In this document: positions 1 to 64,000 of the stretch, piece by piece
How the letters are laid out: every line of letters starts with the position of its first letter
Numbering within the stretch: position 1 is the first letter of the stretch
Assembly (NCBI GenBank): GCA_902563105.1
Contig: CACEVU010000002.1
Location: 1-64,000 of the forward strand
Length of the DNA stretch: 64,000 nt
Direction of reading: 5' to 3'
DNA from: an uncultured SAR86 cluster bacterium
GTDB taxonomy: Bacteria > Pseudomonadota > Gammaproteobacteria > Magnimaribacterales > AG-339-G14
Position numbers and translations under genes: made by a program
Notes under the pieces: generated by a model
Database searches by the model: none
What the model saw: the letters and a program-made list of their open reading frames with translations, nothing else
What the model was told of the DNA's origin: nothing

Positions 1-504
1 TGCAGCTTCTTCAGCAACTTCTTTAGTGCCTTCGGCAACCTTATCTATAATGTCTTCAGTTTTTTCCATCGATTTTTCCTCCTTATCAACATTGTTATTA
101 TCTTGTGATGATTCTTGATTTTCAACTGTTTCAGTTGAATCTGCTTCTGAGTTCTCAGAGCTATCTTCAATAGTCCCAGATTCTGAAGCTGACTTTTTCT
201 TTTCTAAGTTTGTTAATCTTAAGGCTTCTTTATCAGCTAAAAGCTTGCTGAATTCTTCTGGAGAAAATTTAGACTGTTTAATTAGATTTTTAACTGTATC
301 TGTTACTTTGGCTCCTTTGCTAACCCAATAATCGAGCCTTTCATGATTTATATTTAATCTGTCATTTTGGGCAGAAGCTATAGGATTGAAAAATCCAACT
401 CTTTCGATATATTTTCCATCTCTTGCTCTTCTTGAGTCAGCAACAGTAATGTGAAAATAAGGACGTTTTTTTGCGCCTCCCCTAGCTAATCTAATAGTAA
501 CCAT
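1..504 (-). CDS. rpsP: 30S ribosomal protein S16 with long acidic C-terminal extension (3' end outside window)
   Basis: S16 binds 16S rRNA and is needed for assembly of the small ribosomal subunit. The first 80 or so residues are typical, starting [17 protein letters not shown] and including [21 protein letters not shown]. The usual gammaproteobacterial protein is about 82 residues. Here the frame stays open for 168 codons up to the window edge. Residues from about 100 are rich in E, S, D, N and K and look disordered. Codon 146 is an ATG preceded by a perfect AAGGAGG, so a shorter in-frame product is possible. The start at 504 has only a weak ribosome binding site (AAAGAA). The gene diverges from the CorC-like gene; rimM, trmD and rplS would be expected downstream, outside the window. 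Confidence 0.93.
70..84 (-). promoter_or_regulatory. Strong Shine-Dalgarno before an in-frame internal ATG of rpsP
   Basis: On the minus strand AAGGAGG (84-78) lies 8 nt before an ATG at 69-67, in the rpsP frame (codon 146). Most genes in this window have weaker sites, so this is conspicuous. It could drive a second product from the acidic tail region, or could be a chance result of Lys-Glu-Glu codons. Confidence 0.4.
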
Positions 505-523
505 AAAATTCTTTAAGATGCGT

Positions 524-551
524 ATTCTAAGTAATTTAATTTTGTATTCAA
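524..551 (-). promoter_or_regulatory. Candidate sigma-70 promoter of rpsP
   Basis: Reading the minus strand, TTGAAT (551-546), a 16-nt spacer and TAGAAT (529-524) lie about 20 nt before the rpsP start. Its -35 box overlaps the -35 box of the divergent promoter at 542-569, so the two may compete. Confidence 0.45.
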
Positions 552-569
552 GTAAAACCTTCTTATAAT
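542..569 (+). promoter_or_regulatory. Candidate sigma-70 promoter of the CorC-like gene
   Basis: TTGTAT (542-547), a 16-nt spacer and a perfect TATAAT (564-569) point toward the gene starting at 609. A transcript would begin near 576 and leave a short leader without a clear ribosome binding site. Confidence 0.5.
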
Positions 570-608
570 TGTAAAAAATGCTAGTACAAACTTACCAAAA
601 TATAAAAA

Positions 609-1889
609 TTGGCAGACGTTAATCCTTGGATGCTATTTTCTAGCATCATTTTTTTACTTTTTCTTTCTGCTTTTTTTTCTGGTGTAGAAACAGCAATGAT
701 GTCTTTAAATAGGTATCGTTTGAAACATCTTGTCAAAGAGAATAACAAAGGAGCAATCAGAGCAGATAAACTTCTTAAAAGACCAGATAGACTTCTCGGA
801 GTTATTTTAATTGGGAATAACTTTGTAAATATCCTAGCAGCTTCTTTGACAACAGTTTTATGCTTAAATTTATTTGGTGATAGCGGAGTAGTCATAGGCT
901 CTATCGCGTTGACATTAATTATTTTAATATTCGCTGAAATAACACCAAAGACCTTTGCTGCCCTTAATTCTGAAAAAGTTGCTTTACCTGCTTCTTTAAT
1001 ATTGAAGTATTTGCAAAAAATACTCAGACCCTTGGTTGTATTTGTAAACTTTTTCACGAATTTTTTTATGAGGTTAACCGGAACAAAAGAAACCACTTTT
1101 AATGAAGACTTATCTCCTGAAGAATTAAAAAGTGTTCTGGAAAACTCGGGAGATCTCATTCCTAAGAAATATCAAGATATGTTAATTAGTGTATTGGAGC
1201 TTGATAAGGTCTCTGTTGATGAGGTCATGACGCAAAGAAGTGAAATTATTGGTATTGATATAAACCAATCAATTGAAAATATTTTAAATAGCTTGCAAAA
1301 CAACCAAAAAGATTTTTTACCTGTCTACGATGAATCTTTAGACGAATTAAGAGGAATAATCGATTTATATGGAATTACTACTTTTCTCTCTAATGAGGAC
1401 AAATCTATTGAGAACTTAATTGATTCATTAGAGGAGGCCTACTTTACTCCTGAAAATACTCCTTTGAGCACACAATTATTTAATTTTCAAAAAAATAAAA
1501 AAACTACTGCTGTAGTTATTGATGAGTACGGTTCGGTAAAAGGTATTGTAACAATTAAAGATGTCCTTGAAGAGATAGTTGGTGAGCTCGCAACAGACAT
1601 TGACAAGGAATCCGTAGAAATAATGGAACAAAAAGATGGAAGTTATTTAATTGACGCATCTGTTTCTCTGAGAGAATTAAATAAAAAACTTGATTGGGAA
1701 TTGCCAATAAATGGAGCCAAAACTTTAAATGGATTAATCATTGATAAAATAGAAACGATACCTGAAAACAATATTAAAATTGAAATTGAAAACTACCTTA
1801 TTGAGACCGTACTCATAAGGAACAATATGATAAAGATAGCTCGAGTTCTCCAACTTAAAACAGAAGATGAAGAACCCGAAATTGATTAA
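609..1889 (+). CDS. CorC/HlyC-family CNNM transporter-like protein (DUF21 + CBS pair)
   Basis: This is a membrane protein of the CorB/CorC/HlyC family, linked to magnesium or cobalt efflux in characterised members; the ion is not known here. An N-terminal DUF21 domain with about four hydrophobic segments covers residues 8-190 and contains the family signature SAFFSGVETAMMSLNRYRL. A CBS pair covers about 200-325 (VDEVMTQRSEI and VIDEYGSVKGIVTIKDVLEEIVGE). A C-terminal CorC_HlyC domain follows. At 426 residues the length is normal. The frame opens with TTG at 609; an ATG at 630 (MLFSSIIF) is the alternative start and neither has a good ribosome binding site. It diverges from rpsP, the same neighbourhood as corB/yfjD in other gammaproteobacteria. 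Confidence 0.88.
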   Translation: MADVNPWMLFSSIIFLLFLSAFFSGVETAMMSLNRYRLKHLVKENNKGAIRADKLLKRPDRLLGVILIGNNFVNILAASLTTVLCLNLFGDSGVVIGSIALTLIILIFAEITPKTFAALNSEKVALPASLILKYLQKILRPLVVFVNFFTNFFMRLTGTKETTFNEDLSPEELKSVLENSGDLIPKKYQDMLISVLELDKVSVDEVMTQRSEIIGIDINQSIENILNSLQNNQKDFLPVYDESLDELRGIIDLYGITTFLSNEDKSIENLIDSLEEAYFTPENTPLSTQLFNFQKNKKTTAVVIDEYGSVKGIVTIKDVLEEIVGELATDIDKESVEIMEQKDGSYLIDASVSLRELNKKLDWELPINGAKTLNGLIIDKIETIPENNIKIEIENYLIETVLIRNNMIKIARVLQLKTEDEEPEID

Positions 1890-2576
1890 TTAAAGATAAA
1901 AAACTAAGCCAGAAAAAACTATAGTTAATATAAAGCTCGAAGTTATTACTGATCTTACAGAAGCAATTACTGGGAACATCTTTCCATAAATAGCATTTAG
2001 CTCTATCAGCAAAACAGCAATGACAACTATCCAAAAATCATAGCCGAGATAACCTGCTATAGGTCCTCCTGCAACTGACTGATCAATCAAAAGGTAAGAT
2101 TTAGGGTAAGAAGCCGTTCCGCCATGAGCTGAGGAAACCATGAAATAAAGCATTGGCAAAGAAAGTAAGGTATTAGTTCTTGAGGCTAAACCAGCTTTGG
2201 CACCTGCTGACACTGCATCTCCCTCTTTCAAACCAATCACAATTTTTTGATTTCGCCAAATGATTCCCCAAACATTTAGCATCATGATTATGCCCATGAG
2301 CGACCCTAAAGTTATAGCTGTAGTAATAGCTCTTTCCTGAACATATAAAAGATATAAACCAGTTAAAAAAGTCAGAAAAGCAGCCCACCTAAACCACCAT
2401 AAGGCATTTGGTGCTAGCTTTTTCATAACATCAGATTTGGCATCTGGATCAGCCACTTTTACATACTCTGTTTGAACGAAGTTAAAATAATAAAGTAGCC
2501 CTATCCAAGCAATACCAACTAGGATATGGCCCCATCTCACTAACACGTTATATAAATAAAGTTCGAACTCCATCAA
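1890..2576 (-). CDS. PuuD-like (COG3748) integral membrane protein
   Basis: The 228-residue protein is almost wholly hydrophobic, with about six membrane segments (roughly 10-32, 60-80, 85-107, 135-152, 175-195 and 208-227). The start RWGHILVGIAWIGLLYYFNF and the SSAHGG motif resemble the membrane domain of the urate hydroxylase PuuD family. Full PuuD proteins carry an extra C-terminal cytochrome c domain, absent here, so urate oxidation cannot be claimed. The conserved His residues could bind haem. The start has a strong AAGGAGGAAG site, and a TATAAT box lies at 2604-2599. The gene ends one base from the convergent CorC-like gene. Confidence 0.7.
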   Translation of the reverse strand: MMEFELYLYNVLVRWGHILVGIAWIGLLYYFNFVQTEYVKVADPDAKSDVMKKLAPNALWWFRWAAFLTFLTGLYLLYVQERAITTAITLGSLMGIIMMLNVWGIIWRNQKIVIGLKEGDAVSAGAKAGLASRTNTLLSLPMLYFMVSSAHGGTASYPKSYLLIDQSVAGGPIAGYLGYDFWIVVIAVLLIELNAIYGKMFPVIASVRSVITSSFILTIVFSGLVFYL

Positions 2577-2621
2577 TCTTCCTCCTTATTAAAACTTTAT
2601 TATATCTTAAACCAGATCGAT

Positions 2622-2657
2622 AAAAAAAAGAGGCCATTATAGGCCTCTTCTTTTTTT
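2622..2657 (-). terminator. Rho-independent terminator after groEL
   Basis: A 7-bp stem AGAGGCC/GGCCTCT (2629-2635 and 2642-2648) with a 6-nt loop is flanked by an A run (2622-2629) and a T run (2651-2657). It lies 10 nt after the groEL stop codon. With T tracts on both strands it could also act on plus-strand transcripts. Confidence 0.9.
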
Positions 2658-2666
2658 GAATGATTT

Positions 2667-4313
<1,647 letters not shown>

Positions 4314-4343
4314 TTACCTCGTATTAAAAATTTTATTACTTAT

Positions 4344-4637
4344 TTATTTAGAAACTGTTCCAAGAAGATCGCTTTCACTTAAAATCAAAAGTTCTTCTCC
4401 ATCAACTTTTATAGTGTTACTGCCAGCATACTGACCAAATACTACAGTGTCTCCAACGCTTACTGGGACTTCTACCTTTTCTCCTGAATCAAGAACTCTA
4501 CCGGGACCAGTGGCTAAAACTTCTCCTTGAGAAGGTTTCTCTGCTGCTGAGCCAGGTAAAACAATGCCACCTGCGGTTGTCTCTTCTTCTTCACTTCTTC
4601 TGACAAGAAGTTTGTCTCCTAATGGATTAAATTTCAT
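4344..4637 (-). CDS. groES: Co-chaperonin GroES (Hsp10)
   Basis: GroES is the heptameric lid of the GroEL folding chamber. The 97-residue protein matches the family length, starts [19 protein letters not shown], has the mobile-loop segment [18 protein letters not shown] and ends with the usual beta strands ([15 protein letters not shown]). The start is preceded by AAGGAGTGGAAGT, a good ribosome binding site. It is the first gene of the groESL operon. No CIRCE inverted repeat was found upstream. Confidence 0.98.
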
Positions 4638-4679
4638 ACTTCCACTCCTTAAAAATAACTAAACTGTTGTGAGAAACGC

Positions 4680-4708
4680 ATTCTATTAAAGGAAAGCCAA
4701 ATTCACAA
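4680..4708 (-). promoter_or_regulatory. groESL promoter, sigma-70-like
   Basis: On the minus strand TTGTGA (4708-4703), a 17-nt spacer and TAGAAT (4685-4680) lie about 42 nt upstream of the groES start. The pattern fits the housekeeping sigma better than the sigma-32 consensus, which I could not find here. Confidence 0.55.
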
Positions 4709-4712
4709 CTCT

Positions 4713-5072
4713 TTATTTACTTATGTTCAAAGTGTCATTTTTCAAGTAAGAAAACAAAAATAATGCAAAAATTATCCCTAGAATATCAAAAGATAAATCT
4801 CCTAGACTGCTTTCTCTATAAATTAGGAAGTATTGAATTGTTTCGGTCAGCACTGCATAAATTAAACAAATTGATGCTGCTGAACTATTAGCTAAACCAA
4901 CTTTCAACAGAAGAAATAGCAGACTAAAAAAAATAATAAAATGAGCCAATTTATCTAAATGAGGAATGGACTCTATATTTTTTTCAATGGGCGCAAAAAA
5001 TAAATAAAGAGATAATATGAATAAAAGAAAAAAATAATTAAGCCATCTAGTGAAATATATTCCTTTATTCAA
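4713..5072 (-). CDS. VanZ-like membrane protein
   Basis: This small protein (119 residues) has about four hydrophobic segments. HLDKLAHFIIFFSLLF and ETIQYF...ESSLGDLSFDILG match the conserved D-x-x-x-H and E-x-x-Q...D-x-x-x-D-x-x-G pattern of VanZ-like proteins. Their biochemical role is unclear; the founding member gives low-level teicoplanin resistance. It overlaps the end of the AmpG-like gene by 8 nt, so the two are probably co-transcribed. The groE promoter lies just beyond its stop codon. Confidence 0.72.
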   Translation of the reverse strand: MNKGIYFTRWLNYFFLLFILSLYLFFAPIEKNIESIPHLDKLAHFIIFFSLLFLLLKVGLANSSAASICLIYAVLTETIQYFLIYRESSLGDLSFDILGIIFALFLFSYLKNDTLNISK

Positions 5073-6345
5073 AGCCGAGCTCTTGTCTGAATTTATAAGC
5101 CATTATTGAAAAAATAATTGCTGGTATTCCAAGCAATGCGCAAATTATAAAGAATTCATGAAATCCCATACTATCAACGATAATTCCTGAGCCACCAGAG
5201 ATTATTCTGGGAGGAATGGATACCAAAGCAACCAAAAGAGCAAATTGCGTAGCAGTGAAACTTTTAGAGACAATTGTCCCAAGAATTGTAACGCCAATTA
5301 CGTTTACAAATCCTTGGGTAAAATTATCTAAAGTTATGGTTACAACCAAAAAATTTACGTCATGCCCAATCATATTCAAGTATATGAAAGGTAAATTTGT
5401 GAGTGGCGTTAATATAGCTCCAGCCACTAAATTTTTGGAGAGCCCATAACGAAGAACTGATGCTCCCGCAAATAATCCTCCCAAAATTGTCATGATTAAA
5501 CCATAAAAATTCGTTATTTCTGCAACTTCAATTTTTGTAAATCCTGTTTCTCTATAGAATGGCATGGCCATTGGTCCTAAAAACATGTCACTTAATCTAT
5601 AAGTAAAAATCAACAACAAAAGGAGTAGCAAATGATTTTTATATCTCAAATATAGATCTAAAAGAGGTGCGAGAAATGAATCTTTAAACCATTCAAAAGG
5701 TTCATTGAATAAATCCTTTGGTGGCCTAATCTCTCTGATAGGTTCTTTTAAAAAAATTAAAAATAGAAATGATAAAAAAATTACAATGATCCCAATCAGT
5801 CGATACGCAAACTGCCAACCATATATCTCTGCTAAGTAAAATGTAGCTACCCCAGACAATAAGATAGCTCCTATTCGCCAACCAATCACATAAACTGCAG
5901 AAGCTTCTCCCAATTCTCTTTTCTCTACCAGTTCTATTCTCAATGCATCAGCACATATATCTTGCGTTGCAGAAAAAAAACCTACTGCAAGAATTAAATA
6001 GATAAATATGTTCAAGCTTTCTTTTGGCCCGACAAAGCTGATGAGAACTATTATTAATCCTGTTACAAACTGGGATAGAAATAACCATGATTTTCTTTGT
6101 CCAAATATATTAAAAACAGGAACTTTAAGACGATCTACCAATGGCGCCCACAAAACTTTTAATGAGTAAATTAAAAAGACTAAAGAAAGTAATCCAATAG
6201 TAGATTTCTCTATGCCTTCTTCAGAGAGCCAGTAGTTTAACGGGTCCATTAAAATTCCATAAGGGACTCCGGATATAAAACCCAAGCACATAATGACAAG
6301 GATCTGAGGACTTAGGTAATTCCTCAAAGAATCTAAGAAAGTCAT
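5065..6345 (-). CDS. ampG: AmpG-like major facilitator permease
   Basis: AmpG imports GlcNAc-anhydroMurNAc muropeptides from the periplasm for cell-wall recycling. The 426-residue protein has about 12 membrane segments. The N-terminal stretch SGVPYGILMDPLNYWLSEEGI and SLKVLWAPLVDRLKVP are typical of the AmpG group, including the first-loop WAPLVDR motif. AmpD, which acts on the imported product, lies two genes upstream, which supports the assignment. It overlaps the VanZ-like gene downstream and starts 2 nt after the yajQ stop. Related PAT/MFS permeases have other substrates, so the symbol is a good inference rather than proof. Confidence 0.78.
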   Translation of the reverse strand: MTFLDSLRNYLSPQILVIMCLGFISGVPYGILMDPLNYWLSEEGIEKSTIGLLSLVFLIYSLKVLWAPLVDRLKVPVFNIFGQRKSWLFLSQFVTGLIIVLISFVGPKESLNIFIYLILAVGFFSATQDICADALRIELVEKRELGEASAVYVIGWRIGAILLSGVATFYLAEIYGWQFAYRLIGIIVIFLSFLFLIFLKEPIREIRPPKDLFNEPFEWFKDSFLAPLLDLYLRYKNHLLLLLLLIFTYRLSDMFLGPMAMPFYRETGFTKIEVAEITNFYGLIMTILGGLFAGASVLRYGLSKNLVAGAILTPLTNLPFIYLNMIGHDVNFLVVTITLDNFTQGFVNVIGVTILGTIVSKSFTATQFALLVALVSIPPRIISGGSGIIVDSMGFHEFFIICALLGIPAIIFSIMAYKFRQELGFE

Positions 6346-6347
6346 AT

Positions 6348-6830
6348 TTAATCCCTGAAATTTTGAAATTGAAGAGGCAGATCGAAATTGTGTTCTTTAA
6401 TCAAGTTTATTACAGCTTGAAGATCGTCTCTTTTCTTTCCATTTACTCGAACAGAATCACCTTGAATTGAGCTTTGAACTTTCATTTTTTTTGATTTTAT
6501 CAAAGCGTTGATTTCCTTGCCTATTTCACTAGAAATGCCTTGAATTAAATCAATGTTTACTTGAGAAGCATTATTTGTTTGATGTATTTCACCAATTTTA
6601 ATGCTTTTTAAGTCAATGCTTCTTTTAGTCAAGTTTTCTTTTAAAATTGGAATAATTTGTTCAAGTTGGAATGTTTCATTAGCAGAAATTTTAATTTCGC
6701 TTTCTTGATATGAAACTTGAGCATTTGCATCCTTAAGATCGTAGCGATTAGAAATCAATCTGTTAGTCTGGTCTATAGCATTAGACAACTCATGGTTATC
6801 AACTTTAGATTCAATATCAAACGAAGGCAT
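6348..6830 (-). CDS. yajQ: YajQ-family nucleotide-binding protein
   Basis: YajQ proteins (UPF0234) are small cytosolic proteins that bind nucleotides; some bind cyclic di-GMP. At 160 residues the length is normal. The start MPSFDIESKVDNHELSNAID is diagnostic, as are SIQGDSVRVNGKKRDDLQAV and the C-terminal LPLQFQNFRD. It lies between ampD and the AmpG-like gene with gaps below 10 nt, so it is probably part of one operon from dadA onward. Confidence 0.95.
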   Translation of the reverse strand: MPSFDIESKVDNHELSNAIDQTNRLISNRYDLKDANAQVSYQESEIKISANETFQLEQIIPILKENLTKRSIDLKSIKIGEIHQTNNASQVNIDLIQGISSEIGKEINALIKSKKMKVQSSIQGDSVRVNGKKRDDLQAVINLIKEHNFDLPLQFQNFRD

Positions 6831-6839
6831 GAAGCTATA

Positions 6840-7370
6840 TTAGCTTATCTTTGTCCAATCGAAAAAGGGTCCAGGATCTGTCTTCCTTCCAGGGGCAATA
6901 TCTGAGTGACCTACTACGTTGCTACTCTTAATTTCTGGAAAAAAACTTTTCAAAGTATTTATTAACCATTTCAATGAATCATATTGGTCTTTGCTAAATT
7001 TAGTAGTATCACTTCCAATAAGCTCAATACCTAAAGAAAAATCATTGCAATTTTCTTCGTTATTGAATGTTGAAATACCTGCATGCCAAGCTCTTTCAAA
7101 AACAGACACAAACTGGAAAATTTTTCCTCTACGATCTAAAAGAAAATGACTAGATACTTTTAAATCTTTTATCTCTTTGAAATATTCATGAGAATCAAAA
7201 TCAAGTTGATTTGTGAATAATTTTTTTATATTTTCTGATTCAAAATTTTCTGGAGGCAGACTAATATTATGAATGACTATCAATTTAACCTCTGTATTTT
7301 CTGGCCTTTGATCAAAATTTGAAGAAGGAATTATCTCAGCTTCGGTTAACCACCCATTCTTATTGATCAT
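6840..7370 (-). CDS. ampD: 1,6-anhydro-N-acetylmuramyl-L-alanine amidase AmpD
   Basis: AmpD is a cytosolic zinc amidase that cleaves the peptide from anhydro-muropeptides during wall recycling. VIHNISLPP holds the first zinc His, SLGIELIGSD the catalytic Glu region, and VVGHSDIAPGRKTDPGP the second His and the zinc Asp. The frame is open from an ATG at 7397, but the ATG at 7370 (MINKNGWLTEAEII) aligns best with AmpD starts and gives 176 residues, close to E. coli. It overlaps the end of the DadA-like gene by 11 nt. Together with the AmpG-like permease it gives a minimal recycling pair. Confidence 0.93.
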   Translation of the reverse strand: MINKNGWLTEAEIIPSSNFDQRPENTEVKLIVIHNISLPPENFESENIKKLFTNQLDFDSHEYFKEIKDLKVSSHFLLDRRGKIFQFVSVFERAWHAGISTFNNEENCNDFSLGIELIGSDTTKFSKDQYDSLKWLINTLKSFFPEIKSSNVVGHSDIAPGRKTDPGPFFDWTKIS

Positions 7371-8601
7371 TTTCCATTTTTTCAGCCAAAATTTCACCTG
7401 TTGCGGCTCCTAATGTCCAACCTAAATGGCCGTGTCCAGTATTGTAAAAAATTCCTTTCGCCTTGCTTTCGAATATGAGAGGCATCATATCGGGAGTCAT
7501 GGGTCTCAATCCAGCCCAAGGAGTATAGTTTTCAGTACTTACTGACGGGAAATATTCTCTTACCCAATTTAATAAAGGACGAATCCTGTCTTGTCTAATA
7601 TCTTTATTTTTACCAGCTAATTCTGCAGTTCCGGCTACTCTCAACCTATTACCTAATCTGCTAGAAACTATTTTTACTGGATCGTCTAAAAGAGAAACTT
7701 GAGGTGCTGCTTGTTGAGAGATCATATCATCCAAATAAATTGTTACGCTATAGCCTTTAACCGGATAAACCCTCATGCTATCGCCAAGTACATCTGCAAA
7801 CTTTTGTGTTTCAACACCTGCACAAACTGCCACTTTGTCAAAGACATATCCTCTAGTGCTAGCCTGATCGGTAGCTGACAAAATAACTTTATCTTGATCC
7901 TTATAAATGTTTTCTATTTCAGTATTGAAAAAAGTTTCAACTCCATACTTTTCTTCTAAAGTCTTGATCATATTTATACAAAATTTATGAATATCCCCGC
8001 TTGCATCGGATTTAGTATAAATCCCCCCAACTATTTTTTTTTGATTACTTGCAGACTTAAATGCCGGCTCTAAATCTTCAATTTCATCTAAAGTCAAAGC
8101 ATCCCATTCCATTCCCTCTTGATCTAACCATGAAGCTTTACTTGCTGCCGCGCTAAACTCTTTTTCATCATTGTAAAAATGGAGAATTCCTTTTTTTAAA
8201 AGATCAAACTCAATACCTTCTGAATCAGCAATTTTGAAATAGATTTCTCTAGCCCTCTTCGCCAATTCTATGGTCTTCTGAGTATTCGACTTATGTTTAC
8301 CGTTAAATGTAGCTAAAAGAAATCCCATCATCCATTTATATTTTTGAATGCTAGGGGATGGATTGAAAAGAAGCGGCGCATCTTTTTTAAACATCCACTT
8401 TATTCCATTGAGAATATTTTTCGTAGTATTCCAAGTCTCAGAATTACTTGCGCTAAGTTGGCCACCATTTGCATAACTTGTCGCCATTGCTGGATATCTC
8501 CTGGAATCTATCAATGTAACTCTATGGCCTTTTTTTGCTAGGGCATATGCAGTTGTTATGCCGGCAATACCGGCACCAATGATCGCTATATCATTCCTCA
8601 T
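7360..8601 (-). CDS. dadA: D-amino acid dehydrogenase small subunit (DadA-like FAD oxidoreductase)
   Basis: DadA oxidises D-amino acids, chiefly D-alanine, to 2-oxo acids and ammonia, passing electrons to the respiratory chain. The N-terminus carries a Rossmann FAD motif, IAIIGAGIAGITTAYALAKKGH, followed by DSRRYPAMATSYANGGQLS as in DadA. The C-terminal region has WAGLRPMTPDMMPLI and NTGHGHLGWTLGAATG, the second FAD contact. At 413 residues it is close to E. coli DadA (432). Its position ahead of ampD suggests use of D-alanine from wall turnover, which is inference. It starts inside the last codons of ispH (4-nt overlap). Confidence 0.88.
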   Translation of the reverse strand: MRNDIAIIGAGIAGITTAYALAKKGHRVTLIDSRRYPAMATSYANGGQLSASNSETWNTTKNILNGIKWMFKKDAPLLFNPSPSIQKYKWMMGFLLATFNGKHKSNTQKTIELAKRAREIYFKIADSEGIEFDLLKKGILHFYNDEKEFSAAASKASWLDQEGMEWDALTLDEIEDLEPAFKSASNQKKIVGGIYTKSDASGDIHKFCINMIKTLEEKYGVETFFNTEIENIYKDQDKVILSATDQASTRGYVFDKVAVCAGVETQKFADVLGDSMRVYPVKGYSVTIYLDDMISQQAAPQVSLLDDPVKIVSSRLGNRLRVAGTAELAGKNKDIRQDRIRPLLNWVREYFPSVSTENYTPWAGLRPMTPDMMPLIFESKAKGIFYNTGHGHLGWTLGAATGEILAEKMENDQ

Positions 8602-9539
8602 CTCAGCTCTTTAGGTAATTTGAAAGAAATATTCTCTGTTAAGCCTTGTATCTCCTCGACAATAGAAAATCCAAATCCTTTGCAGTAGGAAATTATCTCT
8701 TTGACAAGCTCTTCTGGAGCTGAAGCTCCTGAAGTGATTCCTAATTTACGGATATCTTGTAATTCAATTTCTGAAAGCTGAGAAACATGATCAACTAAAC
8801 AAGATTTTGTTCCCATCAACTCGGCCAACTCTTTCAATCGATTTGAATTGGAACTGTTTTCAGAACCAACAACAATTATAAATTCTGTTTCCAAAGCCAA
8901 TTGCTTTACTGCGTCTTGTCTATTTTGTGTGGCATAGCAAATATCATCCGAATTGGGCGATTTGATTTCTGGGAACCTTGACTGAAGAATTGAAATTATT
9001 TGCTTGGTATCATCTACAGAGAGAGTTGTTTGAGTTACTAATGAAAGGTTTTTTGGTTGATTTATTTTTATTGATTTTGCATCGTCTTCGTTTTCAACAA
9101 GATGTATTTTCCCTGAACTGTCTAAAGGGAATCTTCCTAAAGTTCCTTCAACTTCAGGATGATTTTTATGACCAATCATGATTACATCTTTTCCTTGCTG
9201 AGCATATTTAATAACTTCCATATGAACCTTGGTTACAAGGGGGCAGGTGGCGTCAAAAAAGTTTAAATTATATTTTTTTGCTTGTGTTTCTACTTTTTCG
9301 GAAACACCATGAGCAGAGAAAATTGTGATAGACCCTTCTGGTACCTCCTCAAGATTATCAACAAATCTTGCTCCTCGAAGTTTTAAATCTTGTACGACTT
9401 TTCTGTTATGAACTACTTCATGTCTTACATATACAGGCGGTCCAAATTTATCTAAAGCAATATTAACAATATCTATAGCCCGATCCACTCCAGCACAAAA
9501 ACCTCTTGGATTAGCTAACTTTATTGTCCTTTCTGACAT
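8598..9539 (-). CDS. ispH: 4-hydroxy-3-methylbut-2-enyl diphosphate reductase
   Basis: IspH is the last enzyme of the MEP isoprenoid pathway, a [4Fe-4S] protein that makes IPP and DMAPP. It starts KLANPRGFCAGVDRAI with the first cluster Cys. HEVVHN, SAHGVS and DATCPLVTKVH (second Cys) follow, then ICYATQNRQ (third Cys) and SGASAPEEL. At 313 residues the length is normal. Its start lies 29 nt inside lspA. ispG, ispD and ispF are also in this window, so most of the later MEP pathway is visible. Confidence 0.98.
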   Translation of the reverse strand: MSERTIKLANPRGFCAGVDRAIDIVNIALDKFGPPVYVRHEVVHNRKVVQDLKLRGARFVDNLEEVPEGSITIFSAHGVSEKVETQAKKYNLNFFDATCPLVTKVHMEVIKYAQQGKDVIMIGHKNHPEVEGTLGRFPLDSSGKIHLVENEDDAKSIKINQPKNLSLVTQTTLSVDDTKQIISILQSRFPEIKSPNSDDICYATQNRQDAVKQLALETEFIIVVGSENSSNSNRLKELAELMGTKSCLVDHVSQLSEIELQDIRKLGITSGASAPEELVKEIISYCKGFGFSIVEEIQGLTENISFKLPKELR

Positions 9540-10041
9540 TTGTGTAAAAAAATGAATCTATAATTAAGAAAATTATACCTAATGTCACAAAGCAATCTGC
9601 TAAATTAAATACATAGGGATTAAATGTTATATCAATAAAATCTACTACATAGCCTCGATAAATCCTATCAAGCAAATTTCCTAATCCTCCGGCAAGAATC
9701 ACGCTCCAATAAATTCTTTCTCTGAATTTAATTTTCTTGAAGACTAAATTTGTAAAAATTGCTAAGAGCAAATAAAGACATATTAAGGAAACCAAAAAAA
9801 TAAAGATTATTCCAATGTCTAAAGTTGCGTCATTGAAGAGATTAAATGCTCCTCCAAAATTTTTAATGAATGTGAAGTCCAACAATACAAAAATCTTTAC
9901 TGATTCATAAAGATTTAGATTTGCTTCAATTAAATACTTTGATATTTGGTCAATCGTTACCAATCCAATTATCAATGTGAATAAAGTAAGAAAGTTTTGT
10001 GTTTTAAAAAAACTTCCTTTTTTCACCCTCTCCCTCAACAT
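9511..10041 (-). CDS. lspA: Lipoprotein signal peptidase II
   Basis: LspA is an inner-membrane aspartyl protease that removes signal peptides from prolipoproteins. Four membrane segments are visible. The two conserved Asp motifs are present: GGLGNLLDRIYRGYVVDFID and NLADCFVTLG. At 176 residues the length is normal. The ATG at 10041 is the only good in-frame start and lies 38 nt inside ileS; the gene's end also overlaps ispH by 29 nt. Substrates encoded in this window include Pal, BamB and BamC. Confidence 0.96.
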   Translation of the reverse strand: MLRERVKKGSFFKTQNFLTLFTLIIGLVTIDQISKYLIEANLNLYESVKIFVLLDFTFIKNFGGAFNLFNDATLDIGIIFIFLVSLICLYLLLAIFTNLVFKKIKFRERIYWSVILAGGLGNLLDRIYRGYVVDFIDITFNPYVFNLADCFVTLGIIFLIIDSFFYTNVRKDNKVS

Positions 10042-12781
10042 TTTCTAAACACCTGGTACAGATATGAGAATCCAAAAATTCCTTCAAATTACCAGTATGA
10101 TGCCAACAACGGTCGCATTTATCTTTTTTCGAAGGATAAACCTCAATTGAGAAATTAGTTTCGTTATCTTCACTGCTTATTTCAAGAGTCGCTGCAGAAA
10201 CAATTAAAAGAAATTTTAATTCATCTATGCAAGGACTTAATCGAAAGAAGGTTTCTGAATTACAAAATATTTTAACTTCTGCGTCTAATGAAGAACCTAT
10301 AACGCCATTGTTTCTTTTTTCCTCCAAAAGTTTATTAGCTTCAATTTTTATCTCGTTCAGAATATTCCAAGCTTCTTCGTCTAAAGTGAGGTCAAGCTCA
10401 CTTTTGAAAGAGGCAAAATTTTCCAGAAAGATAGATTTTTTGTCTTTATTTAGTTCTCTAAATGCTTCTTCTGCGGTAAAACTTAAAATAGGAGCTATCC
10501 ATAAAAGAAGTCTTTCAAGAATTTGTTTAATTGTAATTTGTGCTGAAACTCTCGCTGATCCGTCTTTTTTTGAGGTATAGAGCCTGTCTTTGATGATATC
10601 TAGATAAAAACTACCAAGTTCGTTACTACAAAAATTTAATATTTTTTGATACACCAAGTGGATCTCATAATTTGAATAATCTTCAATAATTTCAGCTTCA
10701 AGCTTTTCAGCTCTTTTAAGAATCCATAGGTCTATTTCAACTCTATCTTCATGAGTATTTAATTCATTTGGTGAATTAAAATCGTATAAATTTGATAACA
10801 AAAATCTTATGGTATTTCTAATTCTTCTATAAGAGTCAGAAGTCCGATCAAGAATTTCGTCAGAAAAATAGATCTCGTTTCTAAAATCAGAGGATGCAAC
10901 CCAAGCTCTGAGAATGTCAGCGCCTTTTTTGTTCCATACAGATTGAGGGGAGACCGTATTACCTAAAGACTTAGATTGCTTTTTTCCCTCGCCATCAACT
11001 ACAAAACCATGAGTAAGCACAGATCTGAAAGGAGCTTCGTTATTTATTGCCATGCCTGTTAAGAGGGAGGATTGAAACCAACCTCTATGTTGGTCAGAAC
11101 CTTCTAAATATAAATCTGCAGGATAAGATAAATTTCCCCTGTTTTCTAAAACACAATGATGAGTTACTCCAGAATCGAACCAAACATCAAGGATGTCTGT
11201 CGACTTTTCGTAGAGTTCGAAGTCTGCAATTAAAGATTCAGCTTTAAAATCATACCAAGCCTGTATGCCTACCTTTTCAACTTCTTTGGCAACTTTTTCA
11301 ATTATTTCTAAAGTATTGGGATGAAGCTCACCAGTTTCTTTCCTAGTAAATAGGGGCAAAGGCACACCCCATGATCTTTGTCTTGAAATACACCAGTCAG
11401 GTCTACCATGCATCATTCCTTCGATTCTTGATTTTCCCCATTCTGGAAGCCAATTAATTTCATTAATTTTTTCTTCTGCTTTTTGTAAAAGATCATTATT
11501 TTCCATAGAAATAAACCATTGCGGCGTTGCTCTAAAAAAGACAGGAATTTTATGACGCCAACAGTTTGGGTAACTATGTCTGTAAGTGCTCTTGCTCATC
11601 AAAAGAGATTTTTCGGATAGAATCTCTATCACTTTATTATTAGCATCTTCAAGATTTAATCCGCCTACAAATTCTTGGCTATCGTAAAATTCCCCTTTTT
11701 CGTCTACAGGACTAGAAAAATCTAAATCTTCACCTAAACACGCATGATAATCATCCATACCATGAGCTGGAGCCGTATGAACTAAACCTGATCCCATTTC
11801 CTCAGTAACGTGTGAGCCTGGAATAAAAACTGAATCTCTACCCAAAAAGGGATGCGAAGCCGAAAGACCAACTAATTCCTTTCCAGATTTAGCACCTAAG
11901 ACTTCATGATTGCTAATGCCTATTCTTTCAAAAGTTTTGTCCCTTAAAGTTTTTGCTATTAAGACAGATATTTTTTTATTTTCGTGCGAAATATTTATCA
12001 ATTCATATTCAAATGTTGGATTGATGCAAATTGCTTGATTGCTAGGGATTGTCCATGGAGTGGTTGTCCAAGATATAGCGTATGTTGGATAGGAAATATC
12101 TATCGAAAAAAGTTTTTCCACTCTTTTTTTATCTAAAGGAAAAAGAAAATCAATAGCTTTTGATTCTTTGTCGTAATACTCAATTTCGGCCTCTGCTAAC
12201 GCAGACTTGCACTCTGGACACCAGTGTACTGGTTTCTCCCCTCTCACTAGATGATCTTCTGCAATTATTTTTCCTAAAGCCCTCATGGTATTTGCTTCGA
12301 AATCGAATGACATAGTCTTATAAGGATTTTTCCAATCGGCTTGAACTCCAAGCCTTTTGAAATCGTTTCTTTGAATTGCAATTTGTTGATTGGCATATTC
12401 TCTGCATTCTTCTCTGAATTTATCTGCTTGGACCTCGACATTAACTTTTCCAATTTTCTTTTCCACATTCAATTCGATTGGAAGACCGTGACAATCCCAA
12501 CCAGGGATATAAGGAGAATTAAATCCTTGAAGTTGTTTAAATTTTATTATGATGTCTTTGAGAACCTTATTATTTGTAGTTCCCAAGTGAATTGGTCCAT
12601 TTGCGTAAGGTGGGCCATCGTGGAGCAAAAAATTTGGTCCATCACTGTTTTTATCCTGTAATAATTGGTATAAATTTATTTCTTCCCAATATTTAATTAT
12701 CTCTGGTTCTTTTTGAGCCAAGTTTGCTTTCATGGAAAAGCCTGTGTTAGGAAGATTTAATGTATCTTTAATTTTTTTCAT
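10004..12781 (-). CDS. ileS: Isoleucyl-tRNA synthetase
   Basis: IleRS charges tRNA-Ile and edits mis-activated valine. The 925-residue protein is full length. The class I signatures are clear: PPYANGPIHLG (HIGH) and KKQSKSLGN (KMSKS). The WTTTPWTIPSN segment marks the editing domain. A C-terminal zinc finger is present (CDRCWHHTG and CTRCLENV), as in bacterial-type IleRS. It sits in the standard ribF-ileS-lspA-ispH order, overlapping both ribF (14 nt) and lspA (38 nt). The peptidyl-prolyl isomerase gene fkpB, often found between lspA and ispH, is absent. Confidence 0.99.
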   Translation of the reverse strand: MKKIKDTLNLPNTGFSMKANLAQKEPEIIKYWEEINLYQLLQDKNSDGPNFLLHDGPPYANGPIHLGTTNNKVLKDIIIKFKQLQGFNSPYIPGWDCHGLPIELNVEKKIGKVNVEVQADKFREECREYANQQIAIQRNDFKRLGVQADWKNPYKTMSFDFEANTMRALGKIIAEDHLVRGEKPVHWCPECKSALAEAEIEYYDKESKAIDFLFPLDKKRVEKLFSIDISYPTYAISWTTTPWTIPSNQAICINPTFEYELINISHENKKISVLIAKTLRDKTFERIGISNHEVLGAKSGKELVGLSASHPFLGRDSVFIPGSHVTEEMGSGLVHTAPAHGMDDYHACLGEDLDFSSPVDEKGEFYDSQEFVGGLNLEDANNKVIEILSEKSLLMSKSTYRHSYPNCWRHKIPVFFRATPQWFISMENNDLLQKAEEKINEINWLPEWGKSRIEGMMHGRPDWCISRQRSWGVPLPLFTRKETGELHPNTLEIIEKVAKEVEKVGIQAWYDFKAESLIADFELYEKSTDILDVWFDSGVTHHCVLENRGNLSYPADLYLEGSDQHRGWFQSSLLTGMAINNEAPFRSVLTHGFVVDGEGKKQSKSLGNTVSPQSVWNKKGADILRAWVASSDFRNEIYFSDEILDRTSDSYRRIRNTIRFLLSNLYDFNSPNELNTHEDRVEIDLWILKRAEKLEAEIIEDYSNYEIHLVYQKILNFCSNELGSFYLDIIKDRLYTSKKDGSARVSAQITIKQILERLLLWIAPILSFTAEEAFRELNKDKKSIFLENFASFKSELDLTLDEEAWNILNEIKIEANKLLEEKRNNGVIGSSLDAEVKIFCNSETFFRLSPCIDELKFLLIVSAATLEISSEDNETNFSIEVYPSKKDKCDRCWHHTGNLKEFLDSHICTRCLENVEGEGEKRKFF

Positions 12782-13724
12782 TTAATAATTGTTCTTGAGC
12801 AGTCTTTACGTCTTTAGCAATTTGTGTCTTAAGTTCTTCCAAACCATCAAATTTTTTTTCGTCTCTTATTTTTTTTACAAATTGTACTTTTAGACGTTTT
12901 CCATAGATGTCTTCTTTGAAATCGAAAATATTTACTTCCAGCACTGGAGAAGTTCCCCCTACTGTTGGTCTAATCCCAATATTAGCAATACCATTTAATT
13001 CTGACATATCTAACCTGATCTTTACAGAAAAGACGCCTTTTATAGGAAGATTGTTTTTTGGCAGCCAAATATTAGCTGTTGGAAAACCAATTGTTCTTCC
13101 TAATCTGTTGCCCGGGACTACTTTTCCTTCAAAAGAATAAGGTCTTCCAAGTAAATCTTTTGTCATTTCAAAATCACCTTTAGAAAGAGTCTCTCTTATC
13201 CAGCTACTACTCACTCTCCTCTTTTCAATAGAAAAAGTGGGTAACTTTGAGAGATTGATACCTTTACTGTCACTCCATTTTTGGAGCAAAGTATAGTCTC
13301 CTTTTCTATCTTGGCCGAATCTAAAGTCGTCTCCGATCAACAAGTGACTAATATTAAGTGAATCTAGTACCTCTTTAATAAATACCTCAGGAACCATTGT
13401 TTGTAGAGATATATTAAATTTCAAGAAAAAAGCATAATCGACGCTTTCATTTTCCAACCTTTTGAATTTATCTCTCCAGGGTGAAATTCTTGTTGGTTGT
13501 TCAGTAATATCTTTATTAAAAGAAAAAAATTCTTTTGCATGAGGTTCGGTAAAAATTACCATCGTTTTTGAATTAGAAGATAACGCAACATCTTTCATTT
13601 TATGAATAATTTTTTTGTGGCCTAAATGAAGTCCATCGAAATTACCTATTGTTACAACGAGTTTTTCTTTCTCAAATCTTTCATTGAAAAGCGATAGATT
13701 TTTTAATCCTCTTATTAAATACAT
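12768..13724 (-). CDS. ribF: Bifunctional riboflavin kinase / FAD synthetase
   Basis: RibF phosphorylates riboflavin to FMN and adenylylates FMN to FAD. The N-terminal nucleotidyltransferase part holds VTIGNFDGLHLGHKKII, LLIGDDFRFGQDRKG and SSSWIRETLSKGD. The C-terminal kinase part holds GNRLGRTIGFPTANI and GIANIGIRPTVGG. At 318 residues it is normal length. It starts one base after the murJ stop codon and overlaps ileS. SdhA and several other enzymes encoded here use FAD. Confidence 0.97.
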   Translation of the reverse strand: MYLIRGLKNLSLFNERFEKEKLVVTIGNFDGLHLGHKKIIHKMKDVALSSNSKTMVIFTEPHAKEFFSFNKDITEQPTRISPWRDKFKRLENESVDYAFFLKFNISLQTMVPEVFIKEVLDSLNISHLLIGDDFRFGQDRKGDYTLLQKWSDSKGINLSKLPTFSIEKRRVSSSWIRETLSKGDFEMTKDLLGRPYSFEGKVVPGNRLGRTIGFPTANIWLPKNNLPIKGVFSVKIRLDMSELNGIANIGIRPTVGGTSPVLEVNIFDFKEDIYGKRLKVQFVKKIRDEKKFDGLEELKTQIAKDVKTAQEQLLNEKN

Positions 13725-15281
13725 TTAATTTTTAAAGAAATTTATTCTCAATCCTAAAACAAACATTAAACCGAAGTAAATAATTGACCCTATACCAATA
13801 TTCAGAAATAGATAAATTAATTGCATTTTCAAGTTTGTATCTGCCCAATTAGGATAAATTGATTGAAATGAAATTAAGGCCACTAATAAGCATAAAGAAC
13901 TAAAAAGAATTTTTATCAGAAATAAAATAGATTTATTTTCTAAAATTAAAATAGATCGTCTAATAAGGAAGATCAATAAGACAAAAAAACTTATTATTGC
14001 AGCAATTACACTTCCCATTGCAAGCCCAACATGGCCAAGTCCAAGTTGAAATGCAAAAAACCAATTCAAAATAACGTTAATTATTAAAGATGCCAAAGCC
14101 ACATACATAGGGGTTTTTGGATCCTGTTTTGCGAAAAACCCTACGTTAAGAATTTTTATTGCCATAAATGCAACAAGACCAAAACAGAATGCTTTGAGAC
14201 TATAACTAGTTTTTATAGCGTCCAAAGGTATGAATTCTCCCCTTAAAAAAAGAATATTTATAATCTCGAAGCTTAAAAAGTAGAGCCCAACGGATGATGG
14301 GATGCCAACAAGAAAAACAAATTTTAATGCCCAATTGAAATTTTTGTTAAATTCAGTAGAGTTTTTTTCTGCAGTCGCGTTTGATAAATTTGGTAAAATT
14401 ACCGTTGCCGCGGCAATCGCAAAAATTCCTAAGGGCAATTGAATTAACCGATCTGAAAGATAGAGCCAAGTTGGACTCCCTGTTTCTAAAAGTGAAGCAA
14501 AGATAGTGTCGACTAAAATATTTATTTGAATGATTCCTCCGCTTAATATCCCAGGAACTAACAAGATAAAAACTTTTTTTAATCCGGGATGATTAAAATC
14601 AATTTTAAGTTTTGGTATAAGTTTCAATTTAACTATCGGAATTAAACTCATGAAAATTTGAATGATTCCGGCGAAGAAAACTCCCCAAGCGATGGCCAAT
14701 ACAGGAAGGTCAAAATAATCAGTTAGAAATAATGCTCCAAAAATGATGCTTAAATTAAATGCTATAGGTGTTGCTGCGGGAATAGAAAACTGGTTGAAAG
14801 TATTCAATACGGAGCTAAAAAAAGCCACAAGTGATACAAAAAATAAGTAAGGAAATGTAATTCTTAAAATATCAATTGCTAAATATTTTTTTTCAACATC
14901 AAAATAAAAACCTGGAGCAAATACAAAAACTACAAGCGGAGCGAAAATCATAAAGATAATACAAATAGACAAAACTATTGAAGATATTGCGGTAAATGAA
15001 AGATTTAAAAGCTTTTTTAGTTCTTCACTTGATTGATTCGTTTTGTAGTCTGTAAAGATTGGAATAAAGGCTTGACTAAAAGCACCCTCAGCAAACAACC
15101 TTCTAAATAAATTTGGGATTTTCAACATTACAACAAAAACGTCATGTGCAATTCCAGCGCCTAAGATATAAGTTGTAGCAATATCTCGAAAAACTCCAAA
15201 AATTCTTGAGACAAACGTCCAAAAAGAAACTAGAAAAGTTTTACCTGAAATTTTAGTCTTATGACTTGGTGAAGAATCCAA
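13725..15281 (-). CDS. murJ: Lipid II flippase MurJ
   Basis: MurJ moves lipid II across the inner membrane for peptidoglycan synthesis. The 518-residue protein has about 14 membrane segments. The N-terminal SFWTFVSRIFGVFRDI, the RRLFAEGAFSQAFIPIF segment with its charged cavity residues, and GSPTWLYLSDRLIQLPLGIF are typical of the family. It begins the usual murJ-ribF-ileS-lspA-ispH order. The gap to msrB upstream is only 2 nt. Confidence 0.97.
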   Translation of the reverse strand: MDSSPSHKTKISGKTFLVSFWTFVSRIFGVFRDIATTYILGAGIAHDVFVVMLKIPNLFRRLFAEGAFSQAFIPIFTDYKTNQSSEELKKLLNLSFTAISSIVLSICIIFMIFAPLVVFVFAPGFYFDVEKKYLAIDILRITFPYLFFVSLVAFFSSVLNTFNQFSIPAATPIAFNLSIIFGALFLTDYFDLPVLAIAWGVFFAGIIQIFMSLIPIVKLKLIPKLKIDFNHPGLKKVFILLVPGILSGGIIQINILVDTIFASLLETGSPTWLYLSDRLIQLPLGIFAIAAATVILPNLSNATAEKNSTEFNKNFNWALKFVFLVGIPSSVGLYFLSFEIINILFLRGEFIPLDAIKTSYSLKAFCFGLVAFMAIKILNVGFFAKQDPKTPMYVALASLIINVILNWFFAFQLGLGHVGLAMGSVIAAIISFFVLLIFLIRRSILILENKSILFLIKILFSSLCLLVALISFQSIYPNWADTNLKMQLIYLFLNIGIGSIIYFGLMFVLGLRINFFKN

Positions 15282-15283
15282 AA

Positions 15284-15676
15284 TTAAGTTTCAGATTTTT
15301 TAAAGGTCATTGCGACGGAATTCATGCAATACCTTTTTCCAGTTGGCAAAGGGCCATCTGGAAAGACATGCCCTAGATGCGCACCACAATTTTTGCAATG
15401 AACTTCAGTTCTTACCATCCCATGGCTACTGTCCGATTTAAAACCTACGGCATCGTTATCTATTGCATCCCAAAAGCTTGGCCATCCAGTGCCAGAATCA
15501 TATTTCGTATCTGATGAAAAAAGATTATTTCCACAACAAATACATGAAAAAACACCTTTTTCCTTTAAATCTAATAAATCTCCTGAAAAAGGAGCCTCTG
15601 TTCCGTGCTCTTGGGTAACTATGTAAGCAGCATCCGAAATTTCTTCTTTGAGGTTTTTTTTATCCATATTAGACAA
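15284..15676 (-). CDS. msrB: Peptide methionine-(R)-S-oxide reductase
   Basis: MsrB reduces the R epimer of methionine sulfoxide in oxidised proteins. The four zinc cysteines are visible as CICCGN and HCKNCGAHLGHVF. The substrate motif DSGTGWPSFW and the catalytic site RYCMNSVAM (Cys in RYCMNS) are present. At 130 residues the length is normal. The start at 15676 overlaps the desaturase stop by 8 nt; an ATG three codons later is equally possible. Confidence 0.97.
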   Translation of the reverse strand: MSNMDKKNLKEEISDAAYIVTQEHGTEAPFSGDLLDLKEKGVFSCICCGNNLFSSDTKYDSGTGWPSFWDAIDNDAVGFKSDSSHGMVRTEVHCKNCGAHLGHVFPDGPLPTGKRYCMNSVAMTFKKSET

Positions 15677-16580
15677 TTACTTTTTTAAAAACATTTAAAT
15701 AGCCTTCCTCAATTTCCAATTCGTCAAAGAAATCTTTTTCTCTGAGCATTTGATGAGCTTTAGGAAGATTGTACCAAGGACAAAACATAAAAAGATGATG
15801 CTCTAAATGATAGTTTACATTCAAAGGTGCAATAAAATATCTTATGATTCCAGGAGATAATGTAGTTCGAGTGTGATTGAAATCATCTTTGCCAGAAGTA
15901 CAAGCATGTTCAGCAATATTTCTCAGTCTATAAAAAAAACTGAATACCGTTAACTTAGGTATCCACCATAAAAGAAGGTAAAGCCAAGGCGAGCCAAAAA
16001 GTGTTAACAAAATTAGAATTATGGCTTGGCAAATAAAAAAACCATAAAGTTTCCCAACAAAATGCTGTAAATGATTTATAAATTTATCCTCTTCCGGGCC
16101 CCAAGCAGAGTAGAGATATCCTGCATATCTCCTCATACCCGCTATGCCAGATAAATCCCTAAAAATTTTTCTTGAAAAGCTAAATTTTGTTACAGGAAAA
16201 GGATCAGTTAAAGTTTTATCAGGATCAGATTCTGTTTCGGTATGCTTATGATGCCTCAAATGGTAACTTCGGTAAGAATGTGTTTCTGTCATCATTGGAT
16301 ATGCACACAGCCACTGAGAAATAAAATCGTTGATTTTTTTATTTTTTGAAATAAGATTATGTGCTCCGTCGTGCATCATTATTACTAAAGCAAATTGTCT
16401 TGTGCCGATAATTAAAGATGAAACTAAAAAAGTAATTATGTTAGGCCAAATTGCAAAAATCAAAAAACCTAAAGCAACTTGACTCCAAATATTAAAAATA
16501 GCTAGATAATTCCTCCAATCTTTAGTTTTTTTAAGTTCAGAGATCTCATGCTCAGATAATAGAGAATTCGGATTTAACAT
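15669..16580 (-). CDS. Membrane fatty acid desaturase
   Basis: This is a membrane-bound di-iron desaturase/hydroxylase. Three histidine boxes are clear: HDGAH, HLRHHKH and HLEHHLF, placed between about four to six membrane segments as in the FADS superfamily. Such enzymes usually put double bonds into acyl lipids; the substrate and position are not known here. The frame opens with TTG at 16595, but the ATG at 16580 (MLNPNSLLSEHEI) is the likelier start. A TATAAT lies only a few bases before that ATG, so a very short leader is possible. It overlaps msrB downstream. Confidence 0.86.
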   Translation of the reverse strand: MLNPNSLLSEHEISELKKTKDWRNYLAIFNIWSQVALGFLIFAIWPNIITFLVSSLIIGTRQFALVIMMHDGAHNLISKNKKINDFISQWLCAYPMMTETHSYRSYHLRHHKHTETESDPDKTLTDPFPVTKFSFSRKIFRDLSGIAGMRRYAGYLYSAWGPEEDKFINHLQHFVGKLYGFFICQAIILILLTLFGSPWLYLLLWWIPKLTVFSFFYRLRNIAEHACTSGKDDFNHTRTTLSPGIIRYFIAPLNVNYHLEHHLFMFCPWYNLPKAHQMLREKDFFDELEIEEGYLNVFKKVIV

Positions 16581-16612
16581 GAAGTTATTATACAAGACAA
16601 TTTAGATGATTC

Positions 16613-17713
16613 TTAAAGTCTAAATCCAATAAGCTCTAATTTAGATTTAGTCTTAAAACTTAAATTTCCAGCCAACTTGTGACTGTTGAAACCTGGTCTT
16701 TTTAAAGAAGTTCTTAAGTCTTGGAAGGAAAAGTTGCTTTGTTTGGTGCCAAAGAATTTTTTAAAAATTAAATCATCTCTTTTCACATCATAGATTTTTA
16801 AAAAAAGAGACGGAGCTATTCCAAAAAAATCTATCTCTTTTTCAATGGATTTATCAACTATAAAGTTAATGTTTTCGAACAGATCCAAAGTTCTTAATTT
16901 CTTATCAAAATAAACATTAAAATCCTTCAAAGCTTTCTCTGTAAAATTATTTTCTGCTCCAATTGTTTTACCAGCAATATGAGGTGTTGCTAAGTATGGC
17001 TTCTGCAATTTTGTAAAATCTATTTCATTTTCATTTGGCCAAACATCAAAAGCAAAATTATCTTTATTTTTCGCAAAATAAAACTCATCTGATAATACTT
17101 CTCCTCGAGAAGTATTAATCAAAAATTGATTATCTTTTAATTGAGAAAAAATATTTTTGTCTAACAAATGATGAGAAGGATATTTACCCTTTTTAGAATA
17201 AGAGCAATGTATTGAAATTACGTCGCAAGCAAGAACCTTTTCAAAAGAAGAAGAATTTTTTGGCTCATAAGGATCAAAAACAAAACTTGGGTAATTGATC
17301 TCATCTAAAATTGATTTTAACTTTTTTCCAATATTTCCATATCCAATGATTCCTATGCTTGATTCGAAAGGTTTTATTTTATTTCCCATCAACAAGTTTG
17401 AAATTACACTTAACGTATATTCGATAACTGCTAATGAGTTACCGCCCTTCCCTGTGGAGAGTTGAATACTCATTTCTTTGAGAAATTCATGATCTATGTG
17501 ATCTTCTCCTGATGTCAAAGAAGCAATAAACTTTACTTTAGTATTTTCTAGTAGAGCATTATTTATTCTTGTAACTGATCTTAAAAACAGAGCATCAGAG
17601 TTTTTAATATTCTGGTTTGTTATCTCGTTTGCGGGGAGAATGCTTATTTTGTAATCAGTGTTATTACTAAATACTTTATTTAGCTCTTCTAAGTCTTTGT
17701 CTATAACAACATT
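16613..17713 (-). CDS. pdxB: 4-phosphoerythronate dehydrogenase
   Basis: PdxB oxidises 4-phospho-D-erythronate, the second step of the DXP-dependent route to pyridoxal phosphate. The NAD-binding motif GIIGYGNIGKKLKSIL, the INTSRGEVLSDE segment and the catalytic TPHIAGKTIGAE are present. A PdxB-type C-terminal dimerisation region follows (about 285-366). The frame is open from 17755, but the ATG at 17713 (MNVVIDKDLEELN) aligns with family starts and lies 2 nt after the acyltransferase stop. PLP is the cofactor of IscS in this window. Confidence 0.92.
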   Translation of the reverse strand, partial: NVVIDKDLEELNKVFSNNTDYKISILPANEITNQNIKNSDALFLRSVTRINNALLENTKVKFIASLTSGEDHIDHEFLKEMSIQLSTGKGGNSLAVIEYTLSVISNLLMGNKIKPFESSIGIIGYGNIGKKLKSILDEINYPSFVFDPYEPKNSSSFEKVLACDVISIHCSYSKKGKYPSHHLLDKNIFSQLKDNQFLINTSRGEVLSDEFYFAKNKDNFAFDVWPNENEIDFTKLQKPYLATPHIAGKTIGAENNFTEKALKDFNVYFDKKLRTLDLFENINFIVDKSIEKEIDFFGIAPSLFLKIYDVKRDDLIFKKFFGTKQSNFSFQDLRTSLKRPGFNSHKLAGNLSFKTKSKLELIGFRL

Positions 17714-17715
17714 CA

Positions 17716-18456
17716 TTAATTTTTCTTGTTTGGAAGAAATTTGCTTTTTAACCATCCTAAAAAAGAGTTTTCCTTTAAGCTTATTTGGTCAATTTTTAAA
17801 TACAATGCATCTAATTCTTGTGGAGAAGAAAACATATCTTCGCGCGAAATTATTTTTTCATTTTGATCTAACTCTTTGACGATTTTTGCAGGATTTCCAG
17901 CAACAATTACATTTTTAGGCACGTCTTTAACGACTACGGATCCTGCTCCAACAATACTATTTTTACCGATGGTAACTCCTTTATTGACGATTGCACTATC
18001 GCCTATCCAGACATTATCTTCTAAAACGACCTGTGATGACTTGCCTACTGGAAGAGCTCTGTCATAAATTCCATGCCAATCAGAATCTGAAATGTATACT
18101 CCATTTGCAAACATACATGAATCTCCTATCTTTATTGAAGTAGCTGCAGATATCCTGACTCCTGGACTAAATAAACAAAATTTTCCAGCTTGAATTTTTC
18201 CATCATGTTTATCAGCATTCCATGTTGTTAAATGAATGTGAGCATCTGGAGAAGTTATGAAGGTAGCAAAATCTCCAACTGAAATATTTTTTCCGGAAAC
18301 GTGAAGATATTTAACACCTAAAATAAGAGGACTGATTCCTAAGCTGTCAAATTGGGGTGCAATTATTTTGTTTATATATTGTTGATCAAACCACCAATGA
18401 ATTCTTTTAAGCCAATATGGTCTATTATCTTTTCTAATTTTAGTCTCCCGATATTT
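17716..18456 (-). CDS. Hexapeptide-repeat acyltransferase, 5' end broken or non-standard
   Basis: This is a left-handed beta-helix (LbetaH) acyltransferase. Hexapeptide repeats run through the coding region, for example IGDSCMFANGVYISDSDWHG, VWIGDSAIVNKGVTIGKNSIVG and VIVAGNPAKIV. The acyl donor and acceptor are unknown. The first ATG in the frame is at 18114, but that starts in the middle of the beta-helix. Readable sequence of the same protein extends without a stop to 18456 (RETKIRKDNRPYWLKRIHWW and HVSGKNISVGDF). Directly upstream the frame reads ATG ATG TAA (18465-18457). A single change, AAA to TAA at codon 3, would explain this. So the gene is either recently inactivated, uses a rare start such as ATT or ATA, or the base is an error. 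Confidence 0.7.
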   Translation of the reverse strand, partial: KYRETKIRKDNRPYWLKRIHWWFDQQYINKIIAPQFDSLGISPLILGVKYLHVSGKNISVGDFATFITSPDAHIHLTTWNADKHDGKIQAGKFCLFSPGVRISAATSIKIGDSCMFANGVYISDSDWHGIYDRALPVGKSSQVVLEDNVWIGDSAIVNKGVTIGKNSIVGAGSVVVKDVPKNVIVAGNPAKIVKELDQNEKIISREDMFSSPQELDALYLKIDQISLKENSFLGWLKSKFLPNKKN

Positions 18457-18483
18457 TTACATCATGTATGATACAGCGATTCT

Positions 18484-19893
18484 ATGAAAGAAACTCTTGG
18501 CACTCCAACTTACGATGCAGATTTGGCTAAAAGATCACCGGCAGAGGAATTTCGAGAATATTTTAAATTAGCAATTCCAATGCTGCTGACTCAAATAGCG
18601 GCGCACGCAACAGGAATAATTTCTGCCTTGATGACAGGAAATTACAATACTGTTGACCAAGCTGCTGTAGCTATTGGAAATATGCTTTTTTGGCCAGCAT
18701 ATTTCGGCATAGCTGGAGTCTTGTTCATTGTTACTTCTTTTGTAGCGCAGTTTTATGGAGCAAAAAAAAATGAATTAATTGGCCCTCTGGTGAAGCAATC
18801 TTACTGGCTTGCTGTACCTTTAATTCTGTTATTTATAGTCTATATCTTAAATGCAGATAAGCTTCTTTTTTATTTAGGAACTCCTGCCGATGTAAAGATT
18901 ATTACAGAAGATTATCTTTTCGGACTAATGGTAGGTGCTCCAGCAATGTTTCTTTTCCAACCGTTAAGATCTATGTGTGAAGGTATGAAAAAACCTCTAC
19001 CCATAACATACATAAATATAGTGATGGTTTTAATTAACGCATCAGTAAATTATATTTTAATTTTTGGAAAATTTGGATTTCCTGAACTTGGAGGAAAAGG
19101 TTGCGGTATAGCTTTTCTGGTTTCTTCCTGGTCATCTTTATTTATCATTTTGAGTTATATTTATTTCTCTAAATATTTTCAAGATATTAAATTTTTTAGT
19201 GATTTTGAACTTCCTAATAGAAAGCAAATAACAGAAATAATGAAGTTGGGAATACCAATTGGCGGAACTTTATTTATTGAAATCGCGGTATTCAGTGGTG
19301 CGGGACTTATTCTCAGCAGTTTAGGTGAAAACGTAATTTCAGCTCATGCTATTGCGATGCAAGTCACAACTCTTACTTTTATGCTGCCTCTTTCAATTGG
19401 CTTGGCAGCAAACGTAAGAGTTGGAAATCTCGTTGGCTCTAATTCATTCGACAAAGCAAGATATTCTGCATTTTTTGCTATGTTTTTTGCATTATTTTTA
19501 GCAATAATTAATACATTTATTCTCATTGAATTCGGTTATTTTTTTGCAAGTTTTTTTAATCCAGATTCCAGTATTGTTTCTTTAGCTTCATCTTTATTGG
19601 TTATTGCTGCAATCTTTCAAATTGCTGATGGATTAAACTTTTCTGGTGTTGGAGCCTTAAGGGGTTACAAGGACACTCAAATATTATTTCTCTTTATGTT
19701 CATTGCATACTGGTTAATTGGGATGCCAATTGGATATAGCCTATCTATGACAGATCTTTTTTTTGATCCAATGGGTGCACAAGGAATGTGGATAGGGCTG
19801 ACGGTTGGACTATTTTTTTCAGCTGCTTTTGTTATTGCCAGAGTAAATTATACTACTGGGAGAGGTAGAAATAGATTTGTCTTAAATTCTTGA
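18484..19893 (+). CDS. MATE-family multidrug/Na+ antiporter
   Basis: This is a 469-residue inner-membrane exporter of the MATE (NorM/DinF) superfamily, which expels cationic compounds in exchange for Na+ or H+. About 12 membrane segments are visible in two similar halves. LAIPMLLTQIAAHATGIISALMTG and PLRSMCEGMKKP match the first half; GIPIGGTLFIEIAVFSGAG starts the second, with NVRVGNLVGS conserved. The substrate is unknown. The start lies only 18 nt from the divergent ATGATG of the acyltransferase, with no Shine-Dalgarno sequence. TATGAT at 18467-18472 could be a -10 box, giving a nearly leaderless mRNA. It is the first gene of a four-gene plus-strand block. Confidence 0.9.
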   Translation: MKETLGTPTYDADLAKRSPAEEFREYFKLAIPMLLTQIAAHATGIISALMTGNYNTVDQAAVAIGNMLFWPAYFGIAGVLFIVTSFVAQFYGAKKNELIGPLVKQSYWLAVPLILLFIVYILNADKLLFYLGTPADVKIITEDYLFGLMVGAPAMFLFQPLRSMCEGMKKPLPITYINIVMVLINASVNYILIFGKFGFPELGGKGCGIAFLVSSWSSLFIILSYIYFSKYFQDIKFFSDFELPNRKQITEIMKLGIPIGGTLFIEIAVFSGAGLILSSLGENVISAHAIAMQVTTLTFMLPLSIGLAANVRVGNLVGSNSFDKARYSAFFAMFFALFLAIINTFILIEFGYFFASFFNPDSSIVSLASSLLVIAAIFQIADGLNFSGVGALRGYKDTQILFLFMFIAYWLIGMPIGYSLSMTDLFFDPMGAQGMWIGLTVGLFFSAAFVIARVNYTTGRGRNRFVLNS

Positions 19894-20115
19894 ATGATTG
19901 AAATAGATGCCAAAGGTTTAAAATGTCCTGAGCCAATAATGCTTCTTCATAAATCTATTCATGAAGCTGAAAAAGGTGAAGAAGTAACGCTTATAGCAAC
20001 AGATCCTACTTCAATTAAAGATGTTAAAAAGTTCTGCGAGTATCTGAATCATTCATTAATTTCTTTTTCTGATGAAGACGGAATCATTACGTTTAAAGTA
20101 AAAAAGGGAGAATAA
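19894..20115 (+). CDS. TusA/SirA-family sulfur carrier-like protein
   Basis: The 73-residue protein has the TusA fold signature: DAKGLKCPEPIMLLHKSI with the active Cys in the CPEP motif, and a second half ATDPTSIKDVKKFCEYLNH. TusA relays sulfur from IscS to tRNA 2-thiouridine synthesis; paralogues serve other sulfur routes. Which role applies here is unknown, since no tusBCDE or mnmA is in the window. It starts right after the MATE stop (TGAATG) and ends 4 nt before the CurA-like gene. Confidence 0.88.
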   Translation: MIEIDAKGLKCPEPIMLLHKSIHEAEKGEEVTLIATDPTSIKDVKKFCEYLNHSLISFSDEDGIITFKVKKGE

Positions 20116-20119
20116 AAAT

Positions 20120-21157
20120 ATGGAAAAAATCAATAAGAGATGGATCTTAGCAAAAAGACCAAAAGGAATGCCCGAAGATGGATGTTGGAAATTAGAAGAC
20201 GTTCCGATAAATGATCTTGATGATAATCAAATCTTAATAAAAGTAATGTGGCTTTCAATTGATCCATATATGCGAGGAAGAATGAATGATATGAAGTCAT
20301 ATACCGAACCCGTGGCAATCGGTGAGGTGATGACTGGCGAAAGTGTTGGACAAGTAATTCAATCTAGATCAGAAAAGTTTCAAATTGGAGATTATGTTGC
20401 AGCCCACTTGGGCTGGCAATCTTTTATAAGATGTGATGATGATAACTCCGCCTTAATGAGAATTCATCCTGACCTAGCGCCAATACAGTCTTTCTTGGGT
20501 CCTGCAGGTATGCCAGGTAGAACCGCATATTTTGGACTTAAAGAGGTAGGAAAAGTCAAAGAAAGCGATACTGTAGTTGTGTCAGCAGCCTCTGGGGCAG
20601 TAGGCTCTGTTGTTGGGCAGATGGCAAAACTTTTCGGTTGTAAAACAGTGGGTATTGCTGGTGGAAAGAAAAAATGTGATTTTGTTAAGGACGTCATGGG
20701 ACTAGACTATGCTATTGACTACAAATCAAATGAATTTAAAAGAAATTTATTTGAGGCTTGTCCGAATGGAATTGACATTTATTTTGAAAACGTTGGTGGA
20801 GAAGTTTCTAAGGTAGTTGCTGAACTTCTTAATCCTGGAGCAAGAGTTCCTATTTGTGGTTTTATCTCAGCCTATAATTCTTTTAATTCAGATATCTCAG
20901 AGAGAAGCCAATTGCCAGAGACTCCTTTTGATATTTTTGGAAGTTTAAATCCAGTGCCTGAGCACAGATTTTTCGTGGTAACAGAATTTAATAAAAAGTG
21001 GGAAGAAGCCACACGCGAATTAGCCGAGTGGATGCGTCAAGGCAAAATTAAATATCAAGAGACTGTTCTAGAAGGTATCGAGAAAGCTCCACAAGGTTTA
21101 AGAGATGTTTTAAGTGGTAAAAATTTTGGTAAACAACTTATAAAAGTGAGTGACTAA
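20120..21157 (+). CDS. NADP-dependent medium-chain oxidoreductase, CurA-like
   Basis: This 345-residue zinc-free medium-chain reductase matches the leukotriene B4 dehydrogenase/CurA group, which reduces activated C=C bonds such as those in enones with NADPH. The N-terminal signature RWILAKRPKGMPED and MWLSIDPYMRGRMND are typical. The cofactor site is SAASGAVGSVVGQMAKLFGC, and DIYFENVGGE is conserved. The substrate is unknown; detoxification of reactive aldehydes or enones is the common suggestion. A weak AAGGGAGAA site precedes the start, and its end overlaps the GH13 gene by 8 nt. Confidence 0.88.
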   Translation: MEKINKRWILAKRPKGMPEDGCWKLEDVPINDLDDNQILIKVMWLSIDPYMRGRMNDMKSYTEPVAIGEVMTGESVGQVIQSRSEKFQIGDYVAAHLGWQSFIRCDDDNSALMRIHPDLAPIQSFLGPAGMPGRTAYFGLKEVGKVKESDTVVVSAASGAVGSVVGQMAKLFGCKTVGIAGGKKKCDFVKDVMGLDYAIDYKSNEFKRNLFEACPNGIDIYFENVGGEVSKVVAELLNPGARVPICGFISAYNSFNSDISERSQLPETPFDIFGSLNPVPEHRFFVVTEFNKKWEEATRELAEWMRQGKIKYQETVLEGIEKAPQGLRDVLSGKNFGKQLIKVSD

Positions 21158-22772
21158 AAAACTTTTAATAAAAACTAATCTTCCTTGGTGGAAAAAGGGA
21201 GTTATTTACCAAATCTACCCTCGTTCATTCAATGATACCTCTGGAAATGGTATCGGAGATCTAAATGGAATTTCTAAAAAAATCCCTTACCTATCTAAGC
21301 TGGGAATCGACGCCATTTGGCTTTCTCCAATATTTAACTCTCCGATGAAAGATATGGGATACGATGTTTCTGATTACACTTCAATTGATCCATTATTTGG
21401 AACCATTCAAGATTTTGAAAAACTTATTGAAAGAGCCAAAAGTAATAAAATCAAAGTAATAATTGACCAGGTCTTATCGCATAGCTCGGATGCCCATCCA
21501 TTTTTCAAGCTTAGCAAATCAAGTACAAATAATTCAAAATCTAATTGGTACGTTTGGGCGAATGCTAAACCCGATGGCTCTCCTCCAAACAATTGGCTAT
21601 CTGTATTCGGGGGTTCTGCATGGGAATGGGACACCACTAGGGAGCAATATTTCTTACATAACTTTTTAAAGTCTCAACCGGACTTTAATTTTCATAATGA
21701 AGAAGTTCAAAATTGGTTACTTTCGACCGTTAAATTTTGGCTTGAAAAAGGTGTTGATGGCTTTAGGCTTGATACTGCTAACTATTATTTTCATGATCAG
21801 AAGCTCAGAGATAATCCTGCTAACAAATCAAAAGCTTCTAAAAAAAATCCTTATTACTATCAGGATTTAAAATATTCAATTAATCAAAAAGATAACTATA
21901 AATTTTTGGAAAAACTCAGAAATCTTACAGATAAATATGAACAAAAAACAATGATTGGAGAAATTTCAAATACAGAATTACAGGCAAAATACACCTCAGG
22001 TAATAATAAATTACACATGGCTTATAGTTTTGATCTCCTTAGAGATGAGTTTTCTCCGAGGCATATAAGGAACACTGTTTCCAAGTTTTTTAAAGAAACT
22101 AAAGATGGATGGCCGACTTGGAGTTTTTCTAATCACGATGTAGTAAGACATTTATCTAGATGGAATGAATCTAAAAGAGGTAGGCAAAAATTTGCAAGAT
22201 TAACCTGCGCATTGCTCATGTCATTAAAAGGGACTCCATGTATCTATCAGGGAGAAGAGCTGGGTCAAACACAAACCAAAATTGAGTTTGATGAAATCAA
22301 AGATCCACCAGGAAAAAAATTCTGGCCTATGGACTTTGGAAGAGATGGATGCAGAACACCAATGACTTGGGATCACAATAAAAAATTTGCTGGCTTTTCA
22401 GTAAAGAAACCCTGGCTTCCAATCAAAAAAGAGCAAATTGTCAACTCTGCTAAAAAGCAATTAAAAGATAAGAACTCTATTTATTATTTTTATAAAGAAT
22501 TTATATCTTTAAGAAAAAAAATACCCTTCTTTAATGAAGAAATTTATTTTTTAAAAAATGATGATGTTTTGATTTTCTATAGAGGAAACAAAAAAGAAAT
22601 TTGTTGTGTTTTTAATTTGTCAAAAAAAGAAATTGTTATCGAAAATGATTTTGGAAAAAAAATGCCCTTTCTTCCCTCTCAGCATATCAAGCAAGATTCT
22701 AAAAAAATAAAAATCTCTTCTTATGGATTTTGTTTCTTTTCGAAAATAGATTTTGAAAAATCAAAACGATAA
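21150..22772 (+). CDS. GH13 alpha-glucosidase (oligo-1,6-glucosidase type)
   Basis: This glycoside hydrolase family 13 enzyme has 540 residues. Conserved regions in order are YQIYPRSFNDTSGNGIGDLNGI, GIDAIWLSPIF, DQVLSHSS, GVDGFRLDTANYYFHD (nucleophile Asp), MIGEIS (acid/base Glu) and FSNHDVVR (transition-state Asp). This pattern fits alpha-glucosidases that cleave short alpha-1,4 or alpha-1,6 glucosides; trehalose- or sucrose-acting relatives cannot be excluded. No signal peptide is seen, so it is probably cytosolic. It starts with GTG inside the end of the CurA-like gene. No sugar transporter or other carbohydrate gene is near. It converges on sucD with a 2-nt gap. Confidence 0.9.
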   Translation: MTKKLLIKTNLPWWKKGVIYQIYPRSFNDTSGNGIGDLNGISKKIPYLSKLGIDAIWLSPIFNSPMKDMGYDVSDYTSIDPLFGTIQDFEKLIERAKSNKIKVIIDQVLSHSSDAHPFFKLSKSSTNNSKSNWYVWANAKPDGSPPNNWLSVFGGSAWEWDTTREQYFLHNFLKSQPDFNFHNEEVQNWLLSTVKFWLEKGVDGFRLDTANYYFHDQKLRDNPANKSKASKKNPYYYQDLKYSINQKDNYKFLEKLRNLTDKYEQKTMIGEISNTELQAKYTSGNNKLHMAYSFDLLRDEFSPRHIRNTVSKFFKETKDGWPTWSFSNHDVVRHLSRWNESKRGRQKFARLTCALLMSLKGTPCIYQGEELGQTQTKIEFDEIKDPPGKKFWPMDFGRDGCRTPMTWDHNKKFAGFSVKKPWLPIKKEQIVNSAKKQLKDKNSIYYFYKEFISLRKKIPFFNEEIYFLKNDDVLIFYRGNKKEICCVFNLSKKEIVIENDFGKKMPFLPSQHIKQDSKKIKISSYGFCFFSKIDFEKSKR

Positions 22773-22774
22773 TT

Positions 22775-23647
22775 TTATGTGGTCATTTCTTCTAAAATAG
22801 ATTTTCCTATTTCAGATGGGCTTTTGACAGTTCTCACACCAGCATTTTCAAGGGAATTAAATTTATCTTCTGCAGTTCCCTTACCACCAGAAATTATTGC
22901 GCCTGCATGGCCCATTCTTTTTCCTGGAGGTGCGCTTACTCCTGCAATATAACCAACCACAGGTTTTGAGACATTTTTCTTTATAAATTCAGCAGCTTCT
23001 TCTTCAGCCGATCCTCCTATTTCTCCTACCATGACAATACCCTCAGTTTGAGAGTCCTCCTCAAATAATTTTAAAACATCTATAAAGCTTGTACCTGGAA
23101 GTGGATCTCCACCAATACCTACACAAGTTGATTGTCCAAGGCCGACTTTGGATGTTTGATCAACTGCTTCGTAAGTGAGAGTTCCTGATCTTGATACTAT
23201 TCCCACCTTGCCAGGTTTATGGATGAAACCAGGCATAATACCTAGTTTACATTCACCAGGAGTTATTATCCCAGGGCAATTTGGTCCAATAATTCTGATG
23301 CCCTCCTTATCTGCTAATTCTTTAACTTCTAGCATATCCAAAGTTGGGATCCCTTCAGTTATGCAAATTATCAATTCAATTCCACTTTCTATCGCCTCAA
23401 TTATTGAAGGTTTGCAAAACTTAGCAGGTACAAAAATTATGCTGGCATTAGCCTCAGTGGCTTGTTTAGCCTCAAGGACAGAGTTATAAACCGGAAGATC
23501 TAAATGAGTTTGGCCTCCTTTTCCAGGAGTGACTCCACCTAAAATATTAGTTCCGTACTCTATAGCTTGACTGCAATGCAAAGTGCCTTGCGAACCAGTA
23601 AACCCCTGACAAATTACTCTAGTCTCTTTATTGATTAAGATGCTCAT
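22775..23647 (-). CDS. sucD: Succinyl-CoA synthetase alpha subunit
   Basis: SucD carries the phosphorylated His and binds CoA in the TCA-cycle enzyme that turns succinyl-CoA into succinate with formation of ATP or GTP. The N-terminal CoA-binding motif is [39 protein letters not shown] and the active His region [14 protein letters not shown] are present. At 290 residues it is normal. It overlaps sucC by 4 nt and is last in the sdhCDAB-sucCD run. Confidence 0.98.
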
Positions 23648-24801
23648 ACCGAATTTTTCACTGCTAATTCAGCAGCTTCTGATAGCTCATCCGCAGAAAT
23701 AATATTTAAATCACTTTCAGAAAGAATTTGTTTTGCCTCTTCTGAATTATTGCCTTTCAGTCTAACAATGACTGGAATATCCACGCCTACTTCCGAGACT
23801 GCTGAAACTATCCCCAAGGCAACAACATCGCATCTTACAATACCTCCAAAAATATTTATCAAGATTGACTTAACTTTTTCATCAGAAAGAATTATCTTAA
23901 ACGCTTCAGCTACTCGTTCTTTATCTACGGTACCTCCGACATCTAAAAAATTAGCCGGAAATCCTCCAGAAAGTTTAATTATGTCCATTGTTGCCATTGC
24001 AAGACCAGCTCCATTTACCATACACCCGATATTTCCATCCAAAGCTACGTAGTTAAGATCCCACTTTGCTGCTTCAATTTCTTTTTGATTTTCTTGTGAA
24101 GGATCTCGAAGTTTCAGAAGATCTTCTTGTCTAAATAAGGCATTTTCATCGATATTAATCTTTGCATCCAAACACTTTAGGGAGTCATTTTGATCAACAA
24201 CAAGAGGGTTGATTTCTATCAACGAAAGGTCTTTTTCAAAAAATAAATTTATCAACCCTCTAACTATCTTTTTAAATTCAATGATTTGATCTGAAGATAA
24301 TTTAAGGCCATTAGCCAAAGGCATAATATCAAAATTATTTTTTTTGTTTTTATTGATTTTGATCTTATAAATCTTTTCTGGACTATCTGCTGCAACTTTT
24401 TCTATATCCATTCCACCTTCAGGCGATGCCATTACAACAAGAGACTGAGTGCTTCTATCTATTACAGCTCCTAGATAAAATTCTTTTTTTATAGAAGTAC
24501 TCTCTGCAATCATAATTGCAGAAACAGGTTTCCCTTCTTCGCCCGTCTGATTATTTATGAATTTTTTACTGAGCCAATCTTTAGCAAAATTTTCAATTTC
24601 TTGAAGATCTTTAGTGATTTTCACTCCACCAACTTTTCCTCGTCCTCCAGCATGAACTTGAACCTTTACAACGAACTCGGGGCCTTCTAATTTTGTTATT
24701 AAGCTGTGTACCTCTTCATGAGAAAATACAACCACGTATTTAGGCGTGGGTAAGCCAAAATTTTCTAGTAATTTTCTGGATTGATATTCGTGTAAGTTCA
24801 A
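23644..24801 (-). CDS. sucC: Succinyl-CoA synthetase beta subunit
   Basis: SucC supplies the nucleotide and succinate sites of succinyl-CoA synthetase. It starts [21 protein letters not shown]. The ATP-grasp part has [17 protein letters not shown] and [16 protein letters not shown]. The C-terminal part has [27 protein letters not shown] and [13 protein letters not shown]. At 385 residues it is normal. sucA and sucB, which separate sdhB from sucC in many relatives, are not between them here. Confidence 0.98.
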
Positions 24802-24811
24802 AGCTTTAATA

Positions 24812-25552
24812 TTATAAAGCTCTTTTCACCAACATTTTTTTTATTTCGCCAATTGCTTTAGTAGGATTAAGTCCTTTAGGACATACAGATACACAATTCA
24901 TTATTCCATGACATCTGAAAACACTAAACGCATCTTCGAGTTGTTCTAATCTTTCTTCGGTTGCCGTATCTCTGCTATCGGCAATGAACCTATAAGCTTG
25001 TAATAAGGCTGCAGGACCAAGAAATTTATCAGGATTCCACCAGAAAGATGGGCAAGCAGTGGAACAACAGCCGCACATTATACATTCGTAAAGACCATCT
25101 AGTTTTTCCCTTTCTTGCACCGTTTGAGGAATAGCTTCTCTGGTGTCAACTTTTTTATCAGTTATTAAGTAAGGCTTTACTTTTTTATATTGATCAACAA
25201 ACTGCTTCATATCTACTATCAAATCTTTAATAACGGGTAAGCCAGGTAAAGGTCTTATTGATAGTTTGTTGGATCTCACAGCATCAGATAAAGGAGTAAT
25301 ACAACCTAAACCATTTTTTCCATTTATGTTTAATCCATCTGAACCGCAAACTCCTTCTCTGCAGGACCTTCTAAAGGAAATTGAAGGATCTTTTTCTTTA
25401 GCAAGCATTAAAACATCAAGAACCATTAAATCCTTTTCTAGGGGGATATCTATATCAAAGTCCTGCATATAAGGCTTTTCTTTTTTCAAAGGGTCGTAGC
25501 GATAAATACTCAATTTGAGAGTTTTTATTTCGTTTGCTGCTATAGAATTCAT
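24812..25552 (-). CDS. sdhB: Succinate dehydrogenase iron-sulfur subunit
   Basis: SdhB passes electrons from the flavin of SdhA to quinone through three Fe-S clusters. The 2Fe-2S ligands lie in CREGVCGSDGLNING and its following Cys. The 4Fe-4S site is CIMCGCCSTACP and the 3Fe-4S site is CHGIMNCVSVCPKG. At 246 residues it is normal. It overlaps sdhA by one base (TAATG type junction), so translation is probably coupled. Confidence 0.98.
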   Translation of the reverse strand: MNSIAANEIKTLKLSIYRYDPLKKEKPYMQDFDIDIPLEKDLMVLDVLMLAKEKDPSISFRRSCREGVCGSDGLNINGKNGLGCITPLSDAVRSNKLSIRPLPGLPVIKDLIVDMKQFVDQYKKVKPYLITDKKVDTREAIPQTVQEREKLDGLYECIMCGCCSTACPSFWWNPDKFLGPAALLQAYRFIADSRDTATEERLEQLEDAFSVFRCHGIMNCVSVCPKGLNPTKAIGEIKKMLVKRAL

Positions 25553-27357
25553 TAGTAAGTTCTTACTATGGGTTGAAAAGCTTGAACTTGCTTAGGTCTA
25601 AAGTTTACTTCTCTTTTGGAAACTTGCTTAGAATCAGCATAATAAATTGAATGTTTAAGCCAATTATCATCATCTCTTTCAGGATAGTCTTCTCTTGAAT
25701 GAGCTCCTCTACTTTCTTTCCTTTCATTTGCACTAATCGCCGTAGCTTCAGCCACCTCAATCAAGTTCAATAATTCTAAGGCTTCAACTCTTGCTGTGTT
25801 GAACTGAGATGACTTATCAGCTAAATGAATGTTTTGGGACTTTTCTCTCAGATTAGATACCTCTTTAATGCCGTTGACCATTAATTCTTCCGTTCTAAAA
25901 ACCCCAAAGTTCATTTGCATTGTTTTTTGGAGATCTTTTTTGACCTCAACGAAGTTTTCACCAGATTGACTTACGTTTACTCGATTTAAGTTTCTTAAAG
26001 CGTAATCTATGTCTCCAGAAGACGGGTTATCTAATTCAATGCCCGATTTAAAGGTTTCTTCAATATGGAGACCTGCTGATCTGCCAAAAACAATTAAGTC
26101 AAGAAGTGAATTTCCTCCAAGTCTATTTCCTCCATGGACAGAAACACAAGCAGCCTCTCCGGCGGCATAAAGGCCATCAATAATTTTATCTGTACCATCA
26201 GGGTTCTGGGATATCACTTGTCCATGAACGTTAGTGGGTATTCCTCCCATAGCATAGTGACATGTAGGAACCACTGGGATTGGGTGTTCGGCTGGATCAA
26301 CGTGTGCGAATCTTTTGGAAAGTTCTGTTACTCCAGGAAGTCTTTTGTGAACAATTTCGGGTCCTAAGTGGTCAAGTTTAAGAAAGACATGATCTGCATC
26401 TGGTCCGCAACCTCTTCCTTCTAAAATCTCAGTAAACATTGATCTAGCGACTACGTCTCTGCTGGCGAGATCCTTATAATTTGGCGCATATCTTTCCATG
26501 AACCTCTCACCATCTTTGTTAATTAAGTAGCCGCCTTCTCCTCTACAACCTTCAGTAACTAAGGTTCCATGACCATGAATTCCAGTAGGATGAAATTGCC
26601 ACATTTCCATATCTTGTACAGGGTAACCTGCTCTCAAGGCCATACCTGTTCCATCGCCAGTATTAATCAAAGCATTTGATGTGGTCTGGTAAATACGTCC
26701 CGCGCCTCCAGTAGCTAGTACAGTTGCCTTAGATTTAAGAAAGAAAGGCTCTCCAGATTCTATTTCAAAAGCAATAACTCCAACTACTTGGTCATTTTGA
26801 TTTTTGACAAGATCTACTGCAAACCACTCAGAAAGAAAGTTTGTTCCTGCTTTAACATTGGCCTGAAATAAAGTATGCAAAAGTGCGTGACCTGTTCTAT
26901 CAGCTGCAGCGCAGGTCCTTTCAGCTTGTCCGCCCTTGCCATAATCTTTTGATTGACCTCCAAAAGCTCTTTGGTAAATCTTTCCTTCATCTGTTCTTGA
27001 AAATGGCAAGCCCATGTTCTCGAGTTCGAAAATGGCTTCTGGCCCTTCTTTACACATATATTCAATAGAATCTTGGTCGCCGATAAAATCTGAGCCTTTA
27101 ACGGTGTCATACATATGCCATCTCCAATCATCGTCTGGATCAGCACTTTGAATTGAACAAGTAATACCCCCTTGGGCAGAAACGGTATGAGACCTTGTTG
27201 GAAAAACTTTTGAAACAACAGCGGTATTTAATCCAGATTTAGCTAATTGGAGGGAAGCCATCATTCCTGAACCTCCGCCGCCAACAATAATACCGTCGAA
27301 CTCCTTCACTGGAAGTGAAGCTGCATCTAATAAAGTACCTTTTCCATTCATTGCCAT
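25552..27357 (-). CDS. sdhA: Succinate dehydrogenase flavoprotein subunit
   Basis: SdhA oxidises succinate to fumarate with covalently bound FAD. The FAD Rossmann motif is [21 protein letters not shown]. The FAD-linking His lies in [13 protein letters not shown]. Active-site segments include [35 protein letters not shown] and [14 protein letters not shown]. At 601 residues it is full length. It sits 2 nt after sdhD in the sdhCDAB order. Confidence 0.99.
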
Positions 27358-27359
27358 AA

Positions 27360-27725
27360 CTAGTTACCTAAAATATAAAAACTACAAATAATTAACCCAG
27401 AAGCTTGAAACCAACTAAAGCCGATAACCAATGGTCTCAGGACTTTCGCGGATACACCTATCTGCGCATGGGTAAGGTAATCTGTTGCAATGTTCCATAT
27501 TCCCTGTATTGAATGATAAGCAATTGAAAACGCAACTATTACCGTAAATATTTCTATAAGGAGAATATCAAAAAAGCTTGTTAGTTGTTCATAATTAAAG
27601 CTTCTATTCACTAACCAATAGAAGGTTATAACTGAAAAATATACTGCTTGAATGACGGCAGTTACTCTGACAAAGACATAATCAAAAACTCCTGTTTTTT
27701 TTAATTTATAAAGCTTAGTTACCAT
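27360..27725 (-). CDS. sdhD: Succinate dehydrogenase membrane anchor subunit
   Basis: SdhD is one of two membrane subunits that bind haem b and quinone. Three hydrophobic segments are visible in its 121 residues. The haem-ligand region [16 protein letters not shown] (His in YHSIQG) is recognisable. Position between sdhC and sdhA with a 7-nt overlap into sdhC supports the call, as the family is poorly conserved in sequence. Confidence 0.9.
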
Positions 27726-28087
27726 GTCAGCATCAAAAAAATAATAAGAAAAAAGGCAGTTGCAAAGAAAGTAGAGATAGCTGAAAGTCTTCCAGCACGA
27801 AGAGTTTCCCAGTATCCAAAATCCATTACAAGATGTCTCAAACCTGAAACAAAATGATAAAAAATTGCAGTTATAAAAATTGTGAATATGATCTTAAAAA
27901 AAGGATTTTCGTAAATAATAAGAAAAAGGCTGTAATTATTTTTCGAGCTAAGCGCAAAGACAAGTAATGCCATCATTGGAAGGGATAAAACAAAAATTGC
28001 TACTGCAGAAAGTCTATGCAAAATTGATGAAACACCTGCAGCAGGTAATGCAATCTTAAACAAGTTTAAATATCTTGGTGAATTCAT
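27719..28087 (-). CDS. sdhC: Succinate dehydrogenase cytochrome b556 subunit
   Basis: SdhC anchors the complex and contributes haem and quinone binding. It starts MNSPRYLNLFKIALPAAGVS and has SILHRLSAVAIFVL, the quinone-site Ser/Arg motif, and HFVSGLRHLVMDFG with the haem His. Three membrane segments fit 122 residues. It is the first gene of the sdh operon, about 37 nt from der, which reads the same way. Confidence 0.95.
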   Translation of the reverse strand: MNSPRYLNLFKIALPAAGVSSILHRLSAVAIFVLSLPMMALLVFALSSKNNYSLFLIIYENPFFKIIFTIFITAIFYHFVSGLRHLVMDFGYWETLRAGRLSAISTFFATAFFLIIFLMLTW

Positions 28088-28124
28088 CTCAATCGTTACA
28101 AATTATATTTCAAATAATAGGAAT

Positions 28125-29510
28125 TCAATGTCTTGCTATTCTTTTTCTCTTAGCTAATTGCTTTTTTGTAAGTTTATTCTTTTTATACTTAAAGGGATTT
28201 GTATTGTTCTTAAAAATCATTTTTATGGGGATTCCATGAAAATTCATTTTTTTTCTCAGAAAATTTTCTAAATATTTTTGATACTGTTTTGTTAACTTAT
28301 CCAAATTATTTCCTTGTATTTTCAAAATAGTAGGTTGAGTTGAAATTAGATTTGCATACTTAATTTTGGGTCTAAATCTTCCCGACATTTGTGGTGGATT
28401 TACACTATAGGCTTCCACAAGAAAATCATTTAATTGAGAAGTATCAATTTTTTTACTGCTTTTTTTGATTAAACTAATAAGTTCTTTAAAAGTCTTTGAA
28501 GTACCTTTGTTTAATTTTGCAGAAATGTAATTGATATTTATACCGGAAACGAATGATAATTTCCTATTAATTGATCTTGTTAAGTTTGATTTATCGTATT
28601 GAGAAAGTTTATCTGACTTATTTATCGCAATAACTATAGGCTTTCCATAAGAGATTGTGAGGGAGATAAGATGGAGATCTTGATCAGTTATAGCTTCTTT
28701 TCCGTCAATTAAATATAAAACACCTGAAGATGCTCGCATACTAGAAATTGCTTTTGAGACAGAGAATTTTTCTATGTTTTGATCTATTCTTGATTTTTTT
28801 CTCAGTCCTGCTGTATCAAATATTTCAATCTGATTCATTTTGAATATTAAATCTTTAGAGACTGTATCTCTCGTAGTGCCAGCCTTGCTTGATACTATGG
28901 ATCTATTTTCTTTTATGATTGAATTAAAAAGAGTTGATTTTCCTGCATTTGGTTTTCCTAAAATACTTATCTTTATTTTGTCTTGAATTTGGTTGCTTGA
29001 AAATTCATGAAATTCATCATTTTTAAAATTACTATATATTTCATCCTTTAGGCTCTTTAATCCTAGACCGTTTTTGGCAGATATCTTTATAAATTGTTTC
29101 AAGCCCAATTGATAATAATCATTAAAATTTTGTTCAGAAGTTTTCAGCTCAGATTTGTTTAGGGCAAGAATGTATTTTTTCCCTGATTTTCTTAAGATAT
29201 CATTTATTTCGTAATCTTCTTGGCAAAGACCAAAATTGGCATCTACCAAAAAAATAAATCCATCGGCTTCTTGGATCGCCTTATCTATTTCTTTAAGAAT
29301 AAGCTGATTAAGCTCTTCTTTGTCTTTAGACACTCCTCCAGTATCAACTAAAGAAAAATTTTTTGAAAAGATAGAGAAATTTCCATAAAGTCTATCTCTG
29401 GTAAGTCCTGAAAAGTCTGCAACAATCGCTCTATCCTCGCCAATAAGTTTATTAAAAAGGGACGATTTTCCAACGTTTGGTCTTCCAATTATTGCGATTA
29501 TAGGTCCCAT
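28125..29510 (-). CDS. der: Ribosome biogenesis GTPase Der (EngA)
   Basis: Der is a GTPase with two G domains that assists maturation of the 50S subunit. The first P-loop is GRPNVGKSSLFNKL with DTGG and NKSE; the second is GKPNAGKSTLFNSI with DTAGLRKKSRID and NKSD. A KH-like domain with HGIPIKMIFKNNTNPF ends the protein, followed by a Lys/Arg-rich tail. At 461 residues the length is normal. It follows bamB as in most gammaproteobacteria. Confidence 0.98.
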   Translation of the reverse strand: MGPIIAIIGRPNVGKSSLFNKLIGEDRAIVADFSGLTRDRLYGNFSIFSKNFSLVDTGGVSKDKEELNQLILKEIDKAIQEADGFIFLVDANFGLCQEDYEINDILRKSGKKYILALNKSELKTSEQNFNDYYQLGLKQFIKISAKNGLGLKSLKDEIYSNFKNDEFHEFSSNQIQDKIKISILGKPNAGKSTLFNSIIKENRSIVSSKAGTTRDTVSKDLIFKMNQIEIFDTAGLRKKSRIDQNIEKFSVSKAISSMRASSGVLYLIDGKEAITDQDLHLISLTISYGKPIVIAINKSDKLSQYDKSNLTRSINRKLSFVSGININYISAKLNKGTSKTFKELISLIKKSSKKIDTSQLNDFLVEAYSVNPPQMSGRFRPKIKYANLISTQPTILKIQGNNLDKLTKQYQKYLENFLRKKMNFHGIPIKMIFKNNTNPFKYKKNKLTKKQLAKRKRIARH

Positions 29511-29523
29511 ATTTGGGACAATA

Positions 29524-30657
29524 TCATTGGAGCGTGAAGAGTGAAAGTTTTCCTTTAGAATCTAACGCTAACACTGTCTCTTCTTCGACAGAAACAGAAA
29601 TAATCTTTGATCTTGATATTCTTTGCCTCGCTACTTGCTCTCCTTGATTAGTATCCAATACATGAAGATAGCCTTGAAAGTCTCCATAAACTATTAGGGA
29701 TTTTATTTTTTTTGGAGAAGTTAGTTCTCTCAAATAAAAATCTTTATTGAGCCACTCTAAATCCCCATTATTTTGTGAATAGGCTATAACCTGATCCTTT
29801 TCGTCTATTAAAATTACCTTGCCCCTTGAAGATAGTAGGTCGTTTGCTGTAGAAGTCTTTTCTTTCCAAATGAATCTTCCTGACCTAGCGTCCAAAGCAG
29901 CAATGTCACCTTGAAAAGTTGCAACAAAAGCTATTCCGCCAGAAAAAACAAAATTTCCGTCTATATCAACTATTCTTCCAATCTCAGAAGTTTCTTTAGA
30001 TGTGGTAATAGGTATTTCCCATTGGGTAACCCCAGATCTAGGTTCGATCTTTGCCAAATTTCCGTTTGAAAATCCTACAAATAAGAAGCCCTCATAAAAT
30101 GATGGTTCAGATGTACCTCTAAGAGTTAAATTTGGTATGACGCTCCTGTAATCCCATCTGAATTTTCCGGTATCTAAGTCTAAAGCTGTAACCCTTCCAT
30201 CAATATTTTGAATAGCAACAATATCGCCATCAGTAGCAGGTGGAGCTAAGATCTCTCCTTCGGTTGAATACTGCCAGAGAATCTCTCCGGAACTTTTTTC
30301 CAAACAAAAGACATTTCCGTCTGAAGAGCTCAATAACAGTTTATTAAAACCCAATGTAATACCAGTTGAAATATTTGTATCTAACTTATTACTCCAAGTT
30401 TTCTTTCCATTTTTAGAAATTGATTTTATCTCTCCTTTTGAGTCGAAAACGTAAATGTTTTTATCATCAGAAGAAATTCTCACCTTGCCAGAAGGCATTG
30501 ATTTAAAAACATTTAAAGACCAACTTTTATCTAAAGAAAATTTCTCTGAAAATTCTTTAGTTAATTCGTTTGGTTTTTCCTCTTCTTTTGCCCCAGTTTC
30601 GCAAGCAACAAGAAAAATAAAGAATATTAAAAGAACATATTTTTTTTGATACATCAT
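29524..30657 (-). CDS. bamB: Outer membrane assembly lipoprotein BamB
   Basis: BamB is an outer-membrane lipoprotein of the BAM complex that helps BamA insert beta-barrel proteins. An N-terminal lipoprotein signal is visible with the lipobox LVAC near residue 19. The rest is an eight-bladed PQQ-type propeller with repeated motifs such as GNVFCLEKSSGEILWQY and GRVTALDLDTGKFRWDY. At 377 residues it is close to E. coli BamB (392). It overlaps yfgM by 4 nt if the first ATG is used; a second ATG follows at once. BamC is also encoded here. Confidence 0.95.
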   Translation of the reverse strand: MMYQKKYVLLIFFIFLVACETGAKEEEKPNELTKEFSEKFSLDKSWSLNVFKSMPSGKVRISSDDKNIYVFDSKGEIKSISKNGKKTWSNKLDTNISTGITLGFNKLLLSSSDGNVFCLEKSSGEILWQYSTEGEILAPPATDGDIVAIQNIDGRVTALDLDTGKFRWDYRSVIPNLTLRGTSEPSFYEGFLFVGFSNGNLAKIEPRSGVTQWEIPITTSKETSEIGRIVDIDGNFVFSGGIAFVATFQGDIAALDARSGRFIWKEKTSTANDLLSSRGKVILIDEKDQVIAYSQNNGDLEWLNKDFYLRELTSPKKIKSLIVYGDFQGYLHVLDTNQGEQVARQRISRSKIISVSVEEETVLALDSKGKLSLFTLQ

Positions 30658-31277
30658 TCTGTTAAAGCTGAAATCTTAAGATTAATAATATTTTTTTGGG
30701 TTTCATTTTCAGATATCATCAGTGCCTCTTTGAAAGATTTTTTTGCATCTTGAAATTTGTTTTCTAAAGCAAGAATATCTCCTTCGAAGATTAATTTATT
30801 GGCTCTATAAATTGTAAAATCATCTTTTAATAAATTTTTAGCTCTATCTAAATCTTCTAAATCAATCAAAATACTTATGATTCTCAAATTAACTATTTCT
30901 TTTAGAAAATTAAACTCTTCTCCCTTATTGCTTAAGATCTCTTTTGCTTTGACCAGCTCAAATAGACCTTCCTGCATTTCATTTTTACTAATAAATTCTG
31001 CTGCGCGTAAAGATTTAAGCATAGCCAAATAGATGGATTCTTCATTAATTTTAGATATTTTATTAAAAGCCAACAAATACTCTTCTTCATCAAAGTTCAA
31101 TTCTGAGTAAGAGCTATAAAACTTTAAGAAAGAATCTCCAGTTTCTTGATCTCTTTTTTGAGCTGAAATCGTGTAATAAAAATAAATTCCATATAGAAAA
31201 ACGAAAGTAGTAATAAATAAGATCACTTTCACATAATTTTCTATAACCCAATCATAAATGCTTTTAAAAATAATCAT
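30654..31277 (-). CDS. yfgM: YfgM-like membrane-anchored TPR protein
   Basis: YfgM is an inner-membrane protein with a periplasmic TPR domain linked to SecYEG and periplasmic chaperones in E. coli. A single membrane segment lies at about residues 14-33 (VILFITTFVFLYGIYFYYT). Helical TPR-like repeats follow, such as FEGDILALENKFQDAKKSFK. At 207 residues it matches the family. Sequence identity is low by nature, and the hisS-yfgM-bamB-der order is the stronger evidence. Confidence 0.88.
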   Translation of the reverse strand: MIIFKSIYDWVIENYVKVILFITTFVFLYGIYFYYTISAQKRDQETGDSFLKFYSSYSELNFDEEEYLLAFNKISKINEESIYLAMLKSLRAAEFISKNEMQEGLFELVKAKEILSNKGEEFNFLKEIVNLRIISILIDLEDLDRAKNLLKDDFTIYRANKLIFEGDILALENKFQDAKKSFKEALMISENETQKNIINLKISALTE

Positions 31278-31284
31278 TATTAGT

Positions 31285-32547
31285 TCATTGGATGTTTTCG
31301 TTTAAATTATTTATCAAGGCTTCAAATCCATTTACTTGAAGTTCTAAATTTTTAGGAAGATTTTTCAAAGTATATGAATTACTGTCAATTTCCTTTTTTC
31401 CAATTATAACCATGAAATCTGTGTTCTTTTTGTTAGCTTTCTTTAAAAGAGATTTTAAATTTTTTTCTTTTCCTAAAAATTGAACAGAAAAATTATTTAA
31501 TTTATTTCTTAATGATGTAGCTAATTTTAAAGCATCTAAAAAATAAGAATCCTCTAGAGAAATTATCATTAAAGATTTTTGTTTAGGAATGATCGAATCT
31601 TCAACCAAAAGCGATAATCTGTCCAAACCAATGGAAAAACCGATAGCACTCGTTTCTCTGCCGCCAATAATTTTTGACAATGAATCGTATCTTCCTCCAC
31701 CACAGACTGTATCTTGAGAGCCTAGCTCATTTGACTTCCACTCAAAAACCAAGTCATTGTAATAATCCAAACCCCTAACTAAGAATGGATTTTCTATGTA
31801 TTTAATTTGCAGTTTTTCAAGAAAATCTTTAATTTTTGAATAATTCTCTTTTGATTTGGTTGAAATTGAATCGTAAATTTTTGGCGCTCCCTCAATTAAA
31901 TTAAACAGTTTTTCGTTTTTTGAATCAAGAATTCTAAGAGGATTTTTTTCTAATCTCTTCAAGCTATCTTCATCTAAATCTTTTTTAAAATTACTGAAAT
32001 AATCTTTAAGCTTTGTGGAATAAATTTTCTGATCTTTTTGGGTGCCTATTGAATTTATTTCTAAAAATATTTTTTCTCCTAATGATAATTTCGTGAAAAA
32101 TTCTTTACAAATTTCAAGAATTTCAAGGTCTATGGAATAATCATCAAAGCCATATGCTTCAAGGCTCAATTGTTGGAATTGACGGCTTCTACCTTTTTGA
32201 GGTCTTTCATACCTAAACATTGGTCCTTTGTATGAAATTCTTTGTTGTCCTGAATCAAGCAGGCCATTCTCAATAGCCATTCGCATAGACCCGGCTGTTC
32301 CTTCAGGTCTCATCGTCATAGACTTACCACTCTTACTTTCGAAAGTGAACATTTCTTTATTAACAATGTCCGATTCATCACCAACTGATCTTTCAAATAG
32401 TTCCGTGTTTTCCAAAATTGGAAATCTTACTTCATCATAGCCATATGATTTTGAAATAGAATTAAATTCCATTTCTATAAAGTCATATTTTTTTGCTTGA
32501 AGAGGTTCAATATCTTGCATTCCTCTTAATTTGGAAATTTTTTTCAT
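31285..32547 (-). CDS. hisS: Histidyl-tRNA synthetase
   Basis: HisRS charges tRNA-His. The class II start KLRGMQDIEPLQAKKYDFIE, motif 2 (FRYERPQKGRSRQFQQLSLE) and the histidine motif LVRGLDYYNDLVFEW are present. AIGFSIGLDRL is motif 3. A C-terminal anticodon domain follows. At 420 residues the length is normal. It lies between ispG and yfgM with gaps of 5-7 nt. Confidence 0.98.
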   Translation of the reverse strand: MKKISKLRGMQDIEPLQAKKYDFIEMEFNSISKSYGYDEVRFPILENTELFERSVGDESDIVNKEMFTFESKSGKSMTMRPEGTAGSMRMAIENGLLDSGQQRISYKGPMFRYERPQKGRSRQFQQLSLEAYGFDDYSIDLEILEICKEFFTKLSLGEKIFLEINSIGTQKDQKIYSTKLKDYFSNFKKDLDEDSLKRLEKNPLRILDSKNEKLFNLIEGAPKIYDSISTKSKENYSKIKDFLEKLQIKYIENPFLVRGLDYYNDLVFEWKSNELGSQDTVCGGGRYDSLSKIIGGRETSAIGFSIGLDRLSLLVEDSIIPKQKSLMIISLEDSYFLDALKLATSLRNKLNNFSVQFLGKEKNLKSLLKKANKKNTDFMVIIGKKEIDSNSYTLKNLPKNLELQVNGFEALINNLNENIQ

Positions 32548-32552
32548 AAAAA

Positions 32553-33665
32553 TTAGACCTCTTTAATTGAAAGCTTACTTTGTGATTGCCTTATTTTTTT
32601 TGCTTGCTTTCGAATTAATTTTTCAAGAGAATCTAATAATTCCTCATTGGAAAGTTTGTGATCAGGTTTTCCATCTACGTAAACTAAATTTTTTGGAGAG
32701 GCTCCAGTCAAACCGATGTGTGCAGCTTTTGATTCTCCAGGACCATTTACATAGCAACCAATAACTGCAATATCTAAATTTTCAGTAACATCTTCAAGTC
32801 TTGATTCAAGGGCATTCATAGTTTTTATAACATCAAAGTTTTGTCTTGCGCAACTTGGACATGCAATGAAATTTATCCCTTTCTTTCTAAGTTTTAATGA
32901 CCTTAAAATATCGAACCCTACCTTAATTTCATCACATGGATTTGATGCCAAGGATACTCTTATAGTGTCTCCTATTCCTTCGGAAAGAAGTTGACCTATG
33001 GCTATTGACGATTTAATAGTTCCACTTCTTAACCCTCCGGCTTCTGTTAATCCAAGGTGCAATGGCTGCTCTATTAATTTACTAATCTTTCTATAACTTT
33101 CGGTCATCATAAAAATATCTGAGGCTTTGATGCTCAACTTAAAATTTTCAAAATTTAATTTTTTTAAAATATTCACATGATTCATTGCAGACTCAACAAG
33201 CGCATCTGAATTAGGTTCTCCATATTTTTTTTGTAATTTTTTTTCAAGGGATCCTGCATTCACTCCAATTCTTATAGGAATGCCAAAATGATCAGCGCAA
33301 GAAATTACTTCTTTTACTTTCTTTTCGTTTCCGATATTTCCAGGATTTATCCTTAAGCAGTCTGCTCCATGCTCAGCAACTTGTATTGCTATTTTATAGT
33401 CAAAATGTATATCAGCAATTAAAGGAACTTTGGTCTGACTCTTTATCTCCTTGAAAGCTTTGACAGAATCAACATCTGGTACAGATATCCTTACTAAATC
33501 AGCACCAACCTTTTCTAATTCTTTTACCTGATTGACAGTTTCCATAACATTTGTAGTTAAAGTGTTTGTCATGCTTTGGACGGATATTTCTGAATCTCCT
33601 CCCACAGGGAGGTTGCCTACATAAATAAGCTTACTTTTTCTGCGTTTAATCTCTGATTGATTCAA
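32553..33665 (-). CDS. ispG: 4-hydroxy-3-methylbut-2-en-1-yl diphosphate synthase
   Basis: IspG is the [4Fe-4S] enzyme before IspH in the MEP pathway. It has the [12 protein letters not shown] start, [29 protein letters not shown], and the cluster motifs [13 protein letters not shown] and [17 protein letters not shown]. At 370 residues the length is that of gammaproteobacteria. Its start overlaps the end of rodZ by 20 nt. Confidence 0.98.
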
Positions 33666-34488
33666 CCTTGTTCTCCTCGTTTAACCAAAAGTGAGCATAG
33701 TTTGTAGAGCCCTTAATTGCTCTTGAAAAAATAATTTTTTTTCCATCTATAAATAAATTTGTTGCTGGAGCATAACCTATTTTAAATCTTAACGGAGGTA
33801 CTCCTGTAAATTCATAACTTCCTGTTTGCATTAGTTCATAGAGAAGCCTTCCATATTTATCAAAAACTACGATCCAGCTTTCACCTTCAATTATTATTTC
33901 AATATTTCTAATGATATCAACAGTTTCGGTAATGGGATTTTCTTTTTCTTTTTTTATACTCAAGGATGTATCTTTTTCTGAATAATTTTCAGTAAATTCT
34001 GAACTACTAGCTTCATAATTGATCGGTTCTAAGGTATCAACTTTCATCTTAGTAATAGCAGAGATATTTTCTTTATTATTAATATCCTGATAAGACTGAG
34101 TGATAAAAAAAATGCTCAATGAAAAGATACTTAATATCATTCCTCCCAAAATATAGAGATATTGTTTTGACTTAAAAAAGTTAAAAAAAACTAAAAAACT
34201 TTTTAAATAAAGATCTTTTCTTCCGTCTTCCATTTGATCTAGTGGCTCTTCTGGCGGGGAAAGAAAATTTTCATAATCAGCCAAAATATCTTTTGTTTCT
34301 ATTTTCAGAAATTTACAGAGCCTATCTATTTGTGATTTAGCAAATATCTCTGGAGGAAGAGATTCAAAATCACCTATTATTATTGCTTGAATGTATCTTG
34401 CGGGAACTTTTGTTTGGTCAGAAATTTCTTTTATAGAAAAGCCCGATTCTTTTAAACTATTCTCTAGCTGATTTTTCCAGCTGTTCAT
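33646..34488 (-). CDS. rodZ: Cytoskeletal protein RodZ
   Basis: RodZ links MreB filaments to the cell-wall machinery and helps set rod shape. The N-terminal HTH domain is seen at about 5-70 ([25 protein letters not shown]). A single membrane segment lies near 110-130 ([20 protein letters not shown]). A C-terminal periplasmic DUF4115 domain ([20 protein letters not shown]) ends the 280-residue protein. Its place before ispG is conserved. pilF and rlmN, usual neighbours between rodZ and ndk, are missing. Confidence 0.92.
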
Positions 34489-34498
34489 GGATAATAAA

Positions 34499-34906
34499 CT
34501 AAAACAAAGATGACATTATTTCAATTTCTCTTTCTGCAGAGTCTTTAGAATCCGAACCGTGAACGGCGTTTTTTGAAGTTGATTCGGCATACTTTTTTCT
34601 AATTGTTCCTTCTTTGGCTTCAGCAGGATTGGTTGCCCCCATAAGATCTCTATAATTACTAATGCAACTTTCGCCTTGAAGTATCTGAACAATAGCAGGG
34701 CCAGAGGTTATAAAGTCCACCAAGTCATTAAAAAAAGGTTTTTTTGAATGCTCTGCATAGAAATTTTCCGCTATTTCTTTTGATATGTTTGTCTTTACAC
34801 TATTTAAAATGATTAAATCTTTGGAACTAATCATTTCATTAATTTCTTCGACATAGTTGTTGGCTACTGCATCTGGTTTAATTATGCATAAAGTTTTTTC
34901 ATTCAT
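34499..34906 (-). CDS. ndk: Nucleoside diphosphate kinase
   Basis: Ndk transfers phosphate between nucleoside tri- and diphosphates by a phospho-His. The start MNEKTLCIIKPDAVANN and the active site NAVHGSDSKDSAEREI are clear. At 135 residues it is slightly shorter than E. coli Ndk (143), as in many bacteria. It overlaps iscX by one base and precedes rodZ by 10 nt. Confidence 0.98.
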   Translation of the reverse strand: MNEKTLCIIKPDAVANNYVEEINEMISSKDLIILNSVKTNISKEIAENFYAEHSKKPFFNDLVDFITSGPAIVQILQGESCISNYRDLMGATNPAEAKEGTIRKKYAESTSKNAVHGSDSKDSAEREIEIMSSLF

Positions 34907-35100
34907 TAATCTTTCTCCTCAATCCAAATAGCTTGAATAGCCTCTAAAATCTTTTCATTACAGTTTTCTTCCTTACCCTCAAAACCTTCAAGGGATGTAA
35001 CCATATTCATAAGGTCAATAAAAAGCAACTTTTCAGGATTTTTATCTGGAAATTTTTCACAAAGATTATCTACAATCTCGTACGTATCTGACCAATCCAT
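34906..35100 (-). CDS. iscX: IscX iron-sulfur cluster assembly adaptor
   Basis: IscX (YfhJ) binds IscS and iron and modulates cluster assembly. The 64-residue protein starts MDWSDTYEIVDNLCEKFPD and has the conserved FIDLMNMVTSLEGF and C-terminal EAIQAIWIEEKD. It is last in the isc operon, 5 nt after the ferredoxin-IscA fusion, as in E. coli. Confidence 0.95.
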   Translation of the reverse strand: MDWSDTYEIVDNLCEKFPDKNPEKLLFIDLMNMVTSLEGFEGKEENCNEKILEAIQAIWIEEKD

Positions 35101-35105
35101 TTTGA

Positions 35106-35834
35106 TTATTTAGCTGACAGATCTTTCGCTAAGTTTTCTTCAAAATTAAAACTTTCTCCACAACCACATTCAGCTGACACATTAGGATTAATAAAAACCA
35201 ACTCCTGATTGAGGTTTTTTTTGATGAAATCAAGTTTTGTGCCTTTGAGAAAGATAAAGCTTTTGTCTTGAATAGAAAGATTTATACCATTGATTAGACC
35301 ATTAAAATCGTTTTTATCAATTTCTGATATCAAATCTAGTTTATATGCAAAACCTGAGCATCCTGAGTCTACCAACGAAATTTTTATGCCTTTTGAATTT
35401 CCTATTTCAATCATTGAAGAAAGATGATTGGCAGCATTATTTGAAATATCAAAATCCTTAGAAGAAATATCTTTATCTGAAGCTTTTGAGTTTTTTGGGT
35501 GATTTTCTGAAACCATATTTATTGTATATTTAGGTATTTCAATTTCTAAGTCAGAATCTTTAACAATAGTCTGACAACTAAGCCTAGATCTGGATTCTAA
35601 TCCCCATGCTTTGTCCAATAAATCTTCCTCATCATCTGTAGATTCGTTTAAGGAATCAAATCCTTCAGTGAAAATGACATGACATGTCGTACAAGCACAC
35701 GAAAGTTCGCAGGCATGTTCAATATCTATATCCTGATTAAGTAGGTTTTCACAAACAGACATGCCAGAGACTGCCTCAAACTCAGCACCATCTGGACATA
35801 AATCAACATGTGGTTTTACCTTTATTTTTGGCAT
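35106..35834 (-). CDS. Fused 2Fe-2S ferredoxin and IscA-type Fe-S carrier
   Basis: One 242-residue frame joins two isc proteins that are normally separate. Residues 1 to about 110 are an adrenodoxin-type [2Fe-2S] ferredoxin (Fdx), with cluster cysteines in ACELSCACTTC and RSRLSCQT. Residues about 128-238 are an A-type carrier (IscA/HesB), with the Cys ligands in VDSGCSGFAYKLD and AECGCGESF. A Ser/Lys/Asp-rich linker of about 20 residues joins them. Fdx supplies electrons to IscS/IscU and IscA carries clusters to targets, so fusion would couple the two. It overlaps iscU by one base (TGATG) and lies before iscX. No hscB or hscA lies between iscU and this gene. Confidence 0.93.
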   Translation of the reverse strand: MPKIKVKPHVDLCPDGAEFEAVSGMSVCENLLNQDIDIEHACELSCACTTCHVIFTEGFDSLNESTDDEEDLLDKAWGLESRSRLSCQTIVKDSDLEIEIPKYTINMVSENHPKNSKASDKDISSKDFDISNNAANHLSSMIEIGNSKGIKISLVDSGCSGFAYKLDLISEIDKNDFNGLINGINLSIQDKSFIFLKGTKLDFIKKNLNQELVFINPNVSAECGCGESFNFEENLAKDLSAK

Positions 35835-36256
35835 CAGTCATTGTTTCTTAGGCTTTTAAAATCATCAATGGCTCTGTGAATAGCCTCTTCAGCTAAAACG
35901 CTGCAGTGAATCTTAATAGCAGGTAATTCAAGGATGTCGACAATCTCTTGATTGGAAATTTTTTGTGCTTCCTCGAGTGTTTTTCCTTTTAGCATATCTA
36001 TTAATTCTCCACTAGATGCAATTGCTGAACCACAACCATAAGTTTTAAATTTTGCGTCAACGATTTTATTAGTACCATCTACATTCTCACATTTAATTTG
36101 AAGTTTCATGACGTCTCCGCAAGCAGGAGCGCCAACAATACCAGTTCCAACCCTGTGGAAATCTTTATCACCTGGTTTCCATCTACCTACGCTAGCTCCC
36201 TCAGGATTTTTGAGTGTTTCTTCGAATTTATCTACTACTTTCTGTGAATAAGCCAT
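35834..36256 (-). CDS. iscU: Iron-sulfur cluster scaffold IscU
   Basis: IscU is the scaffold on which IscS-derived sulfur and iron are built into clusters. The three cluster cysteines are in GAPACGDVMKLQI, TYGCGSAIASS and IHCSVLAEEAIHRAI, and the conserved Asp is in ACGD. At 140 residues it is slightly longer than E. coli IscU (128). The HscA recognition motif LPPVK appears here as LPAIK, in line with the absence of hscA nearby. It lies 27 nt after iscS. Confidence 0.97.
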   Translation of the reverse strand: MAYSQKVVDKFEETLKNPEGASVGRWKPGDKDFHRVGTGIVGAPACGDVMKLQIKCENVDGTNKIVDAKFKTYGCGSAIASSGELIDMLKGKTLEEAQKISNQEIVDILELPAIKIHCSVLAEEAIHRAIDDFKSLRNND

Positions 36257-36283
36257 TTTTACCTCACAATTGCTAAAACTATT

Positions 36284-37708
36284 TTATGCCCAAACTATTT
36301 TATCTAAATCTATTCCGTCTTGATACATTTCCCACAAAGGAGAAATCTCTCTCAGTCTATTTACTGAATCCTTTACTAAATTTACAGTTTCTCTAACTTC
36401 TTCTTCGCGTGTAAATCTTCCGAATGAAAATCTTATCGAGCTGTGAGCCAGTTCGTCTTTTCTACCGAGAGCCCTCAAGACATATGAAGGTTCAAGACTT
36501 GCAGAAGTGCAAGCAGAACCAGATGAAACTGCGATGTTCTTCAAAGCCATAATCAAGGACTCTCCTTCAACAAAGTTAAATGACATATTAAATATGCCTG
36601 GAAAAGAATTATCTTGGGCCCCGTTTACGTAAACTTCTTCCATATCCTTTAAGCCGTTCCAAAGAATATCTCTATACTTTGAAAGGTTAGAGTAATCTTC
36701 GTCCATTTTTTCTTTAGCGAGCTTAAAAGCCTCACCCATCCCAACAATTTGATGTGTAGGAAGCGTACCTGCTCTAATGCCTCTTTCTTGTCCGCCTCCG
36801 TGGAACAACGGCTGAAGTCTAACTCTGGGTTTTCTTCTTATATAAAGCGCGCCTATACCCTTTGGCCCATATATTTTATGAGCTGAAAATGACATTAAAT
36901 CTACATCAAGATCCGTTAAGTCGATTTGAATTTTACCTGCACTTTGTGCAGCATCAACGTGAAAAATAATTCCATTTTCTCTTGTAATCTTTCCTATTGA
37001 ACGGATATCGTTAATAACTCCGATCTCGTTGTTTATATGCATAAGTGATACAAGGACAGTGTCTTCGCGAATCGCTTCTTGAACAGCCTCTGGCGTTATC
37101 AAGCCATTTTTGTTTGGTTCTAGATAAGTAACCTCGTAAGATTCATTTTCTAGTTGACGGCAAACGTCTAAAACAGCCTTGTGTTCTATTTTAGAAGTAA
37201 TGATATGTTTTCCTTTTTTTGAATAGAAATATGAAGCGCCTTTGATTGCTAAATTATCTGATTCTGTAGCTCCAGAAGTCCAGATGATCTCTCTCGGATC
37301 ACAATTTAGTAAGTTAGAAACATTTGAACGTGCTTCTTCGACAAGTTCTTCTGCTTTCCAGCCATAGATATGAGATCTGGATCCAGAATTTCCGAAAGCA
37401 CCTTCAAATGATAAACACTCTTTCATTTTATCAATTACCCTTTCGTCCACTGGAGTTGTAGATGCATAATCAAAATAAGTTGTTTTTCTGGGTAGAATAG
37501 ATTTTATATTTGAGCTCTCAGGGCTTCCTTCAGAAAAATTAGATTTAAGATCATTTAAAATAATGTCTCTTTTCAAAAGAGCTTTATCAAGGGTCTTTTC
37601 CCCAGTGGATTTTCTTAGATCGAAGCCAAGTTTGTCCCTTAAATGTAAAGGTACAGCTAATTTCACCCACCAAACGTTGTTTCTTTTAAATAAATATTTC
37701 TTGTCCAT
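36284..37708 (-). CDS. iscS: Cysteine desulfurase IscS with N-terminal recombinase-like extension
   Basis: IscS takes sulfur from cysteine with PLP and feeds Fe-S cluster and tRNA thiolation pathways. The IscS body starts near residue 75 ([19 protein letters not shown]). The PLP Lys lies in [12 protein letters not shown], the active Cys in [14 protein letters not shown], and the tail [18 protein letters not shown] is the IscU-binding end. The first 60 or so residues are foreign to Isc[21 protein letters not shown] and the [17 protein letters not shown] stretch resemble the N-terminal DUF6538 segment of tyrosine recombinases. No ATG, GTG or TTG was found close to the IscS body, so the extension is probably translated. 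The start is the ATG at 37708; a TTG at 37729 is in frame. iscR is not upstream. Confidence 0.93.
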
Positions 37709-37719
37709 TTTCTTTAAAT

Positions 37720-37751
37720 TGTACCACAATTTACTGATAAATTAAGGTACA
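37720..37751. promoter_or_regulatory. 32-bp inverted repeat just upstream of iscS
   Basis: Two 14-nt arms (37720-37733 and 37738-37751) pair at 12 of 14 positions around a 4-nt centre; the outer six, TGTACC/GGTACA, match fully. It lies 12 nt before the iscS ATG and overlaps TACAAT, a possible -10 box (37717-37722 on the minus strand). It could be an operator or a 5' hairpin. The half-sites CCACA and TAAGG recall the IscR type 2 site, but the spacing (14 instead of 7) is wrong. Confidence 0.55.
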
Positions 37752-37948
37752 GTATTTTTTTATAATAATTTTTATAAACTTATTATTTTTTTATAAAAAA
37801 AAATTATAAAGGAAATGTTTTTGAATTTAGATTTTAGATTAAGTAATCAAAAAATATTAGTTACTAGTTTTATTAAAGTCAGGAAAAAGGAGAGTTCTTT
37901 TTAAGTAAGCAAAATAATTACATAAAAGTTAACGATATCAGTTAAACA
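37752..37948. other. AT-rich intergenic region between iscS and the aldehyde dehydrogenase gene
   Basis: Together with the palindrome this is the longest non-coding stretch in the window (about 240 bp). It is extremely AT-rich, with several TATAAA/TATAAT-like strings that probably hold the iscS promoter. A 29-codon open frame on the plus strand from 37815 (ATGTTTTTG) lacks recognisable similarity and I do not call it a gene. No GC-rich terminator hairpin was found after the dehydrogenase gene. Confidence 0.5.
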
Positions 37949-39337
37949 TCAAGCCCAGATTTCGTCATCTGTAGGTACTTTCTTATCAGAAATAACCTTG
38001 CCAATTCTAGATACATTCATAAGATGCTTATAATCCAAGTTCTCAGAAATCGAGTTTCCTCCCCAAGAACCACAACCAAGTGTAGTTGTTGGAGCAAAGC
38101 CATTTGTAAGAGAGCCGCCTGCTGAAGTAGAACTTGGTTGGTTTATAACAAGTCGACTAATAGGTAATTCCAACCCTGCTTTTTGAATATTTTGATCATT
38201 GTTAGAGTGTAATGCTGCAGAATGACCCGCTCCTTCTACAAGAAGGTTTGCTTTAGCCATTTTAACTGCGTCCTCAAAAGTAGAGTAAGGAACAATTGCT
38301 ATCACAGGACAAAGCTTTTCTTTTGCAAGAACATCTTCAGTACCAGATCCGTCGGCTGGTAAAAGTATTAGTCTTGATGAATCAGGAATTTCAATGCCTG
38401 CTAATTCACCTACGTAACTAGCAGATTTACCAACGATATCTTTGTTCAAGTTCCCGTCCAGAAAAACAACTTCACGTAGCTTTTGTATTTTATCTTGATC
38501 ATTTGTGAACCAGACTTTCCCAGTGTTAGTAAATAATTCAATTGTTTCGTCAAAGTTTTCTTCTGGAGCAAATACAAATTGTTCATGAGAACAAATAATT
38601 CCATGATCGAATGATGCTCCGTCGACTATTTTTTCAATAGCTTCTTTTAAATCTATGTTTCTATCTATTATTACTGGAACATTTCCTGCCCCAACTCCAA
38701 AAGAGGGTTTACCTGAAGAGTATGCGGACTTAACCATAGCCCCTCCTCCGGTTGCAACAACTACATCTGCTGATTGCATAAGTTCTTGAGTCTTTTCAAC
38801 GGATCCATTTGTAACAACTTGAATAAGATCATCTGGACCGTTATGAGATTTAACAATTTTCATAAATTCTTTTGTCAAATATTCAGCGCAGTTTTGAGCC
38901 TTAGGATGAGATGCAAAAATTACTGCATTGCCAGTCTTTAGAGCAAACATGCCATTACACATTGGAGTAACAATAGGATTTGTTACAGGAGTTACTGCAG
39001 CAACTACTCCCATGGGCTTAGCAACAAAAACAAGATTACTGTCCCTATCTTCACCGATTACTCCTCGAGACTTCTTACCTTTTAAATTATTCCAAATGAC
39101 ACGTGCTTTACTTTTGTTTTTCAAGATTTTGTCTTCATAGGAACCCATTTCTGTCTCATCAACAGCCATTCTCGAAAGTGGTTCAGCATTATCGTAAACA
39201 AATTTGCCAATATCGCGAACAACCGCATCTACTTTTTCTTGTGTGAAAGATTCAAAATTTTTTTGAGCTATACGTGCTTTTCTTACTAGCTCTTGAACTG
39301 ATACATCTATAGAGTCAGATGACTTTACCTTGGTCAT
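37949..39337 (-). CDS. Acylating aldehyde dehydrogenase (acetaldehyde/sulfoacetaldehyde dehydrogenase-like)
   Basis: This CoA-acylating aldehyde dehydrogenase turns an aldehyde, NAD(P)+ and CoA into an acyl-CoA. Cofactor and substrate segments are AVTPVTNPIVTPMCNG, VIFASHPKAQNCA and SFGVGAGNVPVIID. The catalytic Cys is in DHGIICSHEQFVFA, the pattern of the AdhE-N/SauS/EutE group rather than of hydrolytic enzymes. The 462-residue length fits SauS-type sulfoacetaldehyde dehydrogenases and related acetylating enzymes, and sequence alone does not decide the substrate. The start has a strong AAAAAGGAGC site, with a TATAAT about 45 nt upstream. A ThDP enzyme gene lies upstream on the same strand. 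Confidence 0.82.
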   Translation of the reverse strand: MTKVKSSDSIDVSVQELVRKARIAQKNFESFTQEKVDAVVRDIGKFVYDNAEPLSRMAVDETEMGSYEDKILKNKSKARVIWNNLKGKKSRGVIGEDRDSNLVFVAKPMGVVAAVTPVTNPIVTPMCNGMFALKTGNAVIFASHPKAQNCAEYLTKEFMKIVKSHNGPDDLIQVVTNGSVEKTQELMQSADVVVATGGGAMVKSAYSSGKPSFGVGAGNVPVIIDRNIDLKEAIEKIVDGASFDHGIICSHEQFVFAPEENFDETIELFTNTGKVWFTNDQDKIQKLREVVFLDGNLNKDIVGKSASYVGELAGIEIPDSSRLILLPADGSGTEDVLAKEKLCPVIAIVPYSTFEDAVKMAKANLLVEGAGHSAALHSNNDQNIQKAGLELPISRLVINQPSSTSAGGSLTNGFAPTTTLGCGSWGGNSISENLDYKHLMNVSRIGKVISDKKVPTDDEIWA

Positions 39338-39457
39338 TGTTTTGCTCCTTTTTTAATAAGCTTAACTTCTAATTATTATATTCTAGACCAAGTTATCTAT
39401 ACTTTTAATATTTTTTATTTAGATAATTTATAAATAATGACAGAATCGAAATGCGAT

Positions 39458-41128
39458 TTATAATTTAGAACTAATTCTTTTTAAATCTTTATTTAAGATT
39501 TTATCGTTTTCGCTATAATCAACAGGACAATCTATTAAATGGACTCCCGAAGTATCCAAGCATTTTTCTAAAGTATTTTTAAGTTGTTTTGAATCATCTA
39601 TTCGATAACCTTTTGCGCCATATGCATCTGCATACTTAACAAAATCTGGATTTTCAAAACTCAATCCAAAATCAGAAAATTTCATATTTTCCTGTTTCCA
39701 CTTTACCATCCCATAAGCTTTATCATTTAAGATTATGACTGTGAGATTGACGCCCAATCTTACTGCTGTTTCCAACTCTTGACTGTTCATCATAAAACCT
39801 CCATCTCCGCAGACAGATATTACTTTTTTATCTGGGTAAATCATTGCTGCTGTTATAGCTGACGGGAGACCAGCTCCCATACTTGCAAGAGCATTATCTA
39901 AAATAACGGTATTTTGTTCTAATGCTGGATAACCTCTCGCAAACCAAAGTTTATAAACTCCATTATCCAAAGTAATTATTCCATCATCTGGCATGACATT
40001 TCTTATTTGGCGAACCAAATAAGGTGGGAAAATGGGAAATCTGTCATCTTCTCTTATTTTTTCAGAATGTTCCAGGTGGGCCTGTCTTGTAAGAAGCATT
40101 TTTGAAAAATCCCAATGAGCCTGAACTTTAATTTTTTCTTTTATCTGCCAAATAGCGTTTGCTATGTCGCCGGTGACCATCAATTGAGGAAAGTAAATTC
40201 CGTTAACATTAGCAGCTATATGATCAATATGAATTACCTTTGTCCCTTCTTTTTCGCTCATTATAAAAGGTGGTTTTTCAAAGTTTTCTTGACCAACTGT
40301 GACTATCTGATCTGATTCTTCTAGAGCTCTATGAACAAAGTCTCCATTTGTTAGAGCAGCACATCCAAGAAAGTTTTGGTGTCTCTCATTGAGGGCTCCC
40401 TTTCCAAGTTGAGTAGTTATAAATGGAATTTTTGTCTTTTCGACAAACTCTAAAAGCATTTTGCTCGTGCTTGTTCTATTTGCCCCACCGCCCAAGACTA
40501 AAATGGGTCTCTTAGCTTTTTCTATTAAATCTACAGCTTGATTAATTGATTTTTCATCAGGTATTGGTCTACGGATGATGCTTTTCAATAAAGGTTTTCT
40601 TCTTGTTACCTCACTTGCAATATCTTCAGGAAGTTCAAGATGCACAGCTCCTGGTCTCTCTTCTTCTGCTAGTCTGAAGGCTTCCCTTACTTCAGGTGCA
40701 ATCATATTTGCAGAAGATATTTGATGAGTATATTTTGTAATTGGCTGCATGAGATCTACAACATCTAAAATTTGAAATTTTCCTTGTTTTGTATTTTTTA
40801 TGGGTTTCTGTCCTGTAATCATGACCAAAGGCATTCCGCCTAATTGAGCATAAGCTGCAGAAGTAACCAAATTTGTTGCCCCCGGACCGAGGGTGGTTAA
40901 GCATACGCCAGCTTTTCCTGTAAGTCTTCCGTAAGTAGCTGCCATAAATCCAGCTCCTTGCTCATGCCTTGTAAGAATTAATTTAATTTTATTTGACTTG
41001 CAAAGACATTCAAGAAAATCGAGATTCTCCTCGCCAGGAAGTCCAAAAACAAATTCGACTCCTTCTTCTTCCAGGCATTTAATAAAAAGTTCGGCTCCTT
41101 TAATTTTTTTACTATCAAAAATACTCAT
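39458..41128 (-). CDS. Acetolactate synthase-like ThDP-dependent enzyme
   Basis: This 556-residue thiamine diphosphate enzyme has the three-domain pattern of the acetolactate synthase group. The N-terminus GVEFVFGLPGEENLDF resembles catabolic AlsS-type enzymes. The ThDP-activating Glu lies in LTRHEQGAGFMAATYGRL, and the ThDP/Mg site is GDGGFMMNSQELETAV...LNDKAYG. No small regulatory subunit gene is adjacent, which also fits a catabolic or side-function enzyme. Related enzymes include sulfoacetaldehyde acetyltransferase and glyoxylate carboligase, so the product is uncertain. It starts with no gap after the purC stop (TAAATG), so it is probably co-transcribed with dapA-bamC-purC. Confidence 0.8.
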   Translation of the reverse strand: MSIFDSKKIKGAELFIKCLEEEGVEFVFGLPGEENLDFLECLCKSNKIKLILTRHEQGAGFMAATYGRLTGKAGVCLTTLGPGATNLVTSAAYAQLGGMPLVMITGQKPIKNTKQGKFQILDVVDLMQPITKYTHQISSANMIAPEVREAFRLAEEERPGAVHLELPEDIASEVTRRKPLLKSIIRRPIPDEKSINQAVDLIEKAKRPILVLGGGANRTSTSKMLLEFVEKTKIPFITTQLGKGALNERHQNFLGCAALTNGDFVHRALEESDQIVTVGQENFEKPPFIMSEKEGTKVIHIDHIAANVNGIYFPQLMVTGDIANAIWQIKEKIKVQAHWDFSKMLLTRQAHLEHSEKIREDDRFPIFPPYLVRQIRNVMPDDGIITLDNGVYKLWFARGYPALEQNTVILDNALASMGAGLPSAITAAMIYPDKKVISVCGDGGFMMNSQELETAVRLGVNLTVIILNDKAYGMVKWKQENMKFSDFGLSFENPDFVKYADAYGAKGYRIDDSKQLKNTLEKCLDTSGVHLIDCPVDYSENDKILNKDLKRISSKL

Positions 41129-41848
41129 TTAAGGCTTATTTAGATTGATACCGATTCTGTAAGCAATTTCTTGGTAAGACTTCACTACGTCACCCAAACC
41201 TAGTCTAAATCTGTCCTTATCAAGCTTTTCTTTAGTTTCTTTATCCCATACCCTGCAACCATCGGGTGTAAACTCATCACCTAAAAAAATCTTATTATTA
41301 TTTTTTCCAAATTCTAATTTGAAATCTACTAAGATTAAATCGGCTGAGTCGAATAATTCTAGAAGATGTTTGTTAATTTCTAAAGTAAGACCTTCAAGGA
41401 TTTTTATGTCCTCTCTATTTGCCCAACCAAAAGCTACTATGTGATTATCATTGATCATAGGATCGCCTAAATCATCATCTTTGTAGAAAAATTCAAATAT
41501 AGGATTTTCAAATTTCATACCTTCTTCAAGGCCTAATCTTTTGCAAATACTTCCCGCTGCATAATTTCTTACAACACATTCAATGGGAAACATATCTAAA
41601 GATAATACTAAACTCTCTCTATCGCTTAATTCATCTAGTAGATGGCAAGCAATGCCTTTTGAATCTAAATATTTCATTATGAAATTGTTAAAGCGATTAT
41701 TTACAGTTCCTTTTCCAGCCAATTGTTCGATTTTTTTTCCGTCAAAAGCAGACGTATCGTCTGTAAAATCCATGATTAACTTAGAATCATCAGAGGTTCT
41801 GTAAAGCTCTTTCGCTTTACCTTTTGTTAACAGATCTTTTTTTTCCAT
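41129..41848 (-). CDS. purC: Phosphoribosylaminoimidazole-succinocarboxamide synthase
   Basis: PurC joins CAIR and aspartate with ATP in purine synthesis. The start KKDLLTKGKAKELYRTSDD, ECVVRNYAAGSICKRLGLEEG, LVDFKLEFG and LGDEFTPDGCRVWD are family signatures. At 239 residues the length is normal. The dapA-bamC-purC order is typical of gammaproteobacteria. Confidence 0.98.
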   Translation of the reverse strand: MEKKDLLTKGKAKELYRTSDDSKLIMDFTDDTSAFDGKKIEQLAGKGTVNNRFNNFIMKYLDSKGIACHLLDELSDRESLVLSLDMFPIECVVRNYAAGSICKRLGLEEGMKFENPIFEFFYKDDDLGDPMINDNHIVAFGWANREDIKILEGLTLEINKHLLELFDSADLILVDFKLEFGKNNNKIFLGDEFTPDGCRVWDKETKEKLDKDRFRLGLGDVVKSYQEIAYRIGINLNKP

Positions 41849-41854
41849 TTTTAC

Positions 41855-42826
41855 CTAAGATAGTGATTGGTTTATTTGAGAAATTATTTCCTCAGATAAT
41901 TCTATATTTTCTTCGTCTAAATTTGTGGAAATTAAACACTCTTTTGAGCTAAGTTCTTCGACTAAAATTTCAACGCTTGTGATATCCGGCCTTCGATCAA
42001 GCAATGACCTCTTTAGAGAGTATTCTAGAAAAAATTTTCCACCGTTTCTATCTTCATCTAGTATTTTGTATCCTGCAATCAGCAAAGATCTTCTAAGAGC
42101 AGCCCAAGCTCTAGCAAAGTTAATTTTTAGTTTTATTTTAGACATTCCTGAAAATTCGTCTGAAATAACCTCTGTCTTATTGCTTGCATTTAAGTTAAGC
42201 GCTACTAGAGAAGTTCCCGTAGAAGGACCTGCTTCTGATAAGTAGTTATAAAATTTATTTATTAAGTTATCCAATTGACTTTCTTTTGAAGAAACAATGA
42301 CCCAATTATTGTTTACTCTTTTTAATTGAGAAACAAAAATTTCTGAACTTGATTGTTGTAATCCCCTTTCAATTTTAAAAACAAATTTTGAGTCAGAGTT
42401 GTTTAGTTCATAAATTTTAGAATTTATGGTCCCTTGACTAACATCATATGTACCTAAATCAATTTCTTCATTGTTCTCAATAAACTGAATTGTCATTGGC
42501 CAAGCGGCACTCGGCTCTAGCCCTAAGTAAACCCACCTAATTTCGCCAAGTTTATGGAGTCTAATTTCACTGGAAGATAACGCAGAAAAAAGTTGTTTAG
42601 GTCTTGCAGTTTCAAAATCTTCATCATTTTCAAAAATTTCCACTTCGCCGGGAATTGGATACTTATCTAAAATAAATGAGGAATCTTCAATTACAGATCC
42701 ATCAAGTAAAGCCAGAGAATTTTCTGAAGTATTGATAACTCTTTTTTCTTTGAAATCTGTTTCCTCTTTAATAGTTAAAGTACAGGACAAAAAAGTCAAT
42801 GAAATCAAAAGTACTGAAAGTTTCAT
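41855..42826 (-). CDS. bamC: Outer membrane assembly lipoprotein BamC
   Basis: BamC is a lipoprotein of the BAM complex. A signal peptide with the lipobox FLSC (Cys near residue 15) is visible. An unstructured N-terminal stretch and two helix-grip domains follow (about 90-195 and 215-320), with ARAWAALRRSLLIAGYKILDEDR conserved. At 323 residues it is close to E. coli BamC (344). Recognition rests mainly on the pattern and on its place between dapA and purC, since the family is divergent. Confidence 0.88.
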   Translation of the reverse strand: MKLSVLLISLTFLSCTLTIKEETDFKEKRVINTSENSLALLDGSVIEDSSFILDKYPIPGEVEIFENDEDFETARPKQLFSALSSSEIRLHKLGEIRWVYLGLEPSAAWPMTIQFIENNEEIDLGTYDVSQGTINSKIYELNNSDSKFVFKIERGLQQSSSEIFVSQLKRVNNNWVIVSSKESQLDNLINKFYNYLSEAGPSTGTSLVALNLNASNKTEVISDEFSGMSKIKLKINFARAWAALRRSLLIAGYKILDEDRNGGKFFLEYSLKRSLLDRRPDITSVEILVEELSSKECLISTNLDEENIELSEEIISQINQSLS

Positions 42827-42829
42827 TAT

Positions 42830-43720
42830 TTATAATAACTTAAGCTCGTTTAGGTTTTGCTCTAAATCTTTTTTAAAGATGTCATTCAATTCAATCAAAG
42901 GCAATCTGATACCTTTATCAATAAACCCCATTTTATATAGACACCATTTTACAGGAATTGGATTTGATTCACAGAATAGGTTTTTATTGAGTTGTTGCAA
43001 GCTCTCGTCCAGTTTTTTTGCTTTAGTAAAATCTGAATTTACCAAATCACAGATTTCTGAGACGATATTTGGAACTAGATTAGATGTAACAGAAATGGTC
43101 CCATGCCCTCCTTTTTGGAGAAATTCCAAAGAGGAAAAATCATCCCCAGAATAAAGGAGAAAGTTACCTGAATTTATTTCTTCCGCACATAAATTTAATA
43201 CCTCAGAATGATTTTTCATATCTCCAGTGGCATCTTTTATTCCTATGATATTTTTATGACAAGATAGCTTGAAAACTGTTTCTGGTTCAATAAAACTTGC
43301 TGTCCTAGAAGGGACATTATATAAAATTTGGGGCAAATCAATTTCATCAGCAATTTTTATGTGATGTTTATAAATTCCTTCTTGAGGAGGCTTGTTGTAA
43401 TAAGGAGATACCAATAATGCAGCATCTGCACCAGACTCCTTAGCTCCCTTTGTTAAATGGAGAGCCTCATCAGTTGAATTAGCTCCAGTTCCAGCAATGA
43501 TTGGAATTCTTCCTGAGGCTGTTTTAACGAAAAATTCTATTAATTTGATGTGATCTTTAAAATCAATAGTTGCTGACTCTCCTGTTGTACCGACTGCAAC
43601 CAAAGCAGAAATCCCAGAATCAATTTGAAAATTAATAAGTTTTTCAAGAGCGCTATAGTCAAGTTCTCCATTTTCTTTCATTGGAGTAACTAAAGCGGTA
43701 ATTGAGCCTTTTATAGACAT
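42830..43720 (-). CDS. dapA: 4-hydroxy-tetrahydrodipicolinate synthase
   Basis: DapA condenses pyruvate with aspartate semialdehyde in lysine and meso-DAP synthesis. VAVGTTGESATID, LLVSPYYNKPPQEGIYKHH, ILYNVPSRTA (Tyr of the active triad) and IIGIKDATGDM (Schiff-base Lys) are clear. At 296 residues it is normal. It heads the dapA-bamC-purC run and diverges from bcp. Confidence 0.98.
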   Translation of the reverse strand: MSIKGSITALVTPMKENGELDYSALEKLINFQIDSGISALVAVGTTGESATIDFKDHIKLIEFFVKTASGRIPIIAGTGANSTDEALHLTKGAKESGADAALLVSPYYNKPPQEGIYKHHIKIADEIDLPQILYNVPSRTASFIEPETVFKLSCHKNIIGIKDATGDMKNHSEVLNLCAEEINSGNFLLYSGDDFSSLEFLQKGGHGTISVTSNLVPNIVSEICDLVNSDFTKAKKLDESLQQLNKNLFCESNPIPVKWCLYKMGFIDKGIRLPLIELNDIFKKDLEQNLNELKLL

Positions 43721-43787
43721 TAAAGTTTTGAAAAATTTTTTTTATTGATGATATTATTTCATAAGATAACAAATATTGATTAAAAAA

Positions 43788-44240
43788 ATGAAAGTTGGAA
43801 ATAAGATAAAAAATTTCAAAGCAGAAATGACTGGTGAAAAAAACTTTAATCTATCTGATTATAGTGGACAGCATATCGTTATATATTTTTATCCTCGAGA
43901 TAACACGCCTGGATGTACTTCTGAAGGAGAGGATTTTAGAGATAACTTTAAAATCTTTACTAAAAAGAAAACTAAAATATTTGGGGTATCAAAAGATTCT
44001 TTGAAATCTCATGATGGATTCAAAGATAAATTTAATTTTCCTTTCGAATTAATCTCAGACCCCGATGAAAAAATATGTAAGCTTTTCGACGTTATTAAAG
44101 AAAAAAGTATGTATGGAAAAAAATATATGGGGATTGAAAGAAGTACTTTTCTAATTGGCCCAGATGGTAAGCTTTTAAAAGAATGGAGAAAAGTAAAAGT
44201 GAAAGGCCATGTGACAGAAGTCATTTCTTCAATTAATTAA
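43788..44240 (+). CDS. bcp: Thiol peroxidase of the Bcp/PrxQ family, 1-Cys form
   Basis: Bcp reduces hydrogen peroxide and organic peroxides with thioredoxin or another thiol. The peroxidatic Cys lies in YFYPRDNTPGCTSEGEDFRD. The second Cys five residues later, present in E. coli Bcp (CTVQACGLRD), is Gly-Glu here, so this is a 1-Cys variant. The frame opens with TTG at 43776, but the ATG at 43788 (MKVGNKIKNF) is the better start, giving 150 residues. It is convergent with perM, overlapping it by 4 nt. Confidence 0.93.
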   Translation: MKVGNKIKNFKAEMTGEKNFNLSDYSGQHIVIYFYPRDNTPGCTSEGEDFRDNFKIFTKKKTKIFGVSKDSLKSHDGFKDKFNFPFELISDPDEKICKLFDVIKEKSMYGKKYMGIERSTFLIGPDGKLLKEWRKVKVKGHVTEVISSIN

Positions 44241-45289
44241 GTTACTAAATCATCTTTTGCTGGCCAAGCAATTAAAATTGCTCTCAAGAAAGTAGCTATT
44301 GGAATAGCAAGTAATAGTCCCCAAAATCCCCAAATTCCTCCAAAAATTAATACTGCAATAATGATTAATACAGGATGAAGATTTACCTCTCTTCCAAGTA
44401 ATAAAGGCATGAGGACATTCCCATCCAAGGCTTGAATAATTAAATAACTTACAATAAAAATATAAAAGTTAGTGTCTAATCCCCATTGAAAGAGTCCTAT
44501 TAAAACAACTGGAATTGTGACTAGTATAGCTCCAACATAAGGAATCAAAACCGATAGCCCCACTAAAATGGCAAGTATTATCGAATAATTTACGTTCTGT
44601 AAATAAAAGACCAATCCAGTAACTAAAGCTACAATTATCATCTCTAATCCCTTGCCTCTTAAATATCCATAAAGCTGAAGATTAACGTCTTTCCAAATTT
44701 TTGAAAGTAATTCTCTTTTTTCCGGCAATAGGATTTTTGCATAGCCAATAAAAATATCTCTGTCTTTTAATAAGAAAAAAACCAAAAAAGGCACAATAAT
44801 TAAAAAAAGTAAGGCATTCATAACGGCAGCGAATCCAGAATTGAGTTGTAATAGAGCATTCTGAAATAACGTAGGAATATAAGAAAATGCGTTTACAAGA
44901 GCTTCATCGAGTTGATTAGAGGATATTGTATATTCTGCTAGTTGATTGGATAGAAATAAGTTAACGGACTCGTAAATTTGTGGGATGTCTGATACCAGCA
45001 AAAGAATTTGTCTCGATAAAAAAGGTAGGAACAAAAATATTGATAGATAGAACAGGCTAAAGACAAACAAAGTTGCAGAAAGTGATAAAACCCTACTATT
45101 ACCTTTATCTTCCAAAAAGCTCATCAATCCATTTAGAATATATGCAATCAAAATACTAACAAGCACTGGAGCCAGAATGTCTCCTAAAAAATAAAGAATA
45201 ACTACACTGATTGTTAAAAAAAATAATGCTGCATAATGCTCATCATCATAAAAATAATTTTCAAAAAAGCTTTTTAAAAAATTTAACAT
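44237..45289 (-). CDS. PerM/AI-2E-family transporter
   Basis: This 350-residue membrane protein belongs to the AI-2E exporter (PerM/YhhT/TqsA) family. About seven to eight membrane segments are visible; LVPYVGAILVTIPVVLIGLFQW-like text near 240-265 and HPVLIIIAVLIFGGIWGFWGLLLAIP near 310-335 are the conserved C-terminal half. Proposed substrates in the family are diverse, so none is claimed. It diverges from bepA with a 36-nt gap, a pairing seen in other gammaproteobacteria near bcp. Confidence 0.85.
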   Translation of the reverse strand: MLNFLKSFFENYFYDDEHYAALFFLTISVVILYFLGDILAPVLVSILIAYILNGLMSFLEDKGNSRVLSLSATLFVFSLFYLSIFLFLPFLSRQILLLVSDIPQIYESVNLFLSNQLAEYTISSNQLDEALVNAFSYIPTLFQNALLQLNSGFAAVMNALLFLIIVPFLVFFLLKDRDIFIGYAKILLPEKRELLSKIWKDVNLQLYGYLRGKGLEMIIVALVTGLVFYLQNVNYSIILAILVGLSVLIPYVGAILVTIPVVLIGLFQWGLDTNFYIFIVSYLIIQALDGNVLMPLLLGREVNLHPVLIIIAVLIFGGIWGFWGLLLAIPIATFLRAILIAWPAKDDLVT

Positions 45290-45325
45290 CTGTTTACGTT
45301 GTTATATATCAATTATACTTTCTAA

Positions 45326-46768
45326 ATGATAAATAAATTAAATTTATTACTATTTGTATTATTTTTTTCACCGCTTTTTCATTCTGTAGTAGATGAAGAT
45401 CCGCTCCCTTCTTTAGGTGATTATTCATCTGCATCTATATCTTTGTCCGGCGAATACAATATGGGAAGGCTTTGGCTTGCCATGTACAGAGGTTCTACTA
45501 AAGAACATTCCGACCCGTTAATGAGAACTTATCTAGAAGATTTAATTTACCGTTTATCAGAGACAAGTGAAGTTAGAGATAGACGTTTTGAATTTATAAT
45601 CCTTGAAGATAAAACAATAAACGCCTTTGCTGCTCCTGGAGGAATAATTGGTATAAATTTGGGTATGTTTTTAAATACTCAGAAGGAAGGCGAATTGGCT
45701 TCGGTAATGTGTCATGAATTGGCTCATTTAAGCCAAAGACATTTTGCTAGATCTCAAAATAGAAACTCTCCCTTAGCAAATGCATTGATGATTTTAGGGA
45801 GCATAGCAGTAGCAGCAGCATCTAGAAATCCTGAAGCTATTTTAATTGCCCCAGCTGCAATGCAACAAATGTCAATTAACTATACAAGAAGTAATGAAAA
45901 GGAGGCAGATAGGATAGGTTTTAATAATTTAGTTAAGGCAGGTTTTAATCCTGATGACATGACTATGATGTTTCAAAGAATGCAAGATAAGTACCAAAAC
46001 GAAGACTCGGAACAATTTTCATATTTGATGACGCATCCCCTTCCTAGTGAACGATTAACAGATATGAGGATTCGCGCTGATAGTCTGGAAAAAGCTTCAA
46101 AAGATAATTACAGAGACAATTTAGATTTTTATTTCATGCAAAAAAGAGCTGAAGTCTGGGCAGAAAAAGATACAGAAAAATTAGTTATAAAATATAAAAA
46201 AGATTCAAAATCTCAGATAAATAATACCTCTTTAGCAGCTAAATATGGGTTGTCTCTTGCATTGAAGCAAACAAATAATTTTGAAGAAGGCTTTTCTATT
46301 CTTAGAGAACTTATTAGGGAAATACCTAATAATCTTGTCTTAGAATCAAGCTTAATGGAACTCCATGTAGCTGCTGAAAATTATTATGAGGCAATTTCTC
46401 TTGGGAAAAATATTTTAGAAATTCATGATAATAACTACGCGGCTTCAATACTTCTAGCAGATGCCTATATAGAAGATGGGCAATCTGAGGTTGCAGAAAA
46501 ATTATTGAAAGACCTTGCCAAAGAAAGACAAACCGATCCAAACATATGGTACAAACTTGCTGAAGCCCAAGGATTATCTGGAAATATTCTTGAATTACAT
46601 AGATCAAGGGCAGAATTTTTTATTCTCACTGGAAGACATGATGCTGCAGTTTTTCAACTAAAAGAGGCCCTTTCATTGTCGCAAAATTTATTTGAAGTTA
46701 GGGAGAGTATTATCCGTAGACTGGAACAAATCTTTGCAGCAAAAAGAGCTCTTTCAGAATTATCCTAA
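45326..46768 (+). CDS. bepA: Periplasmic M48 metalloprotease/chaperone BepA-like
   Basis: BepA is a periplasmic zinc protease and chaperone that controls the quality of outer-membrane proteins such as LptD. A signal peptide covers about residues 1-20. The M48 zinc site is MCHELAHLSQRH, with the third ligand Glu in NEKEADRIG. TPR repeats fill the C-terminal 200 residues (for example EDGQSEVAEKLLKDLAKE). At 480 residues it matches E. coli BepA (487). It converges on hinT and overlaps it by 4 nt. It works alongside BamB and BamC, also encoded here. Confidence 0.93.
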   Translation: MINKLNLLLFVLFFSPLFHSVVDEDPLPSLGDYSSASISLSGEYNMGRLWLAMYRGSTKEHSDPLMRTYLEDLIYRLSETSEVRDRRFEFIILEDKTINAFAAPGGIIGINLGMFLNTQKEGELASVMCHELAHLSQRHFARSQNRNSPLANALMILGSIAVAAASRNPEAILIAPAAMQQMSINYTRSNEKEADRIGFNNLVKAGFNPDDMTMMFQRMQDKYQNEDSEQFSYLMTHPLPSERLTDMRIRADSLEKASKDNYRDNLDFYFMQKRAEVWAEKDTEKLVIKYKKDSKSQINNTSLAAKYGLSLALKQTNNFEEGFSILRELIREIPNNLVLESSLMELHVAAENYYEAISLGKNILEIHDNNYAASILLADAYIEDGQSEVAEKLLKDLAKERQTDPNIWYKLAEAQGLSGNILELHRSRAEFFILTGRHDAAVFQLKEALSLSQNLFEVRESIIRRLEQIFAAKRALSELS

Positions 46769-47109
46769 CCTGGAAAAATATCAGAAAAATTTCTTCCTGC
46801 AAGAAGGTGAATATGCAAGTGAAATACTGTCTGGCCAGCTTCTTTTCCATTATTTATAACGACATTAAAAGCATTTTCTACATTTAATTGCTCTGCAATT
46901 TTTTTTGTGACCATCATAAGGTGGCCCAGTAATTCTTTGTCATCTTCTTTTGCATCAGATAATTTCTTTATTGGTTTTTTGGGAATCACCAGTAGGTGTA
47001 TTGGAGCTTTAGGAGCAATGTCTTCAATAACAATACAATGTTCATCTTCATGAATAATTTTTGAGGGTAATTCTTTATCTATGATTTTTTCGAAAATTGA
47101 TTTTTCCAT
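46765..47109 (-). CDS. hinT: HIT-family nucleotide-binding protein HinT
   Basis: HinT hydrolyses purine phosphoramidates such as AMP-lysine. The catalytic triad HVHLHIH is seen as VFHLHIHLL near the C-terminus, and HLLVIPKKPIKKL is typical. The frame is open from 47151, but the ATG at 47109 (MEKSIFEKIIDKELP) is the family start and lies one base after the crcB stop, giving 114 residues. Confidence 0.95.
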   Translation of the reverse strand: MEKSIFEKIIDKELPSKIIHEDEHCIVIEDIAPKAPIHLLVIPKKPIKKLSDAKEDDKELLGHLMMVTKKIAEQLNVENAFNVVINNGKEAGQTVFHLHIHLLAGRNFSDIFPG

Positions 47110-47110
47110 T

Positions 47111-47467
47111 TCAAGAAAATAATTTATACCCCATAAAAGTAGAGAATACACAAAGTGATGAAATTATTAAAGCGAGTATATATGCGGCAAGTATTCCATT
47201 TGTATTTGAAAATACAAAAATTTCTTTTGTAAAAGCTGAAAAAGTTGTGAAAGACCCTAAAAAACCAATGACTATCAATGGAGACATTAATTCCTTATTA
47301 TTCGTATTTATTGCTAAAAAAATACCAATTAAAAAGCAGCCCAATAAATTTACTATAACCGTACCTATGGGAAATCCAAAAATAACGGTTTTAAGTAAAA
47401 TGAAGCTTACTAAATACCTTGATATTGCACCAGCGGATGCTCCTATTCCGATGAGAAGATAAACCAT
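47111..47467 (-). CDS. crcB: Fluoride channel CrcB/Fluc
   Basis: CrcB forms dual-topology dimers that expel fluoride. Four membrane segments fit 118 residues. GASAGAISRYLVS, GTVIVNLLGCFLIG (pore Asn) and GFLGSFTTFSAFTKE (Phe box and Na+ site) are all present. It starts 8 nt after the end of the tRNA-Lys gene, so it may be read from the tRNA promoter. There is no room for a fluoride riboswitch. Confidence 0.97.
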   Translation of the reverse strand: MVYLLIGIGASAGAISRYLVSFILLKTVIFGFPIGTVIVNLLGCFLIGIFLAINTNNKELMSPLIVIGFLGSFTTFSAFTKEIFVFSNTNGILAAYILALIISSLCVFSTFMGYKLFS

Positions 47468-47475
47468 AAATTTTT

Positions 47476-47551
47476 GGTGGGTCGTATAGGATTCGAACCT
47501 ATGACCAATTGATTAAAAGCCAACTGCTCTACCAACTGAGCTAACGACCCA
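47476..47551 (-). tRNA. tRNA-Lys (anticodon UUU)
   Basis: The minus strand gives a 76-nt cloverleaf with the acceptor stem GGGTCGT/ACGACCC, D-loop AGCTCAGTTGGTAGAGC, anticodon loop CTTTTAA with anticodon TTT, T arm GGTTCGAATCC and an encoded CCA end (47478-47476). It lies between cpoB and crcB on the same strand. Confidence 0.98.
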
Positions 47552-47561
47552 GAAAAAAAGA

Positions 47562-47590
47562 TTATACCTTTATTGAGGATTTAGTTTAAT
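47562..47590 (-). promoter_or_regulatory. Candidate promoter of tRNA-Lys
   Basis: On the minus strand TTAAAC (47590-47585), a 17-nt spacer and a perfect TATAAT (47567-47562) lie 10 nt before the mature tRNA end. The -35 box is weak. It overlaps the last codons of cpoB. Confidence 0.45.
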
Positions 47591-48271
47591 TAAATCTTGT
47601 TCTGCAAGTAAAGCAGCACCAGAATTTGGATAATTACTTATAACTTCTTGTAAAAAATTCTCTGCAAGATCAAATTTTTCAAGGTTTATATAAACTTCGG
47701 CAATTTTATAAAGTGCATCTGGTATCCTTGAATGATCATCAAACTTTGTTACAAAAGAATTAAAAATTTCTAATGAATCCTCAAGCATTTCTTGAACCAA
47801 ATAAATTTCTCCTAGCCAAAAATATGCATCGCCAGTGTAGCTACCTTCAGGATATGAAAGTATGAGGAGTCTTAAATTTTCTGCAGCCTCGGAATATCTT
47901 GAATTATCTAAAAGCCTCATTGAATTTGACCATAATTCAAATTCTCCTGAATCAATTTCTTCCTCCACAAGACCAGAGAGAGGATTAATGGATTGAACAA
48001 GCTCTTCTTGCTCCTGTGTTTCTTCAAAAAGTAATTTAGTTTCTAAAAGATGAATTCTTTTATCTAAATCAACATATCTAATTTGATTTGCTTCATCCAG
48101 CCTTGATAGAGCTAAATTATTTGTTTCAACTGAAGCGGTAAGTTCCATAATTTCTTTTTTTAGAAGATTTATTTTTTCGAGAAGAAGTTCAATGGGCTCA
48201 TCATTTTGCGAATAAGCTAAAGGAGAAGATCCAATTAATAAAACTAAGAAAAAATTTTTAAAAATATTCAA
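47570..48271 (-). CDS. cpoB: Tol-Pal system protein CpoB (YbgF)
   Basis: CpoB is a periplasmic protein that coordinates outer-membrane constriction with septal wall synthesis. A signal peptide covers about residues 1-21 (ending LAYSQ). A coiled coil follows (about 25-80; KINLLKKEIMELTASVETN). C-terminal TPR repeats (about 110-233) include YTGDAYFWLGEIYLVQ. At 233 residues it is normal. It is last in the tol-pal cluster, 1 nt after pal. Confidence 0.95.
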   Translation of the reverse strand: MNIFKNFFLVLLIGSSPLAYSQNDEPIELLLEKINLLKKEIMELTASVETNNLALSRLDEANQIRYVDLDKRIHLLETKLLFEETQEQEELVQSINPLSGLVEEEIDSGEFELWSNSMRLLDNSRYSEAAENLRLLILSYPEGSYTGDAYFWLGEIYLVQEMLEDSLEIFNSFVTKFDDHSRIPDALYKIAEVYINLEKFDLAENFLQEVISNYPNSGAALLAEQDLIKLNPQ

Positions 48272-48272
48272 T

Positions 48273-48752
48273 CTAATAAAGTGAAATTTCTACTCTTCTG
48301 TTTTCTGACCAAGCTTTTTCATTAGATGCTCTTTTAAGTGGTTTTTCTTCTCCAAAACTTACTACTCTAATTTTTTTTCCTGAAATACCTTTAACAATCA
48401 AATAGTCTCTTACTTCAAGAGCTCGTCTTTCTCCTAAAGCAAGATTATATTCTCGTGTTCCTCTTTCATCGCAATGACCTTCTAAACGAACAATTTTTGC
48501 TTCTTCAATGAAAGGTAAATATTCATCTATAAGTCCTTTATCTTTTGCATCAAGTATAGCCTTATCAAAATCAAAATAGACTTTGTCTTCGAGGTTGGTA
48601 ACTATCTTTTCGCCTTGCAAATATTCTTCTCCCGCTACAGAAGCATAAGACATTTGATCTACTGAATCTGATACATTCGATGCACATGAATATAGTTGAC
48701 ATACCATAGCTAAAATAAAAATTCCTATTGGTTCCATAAATAATCTCCTCAT
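48273..48752 (-). CDS. pal: Peptidoglycan-associated lipoprotein Pal
   Basis: Pal is an outer-membrane lipoprotein that binds peptidoglycan and works with TolB. A lipoprotein signal ends in the lipobox LYSC (Cys near residue 23). The OmpA-like domain has VYFDFDKAILD, RLEGHCDERGTREYNLALGE and the DAP-contacting RVSFGEEKP. The ATG at 48752 gives a better positive N-region (MRR) than the second ATG at 48737, although both have possible ribosome binding sites. Confidence 0.97.
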   Translation of the reverse strand: MRRLFMEPIGIFILAMVCQLYSCASNVSDSVDQMSYASVAGEEYLQGEKIVTNLEDKVYFDFDKAILDAKDKGLIDEYLPFIEEAKIVRLEGHCDERGTREYNLALGERRALEVRDYLIVKGISGKKIRVVSFGEEKPLKRASNEKAWSENRRVEISLY

Positions 48753-48824
48753 TTAATAACGCCTCCACATAGGTGGATGATTATAATACTTTTTATTAGA
48801 CAAGAAATTTTTAATTAAGTTTTT

Positions 48825-50108
48825 CTAATTTGCTAAGGGTGACCAAGCTGGTTCTCTTACAGAACCATTTTTTACTGGCAGTGAAAATCTAGATTTACCA
48901 TCAAGAGTAATTCCACCAAGATAACCATTAGCGCCATCTTTTGTTGCATAAATAATAATATTTCCGTTAGGAGAGATCGTAGGTGATTCGTCTAAGGAAG
49001 TAGACGTCAATGTCTCTATAAACCTACTGGAAAGTTTTTTTGTAGCTATTTGAAAGTTTCCATTATTCCCATGAACAAAAAAGATTGATCTTCCATCTGG
49101 GAAATACTTTCCCCTGGCATTATAATTTCCATCCTTAGTGAGTCTTTTTTTTCTTTTTGTTTGAGTATTTATTTCATATAGTTGAGGTCCACCAGATCTA
49201 TCTGATGTAAAAATTATTTTTTTTGAATCTGGAGACCATGATGGCTCTGTATCTATTGCGTAATGATCTGTTAATCTAATGAGTCTTTTGCTATTGATAG
49301 AGTATGAGAAAATATCTGGATTACCAGAAAAGGAAACTACCAAAGCTAATTTTTTTCCATCAGGAGACCATACAGGAGCACTATTTGTCATTCCTAGAGC
49401 TTGAATTGCTTCTCTTTTTCCAGAAATCAGGTCTTGAATAAAAATTTCCGCAAATCCATTTTCAAAAGATACGTAAGCAATTTTTTTTCTATCTGGAGAC
49501 CAATCCGGTGACATTATTGGTGATTTTGAAGTAAACAATACCTTTTCATTTTGACCATCGATATCTGAGATGCACATTTGATAGGTATTTGAATCAGAAT
49601 TAATGACATATGCCAATTTAGTATCGAATATACCTTTTAGGCCGGTAATTTTTTCATAAACCCGATTACTTATTATTTTTGAAATTCTATCAATATCTTC
49701 TTCATTGCCGTTTATCTCTCCTTCCAAAATTTTTATTCTTCTATTTACATTAAATAAAGAGTAGGAAATATTTAGGTTCCCAAGTGCATTCAAAGAATTA
49801 ATTTTTCCAATTAATGAAAAATCAACTCCTTGAACTTTCCAATCTCTATAGAAAAAATCTTCTTCCTTTGCTGGATAAGACAACATTTCTGACTTGTCGA
49901 GATTTTCGAATTCAGCAAACAACAACATATTTTTTTCTATGAGATTAGAAATTTGAATTCCATAATCTTCATCTATATCGTCTTCTACGCCAAAAGGTAC
50001 GAATGCAATTTTTGAAAGATTATCGCTGCCTTTAAGGATTTCTATTTCCAAGATAGAAAAGATATTGCTTGATACTAGAAGAAAAACTATCGCTATAGTT
50101 TTTTTCAC
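48825..50108 (-). CDS. tolB: Tol-Pal system beta-propeller TolB
   Basis: TolB is a periplasmic protein that binds Pal and TolA. A signal peptide covers about 1-20. An N-terminal alpha/beta domain (to about 165) precedes a six-bladed propeller with repeats such as SPDWSPDRKKIAYVSFENG, APVWSPDGKKLALV and EPSWSPDSKKIIFTSDRSGG. At 427 residues the length is normal. It overlaps tolA by 4 nt. Confidence 0.98.
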   Translation of the reverse strand: MKKTIAIVFLLVSSNIFSILEIEILKGSDNLSKIAFVPFGVEDDIDEDYGIQISNLIEKNMLLFAEFENLDKSEMLSYPAKEEDFFYRDWKVQGVDFSLIGKINSLNALGNLNISYSLFNVNRRIKILEGEINGNEEDIDRISKIISNRVYEKITGLKGIFDTKLAYVINSDSNTYQMCISDIDGQNEKVLFTSKSPIMSPDWSPDRKKIAYVSFENGFAEIFIQDLISGKREAIQALGMTNSAPVWSPDGKKLALVVSFSGNPDIFSYSINSKRLIRLTDHYAIDTEPSWSPDSKKIIFTSDRSGGPQLYEINTQTKRKKRLTKDGNYNARGKYFPDGRSIFFVHGNNGNFQIATKKLSSRFIETLTSTSLDESPTISPNGNIIIYATKDGANGYLGGITLDGKSRFSLPVKNGSVREPAWSPLAN

Positions 50109-50725
50109 TCAATATCTCCTGAAGATTTAAATACCAATTTAAAATTTCTAAAATTTGACTCAAATAAATTTCTATCCAAGTTTGAAACTTCTTCAAAAAA
50201 ATTAATTTTTTCCATTGTTATGAGAATTGAATCATTGAAAGCTTTATTCGAACTAAGCTCTATAAGTTCAAATTTAAAAACTTCGCCTGAAGGAGCTAAG
50301 TTTATTAGAACTTTAGCTGTGAGTATTTGACTCAAGGAATTAGGTTTTATCCAAATTGAGGAAATTTTATCTTGAATGGAAGCAGAAACCCTAACAATAC
50401 TCTCTCTTTCTTTTGAAAGTTTTATTTTACTAATTTCTTTTTTTATATCTTTTTTATCTATAGAGAATTTCTGATTTTTAAGTTTAGTTCCTGAATCATC
50501 AATTTTTTTATTTACATTAGCTTTATCAAAATTTTCTTTTTTGCTAGATGGAAAACTTGAAGAATTTTTTGATGATCTTTTAATTTGATCTAATTCATAA
50601 AAATTTATTTTGATAGTTTCTTCATCGCTTATTTCAAGTTTAGGTATTGAATAAACAGAAAATATTAAGGTTAGAAATAAAATAATTAAAAAAACAGTAT
50701 TTAAACTGACAAATACTTTATTCAT
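50105..50725 (-). CDS. tolA: TolA-like protein, short form
   Basis: TolA spans the periplasm between TolQR and TolB/Pal. A membrane anchor lies at residues 8-27. A Lys/Ser/Asp-rich central region covers about 50-110. A C-terminal TolA/TonB-like domain follows (IQDKISSIWIKPNS and INLAPSGEVFKFEL). At 206 residues it is about half the E. coli length (421), the loss being in the helical linker. The call rests on position between tolR and tolB plus the C-terminal domain. Confidence 0.87.
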   Translation of the reverse strand: MNKVFVSLNTVFLIILFLTLIFSVYSIPKLEISDEETIKINFYELDQIKRSSKNSSSFPSSKKENFDKANVNKKIDDSGTKLKNQKFSIDKKDIKKEISKIKLSKERESIVRVSASIQDKISSIWIKPNSLSQILTAKVLINLAPSGEVFKFELIELSSNKAFNDSILITMEKINFFEEVSNLDRNLFESNFRNFKLVFKSSGDIE

Positions 50726-51149
50726 TCTTAGAAGGTTCAGTTATTAAGTTTATGGAATCTGATTTATAACGTTTAATAAGAGACATTATTTGTACAACGT
50801 TGTCATACTTAGTTTCTTTATCAGCTCTTACAAAAATTTCAAGGTTAGAATTATTTTTTACTATTTTCTCAAACTGCTCTGAAAATTCTTTAAAAGTTTT
50901 AAATATCTTATCTTTTTCTCCTAAATCGAGTGAATAAAAACCTTTTTTGTTTATGGAAATAGTTAAGTTTTCACTTTTAGATTTATTCAGGGCTTGAGAT
51001 TCAGATTTAGGAAGATCTAAATCTATGCCTTGGATCATAAAAGGAGTTGCTACCATAAAAATCACAAGCAGGACTAATGAAACGTCTACGTAAGGAATAA
51101 CATTTATTTCTGTTAAGAGCTTTCTATTTTTTAGTCTTTTCTTGGTCAT
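50718..51149 (-). CDS. tolR: Tol-Pal system protein TolR
   Basis: TolR is an ExbD-like inner-membrane protein of the proton-driven TolQRA motor. The N-terminal membrane segment has the conserved proton-path Asp (NVIPYVDVSLVLLVIFMVA). A periplasmic domain of about 100 residues follows (ISINKKGFYSLDLG and IFVRADKETKYDNVVQIM). At 143 residues it is normal. It overlaps tolQ by 26 nt and tolA by 8 nt. Confidence 0.97.
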   Translation of the reverse strand: MTKKRLKNRKLLTEINVIPYVDVSLVLLVIFMVATPFMIQGIDLDLPKSESQALNKSKSENLTISINKKGFYSLDLGEKDKIFKTFKEFSEQFEKIVKNNSNLEIFVRADKETKYDNVVQIMSLIKRYKSDSINLITEPSKNE

Positions 51150-51795
51150 TGAGTTCTTCGTAAGTTATGAGAAGCTCAGAAGAAAAATTTTCGTAACTCC
51201 TAATAATCGCGTCAATTGACTTTACACTCCAGTTATAAGAAATAAGGGCTGGAATAGCCGCAAAAAGTCCTAATGCAGTAGCTATTAAAGCTTCCGCGAT
51301 GCCTGGAGCTACGGCATTTATTGAAACCTGAGTAACTTTGGCTAATCCACTAAAAGCGTTCATCACGCCCCATACTGTTCCAAACAAACCAATAAAAGGA
51401 CTTACAGATGCTACTGTGGATAAAAAAGAAAGGCCATTTTCTAGGCTTTCTTCTTGTCGACTTATAATTATTTCGGTTGCTTTATTAATTCGCTTTTCAG
51501 ACTTTTCTAAACTACTATTTTTAAGGAACTCTTCATATGAAATTATGAATATTTGAGAAAGTCCGGAAATATCTTGTTTTCTCTTCAAATCATTAAATAT
51601 ATTATCGATATTTTTTGAATTCCAAAATTCATTTTCAAAAATAAATATATCTTTTTTCGCACGACTTAAAGTCAACCATTTATCAAAAATAAACCACCAT
51701 GATATTCCTGCAAGAATAAACAAAATTACCATTACCAATTGAACTAGAAAACTTGCCCCTAATATCAAGTCTAAAAAACTTAGTTCAGCCTGCAT
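51124..51795 (-). CDS. tolQ: Tol-Pal system protein TolQ
   Basis: TolQ is the ExbB/MotA-like stator subunit. Three membrane segments lie near residues 12-35, 125-150 and 165-190. The conserved region SFLSTVASVSPFIGLFGTVWGVMNAF and GIAEALIATALGLFAAIPAL carry the proton-channel Thr residues. At 223 residues it is normal. It overlaps ybgC by 11 nt. Confidence 0.98.
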   Translation of the reverse strand: MQAELSFLDLILGASFLVQLVMVILFILAGISWWFIFDKWLTLSRAKKDIFIFENEFWNSKNIDNIFNDLKRKQDISGLSQIFIISYEEFLKNSSLEKSEKRINKATEIIISRQEESLENGLSFLSTVASVSPFIGLFGTVWGVMNAFSGLAKVTQVSINAVAPGIAEALIATALGLFAAIPALISYNWSVKSIDAIIRSYENFSSELLITYEELNDQEKTKK

Positions 51796-52192
51796 TTTGT
51801 TTTACCAGCATTTTATTTCTTAATTTTTCTGGAAGAGCGATAGGTTTTTTACTTTTTAAATCAACACACCCGCACAACACACTAGCATCACACATTACCT
51901 CAGAGTTTGAAATAACTTTTTGATGAAAACTAAAGCTAGCGTTTTTAACTTCTTTTAAGGAAGATTCTATTTGAACTATTTGATCTAACAAAACAGGCTT
52001 TTTGTAATGAACATTTAATTTGTTTACTATAAAAACAATTCCTTTTTTTAGTAAATCATTTTGCACATAACCACATTCTCTGAGAAATTCTGTTCTTCCT
52101 CTCTCAAAGTACTTAAGATAATTTGCATAAAAGACGACACCTTGAGCATCAGTATCTTCATAATAAATTCTTACTTCTATCGAATCTGACAT
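51785..52192 (-). CDS. ybgC: Acyl-CoA thioesterase YbgC
   Basis: YbgC is a hot-dog thioesterase associated with the Tol-Pal cluster and phospholipid metabolism. The catalytic motif YYEDTDAQGVVFYANYLKYFERGRTEFLR is intact, with the active Asp in TDAQG (positions about 12-16). At 135 residues it is normal. It overlaps the nuclease gene upstream by one base and tolQ downstream by 11 nt. Confidence 0.97.
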   Translation of the reverse strand: MSDSIEVRIYYEDTDAQGVVFYANYLKYFERGRTEFLRECGYVQNDLLKKGIVFIVNKLNVHYKKPVLLDQIVQIESSLKEVKNASFSFHQKVISNSEVMCDASVLCGCVDLKSKKPIALPEKLRNKMLVKQNAG

Positions 52193-52602
52193 TAGAGATG
52201 AGTTTCAATATCTTCTTTATAAAGAGATTTCAGTAATACAATAAAGCTTTCTAAAGAAAAATCACATGTATTATTAAAATCTAATGGTAAATTTTTGTTT
52301 ATGGTGTGAATGGGAATTCTTACTTTAATAGGCCTATGATTGAACTTATAAATTAATGCAGGATAACTGTCTTCAGGAGTAGCTTTAATTACTTGATCCC
52401 ACCAACTTTCTAGGGGTTCTGCGCCTTGTCCATACCTTTTACATTCTAAAAACCATTTCCCCAAAATTAAGTCAGGAAGATGCTTTTCTCTTGTTTGTTC
52501 TAGTATTCTTTTTAAAGGTTTTTTTAGTCCCAAAGACTCATTGATAATATTAGCGATTTCTCTTTCAAAAGATGCTCCTTTGTTTCTAGAATTGGTCATC
52601 AA
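52192..52602 (-). CDS. PDDEXK nuclease, phage-type Holliday junction resolvase-like
   Basis: This 136-residue protein has the core of small PDDEXK nucleases. An N-terminal SRNKGASFEREIANII carries the conserved Glu, LPDLILGKWFLECKRYGQ gives the PD...ExK catalytic motif, and LESWWDQVIKATPED follows. This resembles the Hjc-like or RecU-like resolvases found in phages and archaea, but the substrate is not proven. It fills the exact place between yebC and ybgC where ruvC-ruvA-ruvB normally lie, and overlaps both neighbours (4 nt and 1 nt). The RuvC, RuvA and RuvB genes are not in the window. A role in resolving recombination intermediates is therefore inferred from both sequence and position. Confidence 0.75.
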   Translation of the reverse strand: MMTNSRNKGASFEREIANIINESLGLKKPLKRILEQTREKHLPDLILGKWFLECKRYGQGAEPLESWWDQVIKATPEDSYPALIYKFNHRPIKVRIPIHTINKNLPLDFNNTCDFSLESFIVLLKSLYKEDIETHL

Positions 52603-53333
52603 GTAAAGCTTCCTAAAGAAAATTCTGCATTTGAGTGAACGTTTTGTACATCATCAAGATCTTCCAAACTTTCCAAAAGTTTTATTACTTTTTCAGAAGC
52701 TTCATCGTCAAGTTCTACACTATTTGCAGCTTTCATAATGAGTTCATACTCAATTATATTAATGTCTTTTTCTTCTAGAATATTTTTTAAGTTATGAAAT
52801 TCTTCAACTTCCGCAGAAATAATAAGATTGCTTTCATCGCCTTTCTCGATTTCTTCTGCGCCATTTGAAACAGAAATGTCAAAAATCTTTTCTTCATCTG
52901 TATTTTGTACAACGATTTGTCCAACTTTAGTGAAAAGGTACGCCACCGAACCATCCGTACCAAGACTTCCACCATACTTTGAAAAAGCATGTCTTACTTC
53001 AGCAACAGTTCTATTTTTGTTGTCCGTTAAAGTTTCAACAATTATTGCAACTCCATTAGGCCCATAACCCTCGTAAATAGTTTCCTCTAAATTATCTGTT
53101 TCTTGATCTCCCGAGCCCCTAGCAATTGCTCTTTCAATGGTATCTTTAGGCATATTGGCTCCAAGAGCTTTATCTAAAGCTAATCTGAGTCTTGGATTGT
53201 CTGTGGGCTCTGGACCTCCAAGTTTTGATGCTACTGTAAGTTCTCTAATGAGTTTAGAAAAAATTTTTTGTCTTTTCTCATCTTGACGACCTTTGCGATG
53301 TTTTATATTTGCCCACTTGGAATGACCTGCCAT
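52599..53333 (-). CDS. yebC: YebC/TACO1-family protein
   Basis: YebC proteins act in translation of difficult sequences such as proline runs and were earlier called transcriptional regulators. The start MAGHSKWANIKHRKGRQDEK is diagnostic, as are NMPKDTIERAIARGSG and YEGYGPNGVAIIVETLTDN. At 244 residues it is normal. It overlaps aspS by one base and the nuclease gene by 4 nt. Confidence 0.98.
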   Translation of the reverse strand: MAGHSKWANIKHRKGRQDEKRQKIFSKLIRELTVASKLGGPEPTDNPRLRLALDKALGANMPKDTIERAIARGSGDQETDNLEETIYEGYGPNGVAIIVETLTDNKNRTVAEVRHAFSKYGGSLGTDGSVAYLFTKVGQIVVQNTDEEKIFDISVSNGAEEIEKGDESNLIISAEVEEFHNLKNILEEKDINIIEYELIMKAANSVELDDEASEKVIKLLESLEDLDDVQNVHSNAEFSLGSFT

Positions 53334-55096
53334 TAAGAGTCCTCTTCAATAACTTTTATAGAAAGCATGTCCAATTGATCTTGATCAATTAAACTTGGCG
53401 CATCTGAAAGCAAACACGTAGCCGACTGAGTTTTAGGAAAAGCAATCACATCTCTTATAGATTCTTGTTTACAAAGAAGCATGATCAGTCTGTCTAATCC
53501 AAAGGCTATTCCTCCATGAGGTGGACAACCATAGGTCAGAGCTTCTAAAAAGAAACCAAATTTTTCTTGAGCTTCTTTTTTATTTATTCCTAGGATTGAA
53601 AATATTTCTAACTGCTCTTGAAGATTGTTTATTCTTAGTGAACCGCCACCTATTTCACTTCCATTTAGAATTAAATCATATGCCCTAGCAATAGCATTAA
53701 TAGGATCTTTTTTAAGTGAATCAATACCTCCATTTGTCGCTGTAAAAGGATGATGCGATGGTGATAAATTTCCTTTGATATCTTCCTCAAATAAAGGAAA
53801 ATCAGTTATCCATCCAAATTTGTATTCTTCTTGGTCTATTAGTTGTAAGTCGTGCCCTAGTTTTTCTCTTAATGCACTCATTGAATCATTTACTATATTT
53901 CTATGATCTGCCCCAAAAAAAACAGTATCTCCAGCGGAAAAGTCTAGTGTTTTCGAAAGATTGGAGATTTCTTCTGTTGAAAGGAACTTAAGGATAGGAG
54001 ACTGAAGACCTTTATCTAAATCATTGGAATCATTTACTTTAATGTATGCCAAACCTTTAGCACCAAAATTTCCTACGAATTTAGTGTACTCATCGATTTT
54101 ATTTCTGCTTATTTCTTGATTAATTTTTAGAGCAACAATTCTAGACTTCTCATTTTTAGCTGGATCAGCAAAAACTTTAAAGGTTGAGTTTTTAAAAATA
54201 TCTTTTACATCTATCAATTTTAAGGGATTTCTCAAATCTGGCTTATCAGAGCCATAATCCATTATTGCATCTTGGTATTTTATCCTTTGAAAATCTTTAA
54301 ATTCTAGTTTTAAAATTTTTTGAAATATTGCTTTTATTAGGCTTTCCGAGATTTTTAAAATCTGTTCTTCATCGATGAAAGAAAGTTCTATATCTAATTG
54401 AGTAAATTCAGGTTGCCTATCTTTTCTTGTATCTTCATCACGAAAACATCTAACGATTTGAAAATATTTTTCAAACCCTCCTATCATAAGCATTTGCTTA
54501 AATAATTGAGGTGACTGAGTCAACGCATAAAACTTTTGATTATAGAGCCTGCTAGGAATAAGAAAATCTCTTGCTCCTTCAGGAGTTGCTCTAGCCATCA
54601 TTGGAGTTTCTATTTCTATAAAGTCTTCATCGACAAGCTTATTTCTTAAAATATGATTCACCTCAGATCTAATTTTTAAATTTTCCTGCATTTCAGGTCT
54701 TCTTAAGTCCAAATATCGGTATTTAAGCCTTACTTCTTCGCCAGCATTTGCATGCTCATCGAGCTGAAAAGGTAAAGGCTTGCTTATAGAAAGAATATTT
54801 ACCTTCTTAGAAATGAGTTCAAGCTCTCCTGAAGGTAAAGATTTATTTATAGTCCCTTCTGGTCTTTTTCTAAGCTCGCCAATAATTTCTAAAACGTAAG
54901 ACATTCTTATTGACTCTGATTTTTTAAAAAGTTCTTGATCTTCGGGTTCAACAACAACCTGAATCAGTCCTGAAGAATCCCTAATATCAAGAAAAATTAC
55001 TCCGCCATGATCTCTAACTTTTTCAACCCAACCAGAAATAGTAAACGTGGAGTTAATGTCTTTAGAGGAAATCTTATGTATTAGAGTGCGTTTCAT
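53333..55096 (-). CDS. aspS: Aspartyl-tRNA synthetase
   Basis: AspRS charges tRNA-Asp. The OB-fold anticodon domain is at the N-terminus (WVEKVRDHGGVIFLDIRDSSG). Motif 2 is RCFRDEDTRKDRQPEFTQLD and motif 3 is GGIAFGLDRLIMLL. The bacterial GAD insertion lies between (about 280-420). At 587 residues it is full length. The fmdB-aspS-yebC order is conserved. Confidence 0.98.
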   Translation of the reverse strand: MKRTLIHKISSKDINSTFTISGWVEKVRDHGGVIFLDIRDSSGLIQVVVEPEDQELFKKSESIRMSYVLEIIGELRKRPEGTINKSLPSGELELISKKVNILSISKPLPFQLDEHANAGEEVRLKYRYLDLRRPEMQENLKIRSEVNHILRNKLVDEDFIEIETPMMARATPEGARDFLIPSRLYNQKFYALTQSPQLFKQMLMIGGFEKYFQIVRCFRDEDTRKDRQPEFTQLDIELSFIDEEQILKISESLIKAIFQKILKLEFKDFQRIKYQDAIMDYGSDKPDLRNPLKLIDVKDIFKNSTFKVFADPAKNEKSRIVALKINQEISRNKIDEYTKFVGNFGAKGLAYIKVNDSNDLDKGLQSPILKFLSTEEISNLSKTLDFSAGDTVFFGADHRNIVNDSMSALREKLGHDLQLIDQEEYKFGWITDFPLFEEDIKGNLSPSHHPFTATNGGIDSLKKDPINAIARAYDLILNGSEIGGGSLRINNLQEQLEIFSILGINKKEAQEKFGFFLEALTYGCPPHGGIAFGLDRLIMLLCKQESIRDVIAFPKTQSATCLLSDAPSLIDQDQLDMLSIKVIEEDS

Positions 55097-55110
55097 GGCT
55101 TAAAGACTTA

Positions 55111-55380
55111 TTAGTCTTTTTTAGAGGGCTTAGAATTTTCAGTTTTTTTTTGTTCCTTAGATGGTTTGTTGCTTTTACTATCTGATTGTACAAGATTTTT
55201 TTTATTTCCTGTTTTAAAGTCTGTTTCATACCATCCGGATCCCTCTAATCTAAAAGATGGAGCTGATATTTCTGATATCCATTCTGGATTTTCCTGCAGA
55301 AACTTTTGTTTTTGATCATAACTGCAGAACATCTCTTTTACTTCGCCAGTCTTTTTATTTTTTAAATTGTAAATTGGCAT
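55111..55380 (-). CDS. FmdB-like small protein lacking the zinc ribbon
   Basis: FmdB-family proteins start with a Zn ribbon (two CxxC motifs) and have a conserved segment ending GSGWY.TDF. Here the 89-residue protein keeps the second part (SAPSFRLEGSGWYETDFK). The first part reads MPIYNLKNKKTGEVKEMF with only one Cys, so zinc binding is lost. The C-terminal 25 residues are Lys/Ser/Asn-rich. Its place upstream of aspS is typical of FmdB. The function of the family is unknown. Confidence 0.82.
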   Translation of the reverse strand: MPIYNLKNKKTGEVKEMFCSYDQKQKFLQENPEWISEISAPSFRLEGSGWYETDFKTGNKKNLVQSDSKSNKPSKEQKKTENSKPSKKD

Positions 55381-55450
55381 TATTCCTCACTGTGCTCTTC
55401 TTTTTTTAGTATTATTGAATTTAAAAAGCGAATATTAATTTATTTTTTAA

Positions 55451-56725
55451 ATGAAAGCTTCCTCATTTCACTATAAAACACTCAAAGAAGCCCCTAAAGA
55501 TGCTGAACTTGTAAGTCACAAACTTATGGTGAGGGCTAATATGATAAAACCATTAGCTTCTGGTATTTATTCCTGGCTTCCTTTAGGTTTAAAAATTTTA
55601 AATAAAGTTGAAGAAATCATTCGAAAAAATATGAATGAATATGGATGTTTAGAAGTTCTTATGCCTATGGTACAACCAAAATCTTTGTGGGATGAGACTG
55701 GAAGATCAGAAATGATGGGGCAAGAGCTTTTAGGCTTCTCAGATAGAAATGATAGAAAATTTTATCTTGGCCCAACGCATGAAGAAGTAATTACAGATAT
55801 ATGTAGACAAGAACTACAAAGCCATAAAGATTTACCAAAAACCTTTTATCAGATTCAAACAAAATTCAGAGACGAAATAAGACCAAGATTTGGAATTATG
55901 AGAGGAAGGGAATTCTTGATGAAAGATGCCTATTCTTTTGACATTGATGAAAACGGCATGAATAAAAGTTATGCGGCTATGAAAGAGTGCTATAAAAAAA
56001 TTTTTGATGAAATAGGATTTGATTACAAAATTGTTAAAGCAGATTCAGGAGCCATTGGAGGAAATATGTCAGAAGAATTCCATGTTTTAGCAAATTCTGG
56101 TGAAGACACCCTTGTATTTAATGAGAAGGATTTTTCTTCCAATTTAGAATTATTAGAAGAAGATCTTAAAAAGCAAATAGAAGACAAAATTAATAATAAT
56201 GACTTTTCAGACATAGAATCTAAACATGGAAAACTTTCAATTATGAAGGGTATTGAGGTTGGACATATTTTTGAATTGGGAAATAAATACAGTGAATCTA
56301 TGGGGTTAAGTGTTCAATACAATAATGTACAAAAAATTTTAGAGATGGGCTGTTATGGTATTGGAGTGTCAAGAATTGTTGCTGCTACTATTGAGCAAAA
56401 TCATGACGATCATGGGATAATTTTTCCAAGAAGTATTTCACCATTTGATTGTTCATTGATATCAATAAATGAAAATAAATCAAATAAAGTAAAAGAAAAA
56501 TCCTTAGAAATTTACAATCTGCTTATAACAAACAATATTGAGGTCTTTTACGACGATAGAGACGTATCTTTGGGTGTGAAATTTTCTGATGCTAATTTAA
56601 TGGGAAATCCATATCAAATTGTAATAAGTGAGGGTAACATTCAAGAAAACTTAATTGAAGTAATTGATAGAAGAGACCAATTAAAATCCAAAATTAAAGA
56701 GACTGAATTACTGGGTCTCTTTTAA
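55451..56725 (+). CDS. proS: Prolyl-tRNA synthetase without the INS editing domain
   Basis: ProRS charges tRNA-Pro. Class II motifs are present: [14 protein letters not shown] (motif 1 region), [22 protein letters not shown] (motif 2) and [14 protein letters not shown] (motif 3), followed by an anticodon domain. E. coli ProRS has 572 residues, with an editing domain of about 180 residues between motifs 2 and 3 that clears Ala-tRNA-Pro. Here only about 50 residues lie between [10 protein letters not shown] and [12 protein letters not shown], giving 424 in total. This is the short form known from alphaproteobacteria. It is convergent with recA, overlapping it by 18 nt. Confidence 0.95.
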
Positions 56726-57733
56726 AGAATCAGTAATTTGTTTTTCTATCTTTTTAGCTACAGAAGGATTATCTTTTAGAAACTGACTAGCATTGATTTT
56801 TCCTTGGCCTATTTTCTCTCCTTCGTAGGCGTACCAGGCTCCAGCTTTTTCAACAATCTTTTTCTCAACGCCTATATCAATTAATTCACCAGCTCGATTA
56901 ATTCCTTTGTTATAAAGAATTTGAAATTCTGCTTGTCTGAATGGAGGTGATACTTTATTTTTTACTACCTTCACTCTAGTTTCATTTCCAGCGACCTCAT
57001 CACCATCCTTCACAGTACCTATTCTTCTTATATCTAATCTAACTGAAGAATAAAATTTCAATGCGTTTCCGCCGGATGTTGTTTCTGGACTTCCAAACAT
57101 GACTCCGATTTTCATTCGAATTTGATTTATAAAGATGACAAGCGTATTTGATTTTTTAATATTTCCTGTAATTTTTCTAAGAGCTTGTGACATTAATCTC
57201 GCCTGAAGCCCTACGTGGTGATCGCCCATTTCACCCTCAATTTCAGCTCGAGGGACTAAAGCTGCAACAGAATCAATCACTAAGACGTCTATTCCTCCAG
57301 ATTTAACCATAATATCTGCAACTTCCAAGGCCTGTTCCCCAGTATCTGGTTGAGATAGAAGCAGATCATCTATTTTTACCCCTATTTTTTCGGCATATAC
57401 AGGATCTAATGCGTGTTCAGCATCTATAAATGCAGCCGTTCCGCCTTGTTTCTGGCACTCAGCTATAACTTGCAAAGTTAGAGTTGTTTTTCCTGAAGAT
57501 TCGGGACCAAAAATCTCCACTACTCTTCCTTTGGGTAAGCCCATAATACCGAGTGCCAAATCTAATCCTAATGAACCTGTTGAAATGCTGGGAATGCTCT
57601 GAACCTCTCTTTCGCCCATTCTCATTATGGTTCCAGGACCAAATTGTGTCTCTATCTGAGAAATTGCATTTTCTAAAGATTTTCCTTTTTCAGGCGACTT
57701 TAGATCATCTTTTTTTGTTTTTCTTGTTGGCAT
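56708..57733 (-). CDS. recA: Recombinase RecA
   Basis: RecA forms the strand-exchange filament and triggers LexA self-cleavage. Walker A is [13 protein letters not shown] and Walker B is [14 protein letters not shown]. The L1/L2 region with [10 protein letters not shown] and [17 protein letters not shown] is intact. At 341 residues it is slightly shorter than E. coli RecA (353). An SOS box lies 8 nt before the start, and pncC is the next gene on the same strand. recX is not downstream. Confidence 0.99.
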
Positions 57734-57740
57734 AATTAAA

Positions 57741-57756
57741 CTGTATATTTATACAG
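57741..57756. promoter_or_regulatory. LexA (SOS) box upstream of recA
   Basis: CTGTATATTTATACAG is a perfect CTGT-N8-ACAG palindrome that matches the gammaproteobacterial SOS consensus. It lies 8 nt before the recA ATG, so LexA would block recA transcription there. It shows that a LexA regulon of the E. coli type exists, although lexA is not in the window. Confidence 0.92.
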
Positions 57757-57774
57757 TATTAAACAACATAATAA

Positions 57775-58266
57775 TTATTTTTGCAAACAAATTAATATTT
57801 CTTTTAAAGCAAAAGTAACGCTTTGTTGTCTAACTTGGTTTCGATCTCCTTCAAAATATTTTGTATGGCAATTTATATTATTAATCGAGCCAATTCCAAA
57901 ACACACAGTTCCGACAGGTTTTTCTTCAGTCCCTCCAGAGGGACCCGCAATTCCACTTATTGAAATTGCAAAATCAGAGCCTGATTTATTTAAAGCGCCT
58001 TCTGCCATTTCTTTGACTACAGTCTCACTTACAGCGCCCTCCTTTAATAAAGAGTCTTTTGAAACATCAAGAACTTTTAATTTTGCTTTATTTGAGTATG
58101 TTATAAATCCAAAACCATACCACTTCGAACTTCCGGGCACTGCTGTAAATTCTTTTCCGACCCAGCCTCCTGTACATGATTCAGCAGTTGAAATACTTTT
58201 TTTAGATTCAGAAAGTAGACGGCCTATCTTTATAGCTAAATCTTGTACATCTCCATTGGAATTCAT
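57775..58266 (-). CDS. pncC: Nicotinamide-nucleotide amidase PncC (CinA C-terminal domain)
   Basis: PncC converts nicotinamide mononucleotide to nicotinate mononucleotide in pyridine recycling. STAESCTGGWVGKEFTAVPGSS and GFITYSNKAKLKVLDV are the core motifs, with SISGIAGPSGGTEEKPVGTV in the second half. At 163 residues it is the stand-alone C-terminal CinA domain, as in E. coli YgaD/PncC. It precedes recA, a conserved pairing, and diverges from fdxA with a 22-nt gap. Confidence 0.96.
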   Translation of the reverse strand: MNSNGDVQDLAIKIGRLLSESKKSISTAESCTGGWVGKEFTAVPGSSKWYGFGFITYSNKAKLKVLDVSKDSLLKEGAVSETVVKEMAEGALNKSGSDFAISISGIAGPSGGTEEKPVGTVCFGIGSINNINCHTKYFEGDRNQVRQQSVTFALKEILICLQK

Positions 58267-58288
58267 AAATTTAAATTATAATTGAATT

Positions 58289-58615
58289 ATGACTTTTATT
58301 GTTGGCCAAGGTTGCATCAACTGCAAGCATACTGATTGTGTTGAAGTTTGTCCTGTGGATTGTTTTTACGAAGGAGAAAATACTCTAGTAATTAATCCTG
58401 ATGAGTGTATTGATTGTGGATTGTGCGAACCAGAATGTCCTATTGATGCAATTTATGCAGAAGATGAAGTTCCAGCAGATCAAATTGAATTTATTGAAAT
58501 AAATGAAAAATACTCAAAGGTCTGGCCGAACATAACTGAAGCAAAAGAACCAATGACAAACCACGAGGATTGGAAAGAAAAAGAAAACAAAATAGATGTT
58601 TTAATTCTTGAATAG
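58289..58615 (+). CDS. fdxA: 7Fe ferredoxin FdxA
   Basis: FdxA carries a [3Fe-4S] and a [4Fe-4S] cluster for low-potential electron transfer. The cysteines lie in [18 protein letters not shown] and [16 protein letters not shown], the Azotobacter FdI-type pattern. At 108 residues it matches the pseudomonad FdxA family. mutS, which often precedes it, is absent. It converges on pcm with a 2-nt gap. Confidence 0.97.
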
Positions 58616-58617
58616 TC

Positions 58618-59274
58618 TTATTCAGATACCTTGTCTTTTAACATTGGAACAAATAATACCGAATCCAAAACTGTTTCAGTGAACTCATGTTTAGATTTTT
58701 TTTCCAATAACAATAAATGTTGTTTTTTTGCATCCCCTACAGGACAAATTAACTTGCCGCCTAATTCAAGTTGAGTTTTTAGTTTTAGAGGAATTTGTGA
58801 GATTGCGGCAGTGCAAAGGATTGCATCAAATTTTTTTGGGGTTGGCCATCCTAAAGTACCGTCTGACCAGCGCAACTGGTAATTAGTTATGCCAATTTTT
58901 TTAAGATTTTTTTCAGCTCTCAATGATAGTGCCTTTATTCTTTCTAAAGAAAATATTTTTCTACAAAATCTTGAAATAACAGCAGTTTGATAGCCACAGC
59001 CAGTTCCAATTTCTAAGACTGCTCCTAACGGCTTTTCTTCTAAGACATTACCTTGAATTAAAATTTCTGTCATTTTAGCAACCACATAAGGTTGAGAAAT
59101 AGTTTGCTGGAAGCCAATCGGTAACGACATATCTTGATAAGCTCTTGATGTAAATGTTACATCGACAAACTCATGTCTTGGGGTTTGATATAGGGCTTCT
59201 AAAACTCTTGGATCTTTAATTCCTTTTTTAGAAAGGTCTTTTATTAGTTCTGTTCTGGCAAATTTAAAATTCAA
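58618..59274 (-). CDS. pcm: Protein-L-isoaspartate O-methyltransferase
   Basis: Pcm methylates isoaspartyl residues to start repair of aged proteins. The SAM-binding motif is VLEIGTGCGYQTAVISRF. TPRHEFVD, LPIGFQQTISQPYVVAKMTE and ILCTAAISQIP are family signatures. At 218 residues it is normal. It follows surE by 1 nt. nlpD and rpoS, usual next genes in gammaproteobacteria, are not present. Confidence 0.97.
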   Translation of the reverse strand: MNFKFARTELIKDLSKKGIKDPRVLEALYQTPRHEFVDVTFTSRAYQDMSLPIGFQQTISQPYVVAKMTEILIQGNVLEEKPLGAVLEIGTGCGYQTAVISRFCRKIFSLERIKALSLRAEKNLKKIGITNYQLRWSDGTLGWPTPKKFDAILCTAAISQIPLKLKTQLELGGKLICPVGDAKKQHLLLLEKKSKHEFTETVLDSVLFVPMLKDKVSE

Positions 59275-59275
59275 A

Positions 59276-59959
59276 TTAGAGTGAAATTTTAGACCAATCT
59301 TCTACAGCTTGATATTCAGAGTTAGAATGCATATCTATTTTTATCGGTGAAATTGAAATATTTCCATCTTCCAAATTTTTTCTATCTGACGAATCATAAT
59401 TTCTTTCACAATCTTCTTCATTGAGGAAAGTTTTTGTAATTTTAATTTTTGGATCAGGAAATTTATTATGATCTGGCACATTGATATTAAGAATTTGAAA
59501 ATTCTCTAATTTTAAATTATCTAGATTATCCAATACCTTCGATATAAATTTTGCTGCAAACGAAAAATCAACTATTTCAAAAGATGCAACTGATACTGCT
59601 ATTGAAGGGTATTTTAAATTTCTACCGTCTAAAGCGGCCCCAACTGTTCCAGACAAAATAGCATCGGATCCTAAATTAGGCCCAGGATTAATTCCTGAAA
59701 TTACAATTTCTGGCTCAAAAGGACACAATAAGTTCCTTGCTATCTTTACACAATCAACTGGAGTTCCATTTAAACTATAAAAATTCTCAGCGAACTTTTT
59801 ATGCTTTAAAGGAGTTAAGAAAGTAATTGCGCTACTAAATCCACTTCTATTTTGATCCGGTCCAATTAGAAAAACTTCGTGATTTTCTTTTAATTCATTA
59901 AAAAGTGCTGAAATACCTGGATGGTCAAATCCATCATCATTAGTAAGAATAATTTTCAT
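59276..59959 (-). CDS. surE: 5'/3'-nucleotidase SurE
   Basis: SurE is a metal-dependent nucleotide phosphatase. The metal site starts with ILTNDDGFDHPGI. NRSGFSSAIT and GINPGPNLGSDAILSGTVGAA complete the active site. The frame is open from 60055 inside ispF, but the ATG at 59959 (MKIILTNDDGF) is the family start, 5 nt after the ispF stop, giving 227 residues. truD, normally between ispF and surE, is absent. Confidence 0.96.
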   Translation of the reverse strand: MKIILTNDDGFDHPGISALFNELKENHEVFLIGPDQNRSGFSSAITFLTPLKHKKFAENFYSLNGTPVDCVKIARNLLCPFEPEIVISGINPGPNLGSDAILSGTVGAALDGRNLKYPSIAVSVASFEIVDFSFAAKFISKVLDNLDNLKLENFQILNINVPDHNKFPDPKIKITKTFLNEEDCERNYDSSDRKNLEDGNISISPIKIDMHSNSEYQAVEDWSKISL

Positions 59960-59964
59960 ATTAT

Positions 59965-60447
59965 TTATGTTTTTATTACTAATGCCACTGCCTGAGCGCT
60001 TATCCCTTCTAGTGCACCTTCGTATCCCAAACCATCGGTTGTAGTAGCCTTGCATGAAATATCTTTTGGATTCATTTTCAGTGCCTTGGCTAAACTCGCT
60101 CCAATAATTTCCTTATATTTTTCTAGCCTTGGTTCTTCTCCAACATAAGTAAAATCAATGTTTATAATTTTAAAGCCTGCTTTAGAGATAATTTCTGAAA
60201 CTTTTGACAGAAGCTTGATACTTGAAATATCTTTGTTTTGTTCATTAGAGGGAGCTAACTCTCCAATATCTCCTAAATTACATGCTCCCAGAAGTGCATC
60301 TATTATTGCGTGACAAACAATATCGCCATCGGAATGTGCTATTACTTCATAGTTAGAGTCAATTTGAATGCCTCCTAAAACAAAGTCTTTTGTCCCTTTT
60401 ATGATTTTATGTGCGTCAAAACCTTGTCCAATCCTGAAATTGCTCAC
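59965..60447 (-). CDS. ispF: 2-C-methyl-D-erythritol 2,4-cyclodiphosphate synthase
   Basis: IspF forms the cyclic diphosphate of the MEP pathway. RIGQGFDAHKI provides metal ligands, and HSDGDIVCHAIIDALLGA and KATTTDGLGYEGALEGI are signatures. At 160 residues it is normal. It overlaps ispD by one base; with ispD, ispG and ispH it covers most of the second half of the pathway. Confidence 0.98.
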   Translation of the reverse strand: MSNFRIGQGFDAHKIIKGTKDFVLGGIQIDSNYEVIAHSDGDIVCHAIIDALLGACNLGDIGELAPSNEQNKDISSIKLLSKVSEIISKAGFKIINIDFTYVGEEPRLEKYKEIIGASLAKALKMNPKDISCKATTTDGLGYEGALEGISAQAVALVIKT

Positions 60448-61157
60448 TAAATTCTGCCGGCAAGTTTCAAATATTGTTCTACTGTCTCCAGATCCTCTTT
60501 TTTAGTTACCTTAATGTTAGTCTTGTTACAGGGGAAGATAGAAATTTCTTTTTTAAAAAAATGCAACATTGCACTCACTTCATCAGTGAATACCTTTTCT
60601 TCGTCAGTTGCTTTAATTAGTGCAGACAATAAATCCTCCAAACAAAAAACCTGAGGAGTAGCAGATAACCAAACATCATTTCGATCAAGAGATTCTTGAA
60701 CCTTTTCGTCTTTAATTAAATTTACACTTTCACTTGGTTGATAAGACAAATAACACCCTTGCCCATCTTCTTTAATTTCATCACGAGCCTTCTCCATTAA
60801 TCCTAGGAGATCTTTTAGGTCTAAACAAGGTCGAGCTGCGTCATGAACAGCAACCAAGATAGACTTATCTTCATCTTCCTTTATAGCCTGGAGGCCATTA
60901 AGCACTGAAAGCATTCTTGAAGAAGCTCCAAAGCAAGTTTTGATTTTGTTATGTTGCGAAATAGGCAATGCTTCCCATGCGTCAGTATCTTCGTTTACAA
61001 CTACATATACTGTTTTACATTTTTCATCTTTTAAAAATGGATCAACTGCAAATTCTATTATGGTTTTTTTTCCAACTATATTAAATTGCTTCGCTAACTT
61101 GAGCTGCGCTCTAGCACCAACTCCAGCGGCAGGTATCAAAGCAACATATTCACTCAT
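60447..61157 (-). CDS. ispD: 2-C-methyl-D-erythritol 4-phosphate cytidylyltransferase
   Basis: IspD joins CTP to MEP. The N-terminal CTP-binding motif AAGVGARAQLKLAKQF, VAVHDAARPCLD and the DVWLSATPQVF segment are recognisable, with FTDEVSAMLHFF near the end. At 236 residues it is normal. It overlaps ftsB by 8 nt and ispF by 1 nt. Confidence 0.96.
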   Translation of the reverse strand: MSEYVALIPAAGVGARAQLKLAKQFNIVGKKTIIEFAVDPFLKDEKCKTVYVVVNEDTDAWEALPISQHNKIKTCFGASSRMLSVLNGLQAIKEDEDKSILVAVHDAARPCLDLKDLLGLMEKARDEIKEDGQGCYLSYQPSESVNLIKDEKVQESLDRNDVWLSATPQVFCLEDLLSALIKATDEEKVFTDEVSAMLHFFKKEISIFPCNKTNIKVTKKEDLETVEQYLKLAGRI

Positions 61158-61452
61158 TAGGAACCAGTTCTAGAAGAACTTCTCCTTTTTTAATTAAATT
61201 GAGTTCACTTCGAGCATAACCTTCTAGTGCTTCGGGATCAGAGGTAAAGCTATCAAGTTCCATTCCTGCAATTTTATTTTCTTCCTTGAGTTTGATTATT
61301 TTATTCTCCAAGATTTTTTTTTCCTGATTCATTTTAGTCAATTTACCTAAGCTATTTTCCCCATAAAATATTCCTATAATATAAAATAATATTAAAAAAG
61401 TAAGTATCACTAAAATACTATTTAAAAAGAAATTTTTAACTTTTTCTATCAT
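61150..61452 (-). CDS. ftsB: Cell division protein FtsB
   Basis: FtsB is a bitopic division protein that joins FtsL and FtsQ in the septal complex. A membrane segment lies at about residues 10-29 (FFLNSILVILTFLILFYIIG). A coiled coil follows (LTKMNQEKKILENKIIKLKE), and EGYARSELNLIKKGEVL is the conserved C-terminal motif. At 100 residues it matches E. coli FtsB (103). It overlaps eno by 4 nt in the standard eno-ftsB-ispD order. Confidence 0.95.
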   Translation of the reverse strand: MIEKVKNFFLNSILVILTFLILFYIIGIFYGENSLGKLTKMNQEKKILENKIIKLKEENKIAGMELDSFTSDPEALEGYARSELNLIKKGEVLLELVPNE

Positions 61453-62735
61453 TTCTCAAGTTCCTTCATGCCTAGAAAATTTAGATCTTCCATAGCATCT
61501 ATCATTAAAAGTCTATTATATTTCGAGGTTCTATCTGATCTAGAGGGAGCGCCTGTCTTGATTTGCCCTGCACCAGTACCAATAGCTAAATCTGCAATAA
61601 AATTGTCCTCTGTCTCACCCGAGCGATGAGAAATTACACATTTGTAATTATGTTGATAGGCTAAGTTAATAGTTTGATAAGTTTCAGAAATTGTTCCTAT
61701 TTGATTTATTTTTACTAAAACTGAATTTGCAATACGCCTATCAATTCCATCTTGAAGAACATCCTTATTTGTTACAAATAAATCATCTCCAACTAATTGA
61801 ATCTTTTTTCCAAGTTTATTAGTAAGGGTTTCCCACCCTTGCCAGTCGTTTTCATCAAGCCCGTCCTCTATTGAAGTAATGGGGTATTCTTTAACTAACT
61901 TATCAAGATAATCTGTCAACGCATTGGATGATAACTTCTCTGAATTTGAAAAAATATATTCATTTTTCTTAAATAATTCAGTTGAAGCACAATCCAAAGC
62001 GAAAGTTACATCTTCTCCAACCTTGTAACCAGCTTTTTCAATAGAACTTGATATTAAATCTAATGCTTCTTCAGCAGAATCTATTTCAGGAGCAAATCCT
62101 CCTTCGTCGCCTACTGCTGTAGAAAAACCTTTATGGTTTAAAGTTTTTTTTAAAAAGTTAAAAACTTCTACGCCGCATATGAGACTTTCCTTGAAGGAAC
62201 AAAATCCAACAGGCTGAATCATAAACTCTTGGAAATCTAACTTATTATTAGCATGCGCTCCCCCGTTTAATATATTCATCATGGGCAAGGGCATTTTCAT
62301 TTCAATTTCTGAAGAAAAATGTTTTAAAAAATAATCATGAATATATTTGTAGAGAGGTTTTTTCTCTTTACTTGCTGATAACTTGCAATAAGCTAAAGAC
62401 AACCCTAATAAGACATTAGCTCCAAAGTTTTTTTTATTTTTTGTCCCATCAAGTTCAATCATTCTCGAGTCAAATTCTTCCTGCATTCCAATTTCCATAC
62501 CAATGAGCTCAGGAAATAAATTTTCCTCTGCGGTTTTGATTACCTGTGAAACTCCCATACCATTGAAACTATTTCCATTGTCTCTTTTCTCTATGGCTTC
62601 CCTAGACCCAGTAGATGCACCGGAAGGAACAAAACCGACCTCTTTCAAAAAATTATCTGTTTCTATCAAAGTCGCAATTGTTGGTGTACCTCTAGAATCA
62701 AGAATCTCAAATGATTTGATTTCTTTAATTTTCAT
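61449..62735 (-). CDS. eno: Enolase
   Basis: Enolase interconverts 2-phosphoglycerate and phosphoenolpyruvate and belongs to the RNA degradosome in many gammaproteobacteria. ILDSRGTPTIAT, GVSQVIKTAEENL, the metal ligands in ALDCASTELF, SIEDGLDEND and LVGDDLFVTN, and the catalytic VLVKINQIGT and SHRSGETED are present. At 428 residues it is normal. PEP from this step is a substrate of KdsA, encoded just upstream. Confidence 0.98.
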   Translation of the reverse strand: MKIKEIKSFEILDSRGTPTIATLIETDNFLKEVGFVPSGASTGSREAIEKRDNGNSFNGMGVSQVIKTAEENLFPELIGMEIGMQEEFDSRMIELDGTKNKKNFGANVLLGLSLAYCKLSASKEKKPLYKYIHDYFLKHFSSEIEMKMPLPMMNILNGGAHANNKLDFQEFMIQPVGFCSFKESLICGVEVFNFLKKTLNHKGFSTAVGDEGGFAPEIDSAEEALDLISSSIEKAGYKVGEDVTFALDCASTELFKKNEYIFSNSEKLSSNALTDYLDKLVKEYPITSIEDGLDENDWQGWETLTNKLGKKIQLVGDDLFVTNKDVLQDGIDRRIANSVLVKINQIGTISETYQTINLAYQHNYKCVISHRSGETEDNFIADLAIGTGAGQIKTGAPSRSDRTSKYNRLLMIDAMEDLNFLGMKELEK

Positions 62736-62739
62736 TTTT

Positions 62740-63561
62740 TCATAAACCTTTTACAGCCTTATCTACAACATTGACTCTTTCTAATAGACTTTCAAATTCA
62801 TCTAAAGGTGTTGCTGAAGGACCATCGCAAAGCGCTTCTTTGGGATTAGGATGAACTTCAATGAATAAACCAGCTATACCTATGGATACTCCCGCCTTTG
62901 CTAAGTCCTCAGCTTGATCTCCCCTTCCTCCTGCAAAAGATTTCCCTGCTCCGGGTAATTGTAAAGAATGAGTCACGTCAAAAATTACAGGGCGATTAAA
63001 AGACTTAAGTTTTGATATGCCAAGCATATCTACTACTAAATTATCATAGCCAAATGATGTGCCTCTTTCGCATAACATAACTTCATCATTGCCAAAATGA
63101 TTGCATTTTTCAATAATATTTCTCATTTGATCAGGAGATAAAAATTGACCTTTTTTTATATTTAATGGTTTTTTAGATTGGCAAACTTCTTTAATGAGGT
63201 CAGTTTGTCTTGATAAGAAAGCGGGAACCTGAATGACATCAACGACTTCTGAAATTTTTTCTACTTGCTTAATTTCATGTACATCAGTAATGAGTCGATG
63301 ACCATTTTTTTTTAATTCTTTAAAAATTTCTAAGCCTTTTTCTAAACCAGGTCCGCGATAGGAATCTACAGAAGATCTATTAGCTTTATCGAAAGACGCT
63401 TTAAATATAAAAGAATTTCCTTTAGATTCGGTGACATTTTTTAACTTATTTGCAACTTCAAACGCAAGTTCATAATTTTCAAGAACGTTCAAACCAGCTA
63501 TAACAGTAAGTTTTTTAGAATTTGAAATTTCTATATTAGATATTTTTACATTTTCTGACAT
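62740..63561 (-). CDS. kdsA: 3-deoxy-D-manno-octulosonate 8-phosphate synthase
   Basis: KdsA condenses arabinose 5-phosphate and PEP to Kdo-8-phosphate for lipopolysaccharide. FKASFDKANRSSVDSYRGPGLEKG, LITDVHEIKQV, DVIQVPAFLSRQTDL and CERGTSFGYDNLVVDM are signatures. VIFDVTHSLQLPG and FIEVHPNPKEALCDGP complete the site. At 273 residues it is normal. It implies a Kdo-containing outer membrane. It starts 1 nt after the pyrG stop. Confidence 0.98.
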   Translation of the reverse strand: MSENVKISNIEISNSKKLTVIAGLNVLENYELAFEVANKLKNVTESKGNSFIFKASFDKANRSSVDSYRGPGLEKGLEIFKELKKNGHRLITDVHEIKQVEKISEVVDVIQVPAFLSRQTDLIKEVCQSKKPLNIKKGQFLSPDQMRNIIEKCNHFGNDEVMLCERGTSFGYDNLVVDMLGISKLKSFNRPVIFDVTHSLQLPGAGKSFAGGRGDQAEDLAKAGVSIGIAGLFIEVHPNPKEALCDGPSATPLDEFESLLERVNVVDKAVKGL

Positions 63562-63562
63562 A

Positions 63563-64000
63563 TTATTTTGAGTTTGATTTAGCTGCCTTTATAAATCCTT
63601 TAAATAAAGGATGAGCATTTATAGGATCGGAAGTAAATTCAGGGTGAAATTGACAGCCCAAAAACCACTTATGATTTTTCAATTCAACAGCCTCGACTAA
63701 AGTATTATCTTCCGATTTACCAACTATAGTCATACCTTTTTTATTAAATTTTGCTTCGTAGTTAATATTAAATTCATATCTGTGTCTGTGTCTTTCAGAG
63801 ATCTTTTGTTGATTATAAAGTTTTGCCATCTTGCTATTTTTTTTAAGGACACATACTTGGCTACCAAGTCTCATGGTACCTCCTTTATCTGAATCTTCTG
63901 ATCGGTATTGAATTAGACCTTCTTCATCAAGCCACTCTGTTATTAATCCGATTACAGGATGTTTAGCAGTCTTTTTAAACTCTGTGCTATCTGCATCGAG
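63563..64000 (-). CDS. pyrG: CTP synthase, C-terminal part (5' end outside window)
   Basis: PyrG aminates UTP to CTP with glutamine. Only the last 145 codons are inside the window; the frame is open to the right edge. TEFKKTAKHPVIGLITEW and GGTMRLGSQVCVLKK precede QQKISERHRHRYEFN. The glutaminase triad His/Glu lies in LGCQFHPEFTSDP. An ATG at 63874 lies inside the protein and is not the start. The pyrG-kdsA-eno order is typical of gammaproteobacteria. Confidence 0.98.
   Translation of the reverse strand, partial: LDADSTEFKKTAKHPVIGLITEWLDEEGLIQYRSEDSDKGGTMRLGSQVCVLKKNSKMAKLYNQQKISERHRHRYEFNINYEAKFNKKGMTIVGKSEDNTLVEAVELKNHKWFLGCQFHPEFTSDPINAHPLFKGFIKAAKSNSK

Follow-up and report, generated by a model that had tools for sequence, protein, structure and literature searches.

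A palindrome upstream of iscS in a SAR86 bacterium as a probable isc operator bound by an integrase-type domain of IscS itself

Results

The window, by which we mean the whole 64,000-nucleotide stretch of SAR86 DNA that was analysed, carries an isc operon on its minus strand. The iscS gene encodes a protein of 474 residues with an N-terminal extension of about 75 residues that is related to DUF6538, a domain found at the N terminus of tyrosine integrases. Pfam, a predicted structure and a profile alignment place this DUF6538-like N-domain at residues 1 to 62 (positions 37523 to 37708, minus strand; Pfam match at residues 5 to 58). The IscS core follows at positions 36284 to 37486 (minus strand; residues 75 to 474 plus the stop codon) and scored 679.5 bits against TIGR02006 over residues 77 to 474, above the equivalog cut-off of 643.2, so that by this measure an intact enzyme is present in the same chain as the N-domain. 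Next in the operon come iscU (35834 to 36256, minus strand, by sequence likeness) and a ferredoxin-IscA fusion gene (35106 to 35834, minus strand, by sequence and profile matches), and the window's list of open reading frames shows no hscB- or hscA-like frame between the isc genes. Ferredoxin and IscA, which form one fused gene here, are separate genes at two of the other loci that we collected (L037 and L044).

The N-domain of the window matched DUF6538 (PF20172) with 18.5 bits and an E value of 0.0016, which is under the Pfam gathering cut-off of 27. Its closest relatives scored over that cut-off at seven loci (L037, L130, L134, L136, L137, L138, and L142) and under it at one (L032), and hhalign gave a probability of 96.9% for the alignment of a profile of the SAR86 and Woeseiaceae domains to five integrase-type N-domains. 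By way of these relatives, the N-domain appears to be homologous to DUF6538. Its structure was modeled with a pLDDT of 80.7 and a b-b-a-b-a fold. Comparison of the model with known structures gave 3rmp_C (Z 3.7, rmsd 2.9, 50 residues aligned) and 7wq5_A and 6sy0_B (both Z 3.5); similarity to AP2 domains and to an integrase domain that binds attP was weak and tied with that to unrelated structures, which reached a Z of up to 4.9. Foldseek returned nothing at an E value of 0.001 or lower and no integrase among the best 50 matches listed, while a sequence search of the PDB gave a best E value of 0.58, to stomatin. Scans of IMG/VR for viral relatives of the domain found none, and an 81-residue protein of genome G199 had no relative besides itself in 77 genomes. 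Our literature search found no mention of DUF6538, nor did the titles and opening lines of abstracts report a DUF6538-IscS fusion.

Upstream of iscS lies an inverted repeat at positions 37720 to 37751, with arms at 37720 to 37733 and 37738 to 37751 that are complementary at 12 of 14 positions around a 4-nt loop. Its minus-strand sequence is TGTACCTTAATTTATCAGTAAATTGTGGTACA, which reads TGTACC-N20-GGTACA. The palindrome thus exists where the original prediction had placed it, with the same arms, but 11 nt (37709 to 37719) rather than 12 separate it from the iscS ATG at 37708, a start codon supported by homology. The predicted overlap with a possible -10 box was likewise seen: a minus-strand TACAAT with TGG ahead of it (37718 to 37723), read from the sequence, overlaps the right arm. 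A sigma-70 consensus scan requiring 9 of 12 matches reported no promoter at this box. No terminator was found between 37500 and 38000.

Inverted repeats of this quality occurred 12 times in the window, and seven of them, at four distinct places, had at least three G-C pairs. The same search returned 4, 2, 6, and 3 matches in four Markov sequences (0, 1, 2, and 3 with the G-C pairs). Because repeats this good are near chance in such AT-rich DNA, we rejected the palindrome as an oddity in itself. What exceeds chance is its outer pair of hexamers: TGTACC-N17-24-GGTACA occurs once in the 1.2-Mb assembly, at the palindrome, while lone TGTACC or GGTACA words are fairly common (18 in the window versus 8.5 expected). 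The upstream half-site, TGTACCTTA (37743 to 37751, minus strand), lies in the -35 region; the consensus of 51 sites is TGTACC(T/A)T(A/T). The downstream half-site, GTGGTACA (37720 to 37727, minus strand), is the window's sole copy of this word, which is also the word repeated ahead of DUF6538 integrase genes.

A search for a genome-wide regulon gave a negative outcome, with TGTACCTTA at four places in the assembly (genome G000) versus 12 for a reversed control pattern; the other three places all lie within open frames. The lack of a second full copy had been named in advance as evidence against an operator, yet a single full site is compatible with a local autoregulator.

A possible, weak third site is a TGTACC in the coding sequence of the N-domain (37650 to 37655, minus strand; Ala-Val-Pro codons). 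The word recurs within the domain at 11 of the 13 loci with an IscS fusion (including L003, L004, L005, L007, L097, L102, and L103), in several of them doubled in tandem, and could be an internal operator. Its presence is fairly likely from codon use alone, however: among 38 Val-Pro pairs in the window's long frames, 5 yield TGTACC.

The domain has two homes in the SAR86 family of the window. It was present as a single copy in 35 of 40 genomes, on IscS in 12 (state F) and on a GltD-like protein in 23 (state U); the assemblies of the five genomes without it are 60 to 76% complete. Many of the 61 genomes that we searched have an IscS without the N-domain, and the domain instead begins the divergent gene just upstream, which encodes a GltD-like FAD/4Fe-4S protein of about 670 residues and heads an operon that also includes KorA- and KorB-like genes. 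In this 61-genome set, KorA was found in 21 of 21 U genomes versus 0 of 12 F genomes, and an acetolactate-synthase-like gene in 12 of 12 F versus 0 of 21 U genomes at an E value of 1e-150 or lower. A published SAR86 comparison describes 2-oxoglutarate:ferredoxin oxidoreductases in two of four families, and its available excerpts leave the F state unmentioned (PMC11582366).

The F-state gene set in the window includes a CoA-acylating-type aldehyde dehydrogenase (37949 to 39337, minus strand) and the acetolactate-synthase-like TPP enzyme (39458 to 41128, minus strand), both assigned by sequence and profile matches. 2-Oxoglutarate dehydrogenase E1 was found in 0 of 37 genomes of the window's family, 0 of 8 of family f2, and all 16 of families f3 and f4 (one under the cut-off), which leaves the F genomes without both this enzyme and KorA (0 of 12). 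Judging by their sequences, the enzymes encoded at 37949 to 41128 may supply an alternative route from 2-oxoglutarate to succinyl-CoA. One f2 genome (G055, locus L089) has both KorA and the acetolactate-synthase-like gene and is perhaps an intermediate in the exchange of gene sets.

In a tree of IscS cores, which took in 35 of 37 sequences, the F state was scattered over several groups, and the core of the window was sister to those of eight U genomes of its own genus (support 100/99). This distribution points to switching between the two states or to their horizontal exchange.

Both hexamers are exact at 13 of 13 F loci, 20 to 22 bp apart and 8 to 12 nt before the ATG, while the sequence between them varies. 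The pattern listing behind the GTGGTACA count in the window recovered 12 of these 13 loci and missed L117. The ends of the palindrome are therefore conserved among close relatives and the middle is not; a lack of conservation, the main observation named in advance as refuting, was not seen. The conserved parts are TGTACC and GGTACA, and the suggested likeness of CCACA and TAAGG to IscR type 2 half-sites finds no support.

This pattern bears on the alternative of a 5' hairpin, raised in the original prediction, which in the iscS mRNA would act on translation or stability. The single sequence does fold at -11.1 kcal/mol (z -2.25; 4 of 200 shuffles as good), and the inner arms pair at 6 of 8 positions in 6 of the 13 F loci. 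The other seven loci, however, pair at only 3 to 5 of 8, close to the shuffled mean of about 3, and the spacing of the arms varies by 2 bp. Moreover, no known RNA family in Rfam matched between 37400 and 38000, U genomes retain the hexamers without such a palindrome ahead of iscS, and a transcript from the overlapping -10 box would start downstream of the palindrome. We therefore regard a hairpin as very unlikely.

U genomes carry at least three TGTACC or GGTACA sites between the divergent gene and iscS at 20 of 20 loci (19 in the window's family and one in f2), with spacing and orientation that differ from those of the F state. We collected 43 loci from named genomes, mostly SAR86 with three from Woeseiaceae. 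Every one of the 43 has two or more sites in the 300 bp that precede the start of the domain, and the density is 10.6 per kb near it versus 0.23 per kb farther away. Among 16 of these loci, chosen by lineage, the site was the top 6-mer in every one (51 occurrences versus 0.83 expected). In domain-free controls, the 400 bp ahead of iscR contained no site in any of five f3 genomes, and an 11-kb region surrounding isc was equally free of them in one f4 genome; these sister-family controls leave out L048 and L092 (both from G059), which the motif search missed, and L074, for which no sequence was listed.

Since -10-like TACAAT lies within GGTACAAT, one could read TGTACC and GGTACAAT as mere core promoter elements. 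We give almost no weight to this reading: the sites occur in several copies, in either orientation and even at a distance from probable -10 boxes, and are absent at the isc genes of families that lack the domain.

KorA (POR domains) is the fusion partner at two of the three Woeseiaceae loci, and the contig of the third ends too early to tell. A further genome of the same class, G229, also has a domain-KorA fusion, with two sites about 170 to 270 bp upstream. No isc genes were seen beside L138 or G229, where Kor and other genes lie instead, indicating that the sites travel with the domain and not with isc. They accompany it over three enzyme partners (IscS, the GltD-like protein, and KorA) and from 31 to 62% G+C. 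Two contigs titled Flavobacteriaceae (L097) and Cytophagales (L136) bear domain fusions resembling those of SAR86, along with these sites, and are possibly misbinned.

The original prediction had envisaged an unknown Fe-S regulator and had overlooked the DNA-binding-type domain fused to IscS, which is the most likely regulator. A transcription factor encoded elsewhere could still bind the sites while the domain is otherwise employed, for example in protein contacts, and binding by the domain itself is a prediction. This alternative seems unlikely to us, given that the sites accompany the domain on each of its three partners in SAR86 and Woeseiaceae and that a closely similar word precedes many DUF6538 integrase genes of other bacteria.

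DUF6538 is rare in the class, being present in 6 of 274 genomes. A phage integrase domain accompanies DUF6538 over the Pfam cut-off at L147, L148, and L158 and under it at L154, L155, and L156. Two copies of GTGGTACA, spaced 13 bp apart, directly precede the start in an Aeromonas record (L154) and in Methylobacterium (L155), with looser versions elsewhere. In a shuffle test of 18 loci, for which the word was chosen after some of them had been viewed and which include one that is not clearly an integrase (L164), 10 reached the floor (p = 0.002) and 13 had a p of <0.03; the GTGGTACA pair was not significant at five integrase-type loci (L149, L153, L161, L162, and L165). A lag of 13 was the best self-match in 9 of the 18 and tied in three more.

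Eight of the 15 integrase-type loci that were scanned are preceded by a tRNA gene. At L145, pairs of GGGGTACA with a 13-bp period (7444 to 7462 and 12068 to 12086) bound a stretch of about 4.6 kb that begins with a short DUF6538 frame adjoining a tRNA-Leu gene; they look like the att ends of an island that retains part of an integrase.

The presence of a similar word beside tRNA-linked integrases, together with two alternative gene sets at the locus and the scatter of the F state on the IscS tree, would also suit recombination sites or att relics that mediate exchange of the gene sets flanking iscS. We consider this highly improbable, as Pfam reported no integrase catalytic domain in the fusion and relics are unlikely to stay exact at 43 of 43 loci while the intervening sequence drifts.

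Rrf2/IscR was found in 0 of 37 genomes of the window's family, including that of the window (assembly 93.9% complete), and in 12 of 24 other genomes (5 of 8 in f2, 7 of 8 in f3, and 0 of 8 in f4). In these 12 genomes, which belong to two sister families, the gene lies just upstream of iscS. Control of the window's isc genes by IscR or another Rrf2 protein was accordingly rejected. The absence of the regulator across the family, together with the ends of the palindrome being kept in close relatives, favors the earlier suggestion of an operator that stands in for IscR control.

Discussion

We consider it likely that the palindrome is an isc operator bound by the DUF6538-like domain fused to IscS, and that IscS thereby controls its own operon as a trigger enzyme. 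The domain would recognize TGTACC/GTGGTACA, and the IscS dimer would present two domains to the two inverted half-sites, 26 bp apart. The downstream half-site overlaps TACAAT and the -35 region contains the upstream half-site, so a protein occupying the two would mask the promoter and act as a repressor of the operon. The direction of control is a guess, and activation may apply instead, above all in U genomes. Transcription would start about 7 nt past the -10 box, giving a leader of a few nucleotides and leaving the palindrome untranscribed. Occupancy could track the working state of IscS and so feed back on the demand for Fe-S clusters. To our knowledge, a cysteine desulfurase that binds its own promoter would be without precedent.

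Several observations count against this interpretation. The half-sites are inverted and 26 to 28 bp apart at F loci but tandem and 13 bp apart before integrase genes, five of the 18 integrase-type loci lack a significant GTGGTACA pair, the sites of U genomes differ in spacing and orientation, the Pfam score of the N-domain is under the cut-off, the fold match is weak, and the promoter scan missed the -10 box.

The 5' end of an integrase gene of the tRNA-targeted kind may be the source of both operator and domain. They would at first have headed a Kor operon, which in the ancestor of two SAR86 families came to lie divergent to isc; one family would then have lost IscR, and where Kor was lost, the domain would have been retained through fusion to IscS. 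Such retention suggests that the needed role of the domain had become control of isc. We lean slightly toward the broader view of a portable self-regulation module, in which the 5' end of an integrase gene was grafted onto operon-leading genes and passed among KorA, the GltD-like protein, and IscS, so that each came to regulate itself, and in which it replaced IscR in one SAR86 family and was captured by IscS where Kor was lost.

If correct, our interpretation offers a testable candidate answer to how Fe-S assembly is controlled in streamlined ocean bacteria without IscR, and it puts forward a target word in DNA, as well as a role, for a domain of unknown function. It also describes a route by which an operator-plus-domain of a mobile element could be domesticated and handed between enzymes.

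Compared with known systems, the locus resembles IscR-controlled isc in that an Fe-S assembly operon is concerned and IscR lies upstream in sister families, but differs in the absence of the regulator from the window's family. With DUF6538 integrases it shares a related N-domain and a GTGGTACA-like word close ahead of the start codon, whereas those proteins have a catalytic domain and 13-bp tandem repeats in place of inverted half-sites. In PutA-type trigger enzymes, a DNA-binding domain in the enzyme's own chain acts on the enzyme's own operon; PutA itself has a ribbon-helix-helix domain and works on proline. The IscS of the window similarly unites an enzyme and a DNA-binding-type domain in one chain, with its own operon as the predicted target, but the domain is of integrase type. 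Excerpts of a study of the KplE1 prophage integrase IntS describe how it binds an arm-type site beside the -10 box of the promoter from which it is expressed and lowers its own expression (PMC2951348). As far as those excerpts go, IntS is the closest tested precedent for an integrase-type domain acting at its own promoter, the difference being that IntS is a working integrase, while in the window a metabolic enzyme carries the proposed N-domain.
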